Position numbers and translations under genes: made by a program
Notes under the pieces: model-generated
Told to the model about the DNA's origin: nothing
What the model saw: the letters and a program-made list of their open reading frames with translations, nothing else
Databases searched by the model: none
DNA from: [Limnothrix rosea] IAM M-220
Lineage (GTDB): Bacteria; Cyanobacteriota; Cyanobacteriia; Cyanobacteriales; MRBY01
Direction of reading: 5' to 3'
NCBI RefSeq assembly: GCF_001904615.1
Contig: NZ_MRBY01000015.1
Location: 1 to 64,000, forward strand
DNA: 64,000 bases
Part shown: piece by piece, positions 1-64,000 of the stretch
Layout of the letters: each line of letters begins with the position of its first letter
Position numbering within the stretch: the stretch's first letter is position 1

Positions 1-193
1 TGTCTCATTTGTTGGCATTTTCCTACCAACGCTGCATAGTCAATCCCGGAGAGCCCGCTTTTTAAAGATTACATAAATACTTTTAGAAAAAATAATTCAA
101 GCTTCACTTAATGTTTTTATTCAAGACTGATTTGTAATTAGATACTCGGATAAGATAGTTGCAAGGGGAAACCCACATGGAGAATTGAGCATT

Positions 194-535
194 ATGACTT
201 CGTACCAAAACTTACAAACTATTTGTCCTGAAACGTCTTTGACTGCGGCTAACGCTGCTGAGTTTAGCCAGTTATTAACGCAGACAATTAGAGAGAGTGA
301 AGTTAATAAAATCTTAATCAACCTGAAAAAAGTTGAATTGGTGGATAGTGCCGCTGTTGTTGCCCTTGTGAAAGCAACTCGTCTAGCAAAGTCTCAAGGC
401 AAAGATTTGGGTTTAGTTTCTGTGAATTCTCAAGTGCGCATGGTACTAGAGCTCACTCAGCTTGATCGTTTTGTTCAGATTTATCGAGATGAAGCTGACT
501 TTTTGGGCTATCGCTATGAATTGATGGCGGCGTAA
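194..535 (+). CDS. STAS-domain protein (anti-sigma factor antagonist-like)
   Basis: A 113-residue protein that is a single STAS domain, the fold of SpoIIAA/RsbV-type antagonists, which bind anti-sigma kinases and are switched by serine phosphorylation. A hydrophobic beta strand (ILINLKKVELVDS) leads into DSAAVVALV around residues 56-64, where the family usually has D-S-S-G; the Ser after Asp is the expected phosphosite. The ATG at 194 is preferred, with GGAG at 179-182; an in-frame TTG nine bases earlier would add three residues. It is the first of two plus-strand genes and no kinase or phosphatase partner lies beside it, so its pathway is unknown. The family call is firm, the partner is not. 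Confidence 0.85.
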   Translation: MTSYQNLQTICPETSLTAANAAEFSQLLTQTIRESEVNKILINLKKVELVDSAAVVALVKATRLAKSQGKDLGLVSVNSQVRMVLELTQLDRFVQIYRDEADFLGYRYELMAA

Positions 536-578
536 GGTTTAGAAAGTCGAAAGCGCTGATCTGCATAGGACTCTCCGC

Positions 579-584
579 TATAAT
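579..584 (+). promoter_or_regulatory. Putative -10 box upstream of the radical SAM gene
   Basis: TATAAT matches the bacterial -10 consensus, 43 bases before the chosen GTG start. No good -35 box is visible 17 bases upstream, so this is a weak single-motif prediction. Confidence 0.3.
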
Positions 585-626
585 TAGGGACTTGTGAGTT
601 TCCTTAATTTGGCGGAGATATTTTTT

Positions 627-3242
627 GTGGTAGTTACTGTTTCTCGTCCCCAACCGGCTGATTACGAAGCGTTAATTACGACGGATGTTTTTAAACCTGC
701 TCGTTATTTGGGTAATGAACTGGGGGCAGTGCATAAGCCTTGGGATAAAGCGGTGATTCGCTGGGTCTTAACTTATCCTGAGGTCTATGAGGTTGGTTCG
801 TCGAATCTTGGTCACATTTTGCTCTACAACGTGATCAATGCTCAGCCTCGCCAGCTTTGTGATCGTACTTATCTTCCGGCAAAGGATCTTTGTGACAAGT
901 TAAAGGAAAAGGATTACCCCTTATTTGCCCTAGAGTCCCGGCGATCGCTGCAAGAATTTGACATCTTAGGATTTAGCCTTAGTTATGAGCTGGGGGCAAC
1001 GAATATTCTCGAAATGTTGTCTCTCGCGCAGATTCCCCTCACATGGCAAGAACGCGAGAACGGTGACTATCCCTTTATTTTTGCTGGGGGGCAGACAGCA
1101 ACTTCCAACCCTGAACCCTATGCCGACTTTTTCGATTTTGTTGTGTTAGGTGACGGCGAAGAACTGTTGCCAGAGGTGGGTTTTATCCTCGAAGAAGCCA
1201 AGGTTAATGGTCTTAGCAAAGAAGAAACATTATTGGATTTGGCGCAGGTTCCCGGTGTTTATGTGCCGCGTTTCTATGAAATGGCGGCAGCCGATGGCTC
1301 GGTTCATCCGATCCGTGACGATGTGCCCAAACGGATTTTGCGACGGGTGGCCACGCCGATCCCGGCCTATTCCATTGGTCTTGTGCCTTTTGTGGAAACG
1401 GTGCACGATCGCCTGACAGTAGAGATTCGGCGGGGTTGTACACGGGGTTGTCGTTTTTGCCAACCGGGCATGTTAACGCGTCCTGCCACAGATGTGGAGC
1501 CGGAAAAGGTTGTAGACGCTATTGAAAAAGGCATGCGGGCAACAGGTTATAACGAGTTTTCGCTGTTGTCCCTGAGTTGTTCGGACTATTTGGCGCTGCC
1601 TGCGGTGGGCATTGAGATTCGCAATCGTCTTAAGGATGAAAATGTCTCGTTGTCTTTGCCGAGTCAGCGGGTTGATCGCTTTGATGAAAATATTGCCAAT
1701 GTGGTGGGTGGTACGCGGAAGGCGGGTCTAACTTTTGCACCGGAAGCCGGAACCCAACGGATGCGGGATGTGATTAACAAGGGTTTAACGAATGAAGAGC
1801 TTTTGCGTGGTATTCAAACGGCGGTGAAAGAAGGCTGGAATAAGGTCAAGCTCTATTTTATGATTGGCTTGCCCGGCGAAACGGATGTGGATGTGCTGGG
1901 TATTGCGGAGACGTTGCGCTGGTTGCGGCAGGAATGTGCTCACCTTAGTAATAAGCGGCTGAATTTCAATATCACTATTTCTAATTTCACGCCGAAACCC
2001 CACACGCCGTTCCAATGGCACTCGGTTTCTAGTTCTGAATTTCAGCGGAAACGGGAATTGCTCGAAGCGGAAATGCGCAAGATTAAGGGTCTTAAGGTGA
2101 ACTACACGGATTACCGCATCTCGGCGATGGAGGATTTTGTCGGGCGGGGCGATCGCCGTTTATCTAAAGTTGTCCGTCGGGCGTGGGAACTGGGTGCGGG
2201 GATGGATGCTTGGTGGGAAAATCTCGATAAAGCCTATGGCGCTTGGGAACAGGCGATCGCCGAATCGGATCTCACATGGAAATATCGCAAAGTTGAAAGT
2301 GGCGAGTGGAATGTATTTGAGACTTCTGATTCTGATCCGCTGGATGCGCCATTGCCTTGGGATCACATTAATACAGGTATCGATAAGCAGTGGCTTAAAG
2401 ATGATTTGCGTCGGGCATTAGAAGCAGCCACCGTTCCTGACTGTGCGTTTGATGGCTGTTCCCATTGCGGTATTTGTGGCACAGATTTTGGTCATAATGT
2501 CGTTTATCAACCCCCAGAAATTCCCGAATTTGTCGGTGAGTTTCAGCGGGATCAACAGCGTCTCCAGCGATTTCGGGTGCGGTTCGGCAAAAAAGGCGAT
2601 ATGCGTCTCGTCAGTCACCTTGATTTAGTACGGCTGTTTGATCGCGTGGTGCGTCGTGCCTCTATCCCCGTCGCCTTTACCAATGGTTTCCATCCCAGCG
2701 GTCGGATTTCTATCGCCAATGCCCTAACCCTCGGAGCCACCAGCGAAGGAGAAATTATTGACTTTGAGCTAAAGGAAATTCTCGATCTAGACGATTTTCG
2801 CGCGCGCCTTACCGAGCAATTACCCGACGACATCCCCGTTTTATCCGTGGAAGAAGTCCCCGTTAAATCTAAAGCGGCAACTCAGTTACTCACAGAAGCT
2901 GAATATTTAATTAATGTAAAAACTAATGAGGCGATCGCCCCCGAAACTTGGGAGAGTTGGATTCAGCAGGTGCAGGAGGCGACGGAAATTCTATTCGAGA
3001 AAAAATCGAAGAAAGGTAAGATTCGCCAGATTAATCTCTGCGATCGCCTAACTTCTATTTGCTTTGAAAAAACCTTGGATAACAACCAAGTTCAGATTCG
3101 TTATCGCGGTAGTTGTCGTAACGATGGCACGTTGCTGCATGCTGAACATGTGGTATATATGTTGAACCATGTCGCTCCAGAACAGGATATTCAATTAATA
3201 CACACCCATCGCCTAAATATGTTCTTAGAAGAATCAGAATAG
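627..3242 (+). CDS. B12-binding-domain radical SAM protein with C-terminal DUF2344
   Basis: A large radical SAM enzyme of the type fusing a B12-binding-like N-terminal region, a radical SAM core and a DUF2344 tail. The [4Fe-4S] motif is RRGCTRGCRFC, that is C-x3-C-x2-C, near residue 275. A Cys cluster (CAFDGCSHCGICG) near residue 620 separates the core from DUF2344, which begins near RFRVRFGKKGDMRLVSHLD. The substrate is not known; related proteins are often linked to RNA or rRNA modification, which is inference here. The open frame extends to a GTG at 594, but the GTG at 627 is preferred because GGAG lies nine bases before it. The protein is then 871 residues. Confidence 0.85.
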   Translation: MVVTVSRPQPADYEALITTDVFKPARYLGNELGAVHKPWDKAVIRWVLTYPEVYEVGSSNLGHILLYNVINAQPRQLCDRTYLPAKDLCDKLKEKDYPLFALESRRSLQEFDILGFSLSYELGATNILEMLSLAQIPLTWQERENGDYPFIFAGGQTATSNPEPYADFFDFVVLGDGEELLPEVGFILEEAKVNGLSKEETLLDLAQVPGVYVPRFYEMAAADGSVHPIRDDVPKRILRRVATPIPAYSIGLVPFVETVHDRLTVEIRRGCTRGCRFCQPGMLTRPATDVEPEKVVDAIEKGMRATGYNEFSLLSLSCSDYLALPAVGIEIRNRLKDENVSLSLPSQRVDRFDENIANVVGGTRKAGLTFAPEAGTQRMRDVINKGLTNEELLRGIQTAVKEGWNKVKLYFMIGLPGETDVDVLGIAETLRWLRQECAHLSNKRLNFNITISNFTPKPHTPFQWHSVSSSEFQRKRELLEAEMRKIKGLKVNYTDYRISAMEDFVGRGDRRLSKVVRRAWELGAGMDAWWENLDKAYGAWEQAIAESDLTWKYRKVESGEWNVFETSDSDPLDAPLPWDHINTGIDKQWLKDDLRRALEAATVPDCAFDGCSHCGICGTDFGHNVVYQPPEIPEFVGEFQRDQQRLQRFRVRFGKKGDMRLVSHLDLVRLFDRVVRRASIPVAFTNGFHPSGRISIANALTLGATSEGEIIDFELKEILDLDDFRARLTEQLPDDIPVLSVEEVPVKSKAATQLLTEAEYLINVKTNEAIAPETWESWIQQVQEATEILFEKKSKKGKIRQINLCDRLTSICFEKTLDNNQVQIRYRGSCRNDGTLLHAEHVVYMLNHVAPEQDIQLIHTHRLNMFLEESE

Positions 3243-3302
3243 CTTCCGATATCCTAATGCCGTGATTTTATAGTCAAAGCCAATAAGCTTAGGACTAAAA
3301 AA

Positions 3303-3376
3303 GTCGGGGATTTGTGAAATTCTGTCGCAGTAAACAAAACCTTTTGAAAAATCCCCGACCTTGGAACCCCAAGGTC
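3303..3376. repeat. Nested inverted repeats (gtcggggattt family)
   Basis: GTCGGGGATTT at 3303-3313 is perfectly inverted at 3349-3359. It runs directly into a second perfect hairpin, GACCTTGG-AACC-CCAAGGTC, at 3357-3376. No T tract follows, so a simple intrinsic terminator for the radical SAM gene is unlikely. The same core (agaagtcggggatct) recurs as an inverted pair at 13440-13505, so it appears to be a dispersed intergenic element. Confidence 0.6.
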
Positions 3377-3402
3377 TATGTACTAATCTTGTTAGCCTTA
3401 CC

Positions 3403-3560
3403 TGAGTTTTGCTTAAGAGTGCTCGACAATACGACGCGGTGAATAAGAGAGCGGGAGATAGGGCGATATTTTGATTCAAACAATCCTGGCTTTCAAAAAA
3501 TGCAAATTTTCGTTGCTTCCCCGTGTCTTTCTCTCTCCGTGTCTCCTTTTCTCTAGAGAA
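3403..3560. repeat. Dispersed intergenic repeat, copy 1
   Basis: Positions 3403-3439 match 63964-64000 at 32 of 37 bases (tgagttttgcttaag...tacgacgcgg). The right end, with a CCGTGTC-CTTTCTCTC-CTCCGTGTC pattern at about 3531-3560, resembles 8268-8300. The stretch carries no credible gene; the open frame at 3234-3479 on the minus strand lies over the repeats and is not believed. The rest of the 3243-3772 spacer holds nothing I recognise. Confidence 0.5.
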
Positions 3561-3772
3561 TTTTGGCTACATGCTTATCCATAACCGACGTTAGCCTTGG
3601 CTCTAGTTACAAAATAGAGACAGTTTTTATCCTTTCTTGGGGAAGATCTCGGAAGCGGAATGAGTTTCAAGCGGTTACGTAATTCACGGTCAATCGACCT
3701 CTGAATTCCCTTGAAAAGGAAACTTTTTAATCCTTACTCCTTTGTCACTATCCAAAATTTTAATTGTGGAGA

Positions 3773-4804
3773 CTAGGGTGCAAAGACTCTCGCATCAAGT
3801 CCATAAGACCGTAAGTAATAGCTGAGGCTCTCAGCAGCGTCCCGGTTATCAGAACGACCTGCTTCAACAAACTGGCCTCGGCGAGAATCAACCAGTCGAG
3901 CTCCATCAACGTATCGACTAACAATCATAAGAGTTGACTCAGAACGAGCTGGTACAACCACGATGTAGCGTGATGACTCTTCAAAAATAGAACGAGCATC
4001 ATCACCTAAGACAATTTCCAGTTGTCCTTCTGTCTGGGGACCAACTATACCATCAGCAGTGATTCTCCTTGATTGCTGAAAAGCGATGACTGCATCTCTA
4101 GTCTGCTCATCAAACACGCCATTAACCGGCACGTCATAACCAATGCGCCGCAAGGCTCTCTGGAGTGTCCTAACGTCTGAGCCTTGATCATTTAGCCTAA
4201 GATTTCTGCCGCTTAAGATACCTGTACCCGTATTGCTAGAGGCAAAAATATTAGACGCGACATTCGTATTGCGGGAACCCACGCTGATGTTACGGAAAGT
4301 GGGAGGTGGCGGCGGCGCAAGTAATTGAGCCCTCTGAGTTGTTGGGTTTAGTCTGGCCACTTTATTTGTAAGCGCACTACAAGTAGCTCGTCCATAAATC
4401 CCATCGGCTCTAAGACCACTACTAGCTTGAAATCGTCTTAAAATATCGTCGGTTTGATTCCCGAATACACCGTCAACACCGATATTAGGATAGCCTCCAA
4501 GTTTGAGATCTTGTTGCAGAGCAGTGACAGCAGCGCCTCTAGCACCTTTTTCAAGAAAAATGCCATTGCAATTACTCGTCTGGGCGATCGCCGCCGGGAC
4601 AAATGTGGGACTGACAAAACTCGGAAGAATCGGACTAAATAAAGCGATCGTGATGCTCATCAGATTGGCGACTAAACGCGGCGATCGCCACTGTAGGGGA
4701 ATGGAAAATAATTTTATTAAGCGGTGGTGTAGATTAAAACTTAAATTTAGAGACGCATATTCCGCCTCCCACAACATTGCTTCGGTCAGTCCTAGGGCTT
4801 CCAT
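3773..4804 (-). CDS. Peptidoglycan-binding domain protein (two PG_binding_1 domains)
   Basis: A predicted exported or envelope protein of 343 residues with two PG_binding_1 domains. The first, around residues 83-145, has GARGAAVTALQQDLKLGG and VDGVFGNQT; the second, around 205-265, has GSDVRTLQRALRRIGYD and VNGVFDEQT. A hydrophobic stretch near residues 45-75 may be a signal or anchor. The C-terminal ~70 residues (RYIVVVPARSES...SLSYYLRSYGLDARVF) resemble a SPOR-like alpha/beta fold, which is tentative. The frame opens at a GTG at 4852; the ATG at 4804 is chosen because the resulting MEALGL...YE N-terminus resembles METLAI...YE of the other peptidoglycan-binding protein at 26499. Confidence 0.75.
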   Translation of the reverse strand: MEALGLTEAMLWEAEYASLNLSFNLHHRLIKLFSIPLQWRSPRLVANLMSITIALFSPILPSFVSPTFVPAAIAQTSNCNGIFLEKGARGAAVTALQQDLKLGGYPNIGVDGVFGNQTDDILRRFQASSGLRADGIYGRATCSALTNKVARLNPTTQRAQLLAPPPPPTFRNISVGSRNTNVASNIFASSNTGTGILSGRNLRLNDQGSDVRTLQRALRRIGYDVPVNGVFDEQTRDAVIAFQQSRRITADGIVGPQTEGQLEIVLGDDARSIFEESSRYIVVVPARSESTLMIVSRYVDGARLVDSRRGQFVEAGRSDNRDAAESLSYYLRSYGLDARVFAP

Positions 4805-4929
4805 GAAAATATTTGCAATAGCAGACGATGGGATTAATTTTATTGATAGCACGAAAAAGTGCCACGGCTAAAAAGATCCCAAGATTCTTATGAAACTCTT
4901 CATTCAAATAATTAGTGAATAATATGATT

Positions 4930-5946
4930 TTACGGGTCTTGTTTAAAGTATTTTGAAGTACCAAAAATAGAGCGAATACGATAAATTGGGCGACCTTGGG
5001 ATTCATGGTAAGTCCGCATTAAAAGCTCTCCCAATAAACCAAATCCAAACAGCTGTAAGCCCGCTAGAAATAGAATTGCGACGAGGACGAGGAGTGGGCG
5101 ATCGCCGATAGATTGACCCAGAAAAACCTTTAGAGACGAAAGATAAAGACCTAACATCGTTCCGAGGGACATCATCAATAATCCTAAATAACCAAACGCA
5201 TGCATTGGGCGGGTCAAAAACTTACGGATAAACCAAACTGTAAGCAGATCTAAAAGCACCCGAAATGTCCGATCTAAACCATATTTACTATTACCAAATT
5301 GGCGGGCATGGTGACGTACCGGAATCTCTGCAATACGTGCCCCTTCAATCGACGCTAAGGCCGGAATAAAACGGTGCAATTCACCATAGAGATTAATATC
5401 TGCCAGTAACTCGGAACGATAGGCTTTTAGCGAACAGCCATAGTCATGGAGGGTCACTTTAGTAACGCGGCCAATGAGCAAATTGGCAATTTTTGAAGGG
5501 ATCAGTCTCGTCCACTTATTGTCTTGGCGATCCTTGCGCCACCCACTGACGAGGTCATAGCCTTCGTCCATTTTGATTAATAAATTCGGAATATCGGCTG
5601 GGTCATTTTGTAAATCAGCATCAAGGGAAATCACCACTTCGCCTGCGGCATTCTCAAAGCCGGCGGCCATTGCCGGAGTTTGTCCGTAGTTTCGGCGCAG
5701 TACAATCGCCCGTAGATCGTCTCTTTCTTCGGCTAATTTCTGGAGTAATGCTGTCGAGCCATCTCGCGAACCGTCATCGACACAAACAATTTCATAGATA
5801 TAGTTGTTGGCTTGCATCACGTCGGCGATCGCCGTTATCAAGTGCGGTAGACTTTCCACCTCGTTATAAATCGGCACCACAACGGAAATGGTGTCAGTGG
5901 TCACAGAAGACGCAGAATTATTCACAAAAGGAGCAGTACTAAGCAT
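4930..5946 (-). CDS. Family 2 glycosyltransferase, polyprenyl-phosphate sugar transferase type
   Basis: A GT-A fold glycosyltransferase of the DPM1/GtrB/ArnC group, which moves a sugar from a nucleotide donor onto a polyprenyl phosphate at the membrane. It shows the N-terminal ISVVVPIYNEVESL strand, VDDGSRDGS, and the metal-binding D-x-D in SLDADLQNDP. Two C-terminal membrane helices (about residues 245-270 and 280-310) match the family. Its ATG overlaps the stop codon of the upstream endopeptidase gene by one base (TAATG), which points to translational coupling. The acceptor pathway (lipid, glycan or wall polymer) cannot be read from sequence. Confidence 0.88.
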   Translation of the reverse strand: MLSTAPFVNNSASSVTTDTISVVVPIYNEVESLPHLITAIADVMQANNYIYEIVCVDDGSRDGSTALLQKLAEERDDLRAIVLRRNYGQTPAMAAGFENAAGEVVISLDADLQNDPADIPNLLIKMDEGYDLVSGWRKDRQDNKWTRLIPSKIANLLIGRVTKVTLHDYGCSLKAYRSELLADINLYGELHRFIPALASIEGARIAEIPVRHHARQFGNSKYGLDRTFRVLLDLLTVWFIRKFLTRPMHAFGYLGLLMMSLGTMLGLYLSSLKVFLGQSIGDRPLLVLVAILFLAGLQLFGFGLLGELLMRTYHESQGRPIYRIRSIFGTSKYFKQDP

Positions 5947-6653
5947 TAATCAAGCTGACAAACTAACGAAGGTGGAGCATAGCTTTCCATGACCCGACCA
6001 AATCCCCAAAGAATTTGATGGTAAGCACGGCTAATCGTGTCCCATGGCTCCCACAGGCGATCGATCTCAATGCCATTGCGACCCATGTCCTTACCAGAGC
6101 TGTGGATATAATAACCCTCTCCGAGGTACAGGGCGACATGATCAATGAGCTGACCCTTTGCAAAAAAAATCAAATCTCCCGGCAACAGGTCTTCTAGGGG
6201 CACTCGCTCTGTAAAATCTCCCTGTTGGTAAGAATTCCGCGGTAGCCAAATGCCTTGGGAGGCAAAGGCAGCCTGCATTAAACCTGAACAGTCATAGTCT
6301 GGTGCTGTGGTGCCGCCCCAAAGATAAGTATTGTTCGCCCGTCTAGCGGCCTGGGTAAAAATTAAGACACCTTCTAATTTTGCTTCGATTTCAGCACGGG
6401 TGTAGGGCACAAATTCGTAGGGATCTGCGGCGACTTCAAGGGCAGATAGACGATCTTTTTTTAGCCAAGTGCAATAACCATCTTCCACGGTCATGACTCT
6501 GACAGCGAGATCGTTTTCTTTGTTTAGCATTTGTACGCGACGACCTTTGGCAGCTTGGCTACCGAGGGAAGTGCATTCTGGATCGTCGTATAGGTCGAGA
6601 TTTTCCAAACAAAAATATTCGCCGCTAGGAGAGGGAGGCAAAGACATGGACAT
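5946..6653 (-). CDS. NlpC/P60 (C40) cell-wall endopeptidase with N-terminal SH3b domain
   Basis: A cysteine peptidase of the NlpC/P60 type, like the cyanobacterial gamma-D-glutamyl-diamino acid endopeptidases that cleave peptidoglycan stem peptides. The catalytic Cys is in DYDCSGLMQAAF (about residue 122), the His in IDHVALYLG, and a third polar residue in YYIHSSG. The N-terminal ~80 residues form an SH3b-like domain. No signal peptide is evident, as in related cyanobacterial enzymes that act in muropeptide recycling. The start is ATG 6653 or the ATG two codons later. Its stop overlaps the start of the glycosyltransferase gene. Confidence 0.9.
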   Translation of the reverse strand: MSMSLPPSPSGEYFCLENLDLYDDPECTSLGSQAAKGRRVQMLNKENDLAVRVMTVEDGYCTWLKKDRLSALEVAADPYEFVPYTRAEIEAKLEGVLIFTQAARRANNTYLWGGTTAPDYDCSGLMQAAFASQGIWLPRNSYQQGDFTERVPLEDLLPGDLIFFAKGQLIDHVALYLGEGYYIHSSGKDMGRNGIEIDRLWEPWDTISRAYHQILWGFGRVMESYAPPSLVCQLD

Positions 6654-6707
6654 GAAAATATCGAGAGTGCTAAAGGGTTTAAAGACTGGATAAATCCAAG
6701 GTTGCGC

Positions 6708-7157
6708 TTATTCTATCGCTACTTCATGGGGTCTTACCTTCAAGGTGAGACGATCGCCGTATTCGATATCAGAGATCGGTGGAGCGATAAGTTCTACTAT
6801 GTGTGGATCTTGAAAATGGTTGATTTTCGTTTCGGGATGGGGGTAGTAAATTAAACCGTCGTAGGGGCGATCGCCGACAAGGATGCGACAGGGACAAAAG
6901 GAAAAAGTCTCTGGGTCAAAGTTGGGATGCCATTTAAGATTTGGAAACGTATAACTGGGTTGCAAAAGCGTAAACGTTTTTGGGGCAATGGATAGATTTA
7001 ATGTCCCGGCAAAATAGGGTGTGAGGTCTAAACCTAAGCGTTTAAAGTGGGGCGTTTGCAGCTCTATGGTTCCAGCTTCGTAGGGACTATCAGCAGCTAA
7101 ACCGGATGCCACTTGATGTCCCTTTTGCAAAATTCCGTCAACGGATTGCCAAGTCAT
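6708..7157 (-). CDS. RibK-like (DUF120 fold) protein of unknown function
   Basis: A 149-residue protein. I see the landmarks of archaeal CTP-dependent riboflavin kinase (RibK, DUF120): VASGLA near the N-terminus, HFKRLGLDLTPYFAGTLNL with the GTLN metal/phosphate motif, RILVGDRPYDGLIYYP, and VELIAPPISDIEYGDRLTL near the C-terminus. The order and spacing resemble MJ0056 as I recall it. Cyanobacteria normally use bacterial RibF for this step, so riboflavin kinase activity is only a possibility; another cradle-loop barrel role is equally open. It sits 25 bases after the ABC permease gene and 54 before the NlpC/P60 gene, probably in one operon. Confidence 0.6.
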   Translation of the reverse strand: MTWQSVDGILQKGHQVASGLAADSPYEAGTIELQTPHFKRLGLDLTPYFAGTLNLSIAPKTFTLLQPSYTFPNLKWHPNFDPETFSFCPCRILVGDRPYDGLIYYPHPETKINHFQDPHIVELIAPPISDIEYGDRLTLKVRPHEVAIE

Positions 7158-7182
7158 CTTTTGCTAATTACGTTAATTCGGC

Positions 7183-8028
7183 TTAGTTGCGTTGGTGGGA
7201 AAACTGATAGGCTCCCACAAAAGCAAGGGCGATCGCCACACCAGCCAAAATGGGAATGGCGTGCCAAGGAAATTCGGATAAGGGTAAGTACGCAGCAGAC
7301 CTCAATCCTGTTGTTGTATAGGTCAAAGGAATCAGGTAAACAACGGTGCGAAAGGCCGTGGGCAAGGTCTCTGGGTCAAAAAATGTTGCACCAAGGAAAG
7401 ACATAGGCACAATCAAAAAATTATTTAAAATACCGACACTTTCTAAAGATTGAACGCGTAAACCAACAATCACGCCCAAACCCGCAAAGACGGCGCAGTT
7501 AAGAATCAGGAGTAGAAAAAACAGAGGATTGAAGAAGCTAAAAACCTTACCCGTAAATAAAATTGCCACCACAATTACCGAACTCGCAGTGAGCAAACCC
7601 CGCAGGATGCCCGCCATCATTTTGCCGAGATGTAACGCCAATGGATGCACGGGCAACAGCAGCAATTCTTCAAAGGTTTTGTTGTAGAGGCGATCGCCGC
7701 AAATGGAAAAAGTTGTACCACCAAAACTAATGGTCATGGACGAGAGAGCCACCATCCCCGGCAAGATGAATTCGAGGTAAGTATCACCAGCAGGAGGTGT
7801 AATCGCGCGATCAATGGCACCGCCCAGACCCAAGCCAAAGGCCAAAATGTAAATCAGCGGCGAAACTAAACCCGTTGCCGCCACTTGCTTCAGGCGCACC
7901 CGTAGCTTTAGCCAATCGCCCCAAAAAACAGCGAGGGTATCAGACCAAATATTTGCTAATTCAGACTTGGGTTTTAGTGCTCTAGCAGAAGAGGCGGATT
8001 GTGATGGCGGAGAGTCGAGCTTAACCAC
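7183..8028 (-). CDS. ABC-2 type transporter permease
   Basis: A six-helix ABC-2 family permease of 281 residues, the membrane half of an export ABC system. An amphipathic N-terminus (FWGDWLKLRVRLKQVAATGLVSPLIYILAFGLG) leads into hydrophobic segments, with LPGMVALSSMTISFGG and LLLLPVHPLALHLGKMMAG typical of the family. No ATPase gene is adjacent, so it must be encoded elsewhere. The frame stays open to 8127, but TATAAT on the minus strand at 8063-8068 sits inside that extension, so I start at the GTG at 8028. It heads the run of envelope genes that continues to 4930. Confidence 0.8.
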   Translation of the reverse strand: MVKLDSPPSQSASSARALKPKSELANIWSDTLAVFWGDWLKLRVRLKQVAATGLVSPLIYILAFGLGLGGAIDRAITPPAGDTYLEFILPGMVALSSMTISFGGTTFSICGDRLYNKTFEELLLLPVHPLALHLGKMMAGILRGLLTASSVIVVAILFTGKVFSFFNPLFFLLLILNCAVFAGLGVIVGLRVQSLESVGILNNFLIVPMSFLGATFFDPETLPTAFRTVVYLIPLTYTTTGLRSAAYLPLSEFPWHAIPILAGVAIALAFVGAYQFSHQRN

Positions 8029-8062
8029 AGTTAAAAGTTTTGCAATGTTACATCGCTTAACA

Positions 8063-8068
8063 TTATAG
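8063..8068 (-). promoter_or_regulatory. Putative -10 box for the ABC-2 permease operon
   Basis: TATAAT on the minus strand lies 35 bases before the chosen GTG start. It argues against the longer reading frame to 8127. No clear -35 box was identified. Confidence 0.3.
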
Positions 8069-8136
8069 GAGGATTGGGTTTTTCCGTTGGGCGATCGCCG
8101 TGATTTCTGGGGGAAAGATTTAGGCAACTACAGAAA

Positions 8137-8303
8137 GACGCGGGGAATCGGGGATATAGAAGACACGGGGGAGAAGCGAACGCAGTGATGTAGAGACATA
8201 AGAATTGAGCAGTCCCAAAGTCTGAGCACTAAGAAATAATTCGCCCTACCTTTTTCATCTTTTTCACTGTGTCACCCTTTCTCTCGCTCTCCGTGTCATC
8301 CTG
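8137..8303. repeat. Dispersed intergenic repeat with imperfect inverted ends, copy 2
   Basis: Opens with GACGCGG (8137-8143), carries GACACGGGGGAGAAGC near 8158-8173, and closes with GCTCTCCGTGTC near 8286-8297, an imperfect inverted counterpart. The right end resembles 3531-3560. It fills the spacer between the M16 peptidase and the permease and has no coding potential I can support. Confidence 0.45.
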
Positions 8304-8341
8304 ATCAACTATTTCAATTTTCCTTTGCAAGTCGACCAGCA

Positions 8342-9886
8342 TTACTCTTCTACCGGCAGTAGTTTCCCGATGGTGCGATTTTCCGGCACAAAAGTTTCCT
8401 GAGCCACACGCTGAATATCTTCCGCTGTGACCGCTGCAATTTGGTCTAAACGCTGAAATAAATTACGCCAATCACCCGTCGTGACCTCATAGCTTACCAA
8501 GAGTCTTGCCATTCCCATATTCGAGTCTAGCGATCGCAACAAACCCGCCCGCGCTTGAGTTTTGACTCGCTCTAGTTCTTTTTCGTCAACCAGTTCAGTT
8601 TTCAGCTTTTCCAATTCACGACCTAAAACCACAGCAACATCATCGACCGTTTTGCCCGGTGCAGTGAGGGCATAAAACAGCATGAGATTAGGATATTTAT
8701 CGCCGGGGAAGCCACCAAAACCCTGAGCATTTAAGGCAACCTGCTCCTCTTGTACCAAGGATTTATATAAACGAGATGTGCGACCATCACTCAAGATCGA
8801 CGAAATAATGTCATACACCACAAAATCAGGATCTGTGACCGCTGGAGCGTGATAACCCTCTAAATACCAAGGTTGTGTAGGCAACTCTAAGGTCACTTCG
8901 CGCGTTTCAGTCTGGGGTGGCTCCATCGGCATCACGGCATCAACGGATTTAACGCCCTTGGGAAAACGACCAAAATAAGCTTTTGCCATCATTTGCACTT
9001 GCTCAGGATCGACATCTCCCACAATGGCAATGGTGAGATTATCCGGGGCATAATGCTCCACAAAGAAATCCCGCACATCTTGGCGAGTCAGGTTACGAAT
9101 ATCTTCGTTGTAACCAATGACAGGACGGCGGTAGGGATGCGTCACAAAAGCGGTGTCGAGGAAAGCTTCTACCATCTGACCAATGGGAGAGTTGTCGGTA
9201 CGTTGGCGGCGCTCTTCGAGGATGACATCTTTTTCTTTATAAAATTCGCGGAAGACAGGATCGAGGAAGCGATCAGATTCCAATGCCATCCACAGTTCTA
9301 ATTTATTGCTGGGAAAACTGTAGAAATACTGGGTATAATCAGCAGCCGTCGCCGCGTTTAAGCCCACACCACCAGCTGATTCGACCACTTGACCAAAGGC
9401 ATTTTGAACCACATATTCATTTGCTTCTGCTTGGAGTGCTGTAAATTTGGCCTCTAGTTCGGCGATCGCCTGTTCATTGCCTGCCGCCTGAGCCGCCTGC
9501 AGATCCGCAAACACCACATCTAATTGATCTAATAAAACTTTTTCTGCTTCGTAGTCAGTTGTGCCAAGGTTGGTGCTGCCCTTAAAAGCAAGGTGTTCAA
9601 GGAAGTGGGCCACACCCGTTTTCCCCTCCGGTTCATCGACACCACCCACATCTGCATAGGTGACAAAGGAAACGACAGGCGCATCGTTATCTTCGAGGAC
9701 AATAAATTGCAGACCGTTATCGAGGGTAAATTCTGTAATACGTTCAATAACTTGATCGAGATAGGGCTGGATCGAAGGAGAAGTGGCGGCGGTTTCAGCG
9801 AGGGCAATGGGCGCAAAACTGCCACAACCTAAAACCGCAATACAACAACCAACCAGTAATTTTTTACGGAAAAACCCTTTCAACAT
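8342..9886 (-). CDS. M16 family zinc metallopeptidase (processing-protease-like), exported
   Basis: A 514-residue M16 (pitrilysin/insulinase clan) peptidase. The inverted zinc site HFLEH is at residues 94-98, and the downstream Glu is in the stretch LELWMALESDRF. The M16C partner domain follows (VDPEQVQMMAKAYFGRFPKG). The N-terminus MLKGFFRKKLLVGCCIAVLGCGSF is a signal peptide, with likely cleavage after ALA near residue 30, so it acts in the periplasm. The open frame continues to a GTG at 9940, but the ATG at 9886 gives a clean signal sequence. Such peptidases often come as an active/inactive gene pair; no second M16 gene is seen here. Confidence 0.9.
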   Translation of the reverse strand: MLKGFFRKKLLVGCCIAVLGCGSFAPIALAETAATSPSIQPYLDQVIERITEFTLDNGLQFIVLEDNDAPVVSFVTYADVGGVDEPEGKTGVAHFLEHLAFKGSTNLGTTDYEAEKVLLDQLDVVFADLQAAQAAGNEQAIAELEAKFTALQAEANEYVVQNAFGQVVESAGGVGLNAATAADYTQYFYSFPSNKLELWMALESDRFLDPVFREFYKEKDVILEERRQRTDNSPIGQMVEAFLDTAFVTHPYRRPVIGYNEDIRNLTRQDVRDFFVEHYAPDNLTIAIVGDVDPEQVQMMAKAYFGRFPKGVKSVDAVMPMEPPQTETREVTLELPTQPWYLEGYHAPAVTDPDFVVYDIISSILSDGRTSRLYKSLVQEEQVALNAQGFGGFPGDKYPNLMLFYALTAPGKTVDDVAVVLGRELEKLKTELVDEKELERVKTQARAGLLRSLDSNMGMARLLVSYEVTTGDWRNLFQRLDQIAAVTAEDIQRVAQETFVPENRTIGKLLPVEE

Positions 9887-10147
9887 AAACCTAGCTACAA
9901 TCCACGGCTCAAAGCAACTTTCGTATTGTAAATGATTCACCCTTTAACGGTGTGGCCTAATTGCCATGGAATGATTCTGTTTGTGCAACGGGGAGGATGT
10001 GGCGAAGGGGAGAGCTATGGATAATGCTTCAGCTCACCAATGTGGGTAAGGACTGGGCAAGTATTATGCTAATACCGCCCTGTGACTGGGCTGCCATTTT
10101 TCCGGGTCTTCTTTCCCTATTAATTCTTTAGAATTTAATGGCTTTAG

Positions 10148-10633
10148 CTACGTGCTAGCAGACGAATTTAGTTCGACTTTAAAGATGCTACCGGGGGCTT
10201 TCTGGGCGGTCACTGCATCCCAGGCGATCGCCTCTAGGAATTGATCACGGGTTTGGGTTTCCACCACATCAACGCCCCATTCACCGGGTTGTAGGGTTTC
10301 AGGGAGATTACTGGTTGCGGGAGATAGCTTAATGCCACCAAGAATCAGAACGGTAGGCAGATCGCGATCGCCGGACTGTCTATCCCGACGTTTTTGGAGC
10401 ATGGCTTTCGCACAGACTTCACCTATTTCTTGGGGGGTAAATTTATCCTTTGCAAACTTAATCTCCACTGACCAATGGGGATGACTAATCAAACGACAAT
10501 GACAAGCGGGATAATCCTTTAAACCTTCCTGAAAAACCTCAACAAATTCTTCTCTCGTTAACGGTGAAACAATCCCCGACTGGATATCAAAGTTATGGGA
10601 TAGTAGCATTCTTAGCTGTGGGGAATCACTCAC
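10148..10633 (-). CDS. Conserved hypothetical protein, possible second gene of the M20 operon
   Basis: A soluble protein of 161 residues whose family I do not recognise. It contains an alpha/beta mix (DLPTVLILGGIKLSP; GEWGVDVVETQTRDQFLEAIAWD) and a short basic patch (QKRRDRQSGDR), and no signal or membrane segment. GTG at 10633 is chosen because AGGA lies six bases upstream; the frame opens earlier at a TTG at 10681. The M20 hydrolase gene ends about 70 bases upstream on the same strand, so co-transcription is plausible, but nothing in the sequence ties it to that enzyme. Confidence 0.6.
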   Translation of the reverse strand: MSDSPQLRMLLSHNFDIQSGIVSPLTREEFVEVFQEGLKDYPACHCRLISHPHWSVEIKFAKDKFTPQEIGEVCAKAMLQKRRDRQSGDRDLPTVLILGGIKLSPATSNLPETLQPGEWGVDVVETQTRDQFLEAIAWDAVTAQKAPGSIFKVELNSSAST

Positions 10634-10701
10634 AATAAATCCTAAATAATTTGAACAATAAAATAATTTAAACAGAGACAAAAGAAATTAGTGCATCATA
10701 A

Positions 10702-11907
10702 TTATGCGAGAAATTTCTCAACACAGCGCACGAACATTTCAACCCCCATTCCTAAAGCTGTTTCGTCAAAGTTAAACCGGGGATGGTGGTGAGGATAGGC
10801 AAGATCTTGATGGGGGTTTGCAGACCCTAGAAAAAAATAACATCCCGGCACTTCCTGAAGGAAGAATGCCATATCTTCGCTACCCATCGTTTGGCATTCG
10901 GGCACTACTCCAAGGGGCGTTTCAATGGTTTCTTCGGCAATGGTTTTCACTAGGGCCGCGATCGCCGGATCGTTAATGGTCGGGGGATACATGCGAATAT
11001 AATCCAGCTCATAGGTTGCGCCGTAGCTCTGGCAAATGCCGTTCACTACTTTACTCAGGCGATCGCCCAACTCCCTCAGTTCAGGATTGAAATAACGCAC
11101 CGTACCGCTAAGTTCGGCAAAATCCGCCACAACATTATGGGCACGACCAGATTTAAATTCACCGACAGTCACAACGGCAGCATCAATGGGATTAACGGTG
11201 CGCGACACAAGGGTCTGGAGAGCCGTCACAATGTGGGAACCCACCACGATGGGATCAATGGTTTGGTGAGGTAATGCCCCATGGCCACCCTTCCCCTGTA
11301 CGCGTAAATAAAAGGTTTCAGCGGCAGCCATCAATGCGCCGGGACGCACACCCACCGTGCCCAGCGGCAAATTATTCCAGAGATGTAGTCCAATAATGGC
11401 ATCGACATCGGGATTTTTTAGGACACCTTCCTCGATCATCGGCTTTGCACCGCCGGGACTTTCCTCTGCTGGCTGGAAAATGATTTTCACTGTGCCGTTA
11501 AAGTCGCGATGTTCACTGAGATATTTCGCAGCACCAAGGGCGATCGCCACATGGCCGTCGTGGCCGCAGGCGTGCATAATGCCGTCATGCTGGGAGCGAT
11601 ACTCCACCTCATTTTCTTCTTGGATGGGCAGCGCATCCATATCAGCGCGAATCCCCAGAACTTTGCCTTTACCCTTACCTTCAATGAGCGCCACAATACC
11701 AGTTTGGGCAACACCTGTCTGATGGTCAATGCCTAGCTCTGTCAGCTTCTGGGCAATAAATTCTGCGGTGAGATTTTCTTTAAACGCGAGTTCTGGCTTC
11801 TGGTGAAAGTTCCGTCGCCACTGCACCAGCTCAGTTTGCAAGGCTTGGATTTCGGGGCGGATGCGATGTTTATGGAGAATGGCATCCAGACTGACGGTAG
11901 CAACCAT
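10702..11907 (-). CDS. M20 family amidohydrolase / N-acyl-amino-acid deacylase
   Basis: A cytosolic metal-dependent amidohydrolase of the M20D (IAA-amino acid / hippurate hydrolase) group, which removes the acyl group from N-acylated amino acids. GIRADMDALPIQEENEV and HACGHDGH are the two metal-site signatures, and QPAEESPGGA carries the catalytic glutamates. The C-terminal part has GSEDMAFFLQEVPGCYFFLG, also diagnostic. At 401 residues it is full length. The exact substrate cannot be assigned. The start ATG at 11907 gives the usual N-terminal length. Confidence 0.9.
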   Translation of the reverse strand: MVATVSLDAILHKHRIRPEIQALQTELVQWRRNFHQKPELAFKENLTAEFIAQKLTELGIDHQTGVAQTGIVALIEGKGKGKVLGIRADMDALPIQEENEVEYRSQHDGIMHACGHDGHVAIALGAAKYLSEHRDFNGTVKIIFQPAEESPGGAKPMIEEGVLKNPDVDAIIGLHLWNNLPLGTVGVRPGALMAAAETFYLRVQGKGGHGALPHQTIDPIVVGSHIVTALQTLVSRTVNPIDAAVVTVGEFKSGRAHNVVADFAELSGTVRYFNPELRELGDRLSKVVNGICQSYGATYELDYIRMYPPTINDPAIAALVKTIAEETIETPLGVVPECQTMGSEDMAFFLQEVPGCYFFLGSANPHQDLAYPHHHPRFNFDETALGMGVEMFVRCVEKFLA

Positions 11908-12030
11908 GAAAAGACTCTAGACAAAATAAGTTTGTGATTGTTTCTAGTCTAGAAGATGCGGCTTTAAATAGCTGAGATTTTGATTCGTTTACAGCTAGGG
12001 GGCGATCGCCATTTCTGATAAATCTATTAA

Positions 12031-12431
12031 TTACTTGAACAGGATATTAAATCCTTCTTGGGTAAAGTGACAGTCATTGGTGAGGATGTCGTTGATGTTG
12101 CGCTGTTTCATGACGACCATCGATATACAGTCCGTCATGCTGTAGCCTTTATCGAGACGTTTTTATAGATATCAGCAGCAGTTTGGCGGATTTCTGGACT
12201 GGTAGTAATAACTTCAATTTGAGAGTTGGACTGAATATTTTCGTACAGGGCGATCGCCTTGCCCCTCATAAAACTGCCGCGTTTACTAAAAAAGTTCAGC
12301 ATTTCGTCAAGCACGACATCTGTAGTGATCAGACTATTTTCAGGACAGTAGTTAATGGTAATTTCATGCCAAGTGTCTTGTGGATTCAGTAGAGCAATCC
12401 AATAGAAGGCATCAGCGAAAACAGCACTCAT
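12031..12431 (-). pseudogene. VapC-like PIN-domain toxin, frameshifted
   Basis: The N-terminal part (MSAVFADAFYWIALLNPQDTW) is a PIN-domain start with the first acidic residue, followed by TTDVVLDEMLNFF. After ADIYKN the frame runs to a stop at 12135. One base over, the missing PIN C-terminus continues as RLDKGYSMTDCISMVVMK and ends with NDCHFTQEGFNILFK at 12031. The shift sits in a run of five T (five A on the coding strand) at 12160-12164, a typical slippage site. The first frame overlaps the antitoxin stop by four bases (ATGA). The toxin is probably inactive unless frameshifting restores it; a sequencing error is also possible. Confidence 0.75.
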
Positions 12432-12670
12432 ACTCGTTTGGGTGTGCCATAAAGATAATGATCATGCTCGGCAGCACCATCAGTGGGCAATTGTTCTAAA
12501 ACTTCTGCTGGAATATCTTGAGTTAGGTTAGCGGCAACCTGCCAAATAGGTAAATCACGATCTTCGGATTGGCGGCGTTGTTTGACGAAAAGAATAAAAT
12601 TTAGAAACTCCTCCAACAAGGTATCGGGAGATTGTTCTAACTCTTGGATGATTTTTTCTTTTAGTGTCAT
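12428..12670 (-). CDS. DUF2281-type antitoxin of a PIN toxin-antitoxin pair
   Basis: A small acidic protein of 80 residues whose MTLKEKIIQELEQSPDTLLEEFLNFILFVK start is the DUF2281 pattern, common in cyanobacteria directly upstream of PIN toxins. The tail (QVAANLTQDIPAEVLEQLPTD...YLYGTPKR) is the likely toxin-binding part. The ATG at 12670 fits the family N-terminus; the frame opens slightly earlier at 12697. Its stop overlaps the toxin start (ATGA), the usual coupling in such operons. Only 15 bases separate its start from a repeated element, so its promoter must lie inside that repeat. Confidence 0.75.
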   Translation of the reverse strand: MTLKEKIIQELEQSPDTLLEEFLNFILFVKQRRQSEDRDLPIWQVAANLTQDIPAEVLEQLPTDGAAEHDHYLYGTPKRV

Positions 12671-12685
12671 AAGAAAATGCCCAAT

Positions 12686-13454
12686 GGGGTTCAGCAACGA
12701 ACTCTACTTGCTTGTTGGCGTATCTAAATTGTAGTACTTGCCAAAGGGAGAGATTTCAAACATGTAGGGTGTGTGGAGACGGCAAAAAATTGAGGCAAAG
12801 ACCGATGAATTGTCATCCGTCGTAACGCACCACAAGAGATGTCGGTAGATTTTTCATTGGTTGCGAAATTTATTGAAACATCTCCCCTCTTCGAGTACTT
12901 CCAGCAATCCTTTAGATCTCCGACTTCTGTGGCTAGATTTGAGAGGGGTTCAGCAACGAACTCTACTTGCTTGTTGGCGTATCTAAATTGTAGTACTTGC
13001 CAAAGGGAGAAATTTCAAACATGTAGGGTGTGTGGAGACGGCAAAAAATTGGGGCAAAGACCGATGAATTGTCATCCGTCGTAACGCACCACAAGAGATG
13101 TGGGTGGGTTTTTCATTGGTTGCGAAACTTATCGAAACCCCTTCCCCTCTTCAAGTACTTGTACTTCTCGCAATTTTTTAGATCTCCGACTTCTGTGGCT
13201 AGATTTGAGAGGGGTTCAGCAACGAACTCTACTTGCTTGTTGGCGTATCTAAATTGTAGTACTTGCCAAAGGGAGAAATTTCAAACATGTAGGGTGTGTG
13301 GAGACGGCAAAAAATTGAGGCAAAGACCTGTGAGTTGTCATCCGTCGTAACGCACCGCAAGAGATGTCGGTAGATTTTTCATTGGTTGCGAAGCTTATCG
13401 AAACCCCTTCCCCTCTTCGAGTACTTCCAGCAATCTTTTAGATCTCCGACTTCT
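12686..13454. repeat. Three tandem copies of a ~260 bp repeat
   Basis: Units start with GGGGTTCAGCAACGAAC at 12686, 12945 and 13211, giving periods of 259 and 266 bases; unit 2 carries a short insertion (gtacttct) near 13159. Each unit ends with agatctccgacttct, and the junctions between units add gtggctagatttgaga. Copies differ at scattered positions only. Part of the repeat keeps an open frame in the plus direction, but with no ribosome-binding site, so it is treated as non-coding. The block begins 16 bases upstream of the antitoxin start. It looks like a mobile or recombination-prone intergenic element amplified in tandem. Confidence 0.85.
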
Positions 13455-13505
13455 TTTACTGCATTGTCATTCAATCTCAAGTCTAGCCACAGAAGTCGGG
13501 GATCT
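13440..13505. repeat. Inverted repeat closing the tandem array
   Basis: agatctccgacttct at 13440-13454 is inverted at 13491-13505 (agaagtcggggatct) with one mismatch in 15. The right arm is preceded by tagccac, the complement of the gtggcta found at the inner unit junctions. It ends 50 bases before the start codon of the pentapeptide-repeat gene and may form a hairpin in its leader. Confidence 0.7.
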
Positions 13506-13555
13506 GGATCTCGGCATACAATGAACGGCAACTCGACAATCATCAACACCAACAG

Positions 13556-15457
13556 ATGAAACGGATTCCAGCTAAAGAAATCATCAGACGCTACAACGAA
13601 GAAAATGAAAGGGACTTTCGGCGGCTAAATCTGCGGGGGATGAACTTTAAAAAAACACACCTATCAGGGGCAGACTTCAGTGAATGCGATATTCGAGGCA
13701 CGAACTTTACAGGAGCAAACCTAAGAAATATTCAATTTACGGCAGCGGTGCTGGGACAACAAAAACATTATGCAACTGGATTATTTATAAGTTGTTTTTT
13801 ATTGCTCCTAGTAGCAAGCTTTTTCCAAATATTTGTGGGAGCTTTTATCACATCGGTTATGTCTCCCACACATAACAATTTCGGTTCTGGAGAGCATATA
13901 TCAGAATTTTGGACAGGCGTTGTGGGGCTTGGCGTTTACCTTATTACGGCATTGGTGACTTGGCACAAAAGGCTGATCACAGGTATCAGTACTTCAATTG
14001 TGTTATTTACAGTGACGGTATTGACTGCATACACAGGAAATATTGCAGGAGTAGGAGTCATTATTGTCCTAATCTCCATCTTAGGAGGACTTTTAGGTGT
14101 TATGGCAGGAGCCGTTGTACTAGGAACTTTAGGGGTTATTGCCGCTCTAGGATCTATCTTAGTCATATTCATACTTGGAGCTATCCTTGCAGTATTATTC
14201 ACCTCATTTCGCGTAATCGTCCTAATTCTAGGAATCGACTGCGCAGTTTTATTTTGGGCATGGATCTGTTGGAGAGCTTGGGATGGTGATTCTCGTGATG
14301 TTTGGGTACGTAATTTTGCTGTTGCCACCAGTTCACTTGGAGGCACTTGTTTTCGGGATGCTGATCTCACCAATGCAGATTTCACTAGCGCAAGGCTTAA
14401 AAGTACCGATTTCCGCGATGCAACCTTAGTTCGCACAATCTTTCAAGACACCGAAAAACTTGATCAAGTCCGCCCTGGGAAAAGCTATCTCGGCATAAAA
14501 AAAATCCGTGAATTACTTCTTGGGAAAAAAGCTAATCCTGACGAAAGTTACAGCAATTTAGTGAATTTGAGCGGTTTGAATTTAGCTGGGGCGAATCTTG
14601 TCGGTGCAGACTTTTCTGGTTCAAATCTCAGCGATTCTAATCTTCTAGGCGCAAACCTTTCCGATACAAATTTGATCACCACCAACCTCAACGATGCCGA
14701 TTTAAAAGATGCTAATCTATCCCGCGCCAAACTTGTTCAAACTCAACTCGATAATGCCGATTTAACTGGCGTAAATCTTACCGGAGCGTGCATCGAAGAT
14801 TGGGGCATTACCGTCAATACTATTCTGAATGGCATCCATGCCGATTATGTTTACATGCGCTTTCTCGATGGCGATAAACGCCGCCGTAAACCCGATGGCG
14901 AAAATGTAAATTTTGCCGAAGGGGAATTTGTCGAATTTATTAAACCCCTTATCGATACCCTCGATCTTTACCATCGCCAAGTCACCGACCCCCGCACTGT
15001 CGCCCTAGCCCTCCGTAAACTCCAAGACGAACATCCCGACGCAGACATTGACCCCATTTCATGGGAGCGACGCGGCAGAAACGGCGAAGACATTTTGATT
15101 CGTGCCCAAATTTCCGAGAAAGCGAACCCCAGTCAACTCCATTCCGCTCACTTTGAGGAATACAACCGCTTACAAACACTTCCTCCCACAGAAGTTGCGG
15201 CACTAATCGCCAAACTCGAAGAAAAAGAGAAAACCATTAGTATTTTGGAAGGATTTGTCGATAAAGCTCTCCAAAGACCCAATATCCAGACAGTTCGGGG
15301 AGATATCGTCACAGAAAAGAGAGGTGATAGTGTCAGTGTCGATGGCAATATTGGCGTTGGCGTAAACCAAGGAGAAATTGCTGGCGACGCAACCATTGCG
15401 GGTCAGTACAACGAAGACCCAACGCAAAACCCGAACAACACATCAAACAATTCCTAA
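13556..15457 (+). CDS. Membrane-embedded pentapeptide-repeat protein
   Basis: A 633-residue protein in which pentapeptide repeats (A[D/N]LxX) are split by a membrane domain. Residues about 20-62 form the first repeat block (GADFSECDIRGTNFTGANL), about 74-240 hold several hydrophobic helices, then come a second short block (about 260-298) and a long third one (about 335-412, GANLVGADFSGSNL onward). The C-terminal ~200 residues are hydrophilic and end in a Gly/Asp-rich tail (GDIVTEKRGDSVSVDGNIG), a motif style often seen on cyanobacterial signalling proteins. ATG at 13556 follows a leader with an inverted repeat. Function is unknown; a sensory or scaffold role at the membrane is inference. Confidence 0.8.
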   Translation: MKRIPAKEIIRRYNEENERDFRRLNLRGMNFKKTHLSGADFSECDIRGTNFTGANLRNIQFTAAVLGQQKHYATGLFISCFLLLLVASFFQIFVGAFITSVMSPTHNNFGSGEHISEFWTGVVGLGVYLITALVTWHKRLITGISTSIVLFTVTVLTAYTGNIAGVGVIIVLISILGGLLGVMAGAVVLGTLGVIAALGSILVIFILGAILAVLFTSFRVIVLILGIDCAVLFWAWICWRAWDGDSRDVWVRNFAVATSSLGGTCFRDADLTNADFTSARLKSTDFRDATLVRTIFQDTEKLDQVRPGKSYLGIKKIRELLLGKKANPDESYSNLVNLSGLNLAGANLVGADFSGSNLSDSNLLGANLSDTNLITTNLNDADLKDANLSRAKLVQTQLDNADLTGVNLTGACIEDWGITVNTILNGIHADYVYMRFLDGDKRRRKPDGENVNFAEGEFVEFIKPLIDTLDLYHRQVTDPRTVALALRKLQDEHPDADIDPISWERRGRNGEDILIRAQISEKANPSQLHSAHFEEYNRLQTLPPTEVAALIAKLEEKEKTISILEGFVDKALQRPNIQTVRGDIVTEKRGDSVSVDGNIGVGVNQGEIAGDATIAGQYNEDPTQNPNNTSNNS

Positions 15458-15492
15458 ATAATTACGGCGATCGCCTCCTAAAAGATAAGTAG

Positions 15493-15512
15493 GGGTCAAT
15501 CGGGATTGACCC
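15493..15512. other. Perfect 8 bp hairpin (gggtcaat-cggg-attgaccc)
   Basis: A perfect stem with a CGGG loop lies 35 bases after the pentapeptide-repeat gene. No T tract follows, so it is at best a weak terminator or an RNA 3-prime stabiliser. Confidence 0.4.
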
Positions 15513-15636
15513 AGAGTTAACCTTTCCAACACACGAGTTGTTTGTCAGTTGCGACAGTTAACTGAGGGCGCATCTCGATAACGCCCCTACAGTAATTTGG
15601 CCGGCAATAATTTGGTCGGCGATCGCCCCACAATCC

Positions 15637-15671
15637 AAAAAAAATAGCCTCCAGTTCATAGACCAAAGGCT
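15637..15671 (-). terminator. Putative terminator of the bicupin gene
   Basis: Read on the minus strand, AGCCT (15671-15667) pairs with AGGCT (15650-15646) and is followed by a run of T at 15644-15637. It sits about 30 bases after the bicupin stop codon. The stem is short, so confidence is moderate. Confidence 0.45.
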
Positions 15672-15702
15672 GTCAAAATTAATTGCATTTTTTTAGGCAA
15701 GA

Positions 15703-16611
15703 TTACTTCGCAAACTGAATATCAAGGGTACGCATATAGATTTGCATGCCCGCATCCTGCACTGGGAAAACATAGGCATCTTCATCGGAGTCGTTGTGGT
15801 GAGAATGCCACAAACTCGGAGGCGTGACAAAGACGCTATTTGGTTCCCACTTCATCTTGATGGGATTAATAATATTGCCCTCGCCATCAATGGATTTACC
15901 AATGAGGGTGTAGGTATTTTCCTTCGCAGAAACCGCCAAATCTAAAGCAATGGAATTATGGCGGTGGGGCTTTTGGGAAGAGTGGGGCGGCACAAGATTG
16001 TACAGTGACCACATGGTGTGGGTGGCGGTGCGGGTAGACTCACTCTCCGGGTTACCAAGGATAATGCCATTACGGTTTAGGTTACGACGAATGCCTTCTT
16101 CGCGGATACGCTCGATTTCGCTGGTGAGATATTCACCAGAATAGAATGCCGGTTCAAAACGAGGTGCGGTGGGCTGTACTCCTAAATAAGCAAGCATCGG
16201 CGCGTCATGAACCCAGTACAATGCGGCATCTTCGTCCGCATAGTGGGTCACGCCTGTATTCATTGGCAGCGTGAAAGAATCACCCTTACGCCATTCGAGC
16301 GTGCCATATTCGGTTTCCGTGCGACCCGAACCACGCATCACATAAAAGACTTCGGAGCTCGCCGCGGCGATCGCCGCGATATTTTCGCCGGGCTTAATTC
16401 GAATAAAATTGGCAAGGAGATTTGGGGTCGTAGCAGGATATTTCGTGCCGAGTTCAGGGGCAAGGTCGAGGGGGATAATGCGGGTCTCACCGGATTCGTG
16501 GAGACTAGCAGGAAAGGCTCGGATCGGTACAGCAGCGAGGGTGGGGTTTGCTGCCTTGTGGTACTCCCAACTTAGGGCTGTTTTTTGCCAAGTCGCATTT
16601 GCCAAATTCAT
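15703..16611 (-). CDS. Bicupin protein (gentisate 1,2-dioxygenase-like)
   Basis: A 302-residue two-cupin protein. The first cupin (about residues 65-125) has EVFYVMRGSGRTETEYG and WRKGDSFTLPMNTGVTHYA; the second (about 205-290) has PPHSSQKPHRHNSIALDLAV and FVTPPSLWHSHHN, with several His that could bind Fe(II). The arrangement is like gentisate or 1-hydroxy-2-naphthoate dioxygenases, but without neighbouring aromatic-degradation genes the substrate is open. The first cupin lacks the obvious His pair, so metal is expected mainly in the second. ATG 16611 has GGGAG seven bases upstream. Monocistronic, with its own probable terminator. Confidence 0.7.
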   Translation of the reverse strand: MNLANATWQKTALSWEYHKAANPTLAAVPIRAFPASLHESGETRIIPLDLAPELGTKYPATTPNLLANFIRIKPGENIAAIAAASSEVFYVMRGSGRTETEYGTLEWRKGDSFTLPMNTGVTHYADEDAALYWVHDAPMLAYLGVQPTAPRFEPAFYSGEYLTSEIERIREEGIRRNLNRNGIILGNPESESTRTATHTMWSLYNLVPPHSSQKPHRHNSIALDLAVSAKENTYTLIGKSIDGEGNIINPIKMKWEPNSVFVTPPSLWHSHHNDSDEDAYVFPVQDAGMQIYMRTLDIQFAK

Positions 16612-16816
16612 ATTGCCACTCCCGCGAAAATAATGATTTAAGAAAAAAATTTCTCTCCGACAGCCCTGTGATGACCATTAGGACAATACCGAAGAGATTC
16701 TTTACTTAAGTTAACACGCACACCAGCAGAAACAGTACAGTTTGAAACAAAATACCTGATTGCTGCGATAAGGGCGATCGCCTATTTTTTACGGACTAAA
16801 ACAATAGCTGCAGAGC

Positions 16817-17290
16817 TTAGCTAGACAAGTTTGCCTTAATTTCAGCCTCCTGCTCGTGGTAGATCTCCTTTTCACGATTAATAAAAATATCAGCCAAGCT
16901 GTTATAGGCTTCGGTCCAAGCTGCCATAATTTCTGGCGTTGCCGCATCACCTAAAACATCCTGCATCGCAGCGAGTAAACATTCGCCGATAACGGGATAT
17001 TGCTCTGCAATGACGCGGGTATTTACATGGGCTTTGGCAATATGCTCGACCGCATCACCAAGCTTTTCTAGCTCATCGATATGGCTGGCGTAGGCATAAA
17101 CAGAAGCCGCAAGTTTGGATGCTTGCTTTTTCCCTTCCGCCTCGCTTTTCATGTGGGTATTTTCAAAAAAGCGGCGGTATTCAGGACGCTCATTAAAGGC
17201 AATGTCGTACATTCTGGCAGTGATAGCTTGACCGTGCTCTTTAACGACGGGAGCTGTAGCTTTAACGAGTTCGATAGTTTTGGGGTTCAT
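16817..17290 (-). CDS. Single-domain globin of flavohemoglobin type
   Basis: A 157-residue haemoglobin homologous to the globin half of flavohemoglobins (Vgb/Hmp). By alignment from memory, Tyr B10 is in ARMYDIAF, Gln E7 in AEGKKQASKL, the proximal His F8 in IAKAHVNTR, and the Tyr/Glu pair that supports it in EQYPVIG and AWTEAYN. The protein stops right after FINREKEIYHEQEAE, where the FAD/NAD reductase would begin, so it is free-standing and needs a separate reductant. NO or oxygen chemistry is likely from the family. ATG at 17290 is chosen over the TTG two codons earlier. Confidence 0.88.
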   Translation of the reverse strand: MNPKTIELVKATAPVVKEHGQAITARMYDIAFNERPEYRRFFENTHMKSEAEGKKQASKLAASVYAYASHIDELEKLGDAVEHIAKAHVNTRVIAEQYPVIGECLLAAMQDVLGDAATPEIMAAWTEAYNSLADIFINREKEIYHEQEAEIKANLSS

Positions 17291-17495
17291 GGGCAAGGGG
17301 GTGTAAACAGTAACCAGATCGCCCCGAGTTTCTTTGAGGATTAAAACTTCCGTACGATCAGGTGTTTGGGGAATAATTTAGATACGACACAACTGCCGTA
17401 AATAGACTTCATGCTATCGATTTTTTTTCAGACTGAACGGCGATCGCCTACATAACTTCACGATGTCAGAAATAGTTCTTATTTTGACTTGTGAG

Positions 17496-18173
17496 TCAAC
17501 GCTGCCGCAGATTAACCTCACTCACATCCACGTCACGAGATAACTGCAAAATCCATTCAATTGTCTGAATCAGATCAGCCATCGGAATCGGCGTTTGAGC
17601 AGCAAAACGACCTGACTGAATATCATCTAGTACCTCAGCCGTCGCGACATTGCCGGGATTAATCACAGAAAACCCCACACCATAACCTCGATAAGCCACT
17701 CGAAGGGACTGAACCGCTCCCCGTAAACCAAACTTTGAGGCCGTATTGGCAACTTCTTTCGTCGCACCATTGTCGAAACCTGAAAGTGCACCAATAAAAA
17801 TAGCTTTGGGATTACTTGAACGTTGCAATGTCTCCATTAAACCTTTTGTAATTTCGATGGGAGCAATCGTATTCACATCAATCACACGGCGGGTTTCAGC
17901 GTAGGGACTACGGGTAATCTCGAAAGCGTCGGTAAATGCGCCAGCTTCCCATGTGCCGCCCATATAGAGCAACGCATCAATGGTTTCGGAAGTGACCGAC
18001 TGGATGATTTTTTCGATACCTTCAGGTGTTGAGACATCTGCTTTGAGCCATTCCCCGGCGATCGCCGGAGTTCGAGAAACACCAATGACTCGATGTCCCG
18101 TCGCCACAAAATGTTTAGCAACTTCAGCACCAATCCCCCTACTCGCACCAACCACTAAATACGTTTTGCCCAT
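17496..18173 (-). CDS. Atypical short-chain dehydrogenase/reductase family protein
   Basis: A 225-residue Rossmann-fold SDR. The nucleotide-binding motif is VVGASRGIG near the N-terminus, followed by an Arg (GVSRTP) that would suit NADPH, and a NAG-equivalent region YMGGTWE. The active-site segment reads NTASKFGLRG where classical members have Y-x-A-S-K, so the catalytic Tyr is replaced by Asn while the Lys is kept; INPGNV follows as usual. It may bind a dinucleotide without classical reductase chemistry, or use another residue. It stands alone between the globin and rfbB. Confidence 0.8.
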   Translation of the reverse strand: MGKTYLVVGASRGIGAEVAKHFVATGHRVIGVSRTPAIAGEWLKADVSTPEGIEKIIQSVTSETIDALLYMGGTWEAGAFTDAFEITRSPYAETRRVIDVNTIAPIEITKGLMETLQRSSNPKAIFIGALSGFDNGATKEVANTASKFGLRGAVQSLRVAYRGYGVGFSVINPGNVATAEVLDDIQSGRFAAQTPIPMADLIQTIEWILQLSRDVDVSEVNLRQR

Positions 18174-18473
18174 AGCAATGTAACTCCATAAATATGGAAT
18201 TAAATATGATTGAATCCCTATTACAAAAATTTAAATAGAGACTCTAGTTTATCGATGTTGTGTTGCTTTAAATAAACTCACTGCAATGCGTAGAAAGCCA
18301 TAGCCCAGTAATAACCTAGTAATCACACAAATTGAGATAGGACGGTCTGCGATCCTTGGTTCTGCGATATTGAGTTGCTTAAGAATAGTTTCCGTTGTGA
18401 TGCTGAAACTTAATGCGAAAAACCAGCCGGCGATCGCCTGAGTATTTGCAGAATCATGGTGAACTGAATGTTG
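18174..18473. other. 300-base spacer without a recognised gene
   Basis: Apart from a HIP1 octamer near 18430 I see no convincing open frame, hairpin or repeat. A 68-codon frame starting at 18413 overlaps the end of rfbB and has no family features. Confidence 0.4.
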
Positions 18474-19475
18474 CTACAACGAACGAAGATACCAATCCAC
18501 CGTTTTCTTTAGGCCACTGGCAAATTTTTCCCGAGGTCGCCAACCCAATTCCTCCGAAATTTTCGAGCAGTCAATCGCATAACGACGATCATGACCGAGG
18601 CGATCGCCGACAAAGGTAATCAACCCTAAATAATCCCGTTTAGGAGCCAGCGGATGGGCACTGAGCAGAGCACAAATCATTTTAACGACATCTAAATTAG
18701 CCAGCTCATTCATGCCGCCAATATTGTAGGTTTCACCAACTCTTCCCTGCTGTAAAACTCGATTTAGCGCTTCGCAATGGTCTTCGACATAGAGCCAATC
18801 GCGAATATTTAAGCCATCTCCATAAACGGGTAAAGGCTTGCCGGCGATCCCGTTCAAAATCATCAAGGGAATCAGTTTTTCGGGAAATTGATAAGGCCCA
18901 TAATTATTAGAGCAATTTGTACAGAGAGTCGGTAAACCATAGGTTGAATGGTAGGAGCGCACCAAATGATCAGCCCCTGCTTTTGAAGCGGAGTAAGGAC
19001 TATTGGGTTTGTAAGGCGATCGCTCGGTAAAAGGTTCTGCGTCAGGAGCGAGAGACCCATAAACCTCATCGGTAGACACGTGGAGAAACCGAAAATTTTG
19101 CTGCTTTGTTAATTTGCTTTTTTGCCAATAATTTAGGCTGGCTTCGAGGAGCTGAAATGTTCCCAGCACATTAGTTTGAATAAAAATCTCTGGGCTATCA
19201 ATGGAGCGATCAACATGACTTTCAGCGGCAAAATGAATCACAGCATCTGGCTGATAAGTTTCAAATAATTGCTCTAATAGCAGGCGATCGCCGATATCTC
19301 CCTTCACGAATCGATAATTAGAGTCACCTTGGAGAGAAGCCAAATTTTTAGGATTACTGGCGTAGGTGAGCTTATCAAAATTAATCACCCTGCCCCAGTT
19401 CTGGTGGCGGACTTGGAGAATAAAATTTGACCCAATAAAACCACAGCCTCCGGTCACAAAAAGAGTTCTCACCAC
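18474..19475 (-). CDS. rfbB: dTDP-glucose 4,6-dehydratase
   Basis: RmlB/RfbB, an extended SDR that converts dTDP-glucose to dTDP-4-keto-6-deoxyglucose, the second step of dTDP-rhamnose synthesis for surface polysaccharide. It has the NAD motif [22 protein letters not shown], the STDEVYG catalytic Asp/Glu segment, and the catalytic YSASKAGAD Tyr/Lys. [14 protein letters not shown] and [15 protein letters not shown] are highly typical. The start is a GTG (two consecutive GTG codons). rfbA, rfbC and rfbD are not nearby, so the pathway genes are dispersed. Confidence 0.93.
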
Positions 19476-19533
19476 TGCTAAAAACCACCGCCGCTAATCT
19501 ATTTTCACTCTCTTACAGTTTTCCTTACAGCAT

Positions 19534-19559
19534 AAAAAAAAGGTGGGCGATCGCCCACC
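19534..19559 (-). terminator. Intrinsic terminator of the sigma factor gene with HIP1 core
   Basis: On the minus strand the perfect 18-base palindrome GGTGGGCGATCGCCCACC (19559-19542) is followed by eight T. It lies 44 bases after the sigma factor stop codon. The centre of the hairpin is the HIP1 octamer GCGATCGC. Confidence 0.85.
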
Positions 19560-19602
19560 CTATCTGCCTAAGTCCAATCAAACCTTTTCGGAAAACCAGT
19601 GT

Positions 19603-20589
19603 CTAGCTTGCCGCAAGATACTCACGAATACGAGCCCGGCGATGACGTAGATGGGTCAAGGCCTGACGCTCTAGCTGACGTACCCGCTCACGGCTCAGAT
19701 TCATACGCTTACCAATTTTAGCGAGGGATAATTCCTTACCATCATTGAGTCCGAAGCGAAGGATAATCACCTCCTGCTGTTGCGGTGTCAAATCAGCAAT
19801 CATGTCCTTGATATCTTGCTTTAACAATTCATAGGTGACACTAGTGTCGGGAGATTCACCTTCATCTTCCAACAAATCCATTAACTCAGTATCTTTGTTA
19901 TCACCAACGCGGACATCAAGGGAAACAGGATGGCGGGAAACACTAAAAAACTCACGTATTTTTTCCGGCTCTAGATCCAACTCCTTCGCAATCTCAGCGA
20001 TCGTCGCTGCACGTCCCAAATCCTGAGACAACTGCCGTTGCGTCTTTTTGATCTTATTGAGCTTCTCAGTAATATGGATCGGCAAACGAATCGTACGCCC
20101 CTGTTGGGCGATCGCCCGCGTAATCGCCTGACGAATCCACCAATATGCATAGGTAGAAAATTTGTAGCCCTTCGTCGGATCAAACTTTTCAACACCACGC
20201 TCCAAGCCGAGACTACCCTCTTGGATCAAATCCAGAAATTCTAAGTTGCGCTTTTGGTATTTCTTGGCGATCGCCACCACAAGACGAAGATTTGCCTCAA
20301 TCATCTTGCGCTTAGCACGCTCACCAATATTCACAGCACGACGAAGTTGCTTCTCCGAGAGCTCCGTCACCGCCGCCCACTCAGTCCAAGTTGGCTCACG
20401 CTCTAAAGTCTGTTCCAATTGTTCACGCTTAGCCAAGAGCCTCATGAGCTCCTGAACCTGCTTACCATAAACAATTTCTTCCTCATGAGTTAGCAAAGGT
20501 ACACGCCCAATCTCCCGTAGATAGGTACGAACCATATCAACGGAACTCTTACTGGATTTAGGGGTTTGTTTGATATTCGCTGTAGGCAT
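19603..20589 (-). CDS. Group 2 sigma-70 family RNA polymerase sigma factor
   Basis: A 328-residue primary-like sigma factor. Region 1.2 starts at [18 protein letters not shown]; region 2 has [28 protein letters not shown] and the -10 recognition helix [17 protein letters not shown]; region 3 follows; region 4 has [13 protein letters not shown] and the -35 helix [14 protein letters not shown]. It lacks the long acidic region 1.1 of SigA and is the length of the non-essential group 2 factors (SigB-SigE) used in cyanobacterial stress and acclimation responses. Which group 2 member it is cannot be decided by eye. It has a long upstream spacer and its own terminator. Confidence 0.92.
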
Positions 20590-20632
20590 CTACTGTTACA
20601 ACTCCTTCCTTGGTTTTGAGAACAAATCGGGT

Positions 20633-20650
20633 CTCACCACAGTGGGTGAG
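20633..20650. other. Hairpin in the sigma factor leader
   Basis: CTCACC-ACAGTG-GGTGAG forms a perfect six-base-pair stem 44 bases upstream of the sigma factor start codon. It may lie in the 5-prime UTR or mark an operator; there is no direct evidence for either. Confidence 0.35.
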
Positions 20651-21219
20651 TGAGCAAATTTTGCCAACTCATAGGAAATGGCTTCAACCTCTGAAGCAAC
20701 AATTCCGCAAAGCTAAACAAAACTAGTGGAATAATGATTTCTCCTACCATATAGACAGTGCCGAAAGAAAAAAGGTTCAGTTCCGCAATGAATTTACGAT
20801 GAGACTTTCTTTTCTTTTTTTAATCATGCCCCTTACCACTTCTATTCGTGAAGTACGGTACAGGGTGGAATATCCGAACTCGCATTGATCAAGCCAAAAG
20901 AAATTAAGAAAATATAAAGAAGAAATAAATTTAGCGCTAATCTATAAAGAAAAAGACGATTTGAAAAGTTAAATTCAAGTCAAAATCCTTATCTAGACTG
21001 GATTTCAATGTCATTAAATTGATTTACAGGTTTATTTTGTAATTATTTGTAGTATACCTTTCTAGCAAAGACAACTCAAGTATCTTTTGGAGGAATATTG
21101 GAGATTCCATGGGCTTAGATTCTGATTTTTTTCTGAGAAAAGTACGAGATTTCACCAAGTTTTTCTAAAAAAATCCCATCAGCTTTTATTTAGCCTGAGA
21201 TTTGGGAGGGTGATGATGT
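20651..21219. other. Long AT-rich spacer upstream of the sigma factor
   Basis: About 570 bases between two genes that converge leftward. I see no RNA gene or recognisable repeat. The only coding-like item is a 19-codon frame at 21109-21168 (ATG to TAA) with GGAGG-like purines upstream, which is too short to support. The region is a reasonable place for multiple stress-responsive promoters of the sigma gene, which is inference. Confidence 0.4.
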
Positions 21220-22479
21220 TTAGGGAATATTCCGATAGGTATAGTTCGCTACTTCAGGGAAAAAAGTTGGATTTTCAGCATATTCTTTCTGCTCGGCAAA
21301 AATACACAAAATGTATTGTTGTTGGCCATCGGCAGAGGCGATGTAAGCGACTTCGTGGCGACCTTGGGTTGTCCAACCAGCTTTGGAATAGATCTGGGCA
21401 TCGGCGGGTAGCCCTGCCCCGAAAAAGTCTTGGATTGGGTTGAAATAGTTCCGGGGTTGTTGCCAGTTTTGACTCAAGTCCCGTTCTAGCCATTGCAACA
21501 TTTGCTGGCTTGCTTCGGGGGCGATCGCCTGCCCTGTGACAATTTCGGACATGAGCCGGGCGGCCTGCCAAGCCGTAATTTGGTTGCGAATAGGTGTATC
21601 GGGCGCAAAGGGATTTTGACGCATTTGCAGATCAAAACCAGTTGGCTCTTCTATTGCAATATCGGGTATGGGGTAGGTTTTTTGGGTGATGTTTAGATTT
21701 TGGTAACCAGCTTGGGTAAAAAACTGATTGAGTTGTAATCGCTGGAGATACCAAGCTTCGTACTCTTCTCGGCTACCTGTCGCTTGAAAGCTGGTGCGGG
21801 TAATGGCATCAATAATTTGGCTCGTGGCGTTGTTGTCGGAACGGCGTACCATCAGGGCTAACTCTTTTTGGAAGTCGGACTCAAGCAAAAGCTCTTGCTG
21901 AAATTGCCCGTACAAGGCAACCATCCAAAAAAGTTTGGCAACGCTAGCAGGGTAATGGGGGACGTGGGGCTGGTGGTGGGCGATCGCCCCTTTATTTAGG
22001 TCAATTAGTACCACCGACATTTCATCCACTGGCAGCTCTGCGGCTTGAGCTAAATCTTTAATGCCATCGATAAGTACTTGCAGTTCGGCGCTATAAGTCC
22101 AGTCTGGTAGCAGGGCGACATTATAGCGATAGCGCCAAATTTTTTTCACTTCCACAGGCTTTTTGCTTGTACTTTCCCCAGGGAAAATATCCGGCAAAAG
22201 CTCTGTGGTTAGAGGGGTTGCAGTGTCAGATAGGGTAAATTCGTCTTCACTGGTTTTAACTGTTATTTCCGTGGGGTTTGTCTCTGGCGCAATAGACTCT
22301 ACCGTTGGCTCCTGAAACCACCTTTGCAATAGCCATAAACCTCCCGCCAAAATGGCGATCGCCATGGTTGTGCTGATCAACACAAACTGCCACGGACTGA
22401 GCAGCGCAGGTGGATGCCGACGGCGCGAACGCTCAGAATCATCTTGGGTCGGTGGAGTGGGAGGCGGCGATTGGTTCAA
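21220..22479 (-). CDS. Membrane-anchored serine hydrolase, class A beta-lactamase fold
   Basis: A 419-residue protein with a short proline-rich cytosolic head, one membrane helix (about residues 29-50) and a periplasmic beta-lactamase-like domain. The S-x-x-K motif is in YPASVAKLFWM, S-D-N in RRSDNNATSQII, and a K-T/A-G equivalent in YSKAGWTTQGRHEVAY. It could be a PBP-like carboxypeptidase, a true beta-lactamase or an inactive relative; the conserved triad argues for an active serine enzyme. The start is a TTG at 22479 preceded in frame by TGA 12 bases upstream. It is separated from the kinase gene by about 114 bases on the same strand. Confidence 0.75.
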   Translation of the reverse strand: MNQSPPPTPPTQDDSERSRRRHPPALLSPWQFVLISTTMAIAILAGGLWLLQRWFQEPTVESIAPETNPTEITVKTSEDEFTLSDTATPLTTELLPDIFPGESTSKKPVEVKKIWRYRYNVALLPDWTYSAELQVLIDGIKDLAQAAELPVDEMSVVLIDLNKGAIAHHQPHVPHYPASVAKLFWMVALYGQFQQELLLESDFQKELALMVRRSDNNATSQIIDAITRTSFQATGSREEYEAWYLQRLQLNQFFTQAGYQNLNITQKTYPIPDIAIEEPTGFDLQMRQNPFAPDTPIRNQITAWQAARLMSEIVTGQAIAPEASQQMLQWLERDLSQNWQQPRNYFNPIQDFFGAGLPADAQIYSKAGWTTQGRHEVAYIASADGQQQYILCIFAEQKEYAENPTFFPEVANYTYRNIP

Positions 22480-22593
22480 AGCAAAGACTCAAACAAACAA
22501 TAATGAAGCGGGATCTCAATCCACACTGCCAATCAACAGGTCAAAACACATTAGAAATAGGCATGACAAAGGCAGGTCAATTCAGCCATTACC

Positions 22594-24324
22594 CTATTCC
22601 CACAAAACTTCAAGGGTGTCATAGGTCGCGATTTTCCAAGCGCCATCATCGGTAAATTCGAGGTTGTACTGTACCAGTCGCTGGTCGTAGCCGCTGGCAT
22701 TTTGATCAATATTGCCCTTCGCGTCGTAGAGGGTGCGGGATTCTGTCACGATGACTTCGATGGTTGCATTGCGATCGCCCATCCGAAAATCATTAATGTC
22801 TTCAATTTGCTGATCCTCAAAAATATAATAGGCATCATTCGCCTTCAGCCATTGTATGGAGCTTTGTTTACCATCCGTGCGACGGATATTATTCGCGTAG
22901 GCAGCGCCAGTCAATAGTTCCTTGCCACAAGAGGCATCATAGGGAAAACTAAAGAGTTCGCTTTTACACATCAGCCATTCCGCAACAATTACCTCTGCAT
23001 CAAATTTATTAATTGGCACAACGGGAATCTCTGGCTTGACTGGATCAGGTTGCGCCACAACCGGCGGATCGGGTGTTTCTTCCACATCGACGGTCTCAGC
23101 CTCTGGCGGTAAATTGTCACCCGCGCTAAAGTCACTGTCACTGTTGTTATCTTCAGGGGGATCAATCGTTTCATTAGCAGTCGGTGACTCTGGTGTAACC
23201 GGATCGCGATCGCCGGTAAGTTGGTCATAGCCAATGATGCCCCCTAGGAAAAAAATGCCAACTACTCCGCCCGTCAAAATCGCCTTTTGCCAATCTGCCA
23301 TCCCTTGTTTCGGTGGGGGCGATGGGGCTTGGGATACAGCAGCGCCTTGGGTCGTTGCCACAGTTGGCGGTGTCCCACTGGCCATGGGTGCAGGAGGATT
23401 TGAGACCACTGTCGGTTGACTCACTGGCATCGTCGGCGGCGGCACTAATGTCTCTGGGATGGGCACAACGGCGGGATTTGCCACAGGCATTGTCATTTGA
23501 TTTGCGGCCTGTAAAGCCCGTAACATTACCCCTGCTGAACGGAAGCGATCGCGCGGATGGGTACAAATGGCTTGGTCAAGAACATTGGCGAGATGATTGT
23601 CCACATTCCATTGCGGCGATCGCCAAAGAATTTTGCCAGTGGCCGGATCCGACGAAAAATCTTGGGGCAATTTCCCCGTCAACAAATAAATCGCCGTCAA
23701 CCCCAAACTATACAGATCACTACTAAACACAGGACGGCCGATGGCCTGCTCCGACGGCATAAATCCCGGTGTCCCGATCACAATAGAGCTAGTTGTTTGT
23801 CCCGCCGTATTCATTTGAGTACCCATGGTTTCCTTCACCGCCCCAAAATCAATCAGCACCGGCGAATGATCACTTTGTCGCAAAATAATATTGTCCGGTT
23901 TGATATCACGGTGGACAATACCCCGGTCGTGGATAAAATCCAACACAGGCAACAGACCGATCAAAAGTTGCGTGACACCAGCGCTAGACCAACAGCCCCC
24001 TTGCTCCACCTGTTGGGATAAAGTTTGTCCCTCGATCCATTCCTGAACTAGAAAAAATTGTCCGGCTTCGGTGAAATATGCAAACAAACTGGGAATTTGA
24101 CGATTCCCTTCCCCCAACTGCTCTAAAATCACGGCTTCACGCTGGAATCGTTCCTTGACGATTTGATACACCGCTGGATCGTTCGTGACAGGTTTGAGCT
24201 GCTTAATGACACAGCGACGGCTAGAAGGCATGTGTAGATCCTCGGCGAGAAATGTCTCACCAAAACCTCCTTGTCCCAGCTCTTGAATAATACGGTAGCG
24301 ATTTTCGAGAAGTTGTGTGGTCAT
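22594..24324 (-). CDS. Membrane Ser/Thr protein kinase with C-terminal IMS/ARC6-like domain
   Basis: A Hanks-type kinase. Residues about 8-265 hold the Gly loop (LGQGGFGETF), catalytic Lys (CVIKQLKP), HRDIKPDNI and DFGAVKE. A proline-rich linker and one membrane helix near residues 343-362 follow. The C-terminal ~130 residues (AEVIVAEWLMCKSELF...DGAWKIATYDTLEV) resemble the DUF4101/IMS domain shared with ARC6 and would lie outside the membrane as a ligand-binding part. The neighbour at 24522 is a paralogue with the same kinase half but a different C-terminus. Substrates are unknown. Confidence 0.88.
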   Translation of the reverse strand: MTTQLLENRYRIIQELGQGGFGETFLAEDLHMPSSRRCVIKQLKPVTNDPAVYQIVKERFQREAVILEQLGEGNRQIPSLFAYFTEAGQFFLVQEWIEGQTLSQQVEQGGCWSSAGVTQLLIGLLPVLDFIHDRGIVHRDIKPDNIILRQSDHSPVLIDFGAVKETMGTQMNTAGQTTSSIVIGTPGFMPSEQAIGRPVFSSDLYSLGLTAIYLLTGKLPQDFSSDPATGKILWRSPQWNVDNHLANVLDQAICTHPRDRFRSAGVMLRALQAANQMTMPVANPAVVPIPETLVPPPTMPVSQPTVVSNPPAPMASGTPPTVATTQGAAVSQAPSPPPKQGMADWQKAILTGGVVGIFFLGGIIGYDQLTGDRDPVTPESPTANETIDPPEDNNSDSDFSAGDNLPPEAETVDVEETPDPPVVAQPDPVKPEIPVVPINKFDAEVIVAEWLMCKSELFSFPYDASCGKELLTGAAYANNIRRTDGKQSSIQWLKANDAYYIFEDQQIEDINDFRMGDRNATIEVIVTESRTLYDAKGNIDQNASGYDQRLVQYNLEFTDDGAWKIATYDTLEVLWE

Positions 24325-24381
24325 TGCCTAGTCATTTCTGGGGTTATCAGAGCCTTATACAAGCCGCTAGTTTAATTTTAC

Positions 24382-24415
24382 AGAACCTTTAGGGGGGTCG
24401 AATCCCCTATTCTGA
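24382..24415. other. Two-part hairpin between the kinase genes
   Basis: CAGAA (24382-24386) pairs with TTCTG (24411-24415), and TAGGGG (24391-24396) with CCCCTA (24405-24410), with a four-base bulge. It lies downstream of one kinase gene and 58 bases upstream of the other. No T tract is present, so it could be a leader or processing structure. Confidence 0.4.
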
Positions 24416-24521
24416 AAACTTCGCCCAACTTCCCAAGGATTTCAACAAGTCGGCGATCGCCATAGCTAGAATGCCCAGATTATGTTGATTTTCGTCGCAG
24501 ATATAGAAAAACCCATTATCC

Positions 24522-26243
24522 CTAAGCGCGGTCATTAATCTGCCAACTTACCAGCTGTTCATTCCACATCAAATCATATCTCAGCGGCTCTTCACCATAA
24601 ATCTCACCATCAATAACATAGTCAATCCGAACCTCAACAACAGCGCTATTGCCAGCTTGACTCACGAGGGAAACATCCAAAACCTTCACCTCATCTACAC
24701 TATTCCACCACTCGTAAAACTCAGCATAAGACTCGCTATAGCCCTGAAATGTGGGCGTTAACATTCGCCATGCCTGGGCAATATTACGACTATTAATAAT
24801 GCTGTAGTAGCTCTCCATAAATGCTGTCGGAGAAGGACGATTTACCGATGGATCAGTACTGTCGGTTTCCGTTGCCCACACATACCAGTCTGGGTAAACA
24901 TAAACCCAATATCCCGGTTGGGCATTGGCCTCACACACAGTACTTCCCCCTTCCCAATAGCCCCAATCGTTATAGCGACCATACTCCTCTAGGGCAGTTT
25001 CGCAATTAATCACTTGAATCAAATCGGTGTAGCGACCATAGCCTGATGTTTCATCCACAACCACAGGTTCTGGCTCGGGAATGGGTTTTGGTGTAACTGT
25101 TGTCGGTACTGGATTAGGTTGGGTTGGTTCGGGATTTTGCTCACCCTTAAACTGATTGCTGAGCATCACTCCCCCCACCAAAAATGCTGCGACAACACTG
25201 CCAGACAAGAGCGCTTTTTGCCAGCTAGGCATGCTCTTTTTTGTTGCTTGGGGGTAGGCACTGACATTTTCTGTCAAAGTCGCCAAATTTGTCGCTGAAG
25301 CTCCTCCCGGCACAGCAGTGGGCGGCGTACTGGTAGAGATCGGCTGGGGTTGATGAGATATGGGCGGGACGGCAGTGGGGGGAACCGCAACCGGAATGGC
25401 TTTGTTGTCAGGGTTTTGTAATGCGTGCACCATGGCATTGGCATTGGTGAAACGATCGCGCGGATGGGTGCAAATAGCTTGGTTTAAAACGGTGGCAAGG
25501 TGGGGATCCAGATTCGGGATATCGTCTTGCCAGAGCAATTTCCCAGTGGCGGGGTCGGCTGGAAATTCGTGGGGAAATTTACCGGTCAGGAGATAAATTC
25601 CAGTGAGGGCAAGGCTGTAGAGATCGCTACTAAAAACGGGTCGTCCGATCGCCTGTTCGGAGGACATAAAACCCGGTGTGCCGATCACAATAGAACTGGT
25701 GGTTTGCCCGGCGGTATTCATCACTGTGCCCATGGTTTCTTTGACCGCGCCAAAATCAATGAGGACGGGTTGGCGATCGCCTTGGCGCAAAATAATATTG
25801 TCGGGCTTAATATCACGGTGGACGATACCTTGGTCATGGATAAAATCGAGAACCGGCAAAATACCAAGCAACAGTTGGGCTACGGCTGCACTTGACCAAA
25901 CACCTGATGAGGCGATCGCCTCAGCCAGCGTTTCCCCCTCAATCCATTCCTGAACCAAATAAAATTGGCCACTGGCCGTAAAATAGGCGAACAATGTGGG
26001 AATTTGTCGATTTCTTTCCCCCAACCGTTCAAGGATGACCGCTTCCCGCTGAAAACGATCCTTCACAATCTGATAAATAGCCGGGTCATTGGTAACAGGC
26101 TTGAGCTGCTTAATCACACAACGGCGGCTGGAAGGCATATGCAAATCTTCCGCCAGAAACGTTTCCCCAAAACCGCCCTGTCCCAACGCTTTTAGAATGC
26201 GGTAGCGATTTTCAAGGAGTTGTGCGCTCATTACCTGTGCCAT
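24522..26243 (-). CDS. Membrane Ser/Thr protein kinase, paralogue of the downstream kinase
   Basis: The kinase half is nearly superimposable on that of the 22594 gene: LGQGGFGETFLAEDLHMPSS, CVIKQLKP, VHRDIKPDNIILR, LIDFGAVKETMGT. After a proline-rich linker and a membrane helix (KALLSGSVVAAFLVGGVML) the C-terminus differs, with aromatic-rich repeats (YGRYNDWGYWEGG, PGYWVYVYPDWYVWA) and an NTF2-like end (FMESYYSIINSRNIAQAWRMLTP). The pair looks like a tandem duplication in which the kinase was conserved and the sensor replaced. The ATG at 26243 has GGGGAG eight bases upstream; an ATG at 26258 and one at 26231 are also in frame. Confidence 0.87.
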   Translation of the reverse strand: MAQVMSAQLLENRYRILKALGQGGFGETFLAEDLHMPSSRRCVIKQLKPVTNDPAIYQIVKDRFQREAVILERLGERNRQIPTLFAYFTASGQFYLVQEWIEGETLAEAIASSGVWSSAAVAQLLLGILPVLDFIHDQGIVHRDIKPDNIILRQGDRQPVLIDFGAVKETMGTVMNTAGQTTSSIVIGTPGFMSSEQAIGRPVFSSDLYSLALTGIYLLTGKFPHEFPADPATGKLLWQDDIPNLDPHLATVLNQAICTHPRDRFTNANAMVHALQNPDNKAIPVAVPPTAVPPISHQPQPISTSTPPTAVPGGASATNLATLTENVSAYPQATKKSMPSWQKALLSGSVVAAFLVGGVMLSNQFKGEQNPEPTQPNPVPTTVTPKPIPEPEPVVVDETSGYGRYTDLIQVINCETALEEYGRYNDWGYWEGGSTVCEANAQPGYWVYVYPDWYVWATETDSTDPSVNRPSPTAFMESYYSIINSRNIAQAWRMLTPTFQGYSESYAEFYEWWNSVDEVKVLDVSLVSQAGNSAVVEVRIDYVIDGEIYGEEPLRYDLMWNEQLVSWQINDRA

Positions 26244-26498
26244 TAAATATCTCCCCATTATTTTACTGAACCCTCAATCATCAAGAATTAAATCGTTACG
26301 CTCCAGTGTCACGAACCTCCCTCTCAAGATAGATTTTGTTATCAGAATTGAAACAAGTGACGTTTTTTGAGAAAGTCCTGAATATGATGGAATTTAAAGA
26401 CTAAAATGACAATTCTTTTTGCAACTTTTCCAATTTTACGCATGAGTTTTGTTGCACCCTGAAAATTCATAAAACTCACACATAGGGAGGCATTCACC

Positions 26499-27125
26499 AT
26501 GGAAACCTTAGCGATCGCCACTGCCTACACCGCCTACGAAACAGCCCATAATATTCAGCCAAGAAACCTTGATTTTTCCGAGTTCAAATTACCAACGAAT
26601 GCCCGTTGGCTCAGCTACCTTGGGATTTTATTTCTCAGTAGCCAAATTGTCCTAAGTAGTGGGGCGATCGCCACCGCGAAAATTTTACCTCAGCCCATTA
26701 CCAACGCCAAAGTCAATACCCCCTCCAGTTGCCTCAATATGCGCGTTGCGCCCCATGGCGACCTTGTAAAATGCCTACCCAAGGGGACAACCCTAAGGGA
26801 CATTGTCCGTGAAGAAAATGGCTGGTATCAGTTAGCTAATGGGCATTGGGTCTCAAAAGCCTTTGTTGCAGTACCAGCACCAGCATCTCCCCTCATGGCT
26901 CCGTCAACCACCCTGCAATATATCGAAGGTGACCTAATGCGAGGTCAGTCGGTCAGAACATTGCAAGCTAGGCTCAACGATTTCCGTTTACTAGATAAAC
27001 CCATACAAGTCGATGGCGTTTTCGGGCGAGAAACAAAACTTGCAGTCATGTCTTTCCAAGAAAAAAGAGGTTTAAAGATGGACGGCATAGTCGGTACAGA
27101 AACCACCAAAGCTTTGAGTCGATAA
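26499..27125 (+). CDS. SH3b and peptidoglycan-binding domain protein
   Basis: A 208-residue exported-type protein. The METLAIATAYTAYE start is followed by a hydrophobic segment (WLSYLGILFLSSQIVLSSGAIA, about residues 46-68), then an SH3b domain (CLNMRVAPHGDLVKCLPKGT...GWYQLANGHWVSKAFV) and a C-terminal PG_binding_1 domain (MRGQSVRTLQARLNDF...VDGVFGRETKLAVMSFQ). Both domains bind cell-wall components, but no catalytic domain is present. GGGAGG at 26485-26490 supports the ATG at 26499. The N-terminus resembles that of the 3773 protein, suggesting a shared targeting element. Confidence 0.82.
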   Translation: METLAIATAYTAYETAHNIQPRNLDFSEFKLPTNARWLSYLGILFLSSQIVLSSGAIATAKILPQPITNAKVNTPSSCLNMRVAPHGDLVKCLPKGTTLRDIVREENGWYQLANGHWVSKAFVAVPAPASPLMAPSTTLQYIEGDLMRGQSVRTLQARLNDFRLLDKPIQVDGVFGRETKLAVMSFQEKRGLKMDGIVGTETTKALSR

Positions 27126-27151
27126 CATCCCAACCCCATGACCGTGGGATG
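27126..27151 (+). terminator. Hairpin after the SH3b/peptidoglycan-binding gene
   Basis: CATCCCA (27126-27132) pairs with TGGGATG (27145-27151) directly after the stop codon. The T tract is poor, so termination is possible but not certain. Confidence 0.4.
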
Positions 27152-27195
27152 ATAGGTTAATCTGTTTTACGGCATATTTTTAGACATATTGTTCC

Positions 27196-28428
27196 ATGGT
27201 CAAAATCAACGAAAGTTACCTCAAATTAAAGGCTGGTTATCTATTCCCAGAGATCGCCCGCCGTGTCAATGCATTTGTCACCGAGAATCCCGACGCGCCG
27301 ATCATTAAACTCGGTATTGGTGATGTCACCGAACCACTTCCCGATGCTTGTCTCGACGCAATGGCTGCAGCCGTCAAAGAAATGGGCGATCGCGCCACCT
27401 TTAAAGGCTACGGTCCCGAACAAGGCTATGCATGGCTCCGCGAAAAAATTGCAGCCCAAGACTTCCAAGCCAGAGGTTGCCAGATTGATGCCTCCGAAAT
27501 TTTTGTATCCGACGGCGCAAAGTGTGACACCGGCAATATTCTCGACATTTTTGGCAAAGACAATACCATCGCCGTCACTGACCCTGTTTATCCCGTTTAC
27601 GTAGACACAAACGTCATGGCTGGCCACACAGGCGAAGCAGACGAGTCTGGCAAATACGGCGGTCTCACCTATATTCCCATCACCGCCGACAACGAATTTA
27701 CCGCTCAGATCCCCACTGAAAAAGTAGATCTCATTTACCTTTGCTTCCCTAATAACCCCACTGGCGCAACAGCCTCAAAAGAACAGCTCCAAGCATGGGT
27801 CGATTACGCCAAGACCAACGGCTCCATTATTTTCTTTGATGCCGCCTACGAAGCCTTTATTACTGATGACAGCCTCCCTCACTCCATTTACGAACTAGAT
27901 GGAGCAAAAGATTGTGCCATCGAATTCCGTTCCTTCTCTAAAAATGCTGGTTTCACCGGAACCCGCTGTGCATTCACCGTTGTCCCCAAGACCTTAACCG
28001 TCAAAACCTCTAGCGGTGAAGAAGTGCAACTTTGGAAGCTGTGGAATCGTCGTCAGTCCACTAAATTCAACGGTGTTTCTTACATTGTGCAGCGGGGTGC
28101 TGAGGCCGTTTACTCTGAGGCAGGTCAAGCTCAGATTAAAGAACTTATTAGTTTTTACCTTGAAAATGCAGCCATTATCCGCAAAGAACTTGAGTCCGTT
28201 GGTTTCGATGTTTTTGGTGGCGTGAATGCCCCTTACGTTTGGGTGAAAACCCCTGAAGGTTTAACGAGCTGGGACTTCTTCGACAAGCTGCTCATCAACT
28301 GTAATGTTGTGGGGACACCGGGTTCCGGTTTTGGGGCTGCGGGCGAAGGTTATTTCCGTATCTCTGCCTTTAACAGTCGCGAAAATGTGCTTGAAGCAAT
28401 GAAGCGGATTACGACTGCATTTAAGTAA
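27196..28428 (+). CDS. dapL: LL-diaminopimelate aminotransferase
   Basis: DapL converts tetrahydrodipicolinate directly to LL-diaminopimelate with glutamate as donor, the lysine/peptidoglycan route used by cyanobacteria and plants. The N-terminus [24 protein letters not shown] and the segment [12 protein letters not shown] are typical. The PLP lysine is in [15 protein letters not shown], with CFPNNPTGA and [15 protein letters not shown] as further landmarks. At 410 residues it is full length. It is transcribed alone on the plus strand, 70 bases after the previous gene. Confidence 0.95.
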
Positions 28429-28448
28429 ATCTTTTCAAGCAAAAGAAT

Positions 28449-28560
28449 GGCGTTGCTGAATTGAAAGATGAATTAGTCAATCTAGAAATTTTAAGAGAGC
28501 TACTTTCTAGACTTTTCTTGATTTGTCAGTGCAAGCATCCTCTTCTGTTTCACCAACGCC
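28449..28560. mobile_element. MITE-like element with 12 bp terminal inverted repeats and 14 bp target duplication
   Basis: The 112-base element begins GGCGTTGCTGAA and ends TTCACCAACGCC; the ends are inverted with one mismatch in 12. It is flanked exactly by the direct repeat TCAAGCAAAAGAAT at 28435-28448 and 28561-28574, the footprint of transposition. It is far too short for a transposase, so it is a non-autonomous element or an internally deleted insertion sequence. The open frame at 28461-28652 runs through it and is not a gene. The family is unassigned; long target duplications of about this size occur in some IS4-like elements. Confidence 0.75.
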
Positions 28561-28684
28561 TCAAGCAAAAGAATAATTTACTGGATCGAATTTCGCTTAA
28601 CTGGGGATGCATTAGTAATGATGCATCTTTTTTATATTTTTGCTCTCATTGAGCAATTCGAAGGAAGCGAAATCACTAACTTTT

Positions 28685-31600
28685 TTATCTACATATCAAC
28701 CACGTAATCAAAACAATAGTCAGCCCAACACCAAACCAGAAGTATTGAGGTCTGATTTTCAAGTGTCTTTGAATTGTAGAGAGGGGAGAAAGAAGTAAAC
28801 GAATTGCAAATAGAAAATAACCGAGAGGTAGATTAAGCCACACCATTCGCTTTTCTGTCTGAATCATCACATCCGCCCATTCTCCCTCGTCTGAGGATAA
28901 AAGAAATTGCTTCGATATATCTGGAATTGGAATTTCAGCGAGAGGAATCTGAAGCTCTTGCCAAATTCGATAGGCTTGATGGCGATACCGCATAGCACGT
29001 TTTAACTGACCGCGTCTTAAATAAGTATTTGCTAAAGACCAAATAGAATTAGCTTCACCTTTGCGATCGCTAATTTCTTGTCTGATTTCTAAGGACTGCT
29101 GATAAAATCCAATCGCTTGCCGATATTCGTGCAGGTTATGGTGGGTATTACCCAAATTTCCTAGTAAGCTTGCTTCGCCAAGATGATCACCAATTTTTTG
29201 CTTAATTTCTAGAGATTGCTGATAGGGTTCAATCGCCTGCTCGTATTGCTTTAAGGCATGATGAACATTACCAATACCCAATAATGAGAGTGATTCGCCT
29301 CGGTGATCGCCAATGTCACGGTTAACGCCACACTGTTGTTGATAAAATTCAATTGCTTTTTGATATTCTTCTAAAGAATAATAAGCATTGCCTAAGTTAC
29401 CCAGAGAATTATTCTCTCCTTGGCGATCGCCAATCTCTTTCCAAATAGCTAAAGACTGGTAATAGAGTTCAATTGCTTGCTGATACTCGCGTAGGTAATA
29501 GTGGGCATTCCCTAGGTTTTCTAGTAAGCTTGCTTCGCCTCTTTGATCGCCAATTTCTCGCTTAATTTCTAAAGATTGCTGATAGGGTTCGATAGCCTGC
29601 TCATATTGCTTTAAGGCATAGTAAACATTGCCAATACCTCCTAATGAGAGTGATTCGCCTCGGCGATCGCCGATTTCTCGCTTGATTTCTAAGGACTGTT
29701 GATGCGATACAATTGCTTGCGGATAATCTTTCAAGGAGTAATAAACGCTGCCCGAATTACTCAAGGAATTTGCTTCGCCCTGGCGATCACCAATTTCCTG
29801 CGCAATCTCATATTGCTGTTGGTGAAACTCAATAGCTTTTTGATACTCGCCCAAAGAATGGTAAGCATTGCCCAAATTACCCAGAGAATTGGCTTCTCTT
29901 TGGCGATCGCCAACTTTACGACACACAATACACCGTTGTAGTAAAGTATCGACTTCTTGTTGATGTTCTCCGAGATTTTTATAGTTAATTTTAAGGCATC
30001 CCAAAAGTTCAATCTCTGAATGAAAATCATTACTCTCATGCCTAATTTCCAGAGCTTGCTGGTAGAAATCAATTGCCTTTTGATATTCTCTTAAAGAGTT
30101 ATAGATATCGCCTAGACTTGCTAGAGAGTTTGCTTCACCTTTGCGGTCGCCAATTTCACGCTTAATCCCTAACGATTGGTGATGTAAGTCAATTGCTTGT
30201 AGGTACTTTTTTTGTAAATAGTAGACATTACCTGAATTCCCCAGAGAATTAGCTTCTCCTTGGCGATCGCCAATTTCTTGAGCAATGTCATATTGTTGCT
30301 GATAAAGTTCAAGAGCTCGCTCATATTCACCTTTTATTTTGTAAGCGATTCCTAAATTTCCTATAGCATTGGCTTCACTTTGACGATTATTCGTTTCATG
30401 CCTAATGACTATTTCTTGCTGTAAAAAATCAATAGCTGGTTCAGCCTCTTTTAAAGCTAGGTAAGTTTTTCCTAAACCAAAATAGGAGTTTGCTTCAAAT
30501 ACTCGATTACCAGCTTCGCGTTGTACAGGAAGTGCTCGTAGATAAAAGTCAATTGCTGTTTGATACTCGCCTAAAGTGCGATAAACATTGCCTAGGTTAC
30601 ATAAGCTGCCACCTTCAATATTCAGATCACTGATGGTTTTCGATAACTCTAGAGCTTGTTCGTGATAGTGAATTGCTTGTTTGTATTGCTTTAGCCCATG
30701 ATGGCTAAGACCTAAATTCACCAGTGAGTTCGCCTGACCTTGACGATCATTAATCTGAGCCTGAAGAGTAATAGCTTTTTGTAGATACACGATGGCTTTC
30801 TCATTTTGTCCCATCTCATGATGAGTCCACCCTATCTTATGTAGAACATTGCCTTCATCTTTACGGTCGCCAAGTTCCCTAGAAATATCATGGCACTGTT
30901 GATAAAAATCAATTGCTTCTTCATATCTTTTTAGAGAGGTGTAAGCGTCGCCAAGATCACATAACGAACCACTCTCTCGCCAGCGATCGCCTAGCTCTTG
31001 CCGAATCTTTAATGCTCGTTGATACAACTCAATCGCCCTTTGATGTTTCCTCATTGAATGATATGTACCACCCAAACAGCTCAGATTTTTTGCTTCCTCA
31101 GGGTGTGCTTTTATCTGCTGAGTAAGCTCTATTGCCTTTTTATAAAATTCAAGCGCTTCCGAATATTGTTCAAATTTAAAATAAACATTACCCAAACATC
31201 TAAGAGAAAGAGCTTCAGACCAAGGCTGACCAATTTTTCGCCTAACATCTAAAGCTTGTTGATGAAAATTAATTGCCTGCTGACATTGACCTTGAAATTT
31301 ATAAACGTCACCTAAGCTAGCGAGGGCATCAGCCTCACCATGACGATTGTTTATTGCTTGATTAATGTCTAGAGCCTGCTGGTAAAAATTTCTAGCCTGC
31401 TGATATTCCAGAAGACAGGTATTCACATAACCTAAGTTAATCAAGACTGCAGCCTTACCCTGCTGATTATCAAGTGATTCTTGAATATCTAAGCATTGCT
31501 GAAAAAGATCTTTTGCCTTCTCATACTCCCTAAGAGATTGATACGCATTTCCTAAATTGCTCAGGGCATTAGCTTCGCCTTGAAGATAATCCTCTTCTTG

Positions 31601-33937
31601 AAAAATACAAAGTGACTGTTCATAAAAATCAATAGCTTTATAATATTTACCTAAACCTTTATAAATAAGTCCCAAGTTGTCTAAAGAACTGGCTTCGCCT
31701 CGACGGTTATCGATTATTTTTCTGATATTTAATGCTTGCTGATGTAACTCAATAGCCCTCTGGTATTGTCCTAATGAATCATATGCATAAGCCATAAGTG
31801 TTAAAGATCGGCTTTTACTATGTTCATTACGAAGCTTATGGTAAATATCTATAGCTTTCTGAAAAAGACTAATAGCTTTCTTATATTGTCCAATTTTTCT
31901 ATAAACATCTCCTAATCCATCGAATGCTTGTGCAATATTTTTATCAGCATCTACTTTTTGTGCACTAGATAAGAGTTGTTGGCAAGTGTCGATAGCTAGT
32001 TGATATTGACATGAAGAGTTATAAGTATTAGCAAGATTTTCTAGAGAAACCATCTGCTGATATACACTGCAACTTTCTTGCTTGATTTTTAGAGCTTGCT
32101 TATGAAACTCCAGCGCTTGTTCATATTGAGAACGTCTCTCACAAATATTGCCGAGATTTCCTAAAGCATTCGCTTGAATTTCAGAGCTGTTAATTTCTCG
32201 ACCAATTTGTAAAGCTTGATGTTGTAGCTCAGCTGCCTGCTGATATTCCTCTAAAGCTTGGTAAGCATTACCTAAACCACCGAGAGAGTTAGCTTCGAAA
32301 TGACGATTTTTAACCTCTTGTTGAATCGGAAGAGCGCAGGTGTAGTAATTGATCGCTTGTTGATATTGCCCAAGAACGTAGTATGCATGACCTAAATTGC
32401 ACAGACATCCCCCTTCGCCATTACGGTTACCATTAATCTGATGAAGTTCTAAGGATTTTTGAAAAGCGGCAAGTGATTGCGAGTAATTTCCCAATGATCG
32501 ATATAAACTTCCCAAAGAATTCCATGCCCAAGCTAGGTTGCCAGCATCATTATTGTTCTCTGGTTGCCACCCCTGAGTCAGCCTTTCGTAAAGTGGCAAT
32601 AAAACTCGCGATTTTCCTTTTTTATATAGCGAAACATGACAACGTCTAAGAATCTTGTCTGCTTGTGGATAGTTCCCCAGCTCACAAGTATGGTGAAAAG
32701 CTTCCAATATCTCTTGATAACTTTCAACAGTTTCCTTATCTCCTTGAGCCTGAGATTCGTAATAGGCGATCGCCCGTTGATGACTTTCTATTTCTAGAGA
32801 GGAATCTATTAATTTCTCGTGAACTAATGATGCGACTAGCGGATGCAAAGTAAAACAATCTTCTTCCACAGACAATAAGCCACGTTCGACTAAACCCTGT
32901 AGAGACTGCTTCATGATTTGAGTTGCAAGATCACCAAACTCGAACCCATGCTGTTCTTCCATCTTTTGTTGAAGTTCTAACAACGAACTTTGCATCGACT
33001 GAGCCATCATCAAGCTAAAAGGTATCCGGTATACCGATACCCTCAATAACAAGTCTTGCCACCCCTCCGGCAATGCTTCGAATATCGTTTCAAAAACATC
33101 CTCTACTTTTGCCGTTGGGTTACCTTGATATTGCCGAAATAACCGGCGAAAAAAATCAATAGCCGTCTCATCAACTTTCGCCTCATACGCCTGTAGTACC
33201 CATGCAGCTGCTAACTTGAGTAACAAAGGGTGCCCTTCCGTCAAAGCAGCGAGAGTATCACAACGTTTACCTTGCACTCCTTGTCTCGATAAAAGCTCTA
33301 CTCCTTCTTCTACCGTCATTCCTGTCAGTTTTAGCGGTACTTTAATAACAGTATTGAGCCTTGTTGTCACCAATACTCGACTCAACTGCCCCTGTCTTGC
33401 CCAGCACCGTAAAAACTGTTCATACCAAGTCCAGTCATTATGAGATCGTGCTGTATCTAACTGATCCATCACCACCAATAATCGTATGGGGCGATTCACA
33501 TCATTCAGTCGCAACAATAATTCTCGCAACAATAATTCCTCTTGTGCCAAGGGATCTTTAACTGGACGACCGAGTTCCTGCAAAATGTATCGCGCAAAGC
33601 GATCAAAAGAATGAGGTTGCCGAAAATTCACCCATACACGGCGATCAAATTCATTTTTTAGTTGAGAAAACCCCCATGCAGCCAATGATGATTTTCCAAA
33701 TCCACCAGCCGCGACAATCTCTACTACAGGTTTTTTATCAAGAAAATTACGTAACTGCTTTTCATGAGCTGGGCGATTAATCCAGTAGTTCTCATAAAGA
33801 GGGGGATTTTCTCCTACTCCCGATACAACAATATCTTGCTGTGTCGGCAGCGCGATAGAAATAGAACCCATAGGTTCATAAATAATGAACTGATCACGTC
33901 CATAATTCGTATTTTGACTGGTTATTTTATTTTCCAT
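28685..33937 (-). CDS. NLR-like STAND NTPase with thirty TPR units
   Basis: A 1750-residue NLR-architecture protein. Residues 9-28 carry a short motif (NYGRDQFIIYEPMG) shared with the C-terminus of the upstream gene product. The NB-ARC-like NTPase follows: Walker A GGFGKSS near residues 76-86, Walker B LLVVMDQLD near 152-160, VLVTTR near 188, then a winged-helix-like region. Residues about 470-1669 are thirty consecutive 40-residue TPR units, the sensor. The last ~80 residues end in a probable membrane helix (YFWFGVGLTIVLITWLICR). ATG 33937 is chosen over TTG 33958 because AGGAG lies six bases upstream. It is probably co-transcribed with the small gene 49 bases upstream. Confidence 0.88.
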   Translation of the reverse strand: MENKITSQNTNYGRDQFIIYEPMGSISIALPTQQDIVVSGVGENPPLYENYWINRPAHEKQLRNFLDKKPVVEIVAAGGFGKSSLAAWGFSQLKNEFDRRVWVNFRQPHSFDRFARYILQELGRPVKDPLAQEELLLRELLLRLNDVNRPIRLLVVMDQLDTARSHNDWTWYEQFLRCWARQGQLSRVLVTTRLNTVIKVPLKLTGMTVEEGVELLSRQGVQGKRCDTLAALTEGHPLLLKLAAAWVLQAYEAKVDETAIDFFRRLFRQYQGNPTAKVEDVFETIFEALPEGWQDLLLRVSVYRIPFSLMMAQSMQSSLLELQQKMEEQHGFEFGDLATQIMKQSLQGLVERGLLSVEEDCFTLHPLVASLVHEKLIDSSLEIESHQRAIAYYESQAQGDKETVESYQEILEAFHHTCELGNYPQADKILRRCHVSLYKKGKSRVLLPLYERLTQGWQPENNNDAGNLAWAWNSLGSLYRSLGNYSQSLAAFQKSLELHQINGNRNGEGGCLCNLGHAYYVLGQYQQAINYYTCALPIQQEVKNRHFEANSLGGLGNAYQALEEYQQAAELQHQALQIGREINSSEIQANALGNLGNICERRSQYEQALEFHKQALKIKQESCSVYQQMVSLENLANTYNSSCQYQLAIDTCQQLLSSAQKVDADKNIAQAFDGLGDVYRKIGQYKKAISLFQKAIDIYHKLRNEHSKSRSLTLMAYAYDSLGQYQRAIELHQQALNIRKIIDNRRGEASSLDNLGLIYKGLGKYYKAIDFYEQSLCIFQEEDYLQGEANALSNLGNAYQSLREYEKAKDLFQQCLDIQESLDNQQGKAAVLINLGYVNTCLLEYQQARNFYQQALDINQAINNRHGEADALASLGDVYKFQGQCQQAINFHQQALDVRRKIGQPWSEALSLRCLGNVYFKFEQYSEALEFYKKAIELTQQIKAHPEEAKNLSCLGGTYHSMRKHQRAIELYQRALKIRQELGDRWRESGSLCDLGDAYTSLKRYEEAIDFYQQCHDISRELGDRKDEGNVLHKIGWTHHEMGQNEKAIVYLQKAITLQAQINDRQGQANSLVNLGLSHHGLKQYKQAIHYHEQALELSKTISDLNIEGGSLCNLGNVYRTLGEYQTAIDFYLRALPVQREAGNRVFEANSYFGLGKTYLALKEAEPAIDFLQQEIVIRHETNNRQSEANAIGNLGIAYKIKGEYERALELYQQQYDIAQEIGDRQGEANSLGNSGNVYYLQKKYLQAIDLHHQSLGIKREIGDRKGEANSLASLGDIYNSLREYQKAIDFYQQALEIRHESNDFHSEIELLGCLKINYKNLGEHQQEVDTLLQRCIVCRKVGDRQREANSLGNLGNAYHSLGEYQKAIEFHQQQYEIAQEIGDRQGEANSLSNSGSVYYSLKDYPQAIVSHQQSLEIKREIGDRRGESLSLGGIGNVYYALKQYEQAIEPYQQSLEIKREIGDQRGEASLLENLGNAHYYLREYQQAIELYYQSLAIWKEIGDRQGENNSLGNLGNAYYSLEEYQKAIEFYQQQCGVNRDIGDHRGESLSLLGIGNVHHALKQYEQAIEPYQQSLEIKQKIGDHLGEASLLGNLGNTHHNLHEYRQAIGFYQQSLEIRQEISDRKGEANSIWSLANTYLRRGQLKRAMRYRHQAYRIWQELQIPLAEIPIPDISKQFLLSSDEGEWADVMIQTEKRMVWLNLPLGYFLFAIRLLLSPLSTIQRHLKIRPQYFWFGVGLTIVLITWLICR
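33854..33913 (-). other. Shared NYGRDQF motif on the NLR N-terminus
   Basis: Codons 9-28 of the NLR gene. Of the 20 residues, 11 are identical to residues 107-126 of the upstream protein and four more are conservative. Alternating hydrophobic residues on both sides of a P-x-G turn fit a beta-arch. Confidence 0.7.
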
Positions 33938-33986
33938 GCCAGCTCCTATTTCTTCCAAAAAAATAGAGAAAACCTAAGATTTCATC

Positions 33987-34376
33987 CTAAGAACCTCCTA
34001 GCTTTAAATCGCCACTAGGTTGATTGATCACAAACTGGTCTCGTCCGTAATTAGCATTAACCTGCTGACTTTGATATTGATTCTGAATATGAACAATTTG
34101 CTGAGCCAACTGCTTTACCTCTTGGGCAAATTCCTCATCCTCAAATAATTCTGCATCCAATACCCGTACTAAATTTGATTGGGACTCTAGATCATTCCCT
34201 TGACTCGTCTCGACTTGTATCAATACCTCTTCTACTTTTTTACGACCGGTAAAGCGATTAGATATAGTTTCCCAAAGCCGTTCGGTCAACTTTTCTGCAG
34301 CTTTACCTGCTGCACCTTCTGCAAATTTTTGCGCAGCCAAACCAACAATTAAGGCCGTCGTAATTGGTTCTATCAT
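33987..34376 (-). CDS. Bell-like candidate effector with C-terminal amyloid-type motif
   Basis: A 129-residue protein encoded directly upstream of the NLR gene. The N-terminus (IEPITTALIVGLAAQKFAEGAAGKAAEKLTERLW) is a Gly/Ala-rich hydrophobic helix followed by amphipathic helices to about residue 100, the style of Bell/HeLo-like membrane-acting cell-death domains. Residues 107-126 carry the motif NANYGRDQFVINQP-x-G that recurs at the NLR N-terminus. From the family picture, the activated NLR would template this motif into amyloid form and switch on the effector; that is inference. ATG 34376 is preferred over the open frame to 34460, which adds a basic, unrelated stretch. Confidence 0.7.
   Translation of the reverse strand: MIEPITTALIVGLAAQKFAEGAAGKAAEKLTERLWETISNRFTGRKKVEEVLIQVETSQGNDLESQSNLVRVLDAELFEDEEFAQEVKQLAQQIVHIQNQYQSQQVNANYGRDQFVINQPSGDLKLGGS
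33999..34058 (-). other. Shared NYGRDQF motif on the effector C-terminus
   Basis: Codons 107-126 of the small gene. It matches the NLR N-terminal motif at the protein level while most shared codons differ at the third base (for example TAC/TAT, CGA/CGT, GAC/GAT, TTT/TTC). Confidence 0.7.
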
Positions 34377-34544
34377 AATCTTTGCTAATAAAAATTGTGT
34401 TTTGATTATCCTCAATTCACCCTTAAATTGCCACTTTTGACATTTAAATATTGAATGCAATAAAACTATTCATCTAAAAAGCTATACTTAGTCAATTACA
34501 TTAGCGATCGCCCATATATTTTTAACACCTATTTCTTTCACAAT

Positions 34545-34568
34545 AAAAAACCCAGCAGTGATGCTGGG
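34545..34568 (-). terminator. Intrinsic terminator of the small membrane protein gene
   Basis: Read on the minus strand, CCCAGCA-TCAC-TGCTGGG is followed by six T. It lies 77 bases after the stop of the 34645 gene and separates it from the effector/NLR operon, which therefore has its own promoter between about 34400 and 34540. Confidence 0.85.
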
Positions 34569-34644
34569 CTTCTATCAAATTATTTCAATCAATTATTTTA
34601 CGAACTTACGACATTAAGACTTTAGCTAGACATTTGCGACCCAT

Positions 34645-35016
34645 CTAAACTAAATCACAGGTAAGGGGACAAGAAGCATACACAGACTCAGATGCTACAA
34701 CTTCCTTACCATGAAGCCAGCTTAACCAACTCATTTCTTGGGGATGTACACCTTTAATGGTGAGCATTGCCGCTGCCAATAGAATACTCATGACAGTGCC
34801 ACCAATAATGGTTCCAGCGACTACCAAAACGGCGCTAACAGGCAGTACAGATTGCAGAACAATTGCCATTAAAGACCCAATTGTCATCATCAATACGACA
34901 ACCGGAAAACCGACGACTAATAAGCAAACAAGTAGAGTAAAACTCCAGATTAAAAAGCTCTTAAGAAAAAATGAAATGTAGGAAGAGTCCCAGCTGCGAG
35001 TCGATGAGAAGTTCAT
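34645..35016 (-). CDS. Small membrane protein of unknown function
   Basis: A 123-residue protein with three probable membrane helices: about residues 16-40 (FFLKSFLIWSFTLLVCLLVVGFP), 41-60 (VVVLMMTIGSLMAIVLQ) and 62-88 (PVSAVLVVAGTIIGGTVMSILL). A short soluble tail ends with two Cys (YASCPLTCDLV). I do not recognise the family. A strong ribosome-binding site, GGAGGG, lies nine bases before the ATG, suggesting good expression. It has its own terminator, so it is not part of the NLR operon. Confidence 0.65.
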   Translation of the reverse strand: MNFSSTRSWDSSYISFFLKSFLIWSFTLLVCLLVVGFPVVVLMMTIGSLMAIVLQSVLPVSAVLVVAGTIIGGTVMSILLAAAMLTIKGVHPQEMSWLSWLHGKEVVASESVYASCPLTCDLV

Positions 35017-35668
35017 AAATCTATCCCTCCAAGGGAAATTTATTGGTTGTAAAAAATCTAGTTAGGCATCTTTCAAATCGTATGAAAATTATGCTGATGC
35101 CTGCGGTGTTTCCTAGTATAAGTAGATTTTCTATGAATGATAAGTTTTTGTTTACAGAACTTAATTGCTCTTCTTTTCAAATATGGTAGTTTTTCCTTCA
35201 AATAAAGTGTTTTCAGGGATTTTAAGGTCTACAATTAGCAATCATGTTGCGGCGATAGGAATTTAAACTTATTAGGAAATGTTTTTTCTGAGACGAAGCT
35301 AATGCTTTTATGAGAAACCTTTTTTTAGGATGAAAAAAGTTACATTTCTTTACTTTGATGGGTCTAGTTGCCTTGGTCTTTTGGATGATGGCAAAGGTTC
35401 GTTGATTTGTCTTTTAAGCTGTCTGAAGTAGGTGATTATTTGTGAATTAAGGCATTAGGGATTATCGATTCTATGGCTGTGTGTAAGGCTTTGTCACGGT
35501 GCTTTGGCGATCGCCTTGCGATTTAGCGATTCGAGTTAACATGGGAACAATAAAATTGGGTCATTCTCCAAATCATGTCTGGCTAATGGTAATGATGTGA
35601 GTTACCGGAGAACGTAAGCTTTGCAGAGTTTTCGTGCCCATAAACCTATAAGTGATGCTCAATTTCCT
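35017..35668. other. Long divergent spacer between the membrane protein gene and pilT
   Basis: About 650 bases that must hold the promoters of both flanking genes. A HIP1 octamer lies near 35507. I find no RNA gene, repeat or credible small frame. An in-frame TTG at 35621 with GGAG upstream is an alternative pilT start. Confidence 0.4.
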
Positions 35669-37003
35669 ATGACACCAACACCGCCACAACGTCCTGATGC
35701 TGGTCAGAAAATGCCAATGCCACCGATGAATGCCCAAGGTGGTGCGGAGGAAACTCAGATTGTCGCTCCTCGTGGTGGAGCTATACCCTCAATGCCTAAG
35801 GAGGAAACGCGAATCGTTACGCCTCAACAACAAAAACGGCGATCGCCCCAACGTCCTCCCACACCAGCCCGTCCAGCAACTCCTCCTCCCCCAAGGCAAA
35901 AAGCAACAGCCGCTGCACCTCGCATTCCCCAGCGGGGGGCAGGACAACCTTCCCTAGAGCAAATCGTGACCCATGCCCATAAGGAGGGTTATTCAGATGT
36001 GCATGTCGGTGTTGGTGAAATTCCTCGTTTCCGTGATCGCGGCGAAATTTTATTAACCAATTATCCGATGACCGACAATGACACGTTTTATGCGTGGCTC
36101 CATGAGGTCTTAACCCCCCAAGAAATCCAGCGGTTTAAAGATAATCTCGACTTTGACGGTGCAACACAATATAAATTTGCCCGGGTGCGGATCAATATCT
36201 TCGATTCGTTGCTGGGTCCTTCGATGGTTATGCGTCTGATTCCATTGAAAATTTTGACTATGGAACAGTTACGTTTGCCTCCGATTTTCAAGAATATTTC
36301 AGATTCAGAAAAAGGATTGGTCTTAGTGACGGGACCCACGGGTTCTGGTAAATCAACCACCATGGCGGCCATGGTGGACTACATCAATAAAACCCACCCG
36401 AAAAATATTATTACCATCGAGGACCCGGTGGAATTTGTCCACACTAGTAAGAAATCCTTGATCAAACACCGGGAAGTGGGGATGCATACTCTTAAGTTTG
36501 ACAACGCCCTTAAGGCTGCTTTGCGTGAAGACCCGGATCTGATTCTTGTGGGTGAGATGCGAGACAAAGAAACGGTCAACACAGCTCTAAAAGCGGCGCA
36601 AACAGGTCACCTAGTTATGGGCACGCTCCATACAAATAGTGCGATTAAAACGATTGAACGTATTCTCAACCTCTATAGTGCGGAAGAGCAGGATGCGATG
36701 AAGGTGGCGATCGCCGAATCATTAGTTGCCGTTATTGCCCAAGGTTTATGCCGGACAACGGATGGTAAGCGGGCGGCCTACCACGACATTTTGGTGAATA
36801 CCGAAACGATGCGCGATTACGTCAAAGAAGCCAAATACGAAGAGATGCTTGCTCTCATGCAAGACGGTGAATATGACGGCATGATCACGATGAATCAGTC
36901 CCTCTTTAACCTGTACCAAGAAGGCCGCATTACGGAAGAAGTCGCCCTTGAAAAATCTCCCACCCCCAACGAAATGGCCATGATGTTACGGGGTCGTATT
37001 TAA
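35669..37003 (+). CDS. pilT: Type IV pilus retraction ATPase PilT
   Basis: PilT is the hexameric ATPase that depolymerises type IV pili and drives twitching, phototaxis and DNA uptake. Motifs are the Walker A GPTGSGKSTT, the Asp box EDPVEF, Walker B LILVGEMRD, and the His box GTLHTNSAIKTIERI. The C-terminal AIRNLIREGK-like tip is replaced by LFNLYQEGRITEEVAL. An unusual Pro/Gln/Arg-rich extension of about 95 residues precedes the conserved core (SLEQIVTHAHKEGYSDVHV). ATG 35669 is used; a TTG at 35621 has a better ribosome-binding site and would add 16 residues. pilB and pilC are not adjacent. Confidence 0.92.
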   Translation: MTPTPPQRPDAGQKMPMPPMNAQGGAEETQIVAPRGGAIPSMPKEETRIVTPQQQKRRSPQRPPTPARPATPPPPRQKATAAAPRIPQRGAGQPSLEQIVTHAHKEGYSDVHVGVGEIPRFRDRGEILLTNYPMTDNDTFYAWLHEVLTPQEIQRFKDNLDFDGATQYKFARVRINIFDSLLGPSMVMRLIPLKILTMEQLRLPPIFKNISDSEKGLVLVTGPTGSGKSTTMAAMVDYINKTHPKNIITIEDPVEFVHTSKKSLIKHREVGMHTLKFDNALKAALREDPDLILVGEMRDKETVNTALKAAQTGHLVMGTLHTNSAIKTIERILNLYSAEEQDAMKVAIAESLVAVIAQGLCRTTDGKRAAYHDILVNTETMRDYVKEAKYEEMLALMQDGEYDGMITMNQSLFNLYQEGRITEEVALEKSPTPNEMAMMLRGRI

Positions 37004-37054
37004 GGTTGAGTTACCATGATCTAAACCTCTAGGTCGCCCATCCCAAAACCCTAG

Positions 37055-37081
37055 GAGTAGCTTAGTCGCTACTCTTTTTTT
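37055..37081 (+). terminator. Intrinsic terminator of pilT
   Basis: GAGTAGC (37055-37061) pairs with GCTACTC (37068-37074), followed by seven T. It lies 52 bases after the pilT stop codon. Confidence 0.9.
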
Positions 37082-37115
37082 GTGGCGACAGTTGTTGGGA
37101 AACACCAAAATAGTT

Positions 37116-39584
37116 CTAGTTCTCTAGTCGTTGCTGTTGTGCTGCAATGAAAGCATCAAGTTCAGGAAAGGGGCGATCGCCGAATAGTCCGAGGAGCTTT
37201 AGCATGGGTACAGACCGTAAATTTGTAGGCGGAATAATCTGACTGAAGCCGGCCAAATCTGGATCACGATAACGAAACTCTCGTTCTAGTACAGGAGTCG
37301 GCTTTACCAGCTCCGGAGGGAGACCTACCGCCACCCATTCCCGCAATGTACCGTAGCGAGTACTAGGCTGATTGACCAAAATAGTTTCTCCATTGGAGCG
37401 TTCCAAGCTCAGGGAAAATTCTGGATCAAACCAAGCTTTTAGCAGTTGAGTGGGTAGATCGTTGGGCTTGTCGGCGAGGGCATCATTAATGATTTCTAAA
37501 GAACGTTGGGGTTGGGCATCGGCAAAAATAATCGCCTGCACCACAGGGCTTAACTGACGCGGCGCAACCTGCCCCAAGAAGTCGTTTTGCCACCACTTCA
37601 GCAAAAGCATCGTTTCGTAGGTTTGTCGATAGTCGCTACCATTAGGCGGTAATTTTTTGAGAAGGGTTTCGTAGTGGGCGATCGCCTTTTCATAGACAGC
37701 CTCTCTCAAAGATACCAATGCGGGGTCTGAGTCCCAACGGGGAGCTGCCACAAATTCTGGTGTCTGCAATAGCTGTAAAGCAAGCAATTCCGTGACTTTC
37801 TCTGGCCATAAACCCTGGGCATGGTAGCTTTTTGCCAAAAAATATAGCGTATAGGGAAAGCGATTATTTGCTTTTTTGAGTAGCGTCGAAAAAATTTCGG
37901 TACTGGGTTCTGAGGCTAGATCGACGGCGATCGCCCCTGCGTTGTATTGCAACAATGCGTCGTCGGGAACAGCTTGACTCGCTTTTTGGAAATAGCGATA
38001 AATCAAGTCATCTAAAGATTTCAGCTCATCCATTGTGGCTCCGGCAGCAAACTGATCTTGGCGTATTTGCCAGTAGTGCATCCCCAAATCCACCATATGG
38101 CTCTGTTGCCAAGGGACAAAACGATGGGCATTGTTGAGCTTCTGTTCGTATAGGGTTACATTGTCAACGGATTTTGCCTCCTGGGCTTGAGCATTTAAGG
38201 CCACCGAAACAGTCATAGGCAAGCCCAAATATAAAACGATCGGGAAAACCCACAAACTCACCAGTTGGACACCCCGTCGCTGGCGATTTTTTAAAGGCAA
38301 CTGTACTTCAGGACTAGACATTTGGGCGATCGCCAACAACAAAGCCAAGGTAGCCACGAGGGTCAGACTAATAGGTAAATATTCCAGTTGATAATTAGCA
38401 AAGCACACAATGCCATAGCTCGCCCAGCCCGCCCCGATGCCGTATAACAACAGCTCAGCCGCACTATCTTTTTCTACATAGGGCAAAATTGACAGCCATA
38501 GGCGCATCACCAAAAATAAAAAAAGCAAACTCGCCACAATACCAAGGAGACCCATTTCACTCAAAATTTGTAGGGGCGTACTAAATAAATGGGGTGTTTC
38601 CGGAGAGCGATTGGCGAGGGGACGAAATAAATCCAGCGATCGCCCCAAATGCCCCAACCCCAAACCATTAATAGGATTACTTTGCACCACATTAATACTG
38701 GTCACCCAGAGGAAAAACCGATCCCGCACTGAATCCATCAAATTCAGTTGAGAGGCAACAGTCGGCTGAATATTTTGCCAGTTTGCCGTCGCAAAAACCC
38801 TAGGGTTAAAGCCCACAGTCATCAGTACCATGACGAGTAAAAATGTCTTGAGGACTAAGTTCTGTAGGGAAAAGCCCCGCCGCCCATTTACTAACGAAAC
38901 AAGATAACTGAGCATCCCCACAACGGCGATCGCCACCAATGCAGAACGAGCAGCAGTCGTATACAAATCCAGCAAAATAATGCCAGCTCCCACAGTAGCG
39001 AGCCACCTTTGCCAACCCTGTTGGGCGATCGCCAAAGCCACAACCAAAGGAAAAACCAAAACTAAATAGCCACCCATGCCCCCATAGGAACCCAACGGCA
39101 TCGGATTACGCAAATTCAGCCAGTCAGCTTGGGGTAGCCACAGCCCTAAACCCATCACCGCAGAACCAACACCCACCCCACTCAAGCCCATCCAAAGCCA
39201 CTGCCATAGTTGTCCCTGCTGAAGCCAATTGCGGAGCGCGTAAAGCACCATGCCATGGCCAAACACCATCACAAAATACCAAGCAGCAGCAGCCGGGTTA
39301 TTTGCCCGAGTCGTAGACAAAATCAAAGCAATCGATAAAGCCATGATTCCCCAATCCAAGCCATAACCTAAGCCCTGCCATGGTCGCTGATAGTCTCGCA
39401 AACTTAAAACAAACCACAGCCCCACACACCCAAATCCCCCTTGCCACACAGGTAGCCATGGCCAATCGCGCATCGCCTCAAAACTATTCGGCAGCCACGC
39501 AAAAATACCGAGCAGCATAAAACCCAAATAAAGGAGCCATTGGTGTGACCAAGGCTTTGAAGATGGGGTAAAGAGGTGAGCCAT
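37116..39584 (-). CDS. O-antigen ligase / Wzy-type polymerase-like membrane protein
   Basis: An 822-residue polytopic protein. The N-terminal ~460 residues hold about ten to twelve membrane helices with the Wzy_C/O-antigen ligase core: NPMPLGSYGGMGGYLVLVFPL, TTAARSALVAIAVVGML and the periplasmic loop NPINGLGLGHLGRSLDLF. The C-terminal half is soluble and helical, with TPR-like repeats. Such proteins polymerise or transfer glycan chains from undecaprenyl carriers, but family members differ in acceptor. ATG 39584 is chosen over GTG 39599. It is alone on the minus strand between pilT and psb35. Confidence 0.8.
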   Translation of the reverse strand: MAHLFTPSSKPWSHQWLLYLGFMLLGIFAWLPNSFEAMRDWPWLPVWQGGFGCVGLWFVLSLRDYQRPWQGLGYGLDWGIMALSIALILSTTRANNPAAAAWYFVMVFGHGMVLYALRNWLQQGQLWQWLWMGLSGVGVGSAVMGLGLWLPQADWLNLRNPMPLGSYGGMGGYLVLVFPLVVALAIAQQGWQRWLATVGAGIILLDLYTTAARSALVAIAVVGMLSYLVSLVNGRRGFSLQNLVLKTFLLVMVLMTVGFNPRVFATANWQNIQPTVASQLNLMDSVRDRFFLWVTSINVVQSNPINGLGLGHLGRSLDLFRPLANRSPETPHLFSTPLQILSEMGLLGIVASLLFLFLVMRLWLSILPYVEKDSAAELLLYGIGAGWASYGIVCFANYQLEYLPISLTLVATLALLLAIAQMSSPEVQLPLKNRQRRGVQLVSLWVFPIVLYLGLPMTVSVALNAQAQEAKSVDNVTLYEQKLNNAHRFVPWQQSHMVDLGMHYWQIRQDQFAAGATMDELKSLDDLIYRYFQKASQAVPDDALLQYNAGAIAVDLASEPSTEIFSTLLKKANNRFPYTLYFLAKSYHAQGLWPEKVTELLALQLLQTPEFVAAPRWDSDPALVSLREAVYEKAIAHYETLLKKLPPNGSDYRQTYETMLLLKWWQNDFLGQVAPRQLSPVVQAIIFADAQPQRSLEIINDALADKPNDLPTQLLKAWFDPEFSLSLERSNGETILVNQPSTRYGTLREWVAVGLPPELVKPTPVLEREFRYRDPDLAGFSQIIPPTNLRSVPMLKLLGLFGDRPFPELDAFIAAQQQRLEN

Positions 39585-39891
39585 AAACAGAAAAATCACG
39601 GTACAAAAACTTCAAACAGTGCATTAAAGACAGGATGACGCGGCATAAGATAGTTATTCGTGAAATTTACGGTATTTCAAAACACTATCGTTTAATTCCA
39701 ACAAAAATGATTTAATCTGCCACTTTAAGACAATACGTTCTTTTTTCAAGAAATCACAACGATCAAAACCACGAATTTTAACAGTAATTATGCTGAAAAT
39801 CCCGATGGCGATCGCCATCTAGCAGACAGAGACATTTCTCCGGGTCTCCACTTGTTGGTATATTGTGAAAAAACGTAACGATTGAAGTGCA
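39585..39891. other. Divergent promoter region with an extended HIP1 palindrome
   Basis: About 307 bases between divergent genes. It holds the perfect 16-base palindrome GATGGCGATCGCCATC at 39804-39819, with a HIP1 core. No RNA gene or small frame is evident. Promoters for both neighbours must lie here. Confidence 0.5.
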
Positions 39892-40110
39892 ATGAGTGAA
39901 TATTCTGAATTTCTATTGGCAGCGGCGGCGAGACCTTTTCCGTTGTACTTTACGTTGGTTTATGCCGTCGGACTTGTTGCAGCCGTTGTCATTGGCCTAA
40001 TTGCCTTTTTCAATTCCAAGCGTCCAGTCGGTTGGGAAGATGCCAAGAAACCAGATTTGATTCCTGACCTCACGAAAAAAAAAGCGACCAACTCTGAAGA
40101 AGAGTCCTAG
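39892..40110 (+). CDS. psb35: Photosystem II assembly protein Psb35-like
   Basis: A 72-residue protein with a short N-terminus, one membrane helix (about residues 17-42, LYFTLVYAVGLVAAVVIGLIAFF) and a polar tail (SKRPVGWEDAKKPDLIPDL). The sequence and size match what I remember of cyanobacterial Psb35 (Ssl2148 type), a thylakoid protein that stabilises the CP47 assembly module with high-light-inducible proteins. The assignment rests on memory of the family. It is monocistronic, following a spacer with a HIP1 palindrome. Confidence 0.6.
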   Translation: MSEYSEFLLAAAARPFPLYFTLVYAVGLVAAVVIGLIAFFNSKRPVGWEDAKKPDLIPDLTKKKATNSEEES

Positions 40111-40168
40111 GCTACTATCACCACAACTTTACATTCCGCACTGACTTCACTTCATATTTTGACGATGA

Positions 40169-41602
40169 CTAGCCATTGCTGCGGTCTTCCTGCTCCGGCA
40201 GAATATCTTCAAAATTTGCAGTAGGGTCAGTTTCTCTATAACTATCTGGCTCGGCGATCGCCTCAAACTCAGACTTGGTCTTCACAATTTTAATTTGTTT
40301 CAGACGGGGACCATTAATTTCAGTCACCACAAATTCTAGATTATCGAACCGAAAGACCTCATTCATCACCGGAATTTTTTGCCAATAGTAAAGCAAGAAA
40401 CCACTGAGGGTTTGGTAATCATCCGTCGTCGGCAAATTCAGTTGCAAGGCTTCATTGAGCTCGTCAATATCCACCTGGGCATCAACCAAAAACGTCTGAC
40501 GATTAACGCTCTGAATGGTAGGGATCGCCTGAACACGATCTTCCAGCTCATCGCCAATAATTTCATTGATAATATCTTTTGACGTTAATAACCCAGATGT
40601 ACCGCCAAACTCATCAACCACCATCACCATGGGCTGTTTTGTCCGTTGAATTTTTGGTAATAAATCGGCGATCGGTGTATTTTCAGCGACAAAGGGAATT
40701 GGCTTAATCCAAGGTTCAATCGTACTCTCAAGGCTCACATTAGCGTCGGCAAAGGGTGCGGCAAAATCCCTAAAACGCACAAAACCCACAATGTCATCAA
40801 TGGATTCATTGTGCACAGGATAGGCCGAATGGTTAGTTTCACTCACTTTACCGAGGAGATCTGCAAGGGTCGCTGTTTTGGCGATCGCATGGATACTCGT
40901 GCGGGGGGTCATAATTTCTTCTGCCTTGACATCCCCAAACTCAATCACATTATTGAGCAGTTCCCGTTCCTCGGCTTCCAAGCCCATAGATTCCTGTTCA
41001 GTATTAATAATTAGCTGCAACTCCTCCGGGGTAACGCGGTCATGGAGAAGATTTTGATGAATTGGGGCAATACCAAATATTTTTAAAATACTGCGATTTG
41101 ATTGATTTAAAATCCAGATAAAGGGCTTAAAAATACGGGCGATCGCCAAACTCGGCGGCGCTAACCACCGGGCAATTTCCTCAGAGTGAGATAAAGCCAC
41201 AGACTTCGGGCAAAGTTCGCCGAGGATAATTTGCAAATAAGCAATCAAGAAAAACGCAAACGGGATCGACGCAGAAACAGCAAAAGATTTAATCCACACT
41301 TCCGGCACAGGCAATTTCAACAATAACTGCTCAATCGCGCTGGCCATCGTATCTTCACCGATCCAGCCCAAGGCCAAACTCGACAAGGTAATGCCCAACT
41401 GCGTCGTAGACAACAATCGTTCCAGACGAGATTGCAACGTCTGCACCATCTTTGCCTTCGTATCTCCCTCAGCAATAAGCTGACTAATACGCGATCGCCG
41501 CACTGACACAATAGAAAACTCAGCCGTCACAAAAAAAGCATTAATTGCAATCAGCAAAAAAACTGAGCACAGCCGGACTAAGATATCACCACTGGATAAC
41601 AT
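40169..41602 (-). CDS. CNNM (DUF21) membrane protein with CBS pair and CorC/HlyC domain
   Basis: A 477-residue member of the CorB/CNNM family linked to magnesium or cobalt transport, often annotated hemolysin. Residues 1-200 form the DUF21 membrane domain (INAFFVTAEFSIVSVRRSR, GITLSSLALGWIGE, LGELCPKSVALSHSE). A CBS pair follows (VKAEEIMTPRTSIHAI; VDEFGGTSGLLTSKDI) and then a CorC_HlyC domain (VDAQVDIDELNEALQLNLP). The C-terminus is acidic. Despite the family nickname there is no evidence for haemolysis. Confidence 0.92.
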   Translation of the reverse strand: MLSSGDILVRLCSVFLLIAINAFFVTAEFSIVSVRRSRISQLIAEGDTKAKMVQTLQSRLERLLSTTQLGITLSSLALGWIGEDTMASAIEQLLLKLPVPEVWIKSFAVSASIPFAFFLIAYLQIILGELCPKSVALSHSEEIARWLAPPSLAIARIFKPFIWILNQSNRSILKIFGIAPIHQNLLHDRVTPEELQLIINTEQESMGLEAEERELLNNVIEFGDVKAEEIMTPRTSIHAIAKTATLADLLGKVSETNHSAYPVHNESIDDIVGFVRFRDFAAPFADANVSLESTIEPWIKPIPFVAENTPIADLLPKIQRTKQPMVMVVDEFGGTSGLLTSKDIINEIIGDELEDRVQAIPTIQSVNRQTFLVDAQVDIDELNEALQLNLPTTDDYQTLSGFLLYYWQKIPVMNEVFRFDNLEFVVTEINGPRLKQIKIVKTKSEFEAIAEPDSYRETDPTANFEDILPEQEDRSNG

Positions 41603-41641
41603 GAATTTGGCGTAAAGACCCTCACTATTTATTTTTACCTT

Positions 41642-42364
41642 TTAACGTACCACCGGAATATCAGCAATCTCCAAAGTAATATCTTGAGTTGGATAATCAC
41701 TCAAACTCATGGAGATAGTTTCAACATCTTCCAAAATCACCGCCGGGATCCGCACCTGTCCGGTATAGCTTTGATTATTCGCCGGAATCTCAGCCGGTAA
41801 TCCTTCCGTTTGACCACTCACAAGACGACCTTGGGCATCCTTTAGCTCAAGGAAATTGTAGAGAAAACGGACGGCAGAATTACTCCCATTTTGCAGACTA
41901 ATATCAATGACCCAATAGTTGCCTAAAAGACGAGAATTTGTCACATCAAAGCGAATATTGTTAGCGACATTCGTCAATGGAAAAACCGTTTCTTCTGTTG
42001 CCTCAACGCCATTTGTACTGATATTGACTGTTTCGCTAGCCGGTAATTTTACAAAATTATTTTCAGGCTGTGCCGCATTGGCAACGCTATTCCGTTTTAA
42101 TTCCTGCTCTTGCGCGTAAATTTTGTCGTACACCTCGACAATCACTTCCCGTTCCGAAACTAGTTCAATGCCATTTACCGAATCACCAGCACCGGAAGCT
42201 CGGCGACTACGTACCAACTGCTGAGCTGGGTTACCCTCCGGTTGACGAACGCCTTTTAGGGCTTCAAAACCAAGGGTAAAGCCATATAGCGCACTTACTG
42301 TCCCAGCACCCACCATTGCCACAAGCAGCAATAAAGTAAAGGCTAGAGTCGTCTGAAATTTCAT
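41642..42364 (-). CDS. Single-pass envelope protein of unknown function
   Basis: A 240-residue protein with an N-terminal membrane anchor or uncleaved signal (MKFQTTLAFTLLLLVAMVGAGTVSALYGFTLG) and an extracytoplasmic beta-rich domain (NNIRFDVTNSRLLGNYWVIDISLQNGSNSAVRFLYNFLELKD). The latter resembles FxLYD/DUF4352-like immunoglobulin folds, which is tentative. ATG 42364 is used, since it begins the hydrophobic segment; the frame extends to 42418. It lies 39 bases upstream of the CNNM gene on the same strand, so the two may form an operon. Confidence 0.65.
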   Translation of the reverse strand: MKFQTTLAFTLLLLVAMVGAGTVSALYGFTLGFEALKGVRQPEGNPAQQLVRSRRASGAGDSVNGIELVSEREVIVEVYDKIYAQEQELKRNSVANAAQPENNFVKLPASETVNISTNGVEATEETVFPLTNVANNIRFDVTNSRLLGNYWVIDISLQNGSNSAVRFLYNFLELKDAQGRLVSGQTEGLPAEIPANNQSYTGQVRIPAVILEDVETISMSLSDYPTQDITLEIADIPVVR

Positions 42365-42463
42365 AGGCGATCGCCACTCAACATCCAATAAGAAGAAATT
42401 GCTTAAAGCAGTAACCACAAATTATATTATGATAACCACCGGGTCATTGAGACCACAAAACTA

Positions 42464-42536
42464 CCAGGGTTGGCCGAGCGGTTTAGGCAACGAACTCATA
42501 ATTCGTGTTAGGCAGGTTCAACTCCTGCACCCTGGA
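42464..42536 (+). tRNA. tRNA with CAT anticodon (Met or Ile2)
   Basis: A 73-base cloverleaf: acceptor CCAGGGT/ACCCTGG with discriminator A, D arm GCC/GGC, anticodon stem ACGAA/TTCGT with loop CTCATAA (anticodon CAT at 42497-42499), short variable loop, and T arm GCAGG-TTCAACT-CCTGC. CCA is not encoded. C1 pairs with G72, so it is not the initiator. The TTGGCCGAGCGGTTTAGGC D arm resembles plastid trnI-CAU more than elongator Met, so it may be tRNA-Ile2, whose C34 would be modified to lysidine. Confidence 0.92.
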
Positions 42537-42713
42537 CTTGATTCACGCGCTCAGCCACCATTGGTAGCTTGGTTAGATCTTTCAATATTTTTTGGCTCGT
42601 TGTGAAAAATAATTTTTAGTTCAATGTTAGCCTGCCAGTCAGTCCCTAGGGGACACAAACTAATCGGTTTTTATCAACCTAAAAACATCTTCCAGTTAAC
42701 AGATCAGCCTTTG

Positions 42714-43178
42714 CTAACGGTCGAAGGAAAAACCTGTGCCACGTAGCAGTTGCAATGTGCCATTTTGGGCGGGAGCTTCACTACGAAGGGAAGAATTATA
42801 GGGATTTGCCAAGTCCGGTGTACGAATCACAGGATCACTGGCAACCTGTTGCAACATAATGTCGCGGTACAGAGTATCGACTTTCTTAAAATCGCGCTTT
42901 GCGTTGTGCTCTGGATAACCCGGCTCAAGAAACGAAAACGGCACAACACCAAAAAAGTCGTTTAGCACCTGCCAAGTATCGAAACTTGTGTCAACGTTAC
43001 GCAGCTCGTAATCAACGGCACGGTCAAAGACATCGGCGGTATGCTCTGGATAAGTGGGGTCACGGCCTTCTAAAAAAGTTTGGGCGATCGCCCCAGCCGA
43101 AGTCACCTGAATAGCCGCTCCAACTGCGAAAACTGTGATTAAATGATGAGACCATTTCTGCATGGTAGGTTCGTCCAT
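42714..43178 (-). CDS. Exported protein of unknown function
   Basis: A 154-residue protein with a signal peptide (KWSHHLITVFAVGAAIQVTSAGAIAQ, cleavage likely near residue 33) and a mature part of about 120 residues with two related segments, DPTYPEHTADVFDRAVDYE and EPGYPEHNAKRDFKKVDTLY, which may be an internal repeat. I do not recognise the family. ATG 43178 has AAGGA eight bases upstream; a second ATG lies five codons downstream. It is divergent from pyrE. Confidence 0.65.
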   Translation of the reverse strand: MDEPTMQKWSHHLITVFAVGAAIQVTSAGAIAQTFLEGRDPTYPEHTADVFDRAVDYELRNVDTSFDTWQVLNDFFGVVPFSFLEPGYPEHNAKRDFKKVDTLYRDIMLQQVASDPVIRTPDLANPYNSSLRSEAPAQNGTLQLLRGTGFSFDR

Positions 43179-43247
43179 AAATCAAATCCTTACCAGCATC
43201 TTTGCTCACAAACCCAAATTGGTCAAGTTTTCCTTTTCTTTAGCTTC

Positions 43248-43853
43248 ATGACAACTAATCCTTCCCTTTCCGATCTGTTAACGGCTAACGCCGCAACCCT
43301 AAGACAATGCTTACTTAACCAAATCGCTACAGAAGCTTACAAAGAAGGAGACTTTACCCTCTCATCCGGTCAAAAAAGCACCTACTACATCAATGGCAAA
43401 CTCGTCACCCTAACTGCCGCAGGAGGTGTCATGACAGGTCGCCTGATTCTTCAGCAATTAGCACCAGACACAGCCGCCGTGGCGGGATTAACCCTTGGCG
43501 CAGATCCCATTGTGAGCGCCGTTAGCATTGTTTCTGCCTATGAAGCTCGCCCTTTACCGGCACTCATCATTAGAAAAAAGGCAAAAGGTCACGGTACGCA
43601 AGCCTACATTGAAGGCCCCCCATTACCCCAAGGCGCTAAGGTGGTCGTCCTCGAAGATGTGGTCACAACGGGAAAATCAGCGGCACAAGCAGTGGAGCGC
43701 CTACAGGATATGGGCTATGAAGTGACAGAAATCATTTCAATCGTGGACCGACAACAGGGAGGGGCTGAATTTTATGCCAGTCAAAACATTAAATTCTCCA
43801 GCCTGTTCACCATTAAAGATGTCCAGCAAGCCTACCAAACTTTAAATCGCTAA
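43248..43853 (+). CDS. pyrE: Orotate phosphoribosyltransferase
   Basis: PyrE makes OMP from orotate and PRPP in pyrimidine synthesis. The protein is 201 residues from ATG 43248, the usual length. The PRPP-binding motif is VVVLEDVVTTGKSAAQAVE; other landmarks are FTLSSGQKSTYYINGKLV and the catalytic Lys in IIRKKAKGHGTQ. The reading frame is open from 43143, but that extension overlaps the divergent gene and has no family features. A strong terminator follows. Confidence 0.94.
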   Translation: MTTNPSLSDLLTANAATLRQCLLNQIATEAYKEGDFTLSSGQKSTYYINGKLVTLTAAGGVMTGRLILQQLAPDTAAVAGLTLGADPIVSAVSIVSAYEARPLPALIIRKKAKGHGTQAYIEGPPLPQGAKVVVLEDVVTTGKSAAQAVERLQDMGYEVTEIISIVDRQQGGAEFYASQNIKFSSLFTIKDVQQAYQTLNR

Positions 43854-43885
43854 AGCTTTTTAATCGAAGTCCACAGTCGATCACA

Positions 43886-43923
43886 AAAAAGCTCCCAAAC
43901 ATGTCGCTTGAGGAGCTTTTTTT
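43886..43923 (+). terminator. Intrinsic terminator of pyrE
   Basis: AAAAAGCTCC (43886-43895) pairs with GGAGCTTTTT (43912-43921), and the T run reaches 43923. It lies 33 bases after the pyrE stop. Confidence 0.85.
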
Positions 43924-44043
43924 GTACCGCAAATTAATGTTGTGCGTTGTGTCCACAAGCAAAATACCGATGGCCTATGGAGCAATAATCACTGAGTAAT
44001 TAATCATTAATTTACTAATTTACTGTTTTTTAAAGGCCGCTTT

Positions 44044-44388
44044 CTAAAGACCGGGAATGTTTAAGCCACTAGTCAGTTCTTCCATTCTGGAGCGCATAGT
44101 TTCGGTAGATTTGTTGTATGCATCGGTAAGGGCTTCGGTAACCGCAGCGGACAGATCATCTGCACCTTTGGCGATCGCCGCATCAGAGATTTCAACACCA
44201 CGAGGCTCTTGATTACCACTTAGGATTACTTTGACAGAACCATCAGCATTAGTACCTTCAACGTTCATTGCTTCCAGTTCTTCTTGGAGTTTTTTAGCAC
44301 CTTCTTGTACCTGTTGTGCCTTTTGAAACGCATTAGCAAGCTCTTTCATCTTGCCGAGTCCGAGACCAAATCCTTGTCCTTTTGCCAT
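44044..44388 (-). CDS. YbaB/EbfC family nucleoid-associated protein
   Basis: A 114-residue DNA-binding protein that dimerises through an alpha-beta-alpha fold. The helical N-terminus (MKELANAFQKAQQVQEGAKKLQEELEAM) and the core GSVKVILSGNQEPRGVEISD match the family, with AVTEALTDAYNKSTETMRSRM as the last helix. It follows murB on the same strand after 146 bases, an arrangement common in cyanobacteria. The role in this organism is unknown. Confidence 0.92.
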   Translation of the reverse strand: MAKGQGFGLGLGKMKELANAFQKAQQVQEGAKKLQEELEAMNVEGTNADGSVKVILSGNQEPRGVEISDAAIAKGADDLSAAVTEALTDAYNKSTETMRSRMEELTSGLNIPGL

Positions 44389-44534
44389 AGTGGTTACAGA
44401 GTTAAATGTTGAATGTGTTTCAGTAAAACAGATCGAGAGATTTACTTAAATCTACGTTGTGATCCGTAGACCATCTTAATATCCCTATGCTCGAATTGGT
44501 AAATTTACGTCATCCCTTAGTAAAAATAAAAAAC

Positions 44535-45527
44535 CTAGGAAAAATCACCCAGAATTTTCACTTCTGGTTTCAGCAAAATTTGATAGTTATTTTCTACTTC
44601 GCCTTGGACGTGCCTAATAATTTGAAAAATGTCCATCGCCTTAGCGTCACCGCAGTTCAAAATGAAGTTTGCGTGGCGTTCAGCAATCTGGGCACCACCA
44701 ATACGAAATCCCTTAAGGCCTAATTCTTCAATGAGTCTGCCTGCTGCTTGGGGATAGGGGTTGCGGAACACACTGCCACAGCTGGGCAAATGATATGGCT
44801 GAGAGGCTTTTCGCATCTGGAGGTTTTTTTTGGTATCTTGCCTGACCTCGGTAATGTCAAAACCGGCTTCGAGTTTAAAGGCGGCTTCAAGGACAAGGCG
44901 ATCGCCACCCTGCAAATTAGATGTGCGGTAACGGTAACCAAGCTCAGCGGGCTTTAACTGGGAAATAGAGCCGTCTGGTTCTAATACCTTTACCCACTGC
45001 AAGACATCTGCAATACAGCCCCTATGGGCACCAGCGTTCATCACGACACTGCCCCCAACACTGCCGGGAATCCCCACAGCCCACTCCAAACCACGCCAGC
45101 CGCGTTTCGCCGCATGCCAAGCTAGTCGGGCGATCGGTTCCCCAGCACTGGCAATCAGTAAACCACCCTCTTCGGCGCGGTAGTACCGTAGACGGTGGGT
45201 ATTCACGACAAGTCCGGGTAAACCTTGATCACTAATCAAGAGGTTGGATCCAGCGCCAAAAATTGTGAGTGGTAACTCATCACGGTGATCGGCGTACCAT
45301 TCTAAACAAGCTTGTGTTTCTTCCAATGAAGTTGGTGCTGCATAAAACTCCGCATCACCACCGACCCGAAATGAGGTGTACCTCGCTAAGGATACCTGCG
45401 ACTTTATAAATGACAAGGGCTCATTCTTGGGAAAAGAGAGGGGAAGTCTTGATACTGAAGACCGGAAAGGGGGGGAGCAGACCATTCGTTTTGCTGACTT
45501 GTTGCTAGGTTGAAATTCGCGATGCAC
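44535..45527 (-). CDS. murB: UDP-N-acetylenolpyruvoylglucosamine reductase
   Basis: MurB reduces UDP-GlcNAc-enolpyruvate to UDP-MurNAc with NADPH and FAD in the cytosol. FAD-binding signatures are TSFRVGGDAEFY, FGAGSNLLISDQG and GIPGSVGGSVVMNAGAHRG. The proton-donor Ser is in LPSCGSVFRNP, and LIEELGLKGFRIGGAQIAERHANFILN is the C-terminal hallmark. The GTG at 45527 gives an N-terminal extension of about 40 residues before the conserved core; a shorter protein is possible. It follows murC after 64 bases, so both steps are probably co-transcribed. Confidence 0.94.
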   Translation of the reverse strand: MHREFQPSNKSAKRMVCSPPFRSSVSRLPLSFPKNEPLSFIKSQVSLARYTSFRVGGDAEFYAAPTSLEETQACLEWYADHRDELPLTIFGAGSNLLISDQGLPGLVVNTHRLRYYRAEEGGLLIASAGEPIARLAWHAAKRGWRGLEWAVGIPGSVGGSVVMNAGAHRGCIADVLQWVKVLEPDGSISQLKPAELGYRYRTSNLQGGDRLVLEAAFKLEAGFDITEVRQDTKKNLQMRKASQPYHLPSCGSVFRNPYPQAAGRLIEELGLKGFRIGGAQIAERHANFILNCGDAKAMDIFQIIRHVQGEVENNYQILLKPEVKILGDFS

Positions 45528-45591
45528 GCACCTTAATCCGAAATTTTAAGTTTCGTCAATGGACATTTGACTGATCCATCATCAAAATCTC

Positions 45592-46995
45592 TTATTCAGG
45601 GAAACTTTCCTGAAAAAAAACAGCAATGATTTGGTTAAGGTTACCAGCGCCCAAAAATAGAACTAAATCGCCGCTTTGTAATTGCGGTGATAACCATTCT
45701 GGCAACTGACGAAAATCAGGCTGGTAAAATACGTTGTCTTGATGGTGGGCGATCGCCTGTTGGAGGGTTTCACCCGTAAGGTTAGCGATATTTTCCTCTC
45801 CTGCGCTATAAATATCCGTAATCACGGTTAAATCGGCATCTTTAAAAGCGGTCGCAAATTCAGCTAAGAAGGTGGCCGTACGGCTATAGCGGTGGGGCTG
45901 AAAAACAGCAATAACTCGATTTTCCTTACCAGCGCGCAGTCTTGCCGCAGCGAGCGTTACCAAAATCTCACTGGGATGGTGGGCATAGTCATCAATAAAC
46001 GTAATCCCTTGGCGTTTACCTTTCACCTCAAAGCGCCGTTTTGCACCACCAAAGGTTGTCAATGCTTCGGCAATCGGCGCAAAGGGCACTTCAAAATATC
46101 GAGCCACGGCGATCGCCGCCAAAGCATTATTTAAATTATGTTTTCCTAAAAGACTTAGATTGATCTCACCGAGGCGATCGCCCTTTTCCCAAATCGTCGC
46201 AGTGGTCGCCGCAGACCCATAGACAACATCCGTTGCCCAATAATCCGCATTGCTGTGATTATCAATGGCATAACTAATATCAAAATTCAATGACCCCGAG
46301 GCGATCATCGGACAATCTAAACAGGCCACCAAAGATTTGCAATGACCAGCAAAGGTACGGAACGTTTCGATAACATCATCAATGGACTGATAGTGATCCG
46401 GGTGATCCAGCTCCATATTAGTGACAACACCAATCTTGGGATTAAGCTTAACCAAAGTGCCATCCGATTCATCCGCTTCCGCCACCAAATAACGACTTTT
46501 GCCCAGGCGCGCGTTACCGTCCCAAGCATCCACTTCACCACCAACAATAATTGTGGGATCAAGCCCCGCCTCCAGCAAGATATAACCAATCAAGCTGCTG
46601 GTGGTTGTTTTGCCATGAGTGCCACCAACTGCAACACTGTCATATTCATTGACGAGGGCCGATAAAACATCAGAACGATGGAAAATATCGCACCCCAACA
46701 GCTGTGCCGCTTGGAACTCCGGATTTTCAGTGCCGATCGCCGTAGAACAGATCACCTGGGGCAATTTTGCCGTTGCTTTCTCCGTCGGATCAAAATGATT
46801 GAGATTTTCCTTAATTTGCTGGTTAAAAATATTCGCCCCCACCCCAGCCAGCCTTTGGGTAATGTGGCTAGAACGTTGGTCAGATCCGGACACTGGCAAA
46901 TTTCTTTGTGCAAGAACATAGGCAAGGGCAGACATGCCGATCCCACCAATTCCGATGAAATGGAAAGGTTTGCCATTTAGATCTACAGTTTTCAA
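45592..46995 (-). CDS. murC: UDP-N-acetylmuramate--L-alanine ligase
   Basis: MurC adds the first amino acid of the peptidoglycan stem peptide with ATP. It has the N-terminal nucleotide motif FIGIGGIGMSALA, the ATP loop VGGTHGKTTTSSLI, VAEADESDGTLV, VTNMELDHPDHY, and the C-terminal DDYAHHPSEI and FQPHRYSRT. At 467 residues it is full length. The start is a TTG at 46995 with AAGGA just upstream. With murB and ybaB downstream it forms a cell-wall cluster. Confidence 0.95.
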   Translation of the reverse strand: MKTVDLNGKPFHFIGIGGIGMSALAYVLAQRNLPVSGSDQRSSHITQRLAGVGANIFNQQIKENLNHFDPTEKATAKLPQVICSTAIGTENPEFQAAQLLGCDIFHRSDVLSALVNEYDSVAVGGTHGKTTTSSLIGYILLEAGLDPTIIVGGEVDAWDGNARLGKSRYLVAEADESDGTLVKLNPKIGVVTNMELDHPDHYQSIDDVIETFRTFAGHCKSLVACLDCPMIASGSLNFDISYAIDNHSNADYWATDVVYGSAATTATIWEKGDRLGEINLSLLGKHNLNNALAAIAVARYFEVPFAPIAEALTTFGGAKRRFEVKGKRQGITFIDDYAHHPSEILVTLAAARLRAGKENRVIAVFQPHRYSRTATFLAEFATAFKDADLTVITDIYSAGEENIANLTGETLQQAIAHHQDNVFYQPDFRQLPEWLSPQLQSGDLVLFLGAGNLNQIIAVFFQESFPE

Positions 46996-47352
46996 AGATC
47001 CTTCTCCTTACACATACAAAACTTGAAGCAGTAATTCTTGTCGCTTCCTTAAAACACCACTAAGTATGCAGCATTAACGATTTTTTACAAAAAACTACTC
47101 TTCAGGTTAGGCGATCGCCACAACCGCATTCAATCTCAGCAATAAATCTCAGCCCATGCCTCTGACATTTAAAATAAACAGACCCGACACAATAACCGCC
47201 TAAAAGCATTCCTAGACAAACCCATAGAAAATTTCAATCCAGCAGAGGGTTTTCCCAAATTCGGGGATCGAATTGTGCAGTCTTTGATATGATTGGGGTC
47301 ATCAAATGAAAATTTTTATTGCAATTTAGTCTAAAACAGAGGGTAAGACGCG
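46996..47352. other. Divergent promoter region of murC and gap2
   Basis: A 357-base spacer with one HIP1 octamer near 47110. No small gene, RNA or repeat is recognised. It must carry divergent promoters. AGAGGG at 47337-47342 is the likely ribosome-binding site for the gap2 GTG start. Confidence 0.45.
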
Positions 47353-48369
47353 GTGATTAGAGTAGCGATCAATGGATTCGGACGCATCGGACGTAATTTT
47401 TTGAGATGCTGGGCAGGTCGTACAGATAGTCAACTTCAAGTCGTCGGTATCAATGCTACAACCGATACTAAAGCAAATGCCCACATGCTCCGTTACGACA
47501 CAATGTTGGGTAAGTTTGACGGCGATATTAGCTACGACGCAAACACACTTACAGTTAATGGCAACATTATCAAGTGCTGTTCTGACAGAAATCCCCTAAA
47601 TCTCCCTTGGAAGGATTGGGAAGTAGACCTCGTTATTGAATCTACAGGTGTTTTCAATACGGAAGAAGGCGCTTCCAAGCACCTCACTGCTGGTGCGAAG
47701 AAAGCATTAATTACAGCCCCCGGCAAAGGCGGACATATCGGCACTTATGTTGTGGGTGTAAACGACCATGAATATGGTCACAATAAGCAAAACGTTGTGA
47801 GTAACGCAAGCTGTACAACCAACTGTCTTGCGCCTATCGTCAAAGTTCTCCACGAGCGTTTTGGCATTGTTAAGGGTGTAATGACCACTGTTCACAGTTA
47901 CACTGGCGACCAACGTATTCTCGACAATAGCCACCGTGATATGCGTCGTGCGCGTGCTGCTGCTGAGAACATTGTTCCTACTTCTACTGGTGCAGCGAAG
48001 GCCGTTGCGCTTGTGATCCCCGAAATGCAGGGTAAGCTCACAGGTATCGCCATGCGTGTCCCGACTCCTAATGTTTCGGTTGTTGACCTTGTGGCTCAGG
48101 TTTCTAAGCCCACGATCGCCGACGAAATCAACCAAGTTCTCAAAGAAGCTTCTGAGACTTCGATGAAGGGCATTCTTGGTTATACTGACGAGCCTCTCGT
48201 TTCTTGCGATTTCCGTGGCACTGATGTTTCTTCTACTATTGACAGCAGTCTGACCCTGGCGCTGGATGGCGACATGATTAAAGTTGTTGCTTGGTATGAT
48301 AACGAGTGGGGTTATTCTCAGCGGGTTGTTGACCTTGCTGAAATCGTTGCGAAGAACTGGGAAGAGTAG
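47353..48369 (+). CDS. gap2: Glyceraldehyde-3-phosphate dehydrogenase, photosynthetic Gap2 type
   Basis: Gap2 runs the reductive Calvin-cycle direction with NADPH (also NADH). The N-terminal [15 protein letters not shown], the catalytic Cys in [23 protein letters not shown], and [15 protein letters not shown] are diagnostic. After the second strand it reads [18 protein letters not shown] without the Asp that fixes NAD in glycolytic Gap1, as expected for a dual-cofactor Gap2. The GTG start at 47353 follows AGAGGG. A UUCG-capped terminator follows. Confidence 0.95.
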
Positions 48370-48447
48370 GTTTTAAATGCTGCTCGCATGGGTCGCTAAA
48401 TTTCTAGATTAGTTAAGGCATTACGATTTAATTTATTTGAAATGAAC

Positions 48448-48473
48448 GAGATCTTCGGGTCTCGCTTTTTTTA
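48448..48473 (+). terminator. Intrinsic terminator of gap2 with TTCG tetraloop
   Basis: CGAGATC-TTCG-GGTCTCG (48448-48465) has seven base pairs (one G-T) and is followed by a run of seven T after one C. It sits about 80 bases after the gap2 stop. Confidence 0.9.
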
Positions 48474-48494
48474 TGGGTTATTAAGATGTGATCG

Positions 48495-50252
48495 TCAGTC
48501 TAGGGCTTGGCTCTGGGAGGCGATCGCCTGTTTAGCGCGTTCAGGCTTGCCCCAGAGAATGGTTTCGCGTTTATAAATGCACATACCGGGTTTTGCACCT
48601 TTGGGTTTATAAACGTTTTTCGGTTTGGTGTAGATGATGGGCACTTGGTCGCTTTGGCTAGCGCGACTGTAATAGGCCGCAAAATCAGCGGCGAGTTGTA
48701 ATTCTTTTTCGTCGGGGGTTTCACCGGGTTCAAGGCGTAGGAGCACGTGACTACCCGGAATTTCTTGGCTATGGAACCAAATATCGTAGTCATTGGCGAC
48801 ACGAAACGTGAGGTTATCATTCTGTTGATTATTGCGGCCAATCCATAGTTCGCCGCCAGATGGGGTTGGATAAATATGGGGTTTGGAGATGTCTTTTTTA
48901 CTGGCATTGCTGCGGTCTGAGGCGAGATATTTTTCCTGGATTAGTTCTTCTTTAATTTCCTGCAAAGCCTCTAAATCATTGGCATTTTGGTATGTGGTCA
49001 ACTGCTCTAAACTGCTTTCGATTTGTTCTAAATAATGAATTTCAGTATTTACCTCATCGAGGAGGGGCTGCACAATTTGATTGGCACGTTTTAACTTTTG
49101 GTGTTGTTTATAAAAGGCTTGGGCATTTTGCACGGCATTTTTGTCGGGCTTGAGGGGGATTGTGATCGGTTCACCTGTTTCAAAATCATTGAGAGTAATT
49201 TCTGTCATCCCCACTTTCCACTCGTGGAGAAAGGACATCATCAAGTCGCCGTATTGCCGGAAGGTTTCTGCGCCTTGGGATTGCTCTAGTCGTTCTGAAA
49301 ATGTTTTTGCTTTTTGGCGTAATTTCTTGAGAATTGTATTTAGTTTTTGCTGGAGCTGATGGCGTAGTTGTTGGAATTGCTGCTCATTGAGGCGATCGCC
49401 GTAATATTTGCTCACCAAACCCTGTAAATTATCAGTTCTTTTCCCTGCCAAATTTTGCCAATGAATCACGCTATAACCATCGGCCAACTTGATTGGGGAG
49501 AAATCTTCTTGATTGAGACTATGCAGCCAGTTTTGCCACTGGGTGAATAAAGCTTGCCATTGCTCTGGAGTGACCTCATGGGCATTTTGGGAAGATGCTA
49601 AATCCGCTGCCCCAATCATATTTTCGAGGAGTAATGGACTGACACCACGGTAGTTAGAAAGTAATTGTTTTTTTAAGGTTTTTGGTAATAAAGCAACTCG
49701 CTCTTGCCAACGCTCAAAAGTTTCATCAAGGCTGGGAGCAGTTTTCGTTAGGGCAGGGGGAACTTGGTAGGGTTGCCCCGTTTCGACGGGACGAATAGTG
49801 GAGCGATCGCTAGTAATTTGTTGGGCAGTGGTAATAATTTTGTGATCAGCATCGGTGAGGATCACATTGCTATGTTTCCCCATAATTTCGACGTAGAGAT
49901 GAAACTTTGCCGGATCACCGGGACGTGTACCAAACTGCAAATCCACAACCCGTTCCCAAGGCTGAATGAATTCCATGGCGACCAATGCTGAACCCTTAAT
50001 TAGATGGCGTAACTGCTCACTAAAGGTAAAGGTATCGGGATCTCGCGGCGGACGATCGCCCATGTGTAGTCGTGCCGCTTGGGGATGCCAAGAAACCCAC
50101 AGCCAATCTCGCTTTTGCAGAGTGCGTAGAGCCAAACAAATCGTTTGTTTGTCGTATTGATAAACCTGCTCCAATTTTGCCGGAACCCAATCCCGCCGAA
50201 GTTCCGCCACCAACGCCACTAACGTTGTGTAGTCCACCGCTTGTATTTTCAT
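48495..50252 (-). CDS. NFACT family protein (RqcH/Rqc2-like ribosome quality control factor)
   Basis: A 585-residue NFACT protein, the bacterial RqcH group that binds stalled 50S-peptidyl-tRNA complexes and adds alanine tails. The N-terminal NFACT-N domain starts MKIQAVDYTTLVALVAELR, with GDRPPRDPDTFTFSEQLRHLIKG and EIMGKHSNVILTD. A long coiled-coil region lies at about residues 290-430, and the C-terminal NFACT-R domain reads ELWIGRNNQQNDNLTFRVAN, DIWFHSQEIPGSHVLLR. The coding strand overlaps no other gene. It follows a 193-residue unknown and a DUF697 GTPase in the same direction, with short gaps. Confidence 0.92.
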   Translation of the reverse strand: MKIQAVDYTTLVALVAELRRDWVPAKLEQVYQYDKQTICLALRTLQKRDWLWVSWHPQAARLHMGDRPPRDPDTFTFSEQLRHLIKGSALVAMEFIQPWERVVDLQFGTRPGDPAKFHLYVEIMGKHSNVILTDADHKIITTAQQITSDRSTIRPVETGQPYQVPPALTKTAPSLDETFERWQERVALLPKTLKKQLLSNYRGVSPLLLENMIGAADLASSQNAHEVTPEQWQALFTQWQNWLHSLNQEDFSPIKLADGYSVIHWQNLAGKRTDNLQGLVSKYYGDRLNEQQFQQLRHQLQQKLNTILKKLRQKAKTFSERLEQSQGAETFRQYGDLMMSFLHEWKVGMTEITLNDFETGEPITIPLKPDKNAVQNAQAFYKQHQKLKRANQIVQPLLDEVNTEIHYLEQIESSLEQLTTYQNANDLEALQEIKEELIQEKYLASDRSNASKKDISKPHIYPTPSGGELWIGRNNQQNDNLTFRVANDYDIWFHSQEIPGSHVLLRLEPGETPDEKELQLAADFAAYYSRASQSDQVPIIYTKPKNVYKPKGAKPGMCIYKRETILWGKPERAKQAIASQSQALD

Positions 50253-50310
50253 CTTCTACCTCCACGCACAGACTTAGATCATGAACGAAAAGGCGATCGC
50301 CTGCCAAGTG

Positions 50311-50892
50311 TTATGCAGGATCAGACGGCGATAAAGCCTCTAAATAAGACCGAATATACTTTTGCCCACGCTGAATAAAAAACTCAGAAAACATTTCGCC
50401 GTAATCCTTTTCCACTAGAGCCATTGCCGCTTCTAGCCGCTGCCGGCCACACATTATGAATTGCGCTGCCGAATTAGCGTGAAATTCCCGCACTGCCGTT
50501 TCAGAATTATTTTTAAATCCATCTAAATACAAACCCCGCACCCGTTGCACGTAATCTTTTTCTTCAGGGGCAAACTCCACCTTACCGATGCTGGGAAATT
50601 CCAACTCAACTCGCTTCATAAAGCCCATTACCAAATTCATGCAGACTCTGGTTTGCTCCACGGATAATGCCTGTTCCGCGCCGCGCCGAAACGCCCACTG
50701 GGTAATGCCATTAGTCACTTCTAATGCCCGTAGCTTGGCAATTTTGTCTAAACTTGACTCCGGCAACTGGGATAGCGTTGCCATGCATTCTTGGATGAGC
50801 TGCTGAAAACTTTCAAAGTCTGTCTCAAAAAACGCTTCTAGTTCTGGCACTGCCGCCAGCTTTTGCCAATCGACTTCACGCTCTATATTCAT
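50311..50892 (-). CDS. Conserved protein of unknown function in the NFACT operon
   Basis: A 193-residue, mostly helical soluble protein with no recognised domain. It starts MNIEREVDWQKLAAVPELEAFF and has acidic helices (EVTNGITQWAFRRGAEQALSVEQ) and a central VEFAPEEKDYVQRVRGLYLDG. GGGAG lies eight bases before the ATG. It sits 15 bases downstream of the GTPase gene and 58 bases upstream of the NFACT gene, so a link to either is possible. No signal peptide or membrane helix. Confidence 0.6.
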   Translation of the reverse strand: MNIEREVDWQKLAAVPELEAFFETDFESFQQLIQECMATLSQLPESSLDKIAKLRALEVTNGITQWAFRRGAEQALSVEQTRVCMNLVMGFMKRVELEFPSIGKVEFAPEEKDYVQRVRGLYLDGFKNNSETAVREFHANSAAQFIMCGRQRLEAAMALVEKDYGEMFSEFFIQRGQKYIRSYLEALSPSDPA

Positions 50893-50907
50893 CTCAAATT
50901 CTCCCAG

Positions 50908-52518
50908 CTACCACTCGTCACGACGGCGACGTTTTGGTGTTGTCCATTCTAATTCTGAAAGCTCTGGGTTCTCTTCAAACTCAATTTGCCACATATCTTT
51001 GAAAGGATTTACAACTTTAAGCAGTGCTTCACCGACAAAATCTTTAACAAACTCATCTTTTTTGCTGAGTTGAAATTGCTCTTGCACCACCTCAGTAATG
51101 CCGCCATCGCCCCAATCTTGGTCGTTACTAAAATATTCGATAAAACTTTTTCCGGCAATGCGCGTCAAATAAGCCGCCGTCACTCCTTGAATAGCTTTGC
51201 CCACCACAAAAGTTGCGACGTTCGTTTGTAAAACCCGCGCCAACATTTCCACTGCGCCTTTGACAACGCCTAAACTGACGAGAGTTTTGCCGAGGGATAC
51301 CGCCAACTCTTTGCCGCGATCGCCGTCAATTTCGCAGCCATAGACCCGCCCAATTTCCATCACCATCTGGGCATTTACCGCCGCCGTCGCCAGCATATCC
51401 ACCACAGGCAAAGGCGTGACCGCAATCACTCCCGCTCCAATCCACTGATACCGTTCAATAACTTGCTCTGCTTGTTTTTTGCGTTGATGGTCAATGATGC
51501 GGCGAGTTTCTTCGGTGAGGCGTTTCGATTGCAACAGTAGATTGTCCGCCAGTAAATTATCCCCTTCCGCCCGCAGCACCGTCGCCAAGCGTTCCATCAG
51601 CGGCACAACTTCTGGTTCCGGTTCATAAAGTTCGCCATTTTCTAGCTCAAAGGGTTGAGGGTTGGCACAGACGGGAATTACGTCAGCCTCAGCGATCAAA
51701 TGATGCACTTTACTTTTGAGGCGATCGCCAATAATTTCTTGATCTTCTTCCGTATAAAGATCAACCTTATTAAACACGAGGAGCGATCGTTTCCCCAATT
51801 CCGCCAACTCACACAGCGGTTCAAACTCCGATTGCCGGAGATCATTATCCACCACAAATAACAGTAAATCCGCCGTCGTCGCCAAATCCCGCGCCAGCTC
51901 ATCCCGCTGCACACCCGCCTCACCCATCTCCAAAATACCGGGCGTATCCGTAATCACAATGTCGCGCTTTAATCCCTTGAGCTTTAAACGAAACTGTTTT
52001 CCCAACTTCGTTGTACCCATCGTTGCCTCCACATTGCCGACAATCTCGCCGATCATGGCATTCACCAAAGAAGTCTTCCCCGCCGAACCTGTCCCAAACA
52101 CTGCGACTTGTAATTCGTTCCGCTCAAAACTGGCTTGAATTTCCTGCGATCGCCCCAACAGCACTTTGCGAGCCACTTCGTCCTGAATTTGCGAAACCTG
52201 CTGCTGCACCACCTGAAGATTCGCTGCCGCGACCTCAGTTTTTTCAGTAGGAAGTTGGGGGATATCCGGAGTCGAGACCGACCGACGCACTCTTTTCTTG
52301 CGCGATTTATTTAGACCAAAAAGATTGAAATAGCGAACAAATGTCCATAAAATCAGCCCGATTAAGCCAATCAATAACAAAATCAGGATATTTGCCAGAA
52401 ACGGCGCAGTAAACGAAACCTGAAGATAAAGACGATACAGCGAATTGATCAACCACAAAATTAGCCCCAGCACCACACTGAGACCAATAAAAAATAGCGT
52501 TAACCGAATCGGATTCAT
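50908..52518 (-). CDS. Membrane-associated GTPase with DUF697 domain
   Basis: A 536-residue protein with two N-terminal membrane helices (about residues 5-25 and 38-60) and an Era-like GTPase domain: G1 GTGSAGKTS near residue 140, G3 DTPG near 190 and G4 NKVD near 247. A DUF697 region follows (GAGVIAVTPLPVVDMLATAAVNAQM, about residues 365-390), a membrane-inserting helical domain often fused to GTPases. The C-terminus is Arg-rich. ATG 52518 is chosen over the TTG one codon upstream. It heads a three-gene operon with the unknown and the NFACT gene. Confidence 0.88.
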   Translation of the reverse strand: MNPIRLTLFFIGLSVVLGLILWLINSLYRLYLQVSFTAPFLANILILLLIGLIGLILWTFVRYFNLFGLNKSRKKRVRRSVSTPDIPQLPTEKTEVAAANLQVVQQQVSQIQDEVARKVLLGRSQEIQASFERNELQVAVFGTGSAGKTSLVNAMIGEIVGNVEATMGTTKLGKQFRLKLKGLKRDIVITDTPGILEMGEAGVQRDELARDLATTADLLLFVVDNDLRQSEFEPLCELAELGKRSLLVFNKVDLYTEEDQEIIGDRLKSKVHHLIAEADVIPVCANPQPFELENGELYEPEPEVVPLMERLATVLRAEGDNLLADNLLLQSKRLTEETRRIIDHQRKKQAEQVIERYQWIGAGVIAVTPLPVVDMLATAAVNAQMVMEIGRVYGCEIDGDRGKELAVSLGKTLVSLGVVKGAVEMLARVLQTNVATFVVGKAIQGVTAAYLTRIAGKSFIEYFSNDQDWGDGGITEVVQEQFQLSKKDEFVKDFVGEALLKVVNPFKDMWQIEFEENPELSELEWTTPKRRRRDEW

Positions 52519-52582
52519 CAACCGCCGACAGACACAAACATTAAACGATTATCATAGCCTGTCCTTTTGCCGCTGCTGAGAG

Positions 52583-53287
52583 TCAAACTTCATCGGGGTC
52601 TAACCCTAGGGACCGCATTTTTTCTTGCAACTTAGCTAGTTTTGTTTCAGCATCTTGCCGTCGCTGCTGTTCTGCCTGCAAATTATTTTCGGCATTTTTA
52701 CGTTGCTGATCCATTTCTTGGAAAGAAACAAATGGTTTTCCATCCGGTCGAAAAATACTCAGTGTTTCTTCTGCGAGCGTAAAAGTAATGCCGAGACGAG
52801 GACTTGTCCAATTATCAATCGGCTCAATGACATTAAAAACTCCCTCTTGAGCCAGCCATCCCGCCAAATCATTTTTATTAGGATCGTAGAGGTAATATTC
52901 TTCGACACCATGCAGCTCATAAAATCGCTGTTTTAGTTGCATATCAAGCAATTTATTACCCGGCGACAGAATTTCAAAGACAACTTGTGGCGGGATATTA
53001 CCCTCTAACCATTGTTGATAGGAACCGCGATAACCTTTGGGGCGACCAAAAACGACCATTGCATCCGGCGCACGGCGAGTTTTGTTATCACCTTCGATGG
53101 GATACCACAGTAGATCCCCTGCCACAAATACATTTTCATCATCGGCGAAGAGCAGTTCGAGATTTTCTTTAATCGTAACAATCCACTGAAATTGCAACGT
53201 ATTATCTGCCATCGGTTGCCCGTCACTGTCTGGATATTTGATTTTGCCCGTCGTCGAGTCTGGAGAGAACTGTTGCACCATCGCCAT
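52583..53287 (-). CDS. Uma2 family (DUF820) endonuclease-like protein
   Basis: A PD-(D/E)xK-fold protein of the Uma2 family, strongly expanded in cyanobacteria, for which no clear cellular role is known. The core motifs are RRAPDAMVVFG (Asp), QVVFEILSPGN (Glu) and LKQRFYELHGVEEYYLYDPN (Lys region). The C-terminal ~50 residues (EMDQQRKNAENNLQAEQQRRQDAETKLAKLQEKM) form a coiled coil, which is common in this family. Alone on the minus strand, next to a GTPase operon. Confidence 0.88.
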   Translation of the reverse strand: MAMVQQFSPDSTTGKIKYPDSDGQPMADNTLQFQWIVTIKENLELLFADDENVFVAGDLLWYPIEGDNKTRRAPDAMVVFGRPKGYRGSYQQWLEGNIPPQVVFEILSPGNKLLDMQLKQRFYELHGVEEYYLYDPNKNDLAGWLAQEGVFNVIEPIDNWTSPRLGITFTLAEETLSIFRPDGKPFVSFQEMDQQRKNAENNLQAEQQRRQDAETKLAKLQEKMRSLGLDPDEV

Positions 53288-53446
53288 GAGTCTCTATGAG
53301 ATTGCTTTTTATTCTAGCCGAGAGATTTGTTAGGGAAATGTAGACAGACGATCGCCCCCCGATTTCCCATCGAGACTACTAGAAAGCAAAGAACCTATGA
53401 CAAAATAGATCAAGAAAAAGCCGTTTAACAACCGACAAAACCCTTT

Positions 53447-54052
53447 ATGAAACGTTCCTCATCAGGAGCCTTAACCGGGAATTCAATCCCCATCGCTATC
53501 CTGCGCGCCTCCGCAACCCTGAGATTTGCCGGAAACATTGGTTTTTGGGTTCAACTTGTTTTAGGTGTCGTTGCCGCTTTAATCCTGCTCTTTGCCAGTG
53601 CTAGCCTCGTCGGTGGCGATAATACCGCTGCCGCCCAACAAGATCCAACATTCAGCCAAGGCAGCACCTTTGGCGTTTTCTGTGCAGCTGGCGGCATTGT
53701 GGCTTTAGTCGTCAGTATATTTTTCTTCTTTCGCTATAAAACCATTGCCCGGTTAATGCTCGTCGATGACAATGCCCTACGCCCCAAAAAATCCTATACC
53801 TTGCAGACTATCAAATTCGGATTACTCGCCAATCTCCTAGGCATGATGTCCGCCATTATTGGCGCAGAAGCATTTGTCGGCTTAGTCATTGGTAAAGCCT
53901 TAACGATTCCCCAAGGGGCGGTTTTCTCGAACACATCCCAGCTCATCCAACCCAAAGACCTTTTTATTATCCTCGCCAATACCCACACGATCGCCTCACA
54001 CTTCACCGGCATCGTCGTCGCCCTATGGCTCCTCAACCAACTCAACAAATAA
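53447..54052 (+). CDS. DUF3611 membrane protein (Tic21/PIC1-like)
   Basis: A 201-residue protein with four probable membrane helices (about residues 32-55, 75-97, 122-148 and 178-198). The N-terminus SIPIAILRASATLRFAGNIGFWVQLVLGVVAALIL is typical of DUF3611, the cyanobacterial family from which chloroplast TIC21/PIC1 derives; plant members are tied to protein import or iron transport. Function here is not established. It precedes ycf20 by 26 bases in the same direction. Confidence 0.85.
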   Translation: MKRSSSGALTGNSIPIAILRASATLRFAGNIGFWVQLVLGVVAALILLFASASLVGGDNTAAAQQDPTFSQGSTFGVFCAAGGIVALVVSIFFFFRYKTIARLMLVDDNALRPKKSYTLQTIKFGLLANLLGMMSAIIGAEAFVGLVIGKALTIPQGAVFSNTSQLIQPKDLFIILANTHTIASHFTGIVVALWLLNQLNK

Positions 54053-54078
54053 ATTTTGACTACTGGTAATTTTTAAAG

Positions 54079-54441
54079 ATGCAGCGTACCCGACTCAACA
54101 CCCTGTTTGACGACAGTCTCGTAAAATTTGGGCAATTTTTCCAAAATCCTTGGCGACGTTTTGCCCTTATTATCATTAGTCTGCTTTTCGGTAACTTTAT
54201 TGGAACCGTTGTACCGACAACTGCCGGACAAACTGCCGCTTGGGATCCCGTGGTTGGAGGTATTTTGTTAGTCATTCTTGAAGTGATGAGCCGCCTTTAT
54301 TACAAACGTCCGAGATGGTTGCGGCGATCGCCAGACGAAGAACTTAACCAAGGCAGGAACCTCACCTTTGAACTCATTAACGTCTTTAAAATTGGTTTAA
54401 TGTACGGCCTCATTGTCGAAGCCCTAGAGATCGGTTCGTAG
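54079..54441 (+). CDS. ycf20: Ycf20-like protein (DUF565)
   Basis: A 120-residue membrane protein whose start TRLNTLFDDSLVKFGQFFQNPWRRFALIIISLLFGNFIG is the Ycf20/DUF565 signature, shared by cyanobacteria and algal plastids. It has two to three hydrophobic segments (LIIISLLFGNFIGTVVP; GGILLVILEVMSRLYY; LTFELINVFKIGLMYGLIVEAL). Ycf20-like proteins in plants affect non-photochemical quenching; the cyanobacterial role is unclear. It follows the DUF3611 gene closely, so the two are likely co-transcribed. Confidence 0.88.
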   Translation: MQRTRLNTLFDDSLVKFGQFFQNPWRRFALIIISLLFGNFIGTVVPTTAGQTAAWDPVVGGILLVILEVMSRLYYKRPRWLRRSPDEELNQGRNLTFELINVFKIGLMYGLIVEALEIGS

Positions 54442-54572
54442 CGAATGTTACCGGACGCTGCCTAGGAGTATAAACCGAATCAAAAACCGTTCTAGGAGCG
54501 CGAAACCAAAATTTTACCCTGTGTTAGAATCAACCTTACATACGGGACTAGCAGCAGGTACAAAAACAGATC

Positions 54573-57035
54573 ATGTTTGAACGCTTCACAGAAAAAGCTA
54601 TTAAGGTGATTATGCTTGCCCAAGAGGAAGCTCGTCGCCTTGGTCACAACTTCGTTGGTACGGAGCAAATCCTCCTCGGTCTCATCGGTGAGGGTACTGG
54701 CGTAGCCGCAAAGGTACTCCGGTCTATGGGAGTCAATCTCAAGGATGCTCGCATTGAAGTTGAAAAAATTATTGGACGGGGATCTGGCTTTGTTGCCGTA
54801 GAAATTCCTTTTACACCTAGAGCAAAGAGAGTCTTAGAGCTATCCCTTGAGGAAGCCCGTCAACTCGGTCACAACTATATCGGCACTGAACATTTATTGC
54901 TAGGTCTCATTCGGGAAGGTGAGGGAGTTGCAGCTAGAGTCCTTGAAAACTTAGGTGTTGATCTTTCTAAGGTAAGAACCCAGGTTATCCGTATGTTGGG
55001 TGAAACCGCTGAGGTCGCAGCTGGTAGCGGTGGCTCCCGCAGCAACAAAACACCGACTCTTGATGAGTTTGGCTCAAATTTAACGCAGTTGGCAAAGGAC
55101 AGTAAACTTGACCCCGTTGTCGGTCGTCAAAAAGAGATTGAGCGGGTTATCCAGATTCTTGGTCGCCGTACGAAGAACAATCCTGTACTCATTGGTGAGC
55201 CGGGGGTTGGTAAAACGGCGATCGCCGAAGGTCTAGCCCAGCGCATTTCCACTGGTGATGTCCCAGATATCCTCGAAGAAAAGCGCGTGGTTACCCTTGA
55301 TATCGGTCTGCTCGTTGCAGGTACTAAGTATCGCGGTGAATTTGAGGAACGCCTCAAAAAAATCATGGATGAGGTGCGCCAAGCTGGCAACGTCATCCTT
55401 GTCATTGACGAGGTTCACACCCTGATTGGTGCTGGTGCAGCGGAAGGTGCCATTGATGCCGCAAATATCCTCAAGCCTGCTTTGGCTCGTGGTGAACTGC
55501 AATGTATCGGTGCGACTACCCTCGATGAGTACCGCAAGCACATTGAACGGGATGCCGCGTTAGAGCGTCGTTTCCAGCCCGTCATGGTGGGTGAGCCTTC
55601 CGTTGAAGAAACCATCGAAATTCTCTTTGGTCTCCGCGAACGCTATGAGCAACACCATAAGCTCAAAATCCTTGATGAGGCACTCGATGCAGCAGCAAAA
55701 TTAGCAGATCGTTATATCAGCGATCGCTTCCTCCCCGATAAGGCCATTGACCTTATTGACGAAGCTGGATCTCGCGTCCGCCTCATCAATTCCCAACTTC
55801 CTGCTGAAGCAAAAGAGCTAGACAAGGAACTGCGGGGTGTCCTCAAAGACAAGGATGAAGCAGTGCGTTCCCAAGAGTTTGACAAAGCCGGTGAACTGCG
55901 CGACCGCGAAATGTCTATTAAGGCAGAAATTCGGGCGATCGCCGCCAGCCAAAAAGAGAAAAAGACTGACATCGACGCAGTCGTTGATGCCGAAGAGATC
56001 GCCCACATCGTTGCATCTTGGACAGGCGTACCTCTCAACAAACTCACCGAGAGCGAATCCGTCAAGCTCCTCAATATGGAAGAAACTTTGCACCAACGTT
56101 TAATTGGTCAAGAAGATGCCGTGAGAGCTGTATCCCGTGCGATCCGTCGTGCCCGCGTTGGCCTCAAGAACCCCAACCGTCCCATTGCAAGTTTCGTCTT
56201 CTCTGGTCCTACCGGTGTGGGTAAAACCGAGCTCACCAAATCCTTGGCAGCTTACTTCTTCGGCTCTGAGGATGCAATGATTCGTCTGGATATGTCCGAA
56301 TTTATGGAGCGTCACACCGTATCCAAGTTGATCGGTTCCCCTCCAGGCTATGTCGGCTATAACGAAGGTGGTCAGCTCACTGAAGCCGTTCGTCGTCGTC
56401 CTTATACCGTCATTCTCTTTGATGAGATTGAAAAAGCACACCCCGATATCTTCAATATGCTTCTGCAAATCCTTGAAGATGGTCGTTTGACTGATGCGAA
56501 GGGTCGTACCGTTGACTTCAAGAACACCCTCATTATCTTGACTTCCAATATTGGTTCCAAGGTTATTGAGAAAGGTGGTGGCGGTCTCGGTTTCGAGTTC
56601 GGTGATGATGCGGCTGAGTCCCAGTACAACCGGATTCGCTCCCTTGTAAATGAGGAATTGAAGCAATACTTCCGTCCTGAATTCTTGAACCGTCTCGACG
56701 AAATCATCGTATTCCGTCAGCTCAACAAGGAAGAAGTCAAGGAGATCTCCGAGATTCTGCTCAAGGATGTCTTTAAGCGTCTAACAGAGCAAGAGATCGA
56801 GCTACAAGTTACTGACAAATTTAAAGAACGTCTTGTCGAGGAAGGTTATAACCCAGCCTACGGCGCGCGTCCATTACGTCGAGCCATTATGCGTCTCCTA
56901 GAGGATGTCCTTGCTGAGGAAATTCTTTCTGGTCGCGTTAGTTCTGGTGACACAGCTATTGTCGATATTAGTGAAGAAGGTAAGGTTGCTGTTCGTAAAG
57001 AAGAGCGCAAACCTGAACTTGTAGAGCAGGCCTAA
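54573..57035 (+). CDS. clpC: ATP-dependent Clp protease ATP-binding subunit ClpC
   Basis: ClpC is the Hsp100 unfoldase that feeds ClpP/R; in cyanobacteria it is essential. The 820-residue protein has two Clp_N repeats (residues about 1-145), AAA-1 with Walker [10 protein letters not shown] near 210 and [19 protein letters not shown], a UVR motif in the middle helical region ([19 protein letters not shown]), AAA-2 with GPTGVGKTE near 547 and [14 protein letters not shown], and the conserved C-terminus [18 protein letters not shown]. The ATG at 54573 gives the canonical [26 protein letters not shown] start. Confidence 0.96.
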
Positions 57036-57109
57036 AGAGTTGATGGCCTCAGTCATCTCATCTGAGTATGGCTTAGGTCCCATAGACAAATTACTTGAAT
57101 AAAATAAGA

Positions 57110-57133
57110 GGGGCTTTACGGCTCCTTTTTTTT
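57110..57133 (+). terminator. Intrinsic terminator of clpC
   Basis: GGGGC (57110-57114) pairs with GCTCC (57121-57125) with one G-T, followed by eight T. It lies about 75 bases after the clpC stop. Confidence 0.75.
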
Positions 57134-57252
57134 GTGCCTAATCGTTATGAAAAATGATGCAAATATAAATTTTTCCTGATATAAATGCAAATTTAAGGTG
57201 GTTAATGTAACAATATTTACAGAAATAGTTATGGAATGTTGAAGAGGAAAAT

Positions 57253-57678
57253 ATGAAATTGACATATCGTGGTGTCTCTTACGAGCACGTACCAACATCC
57301 TTAGAAGTGACAGAAGGAAATATTCTCGGCAAATATCGTGGCCAAGTAACTCACCGTCGTTGTGTTGCTAGTGAAATTAAACGTCCGGAGTCTGAATCTG
57401 TACTTCTGCACTACCGTGGCAATTTGTACTCAACGATGCAATCGGTCATTCCAGCGTCTTTGCGGGAGCGTTCTGTTGGTCATCAGGCTCCAGCACCGTC
57501 TTGTCCGGTAAAATTACCTCAGCTTTCGCAGTTGATGAGTCAGGATGTGCGCCAAGTACATCTTGAAAATATGCGCCGGAGTTTAGAGCGTCGTATTCAG
57601 TCTGCTCAGGCTAGTGGTGATCAGCATCTTGTGAATTTGCTTAGACAAGAATCTCATAATCTACGGGCTTCCCATTAG
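57253..57678 (+). CDS. DUF4278 domain protein
   Basis: A 141-residue protein that begins MKLTYRGVSYEH, the DUF4278 hallmark in cyanobacteria, with a second matching element later (LLHYRGNLYST). The remaining part is a helical region (VRQVHLENMRRSLERRIQSAQASGDQHLVNLLRQE). Function is unknown. GAGG precedes the ATG. A strong terminator follows it. Confidence 0.85.
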   Translation: MKLTYRGVSYEHVPTSLEVTEGNILGKYRGQVTHRRCVASEIKRPESESVLLHYRGNLYSTMQSVIPASLRERSVGHQAPAPSCPVKLPQLSQLMSQDVRQVHLENMRRSLERRIQSAQASGDQHLVNLLRQESHNLRASH

Positions 57679-57737
57679 GCGATCGCCCCAAGCTCCGATT
57701 AAGTCCGATTAAGTATATAAATTTCATAGTTTTTTTG

Positions 57738-57766
57738 AGAAAGTCATTGTGGCTTTCTTTTTTTTA
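57738..57766 (+). terminator. Intrinsic terminator of the DUF4278 gene
   Basis: AGAAAGTC (57738-57745) pairs with GGCTTTCT (57751-57758), with one G-T pair and an ATTGT loop, followed by a T run to 57766. Confidence 0.85.
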
Positions 57767-57862
57767 TTTTTAAGCGCAACATTGAAATTTTTCTTTGTAG
57801 ATTTAGATGCTGCTTCATAATAGGGTTATGTGGTTTTGGCGCAATATTTGTAAACGGTGATT

Positions 57863-59278
57863 ATGATCGGGCAACTTCTTGACGGACGGTACAAGATTAG
57901 GGAATCTCTTGCAGCTGGGGGGTTTGGCCAAACTTTCCTAGCAGAGGATATTAAGCAATTTAATAAAGTTTGTGTTGTCAAGCAGCTTAAGCCAAGTTTT
58001 ACCAACCCAGAAGCGTTACAGGTGGCGCGGCGACTTTTTGAATCGGAAGCACAGCTGCTAAATCGTTTGGGGGATCATGATCAAATTCCCCATTTGCTAG
58101 CTTATTTTGAGGAAAATCAAGAATTTTTTCTGGTGCAAGATTTTGTCGAGGGTCATAGTCTGGAAAAGGAAATTATAGTGGGCAAAAAACAAAGTGAAGC
58201 CTATGGGATCGCCCTCCTTGAAAGTGTGTTGGAGCCTTTGGCTTTTATCCATGGGCAAAAGGTAATTCACCGCGATATCAAACCTGCTAATTTAATTCGA
58301 CGGCAACAGGATGGCAAAGTTGTTTTGATTGATTTTGGTGCGGTGAAGGAACTCGCGGCCACGCAGGTCAATGCTCAGGGGAAAACGCAAATGGGCACAA
58401 TCATTGGCACACCGGGCTACATGTCTAGTGAACAGGGACGCGGTAAACCAAAGCTCAGTAGTGATGTTTATGCTATTGGGATGATCATTGTGCAGGCTTT
58501 AACGGGCAAAATTCCGCCCATGGGCTACAACACTAATGATGAGCTCTATGAAGATCCCAATACGGCTGAAATTATGTGGCGACAGGATGCGGAGGTTTCG
58601 CCCCAGTTTGCTGCCATTCTCGATAGGATGATTTGCTATGATTTTCGGCAACGGTATCGTTCTGCGCTGGAGGTCAAACAGGCGATCGCCGCCCTCTCTT
58701 CACAGTCTTCTCACCTTGCGCCAACAGCCTTAAATTCAAATCATCAAACTGTTTTGCAAGACAGTATTCCAGAAACCGCCCTAAACATTCCCCAGCCACA
58801 AGTTCATCTCGCCAAATCTCCCCAAGCCCCTATCGCTGCACCAAAAAAACACTGGGCGAGGGTTGCCTTTCGAGGGTTTCAGCGATTCGTTGGCATCTCA
58901 TTTTTGATCATGGGTTTGCCCATTAGTATCTATGCCACCTTTGAAATGAATAATATGTCCGTGCCCCAAGAGGAGCGGGAAAATGCCATGGCAGCTCTCA
59001 TCATTTTCGGTTTGCCTTTCACGGCATCAGGGGGCTGGATGCTGTACAGTTTGCATCGACGGGTGCGTAAAGAAAAATTTGATTCTGATTGGTTGCGACA
59101 AAATTTTTACCACGCCATTGAAGCGAACCAAGGCGAAATTAGTATTCTGAAATTTGCGCAAACATCTAAGCTATCAGGCAAAGAGTCCCAGCGATATCTT
59201 GAAGCTCGGGTAAAAGAATTTAACGGTGATGTTCAGCGATCGCCTGACGGAGAAACGATTTACCGTTTTAAATTATAA
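57863..59278 (+). CDS. Ser/Thr protein kinase with two membrane helices
   Basis: A third Hanks-type kinase of the window. The kinase domain (about residues 7-285) has LAAGGFGQTFLAED, catalytic Lys in CVVKQLKP, VIHRDIKPANL and LIDFGAVKE. Unlike the pair at 22594 and 24522, it has two membrane helices (about residues 345-365 and 380-405) and a short cytosolic tail (FDSDWLRQNFYHAIEANQGE...SGKESQRYLEARVKEF), which could be a winged-helix-like module; this is tentative. ATG 57863 is chosen; a GTG two codons upstream is possible. It is monocistronic. Confidence 0.86.
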   Translation: MIGQLLDGRYKIRESLAAGGFGQTFLAEDIKQFNKVCVVKQLKPSFTNPEALQVARRLFESEAQLLNRLGDHDQIPHLLAYFEENQEFFLVQDFVEGHSLEKEIIVGKKQSEAYGIALLESVLEPLAFIHGQKVIHRDIKPANLIRRQQDGKVVLIDFGAVKELAATQVNAQGKTQMGTIIGTPGYMSSEQGRGKPKLSSDVYAIGMIIVQALTGKIPPMGYNTNDELYEDPNTAEIMWRQDAEVSPQFAAILDRMICYDFRQRYRSALEVKQAIAALSSQSSHLAPTALNSNHQTVLQDSIPETALNIPQPQVHLAKSPQAPIAAPKKHWARVAFRGFQRFVGISFLIMGLPISIYATFEMNNMSVPQEERENAMAALIIFGLPFTASGGWMLYSLHRRVRKEKFDSDWLRQNFYHAIEANQGEISILKFAQTSKLSGKESQRYLEARVKEFNGDVQRSPDGETIYRFKL

Positions 59279-59681
59279 AATATTGATATTTTTCTTCTTT
59301 TGCCTTTTTTAAATGCCCTTTTTCTGACTCTTTTTTATAGGAAATTAATGGAAAAACGTTGAATGAAAATTGTCATATAAATTAGTCAGGTAAATTTAAA
59401 CGAGATTTCAGTCATCTTAGGAAAGGAACCATATCATCTAGGCGAAAAAGGCTATATTTCTTTCAGCACAAGACTTTCAGATAATGTCTTTGCTTTCTCT
59501 CAGAACTGATTAAAGCGGCATTTTGTATTTTTTTAAGAAAAATCCCAAAGAAATAAACATATTTCAAAACGGATAATTTATATCGGACGGGGTAGGGCTT
59601 CTTATACTTCTCTATACATGACTAGGCTATAAACCTAGTCTATTGTGAATATTGAACATAGATATTTCAATAAAAAAATCA
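59279..59681 (+). other. AT-rich spacer ahead of the Pmp3 gene, with a leader hairpin
   Basis: About 400 bases with no recognised gene. The only strong structure is GACTAGG-CTATAAA-CCTAGTC at 59620-59640, a perfect seven-base-pair stem ending 41 bases before the ATG of the small membrane protein gene. It could be a regulatory leader hairpin. Confidence 0.5.
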
Positions 59682-59840
59682 ATGGATATTGTTAGGATTA
59701 TTGTCGCCATTTTTCTCCCTCCTTTAGGTGTTTTCTTACAAGTTGGTATTGGCCCCCAGTTTTGGATTAATATTCTGCTTACGTTGTTGGGTTACATTCC
59801 CGGTATCGTCCACGCCATTTGGATTATTGCAAGACGCTAA
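59682..59840 (+). CDS. YqaE/Pmp3 family small membrane protein
   Basis: A 52-residue protein of two membrane helices (about residues 4-25 and 30-48) that is the Pmp3/YqaE family: IVRIIVAIFLPPLGVFLQVG followed by FWINILLTLLGYIPGIVHAIWII. In plants and bacteria members are induced by salt or cold and affect membrane potential, which is family knowledge. The ATG at 59682 gives exactly the usual length; an in-frame TTG at 59652 would add ten residues. It is preceded by a perfect leader hairpin. Confidence 0.92.
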   Translation: MDIVRIIVAIFLPPLGVFLQVGIGPQFWINILLTLLGYIPGIVHAIWIIARR

Positions 59841-60009
59841 TGCTTAAAAATTTAGGCATATTTAGCGAGAAGGAAAAGTAAAAATTTAAAAAACATCAGT
59901 TAATGTTCGCTGTTTCGACTGTTTTTTCGGTAGCTAGATTTCGCGCTCCATAGGTGTGGAACTTAGACGGGTTATGATCGCTGGATACTAGAACTGTATT
60001 CTGCTTTTT

Positions 60010-61779
60010 ATGACCTCTCCGATAAAACGTCTACTGAAATACGGCGATCGCCACCAGACTCAGATCAATCAGGCGATCGCCTGTTCTGTTTTAAATAAGA
60101 TTTTTGATCTCGCGCCACCAGCTTTGATTGGTATGGCGGTGGATACCGTGATCGAAAAAGAAGATTCCTTTGTCGCCCAGTTTGGCGTAACGAGTTTAGT
60201 CGGTCAGCTATTCGTTATTTGCGTGGTATCGCTACTCATTTGGAGTGCCGAATCTGTCTTTGAATATTTGTACCAACGGCTATGGCGCAACCTCGCCCAA
60301 AAAATGCAGCATGAGCTACGGCTGGATGGCTATAGTCATTTGCAAGATTTGGAGTTGGGCTATTTTGAAGAACGCAGTACGGGCGAACTTTTAGCGTTAC
60401 TCAATGACGACATTAATCAGTTAGAGCGATTTCTTGATGTCGGTGCCAATGAAATTCTGCAAGTTTTAACCACAGTTGTGCTCATCGGCGGCATTTTTAT
60501 TTACTTCACGCCGACGGTTGCTTGGATGGCACTTTTGCCTGTGCCGATTATTGTTTGGGGTTCCATTAGCTTCCAAAAAAGATTAGCGCCTTTGTATGGG
60601 GATGTGCGGGAAAAAGTAAGTTTACTCAGCACCCGTCTCTCGAATAATCTTAGCGGTATCACGACGATTAAAAGTTTTACAACGGAGCATTTTGAACTGG
60701 ATCGTTTGCGGTTTGATAGTCTTGCCTATGTGAAAAGTAATAATCGGGCGATCGCCTTTAGTGCCGCATTTGTGCCGTTAATTCGCATCGCAATTTTGGC
60801 TGGCTTTACCGCAATTTTATTTTTCGGTGGTTTACAAGTTGAAAGTGGCACCCTCGCTGTTGGAACTTACAGCGTTCTCGTGTTTATGACTCAGCGTTTG
60901 CTATGGCCGCTAACTCGTTTGGGTCAAACTTTGGACTTGTACCAACGGGCAATGGCATCGACAAAACGTGTTTTTAATTTGCTTGATACGCCGATTAGTA
61001 TCCGATCCGGCGAAAAGGCATTACCCACCCATACGGTTAAAGGTGCAATCAATCTTTCTAACGTCAAATTTGGCTATAAGGATCGCGCCACTGTCCTAGA
61101 GAATTTTTCCCTTAGTGTTCCGGCAGGTCAAACGATCGCCATTGTGGGAGCAACGGGTTCTGGCAAAAGTACCATTGTGAAATTGCTACTGCGTTTTTAT
61201 GAACTCGATAGCGGCAAAATCACCCTTGATGGTTTAGATATTCGCGACATTTACCTGAAGGATTTGCGGCAGGCGATCGGTTTAGTAAGCCAAGATGTTT
61301 TTCTGTTTCACGGCACAGTGGCAGACAATATCGCCTACGGCAACACAGATGTTTCCCTCACCGCAATTCAGCATGCTGCCAAATTAGCGGAAGCCGACGA
61401 ATTTATTGAAGCACTGCCCTACAAATATGACACCATTGTGGGAGAAAGAGGACAAAGATTATCCGGTGGTCAACGACAGAGATTGGCGATCGCCCGCGCC
61501 ATTCTCAAAGATCCCCCAATCCTCATTCTCGATGAAGCCACCTCTGCGGTTGATAACGAAACCGAAGCAGCCATCGCTAAATCTTTAGAACACATTACCC
61601 AAAATCGCACCACCGTGGCGATCGCCCACCGACTATCCACCATTCGCCATTCCGACTGTATCTATGTTATGGATCAAGGCAAAATTGTTGAGTCAGGGAC
61701 CCACGAAGAACTACTCACACAACAAGGCATTTACAATAATCTGTGGCAAGTGCAAACCGGGGCAAAAATCACCGCCTAA
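60010..61779 (+). CDS. ABC exporter, fused permease and ATPase (MsbA/BmrA type)
   Basis: A 589-residue half-transporter that would dimerise. Residues about 20-320 form the six-helix ABC membrane domain (LQDLELGYFEERSTGELLALLNDDINQLERFL). The ATPase domain has Walker A GATGSGKST, the signature LSGGQRQRLAIARAI, Walker B ILILDEATSAVD and the His switch IAHRLST. Substrate (lipid, drug or peptide) is not predictable. It is transcribed alone, with a palindromic terminator downstream. Confidence 0.93.
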   Translation: MTSPIKRLLKYGDRHQTQINQAIACSVLNKIFDLAPPALIGMAVDTVIEKEDSFVAQFGVTSLVGQLFVICVVSLLIWSAESVFEYLYQRLWRNLAQKMQHELRLDGYSHLQDLELGYFEERSTGELLALLNDDINQLERFLDVGANEILQVLTTVVLIGGIFIYFTPTVAWMALLPVPIIVWGSISFQKRLAPLYGDVREKVSLLSTRLSNNLSGITTIKSFTTEHFELDRLRFDSLAYVKSNNRAIAFSAAFVPLIRIAILAGFTAILFFGGLQVESGTLAVGTYSVLVFMTQRLLWPLTRLGQTLDLYQRAMASTKRVFNLLDTPISIRSGEKALPTHTVKGAINLSNVKFGYKDRATVLENFSLSVPAGQTIAIVGATGSGKSTIVKLLLRFYELDSGKITLDGLDIRDIYLKDLRQAIGLVSQDVFLFHGTVADNIAYGNTDVSLTAIQHAAKLAEADEFIEALPYKYDTIVGERGQRLSGGQRQRLAIARAILKDPPILILDEATSAVDNETEAAIAKSLEHITQNRTTVAIAHRLSTIRHSDCIYVMDQGKIVESGTHEELLTQQGIYNNLWQVQTGAKITA

Positions 61780-61831
61780 TAGACCCATAAATTCAAGCAA
61801 TATTTTTTAGTACAATCCCCCTAAAAGCAAA

Positions 61832-61860
61832 ACCCCCTCAATCAATAAGGGGGTACTTTT
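61832..61860 (+). terminator. Intrinsic terminator of the ABC exporter gene
   Basis: ACCCCCT (61832-61838) pairs with AGGGGGT (61848-61854), followed by ACTTTT. The A-rich left flank suggests it may also end transcription of the convergent gene at 61924. Confidence 0.75.
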
Positions 61861-61923
61861 ATGCCCAAAATATTTTCACTTCTTTTAATAACTTCTGTGA
61901 TAAAACATTTCAGCGTTTCTCAT

Positions 61924-62412
61924 TTAAATTTCTAGAGGCGCTTCCGTCCCACATTGTGCAAGAACGCTATTTGCCAAGTTACTGACGATATCAATTAGAT
62001 GAAAGCCTTCCGGCACAATCTGAGTGGTAGTGTGTTCACCAGTATTGGCGACTAACGCACTTTCTTCATAGTTTAGCTGGTGCTCATAGGCAACTTGCTC
62101 GTAGGGATCCACCACCGCTAGATCAAGCTTGCCATTGGCTACTTTCCCAGAGAAGCAAGCATACTCAGAACTGACTTGATAGAACGCACCTTTAACGCTG
62201 TTTTCTTCGCCCAGCTGCATCACGATATAGTCATGTCCAATTTGACCCGCTTCAGGAGTTGTCCCAAATAAATAAGTATTTGTGTCGCTATTGGTCGGCA
62301 TCGCCGTAGCAAAACTAGGGGCGATCGCCATCAATCCCAGACCTAAAGCGATTTTTGTTGCACTACCTGCAAGAACTTTTGTAACTTTTTTTTGAAATTG
62401 TTGCCAAACCAT
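61924..62412 (-). CDS. Exported protein of unknown function
   Basis: A 162-residue protein with a clear signal peptide (KKVTKVLAGSATKIALGLGLMAIAPSFATA, cleavage near residue 37). The mature part has about 125 residues with two Cys (YACFSGK and AQCGTEA) that could form a disulphide, and a beta-rich segment (DYIVMQLGEENSVKGAFYQVSSEYACFSG). I do not recognise the family. AAGGA four bases before the ATG supports the start. Confidence 0.7.
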   Translation of the reverse strand: MVWQQFQKKVTKVLAGSATKIALGLGLMAIAPSFATAMPTNSDTNTYLFGTTPEAGQIGHDYIVMQLGEENSVKGAFYQVSSEYACFSGKVANGKLDLAVVDPYEQVAYEHQLNYEESALVANTGEHTTTQIVPEGFHLIDIVSNLANSVLAQCGTEAPLEI

Positions 62413-62740
62413 TGTTTCCTTACCTCAACCATCTACACCCGCAGAATTAACCGATCAACGCTGCTGAAATAATCTTTTATTCAAAACTAAATCAACGCTA
62501 TTTTCGATATCTTCCTGCCTTTCCCTCCTTTGAATGTAGCGTAAAAGCAAATATCAATGGAAGGGAAAGAGAGCCTTTCTTTTCATAAGTTTACGAAACC
62601 TTTTTTATACAAAAAAAAAGACTCTGATTTGAGTCAAATAATAATATTTATAGGTTAGTTAGAACTATGATCTTGGTCACAAAATAAACTGTTTTACCTT
62701 CTATTTCTACCGTGATAGAGAGGGGATGTATTATTGAGTA
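62413..62740. other. Spacer between the exported protein and thioredoxin genes
   Basis: A 328-base spacer; both flanking genes read leftward. It contains a terminator at 62611-62635 and the promoter region of the exported protein gene. No other feature is recognised. Confidence 0.5.
62611..62635 (-). terminator. Intrinsic terminator of the thioredoxin gene
   Basis: On the minus strand GACTC (62635-62631), loop AAATCA and GAGTC (62624-62620) are followed by nine T. The stem is five base pairs. It lies about 105 bases after the thioredoxin stop. Confidence 0.7.
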
Positions 62741-63933
<1,193 letters not shown>

Positions 63934-63963
63934 ATCATTTTTATAAAGTCATCATAGTTAACG

Positions 63964-64000
63964 TGAGTTTTGCTTAAGCATGCTCGGAAGTACGACGCGG
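63964..64000. repeat. Dispersed intergenic repeat, copy 3 (cut by the window end)
   Basis: The 37 bases match 3403-3439 at 32 positions (tgagttttgcttaag, then tgctcg, then tacgacgcgg). The rest of the copy would lie beyond the window. Confidence 0.55.

Follow-up and report, generated by a model that had tools for sequence, protein, structure and literature searches.

Insertion sequences of the IS1 family are tabulated with GGnnnTG ends and a target duplication of 8-9 bp (table of PMC10425158; for the duplication, also PMC12428005). The GGnnnTG pattern is common to IS1 and to most of the IS6/IS26-type elements discussed in PMC6807381. In E. coli, a mini-IS1 in which a gene lies between two inverted repeats transposes, according to preliminary work mentioned by the authors of PMC12428005. 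Miniature inverted-repeat elements (MITEs) are also known in cyanobacteria. Nezha (Zhou, Tran and Xu 2008) is one of them, and ISNpu3-like elements have been suggested as the source of its mobility (PMC3049150). Anabaena sp. 90 carries 147 complete or partial MITEs, for which its authors found no tie to the insertion sequences of the genome (PMC3542288).

Cyanobacterial IS1-family insertion sequences of 705-810 bp (L097, L114, L115 and L192) share with our element the GGnnnTG ends and similar 24-bp ends, and some of them show the same C/G difference between the ends; the element, in contrast, is 112 bp long, lacks a transposase, is flanked by a 14-bp instead of an 8-9-bp duplication and occurs as a single copy. 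Small IS1-ended elements (G032, G046 and other genomes, and records of Anabaena, Dolichospermum and Plectonema) have the element's tips, lengths of 90-172 bp and mostly duplicated flanks, but their duplications are mostly 7-9 bp (13 bp once) and their interiors are not recognisably common with that of the element. The element is very probably a MITE-type, non-autonomous remnant of an IS1-type insertion sequence, whether the small form itself moved or a longer form was deleted in place.

Structure of the element and its gene neighbourhood

The window (the whole stretch of DNA that was analysed, 64 kb) contains the element between an aminotransferase gene and a convergent NLR-like gene:

27196-28428, plus strand: class I/II aminotransferase gene, which we take to be that of LL-diaminopimelate aminotransferase, dapL
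28435-28448, plus strand: left copy of the 14-bp target duplication TCAAGCAAAAGAAT (repeat search)
28449-28560, tentatively minus strand: 112-bp probable non-autonomous IS1-type element (MITE-like)
28449-28472, plus strand: outer end 1, GGCGTTGCTGAATTGAAAGATGAA, at best 21/24 to an IS1-family element end
28537-28560, minus strand: outer end 2, GGCGTTGGTGAAACAGAAGAGGAT (minus-strand reading), at best 19/24, to the left end of L192 and to one end of the G022 element (L103)
28561-28574, plus strand: right copy of the 14-bp target duplication (repeat search)
28603-28630, plus strand: terminator-like hairpin of 12 pairs with a T-rich tail (terminator scan)
28685-33958, minus strand: NB-ARC and tetratricopeptide-repeat (NLR-like) gene, convergent and outside the element

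The 14-mer is duplicated perfectly on either side of the element, and the 64-kb window, searched with up to two mismatches allowed, contained one further match, with two mismatches. The inverted ends, GGCGTTGCTGAA and GGCGTTGGTGAA, agree at 11 of 12 positions; this agreement is good for 12 bp only, being 17/24 over 24 bp. A scan of the window for inverted repeats (10/12 or better, 50-400 bp apart) bordered immediately by a direct repeat of 8-15 bp returned three rows: the element, the element again in a 12-bp register, and positions 7700-8090, the other place that passed, whose repeat includes GCGATCGC. With the same limit of 10/12, no structure at all appeared in 60 windows simulated with a first-order Markov model. 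After relaxation to 8/12, there were 17 rows in the window and 110 rows summed over the 60 simulations, which shows that weaker structures arise often. A chance origin would have in its favour the shortness of the repeats and this frequency of weaker arrangements; against it, no arrangement as strong was present in the simulated windows and both ends match those of IS1 elements, and we regard it as extremely unlikely. The original prediction of a small transposition footprint of 112 bp, with an intact 14-bp duplication and 12-bp ends differing by one mismatch, was thus confirmed. Its reading of the insertion as recent was not supported, because the 0 differences between the two 14-bp copies bound per-site divergence only below about 19% (95%).

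The element is short, carries no transposase gene and has terminal inverted repeats and a flanking duplication, all of which are features of MITEs. Taken with its repeats, it had an RNA structure z score of -0.22 (79 of 200 shuffles were equally good). Comparison of the locus with Rfam gave a single match far under the gathering score, and comparison with a plasmid collection gave none. Neither the exact end pair nor the 21-base joined target site was present in viral contigs (0 occurrences of each), and no mention of the 13-base end sequence was found in the set of papers searched. Elsewhere in the window, a tandem repeat with a 266-bp unit (2.9 copies, 92% matches) occupies positions 12686-13454 and contains at three places TTCAGCAACGAA, which differs from the element's end motif at two positions.

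The element starts 20 bp past the aminotransferase stop codon, upstream of the hairpin on the aminotransferase strand. The hairpin (one found in the terminator scan vs. 0.3 expected by chance) is most likely the terminator of the aminotransferase gene. Given this position between a stop codon and a likely terminator, the element would be expected to be transcribed within a longer 3′ untranslated stretch of the aminotransferase gene. The stop codon of the NLR-like gene is 110 bp past the right duplication, beyond the hairpin, and no link between the element and this gene was found at the locus. The proposal that the element marks the downstream border of an NLR operon is therefore not supported. 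The NLR-like gene itself has a long tetratricopeptide-repeat run (20 TPR_12 stretches) and an internal 360-bp repeat at 29045-29801. A promoter candidate at the right junction (9/12 match) was dropped, as one such match was found vs. 0.8 expected by chance. For the RNA structure of the spacer, z was -1.53 (14 of 200 shuffles were as good).

Ends compared with those of the IS1 family

A domain search of 60 genomes for the IS1 transposase (PF03400), which was present in 31 of them, supplied reference elements independently of the element's sequence. The 18 ends of nine such IS1-type elements were compared with all 24-mers of the 64-kb window on both strands. The two top-scoring 24-mers were the element's two ends (21/24 and 19/24), and the third best, at position 44390, scored 18/24; because the nine references were restricted to GGC-type ends, chosen after the element was seen, with GGT-type elements and loci without clear ends left out, this result is strong for IS1-end-like places in the window and weaker for the IS1 subgroup. 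The best scores were still 21 and 19 when a tenth reference, the G022 element found through the element's tip, was added. Only two (L097 and L099) of eight reference elements had a target duplication, and the ninth (L192) had none.

Both ends of the element read GGCGTTG, which fits the IS1 pattern, and the C/G difference between them at position 8 is also present in G005 and G059 IS1 elements. The G022 element with such ends is 778 bp long and appears by eye to carry a broken IS1 transposase on its minus strand; it has no target duplication, and Pfam, applied to one frame, returned InsA domains only, below threshold. L192, from the congener G005, has an uninterrupted IS1 transposase of 233 aa (PF03400, E = 3.3e-22). 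End 2 of the element (28560) and the left end of L192 are alike at 33 of 46 bp, and past the shared first 12 bp 240 of 5000 shuffles were as good. This likeness hints at a minus orientation of the element.

The assembly that contains the window is a draft of 4.07 Mb in 92 contigs, in which the element is present once, where a MITE is expected in several host copies. The further copies that the original prediction had anticipated in this genome were not found, and the end motif was not enriched either: GGCGTTGCTGAA (at most one mismatch) occurred 27 times vs. 25 times for the reversed control. PF03400 had no match in the draft genome, and the element does not encode the transposase expected of an IS1 member. 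Two weak IS1 transposase matches were discarded, as they cover residues 2-51 only and the stretches in which they lie have their highest scores with other zinc ribbons. As for the anticipated full insertion sequence with the same ends, similar but not identical ends were found in IS1 elements of other genomes of the genus and order, and no partner was found in the own draft, where repeats may be hidden and an IS1 copy may have been lost in an assembly gap. Given that the search of the draft yielded no IS1 transposase, the element is an orphan there and probably immobile.

Small elements with similar tips and the length of the duplication

The 112-bp sequence was searched against 388 genomes of the order, with two candidates scored per genome, and 26 genomes, including the element's own, matched at E ≤ 0.001. 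Among the listed matches at this threshold (self excluded), 28 of 31 started at query positions 1-5, that is, at the tip; listed tip matches spanned 22 to 60 bases, and none of the listed matches from the 388 genomes reached the right-hand end of the element. Internal matches in G004, G038 and G323 were rejected because their E values (3e-4 to 9e-4 per genome) are near chance over 388 genomes. At 53 loci from such matches, where only end pairs with a duplication were recorded, there were 22 small elements (90-172 bp) in 14 genomes. Their duplications were of 8 bp in 21 elements (four of them with one mismatch) and of 9 bp in one. L051 and L153, two of the 22, have the same flanking sequence and seem to be a single insertion.

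When named genome records were searched for exact copies of the two 12-base ends at a spacing of 75-105 bp, 11 matched, ten cyanobacterial and one from Rhizobiales, the latter dropped because it has no duplication. Six of the ten cyanobacterial records had 7- or 8-bp duplications, two had 13 bp and two had none. Within the six, L129 and L133 have flanks in common and look like one insertion. The two 13-bp records (L126, positions 4728-4830, and L135, positions 3762-3864) contain a 103-bp Dolichospermum element that has this end pair and whose duplication matches at 12 of 13 positions; because of their common flanks, they apparently represent one insertion.

Sixty IS1 loci were examined (40 from G005, 10 from G050, five from G045 and five from G003). 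Ends were readable in 35 of them, 34 of which were from G005, and the other 25 gave no ends. The most frequent duplication length in these 35 full-size elements was 8 bp (25 elements), one element had 9 bp, and nine had no duplication. Twenty further G005 regions stand outside these counts; one of them, L229, repeats the L097 element. IS1 is abundant in G005, where its transposase gave 153 matches (E ≤ 10), many of them partial.

IS1 may also give duplications of 10-14 bp. The duplication of the element lies outside the 8-9 bp listed for the family, and the accessible parts of the literature on IS1 duplication length yielded no 14-bp case. Among such ends a 14-bp duplication is unusual but not alone, as the 13-bp Dolichospermum duplication indicates that long duplications do occur with them. 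Given the 14 bp, "IS1-derived" is used here for what the ends suggest and not as a claim of full membership. Alternatively, the element could have been moved by a transposase from outside the IS1 family whose regular duplication is about 14 bp, the IS1-like ends being convergent. The absence of such a length from the 35 IS1 elements would fit this account, but no other 24-mers of the window match IS1 ends as well as the element's own two ends do, duplications of 8 or 9 bp accompany the same tips in small elements, and the Dolichospermum element, with both end sequences, has 13 bp in two records; we regard it as very improbable and retain the IS1-derived reading. A regular 13-14 bp stagger in the cutting of some IS1-type ends of cyanobacteria, as the element and the Dolichospermum case might suggest, is quite doubtful; if real, it would be a variant of IS1 target cleavage and not a rare slip.

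The corresponding site in congeners and the origin of the element

Among the congeners, G005 has the most similar aminotransferase (92% identity), and its spacer downstream of that gene lacks the element. When the joined flanks of the element were aligned with this spacer, the score was 44 (shuffle mean 28.6, SD 5.6; four of 1000 shuffles reached 44). At the target itself, the window and G005 have in common only AAGCA and scattered bases, and no terminator was detected when the G005 spacer was scanned, so that the likeness of this spacer is less than it seems by eye. One G005 stretch that resembles the target may be the empty site; in view of the limited likeness at the target and of the missing terminator, the alignment offers support and not proof. 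The empty site expected in a relative was thus recovered weakly, at modest similarity, in one congener. In four other genomes of the genus (G001-G004), no such element was seen in the 240 bases after the gene, which were looked over unaligned, and the 24-base tip (at most six mismatches) was absent from the loci examined.

The corresponding G005 spacer contains another IS1-type element (L066, positions 2802-4095), with a foreign transposase gene, IS5-like by eye, inside it. Also in G005, a 66-bp palindrome (58/66) of two IS1-type ends is located at L226, positions 2429-2494, some 215 bp away from the L192 element.

We propose that loss of the transposase genes reduced an IS1-type insertion sequence to approximately 112 bp with both terminal ends, and that a transposase acting in trans then put this form into the spacer just past the aminotransferase stop codon. 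Staggered cuts 14 bp apart, followed by gap repair, would have created the flanking repeats. The order of events could also have been the reverse, with a full IS1-type element inserted first and its interior lost at the site, in which case the 112-bp form itself would never have moved; as the origin is common to both, this is a sub-case of the IS1-derived remnant and its likelihood is included in that of the latter. The interior is not convincingly common to any other locus found, so there is no sign that the 112-bp form multiplied, and end 2 bears a weak resemblance to the transposase-proximal left end of the congener's IS1 element. Both observations agree with deletion in place. The elements of the same size class with such tips in 14 other genomes of the order indicate, however, that a small form is a usual product, and in none of its six frames did the interior of the element meaningfully resemble the L192 transposase (best 8 residues, E = 0.26). 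We consider deletion in place a possible but rather unlikely course. By either route, the probable IS1-derived remnant has no evident function and is most likely inert.

By itself the element matters little; it adds an orphan to a known kind of small elements derived from insertion sequences. It also carries a caution, in that such a footprint should not be taken as the border of a neighbouring NLR gene. Its 14-bp duplication is a small datum on the possible variability of the target cuts made by IS1-type elements.
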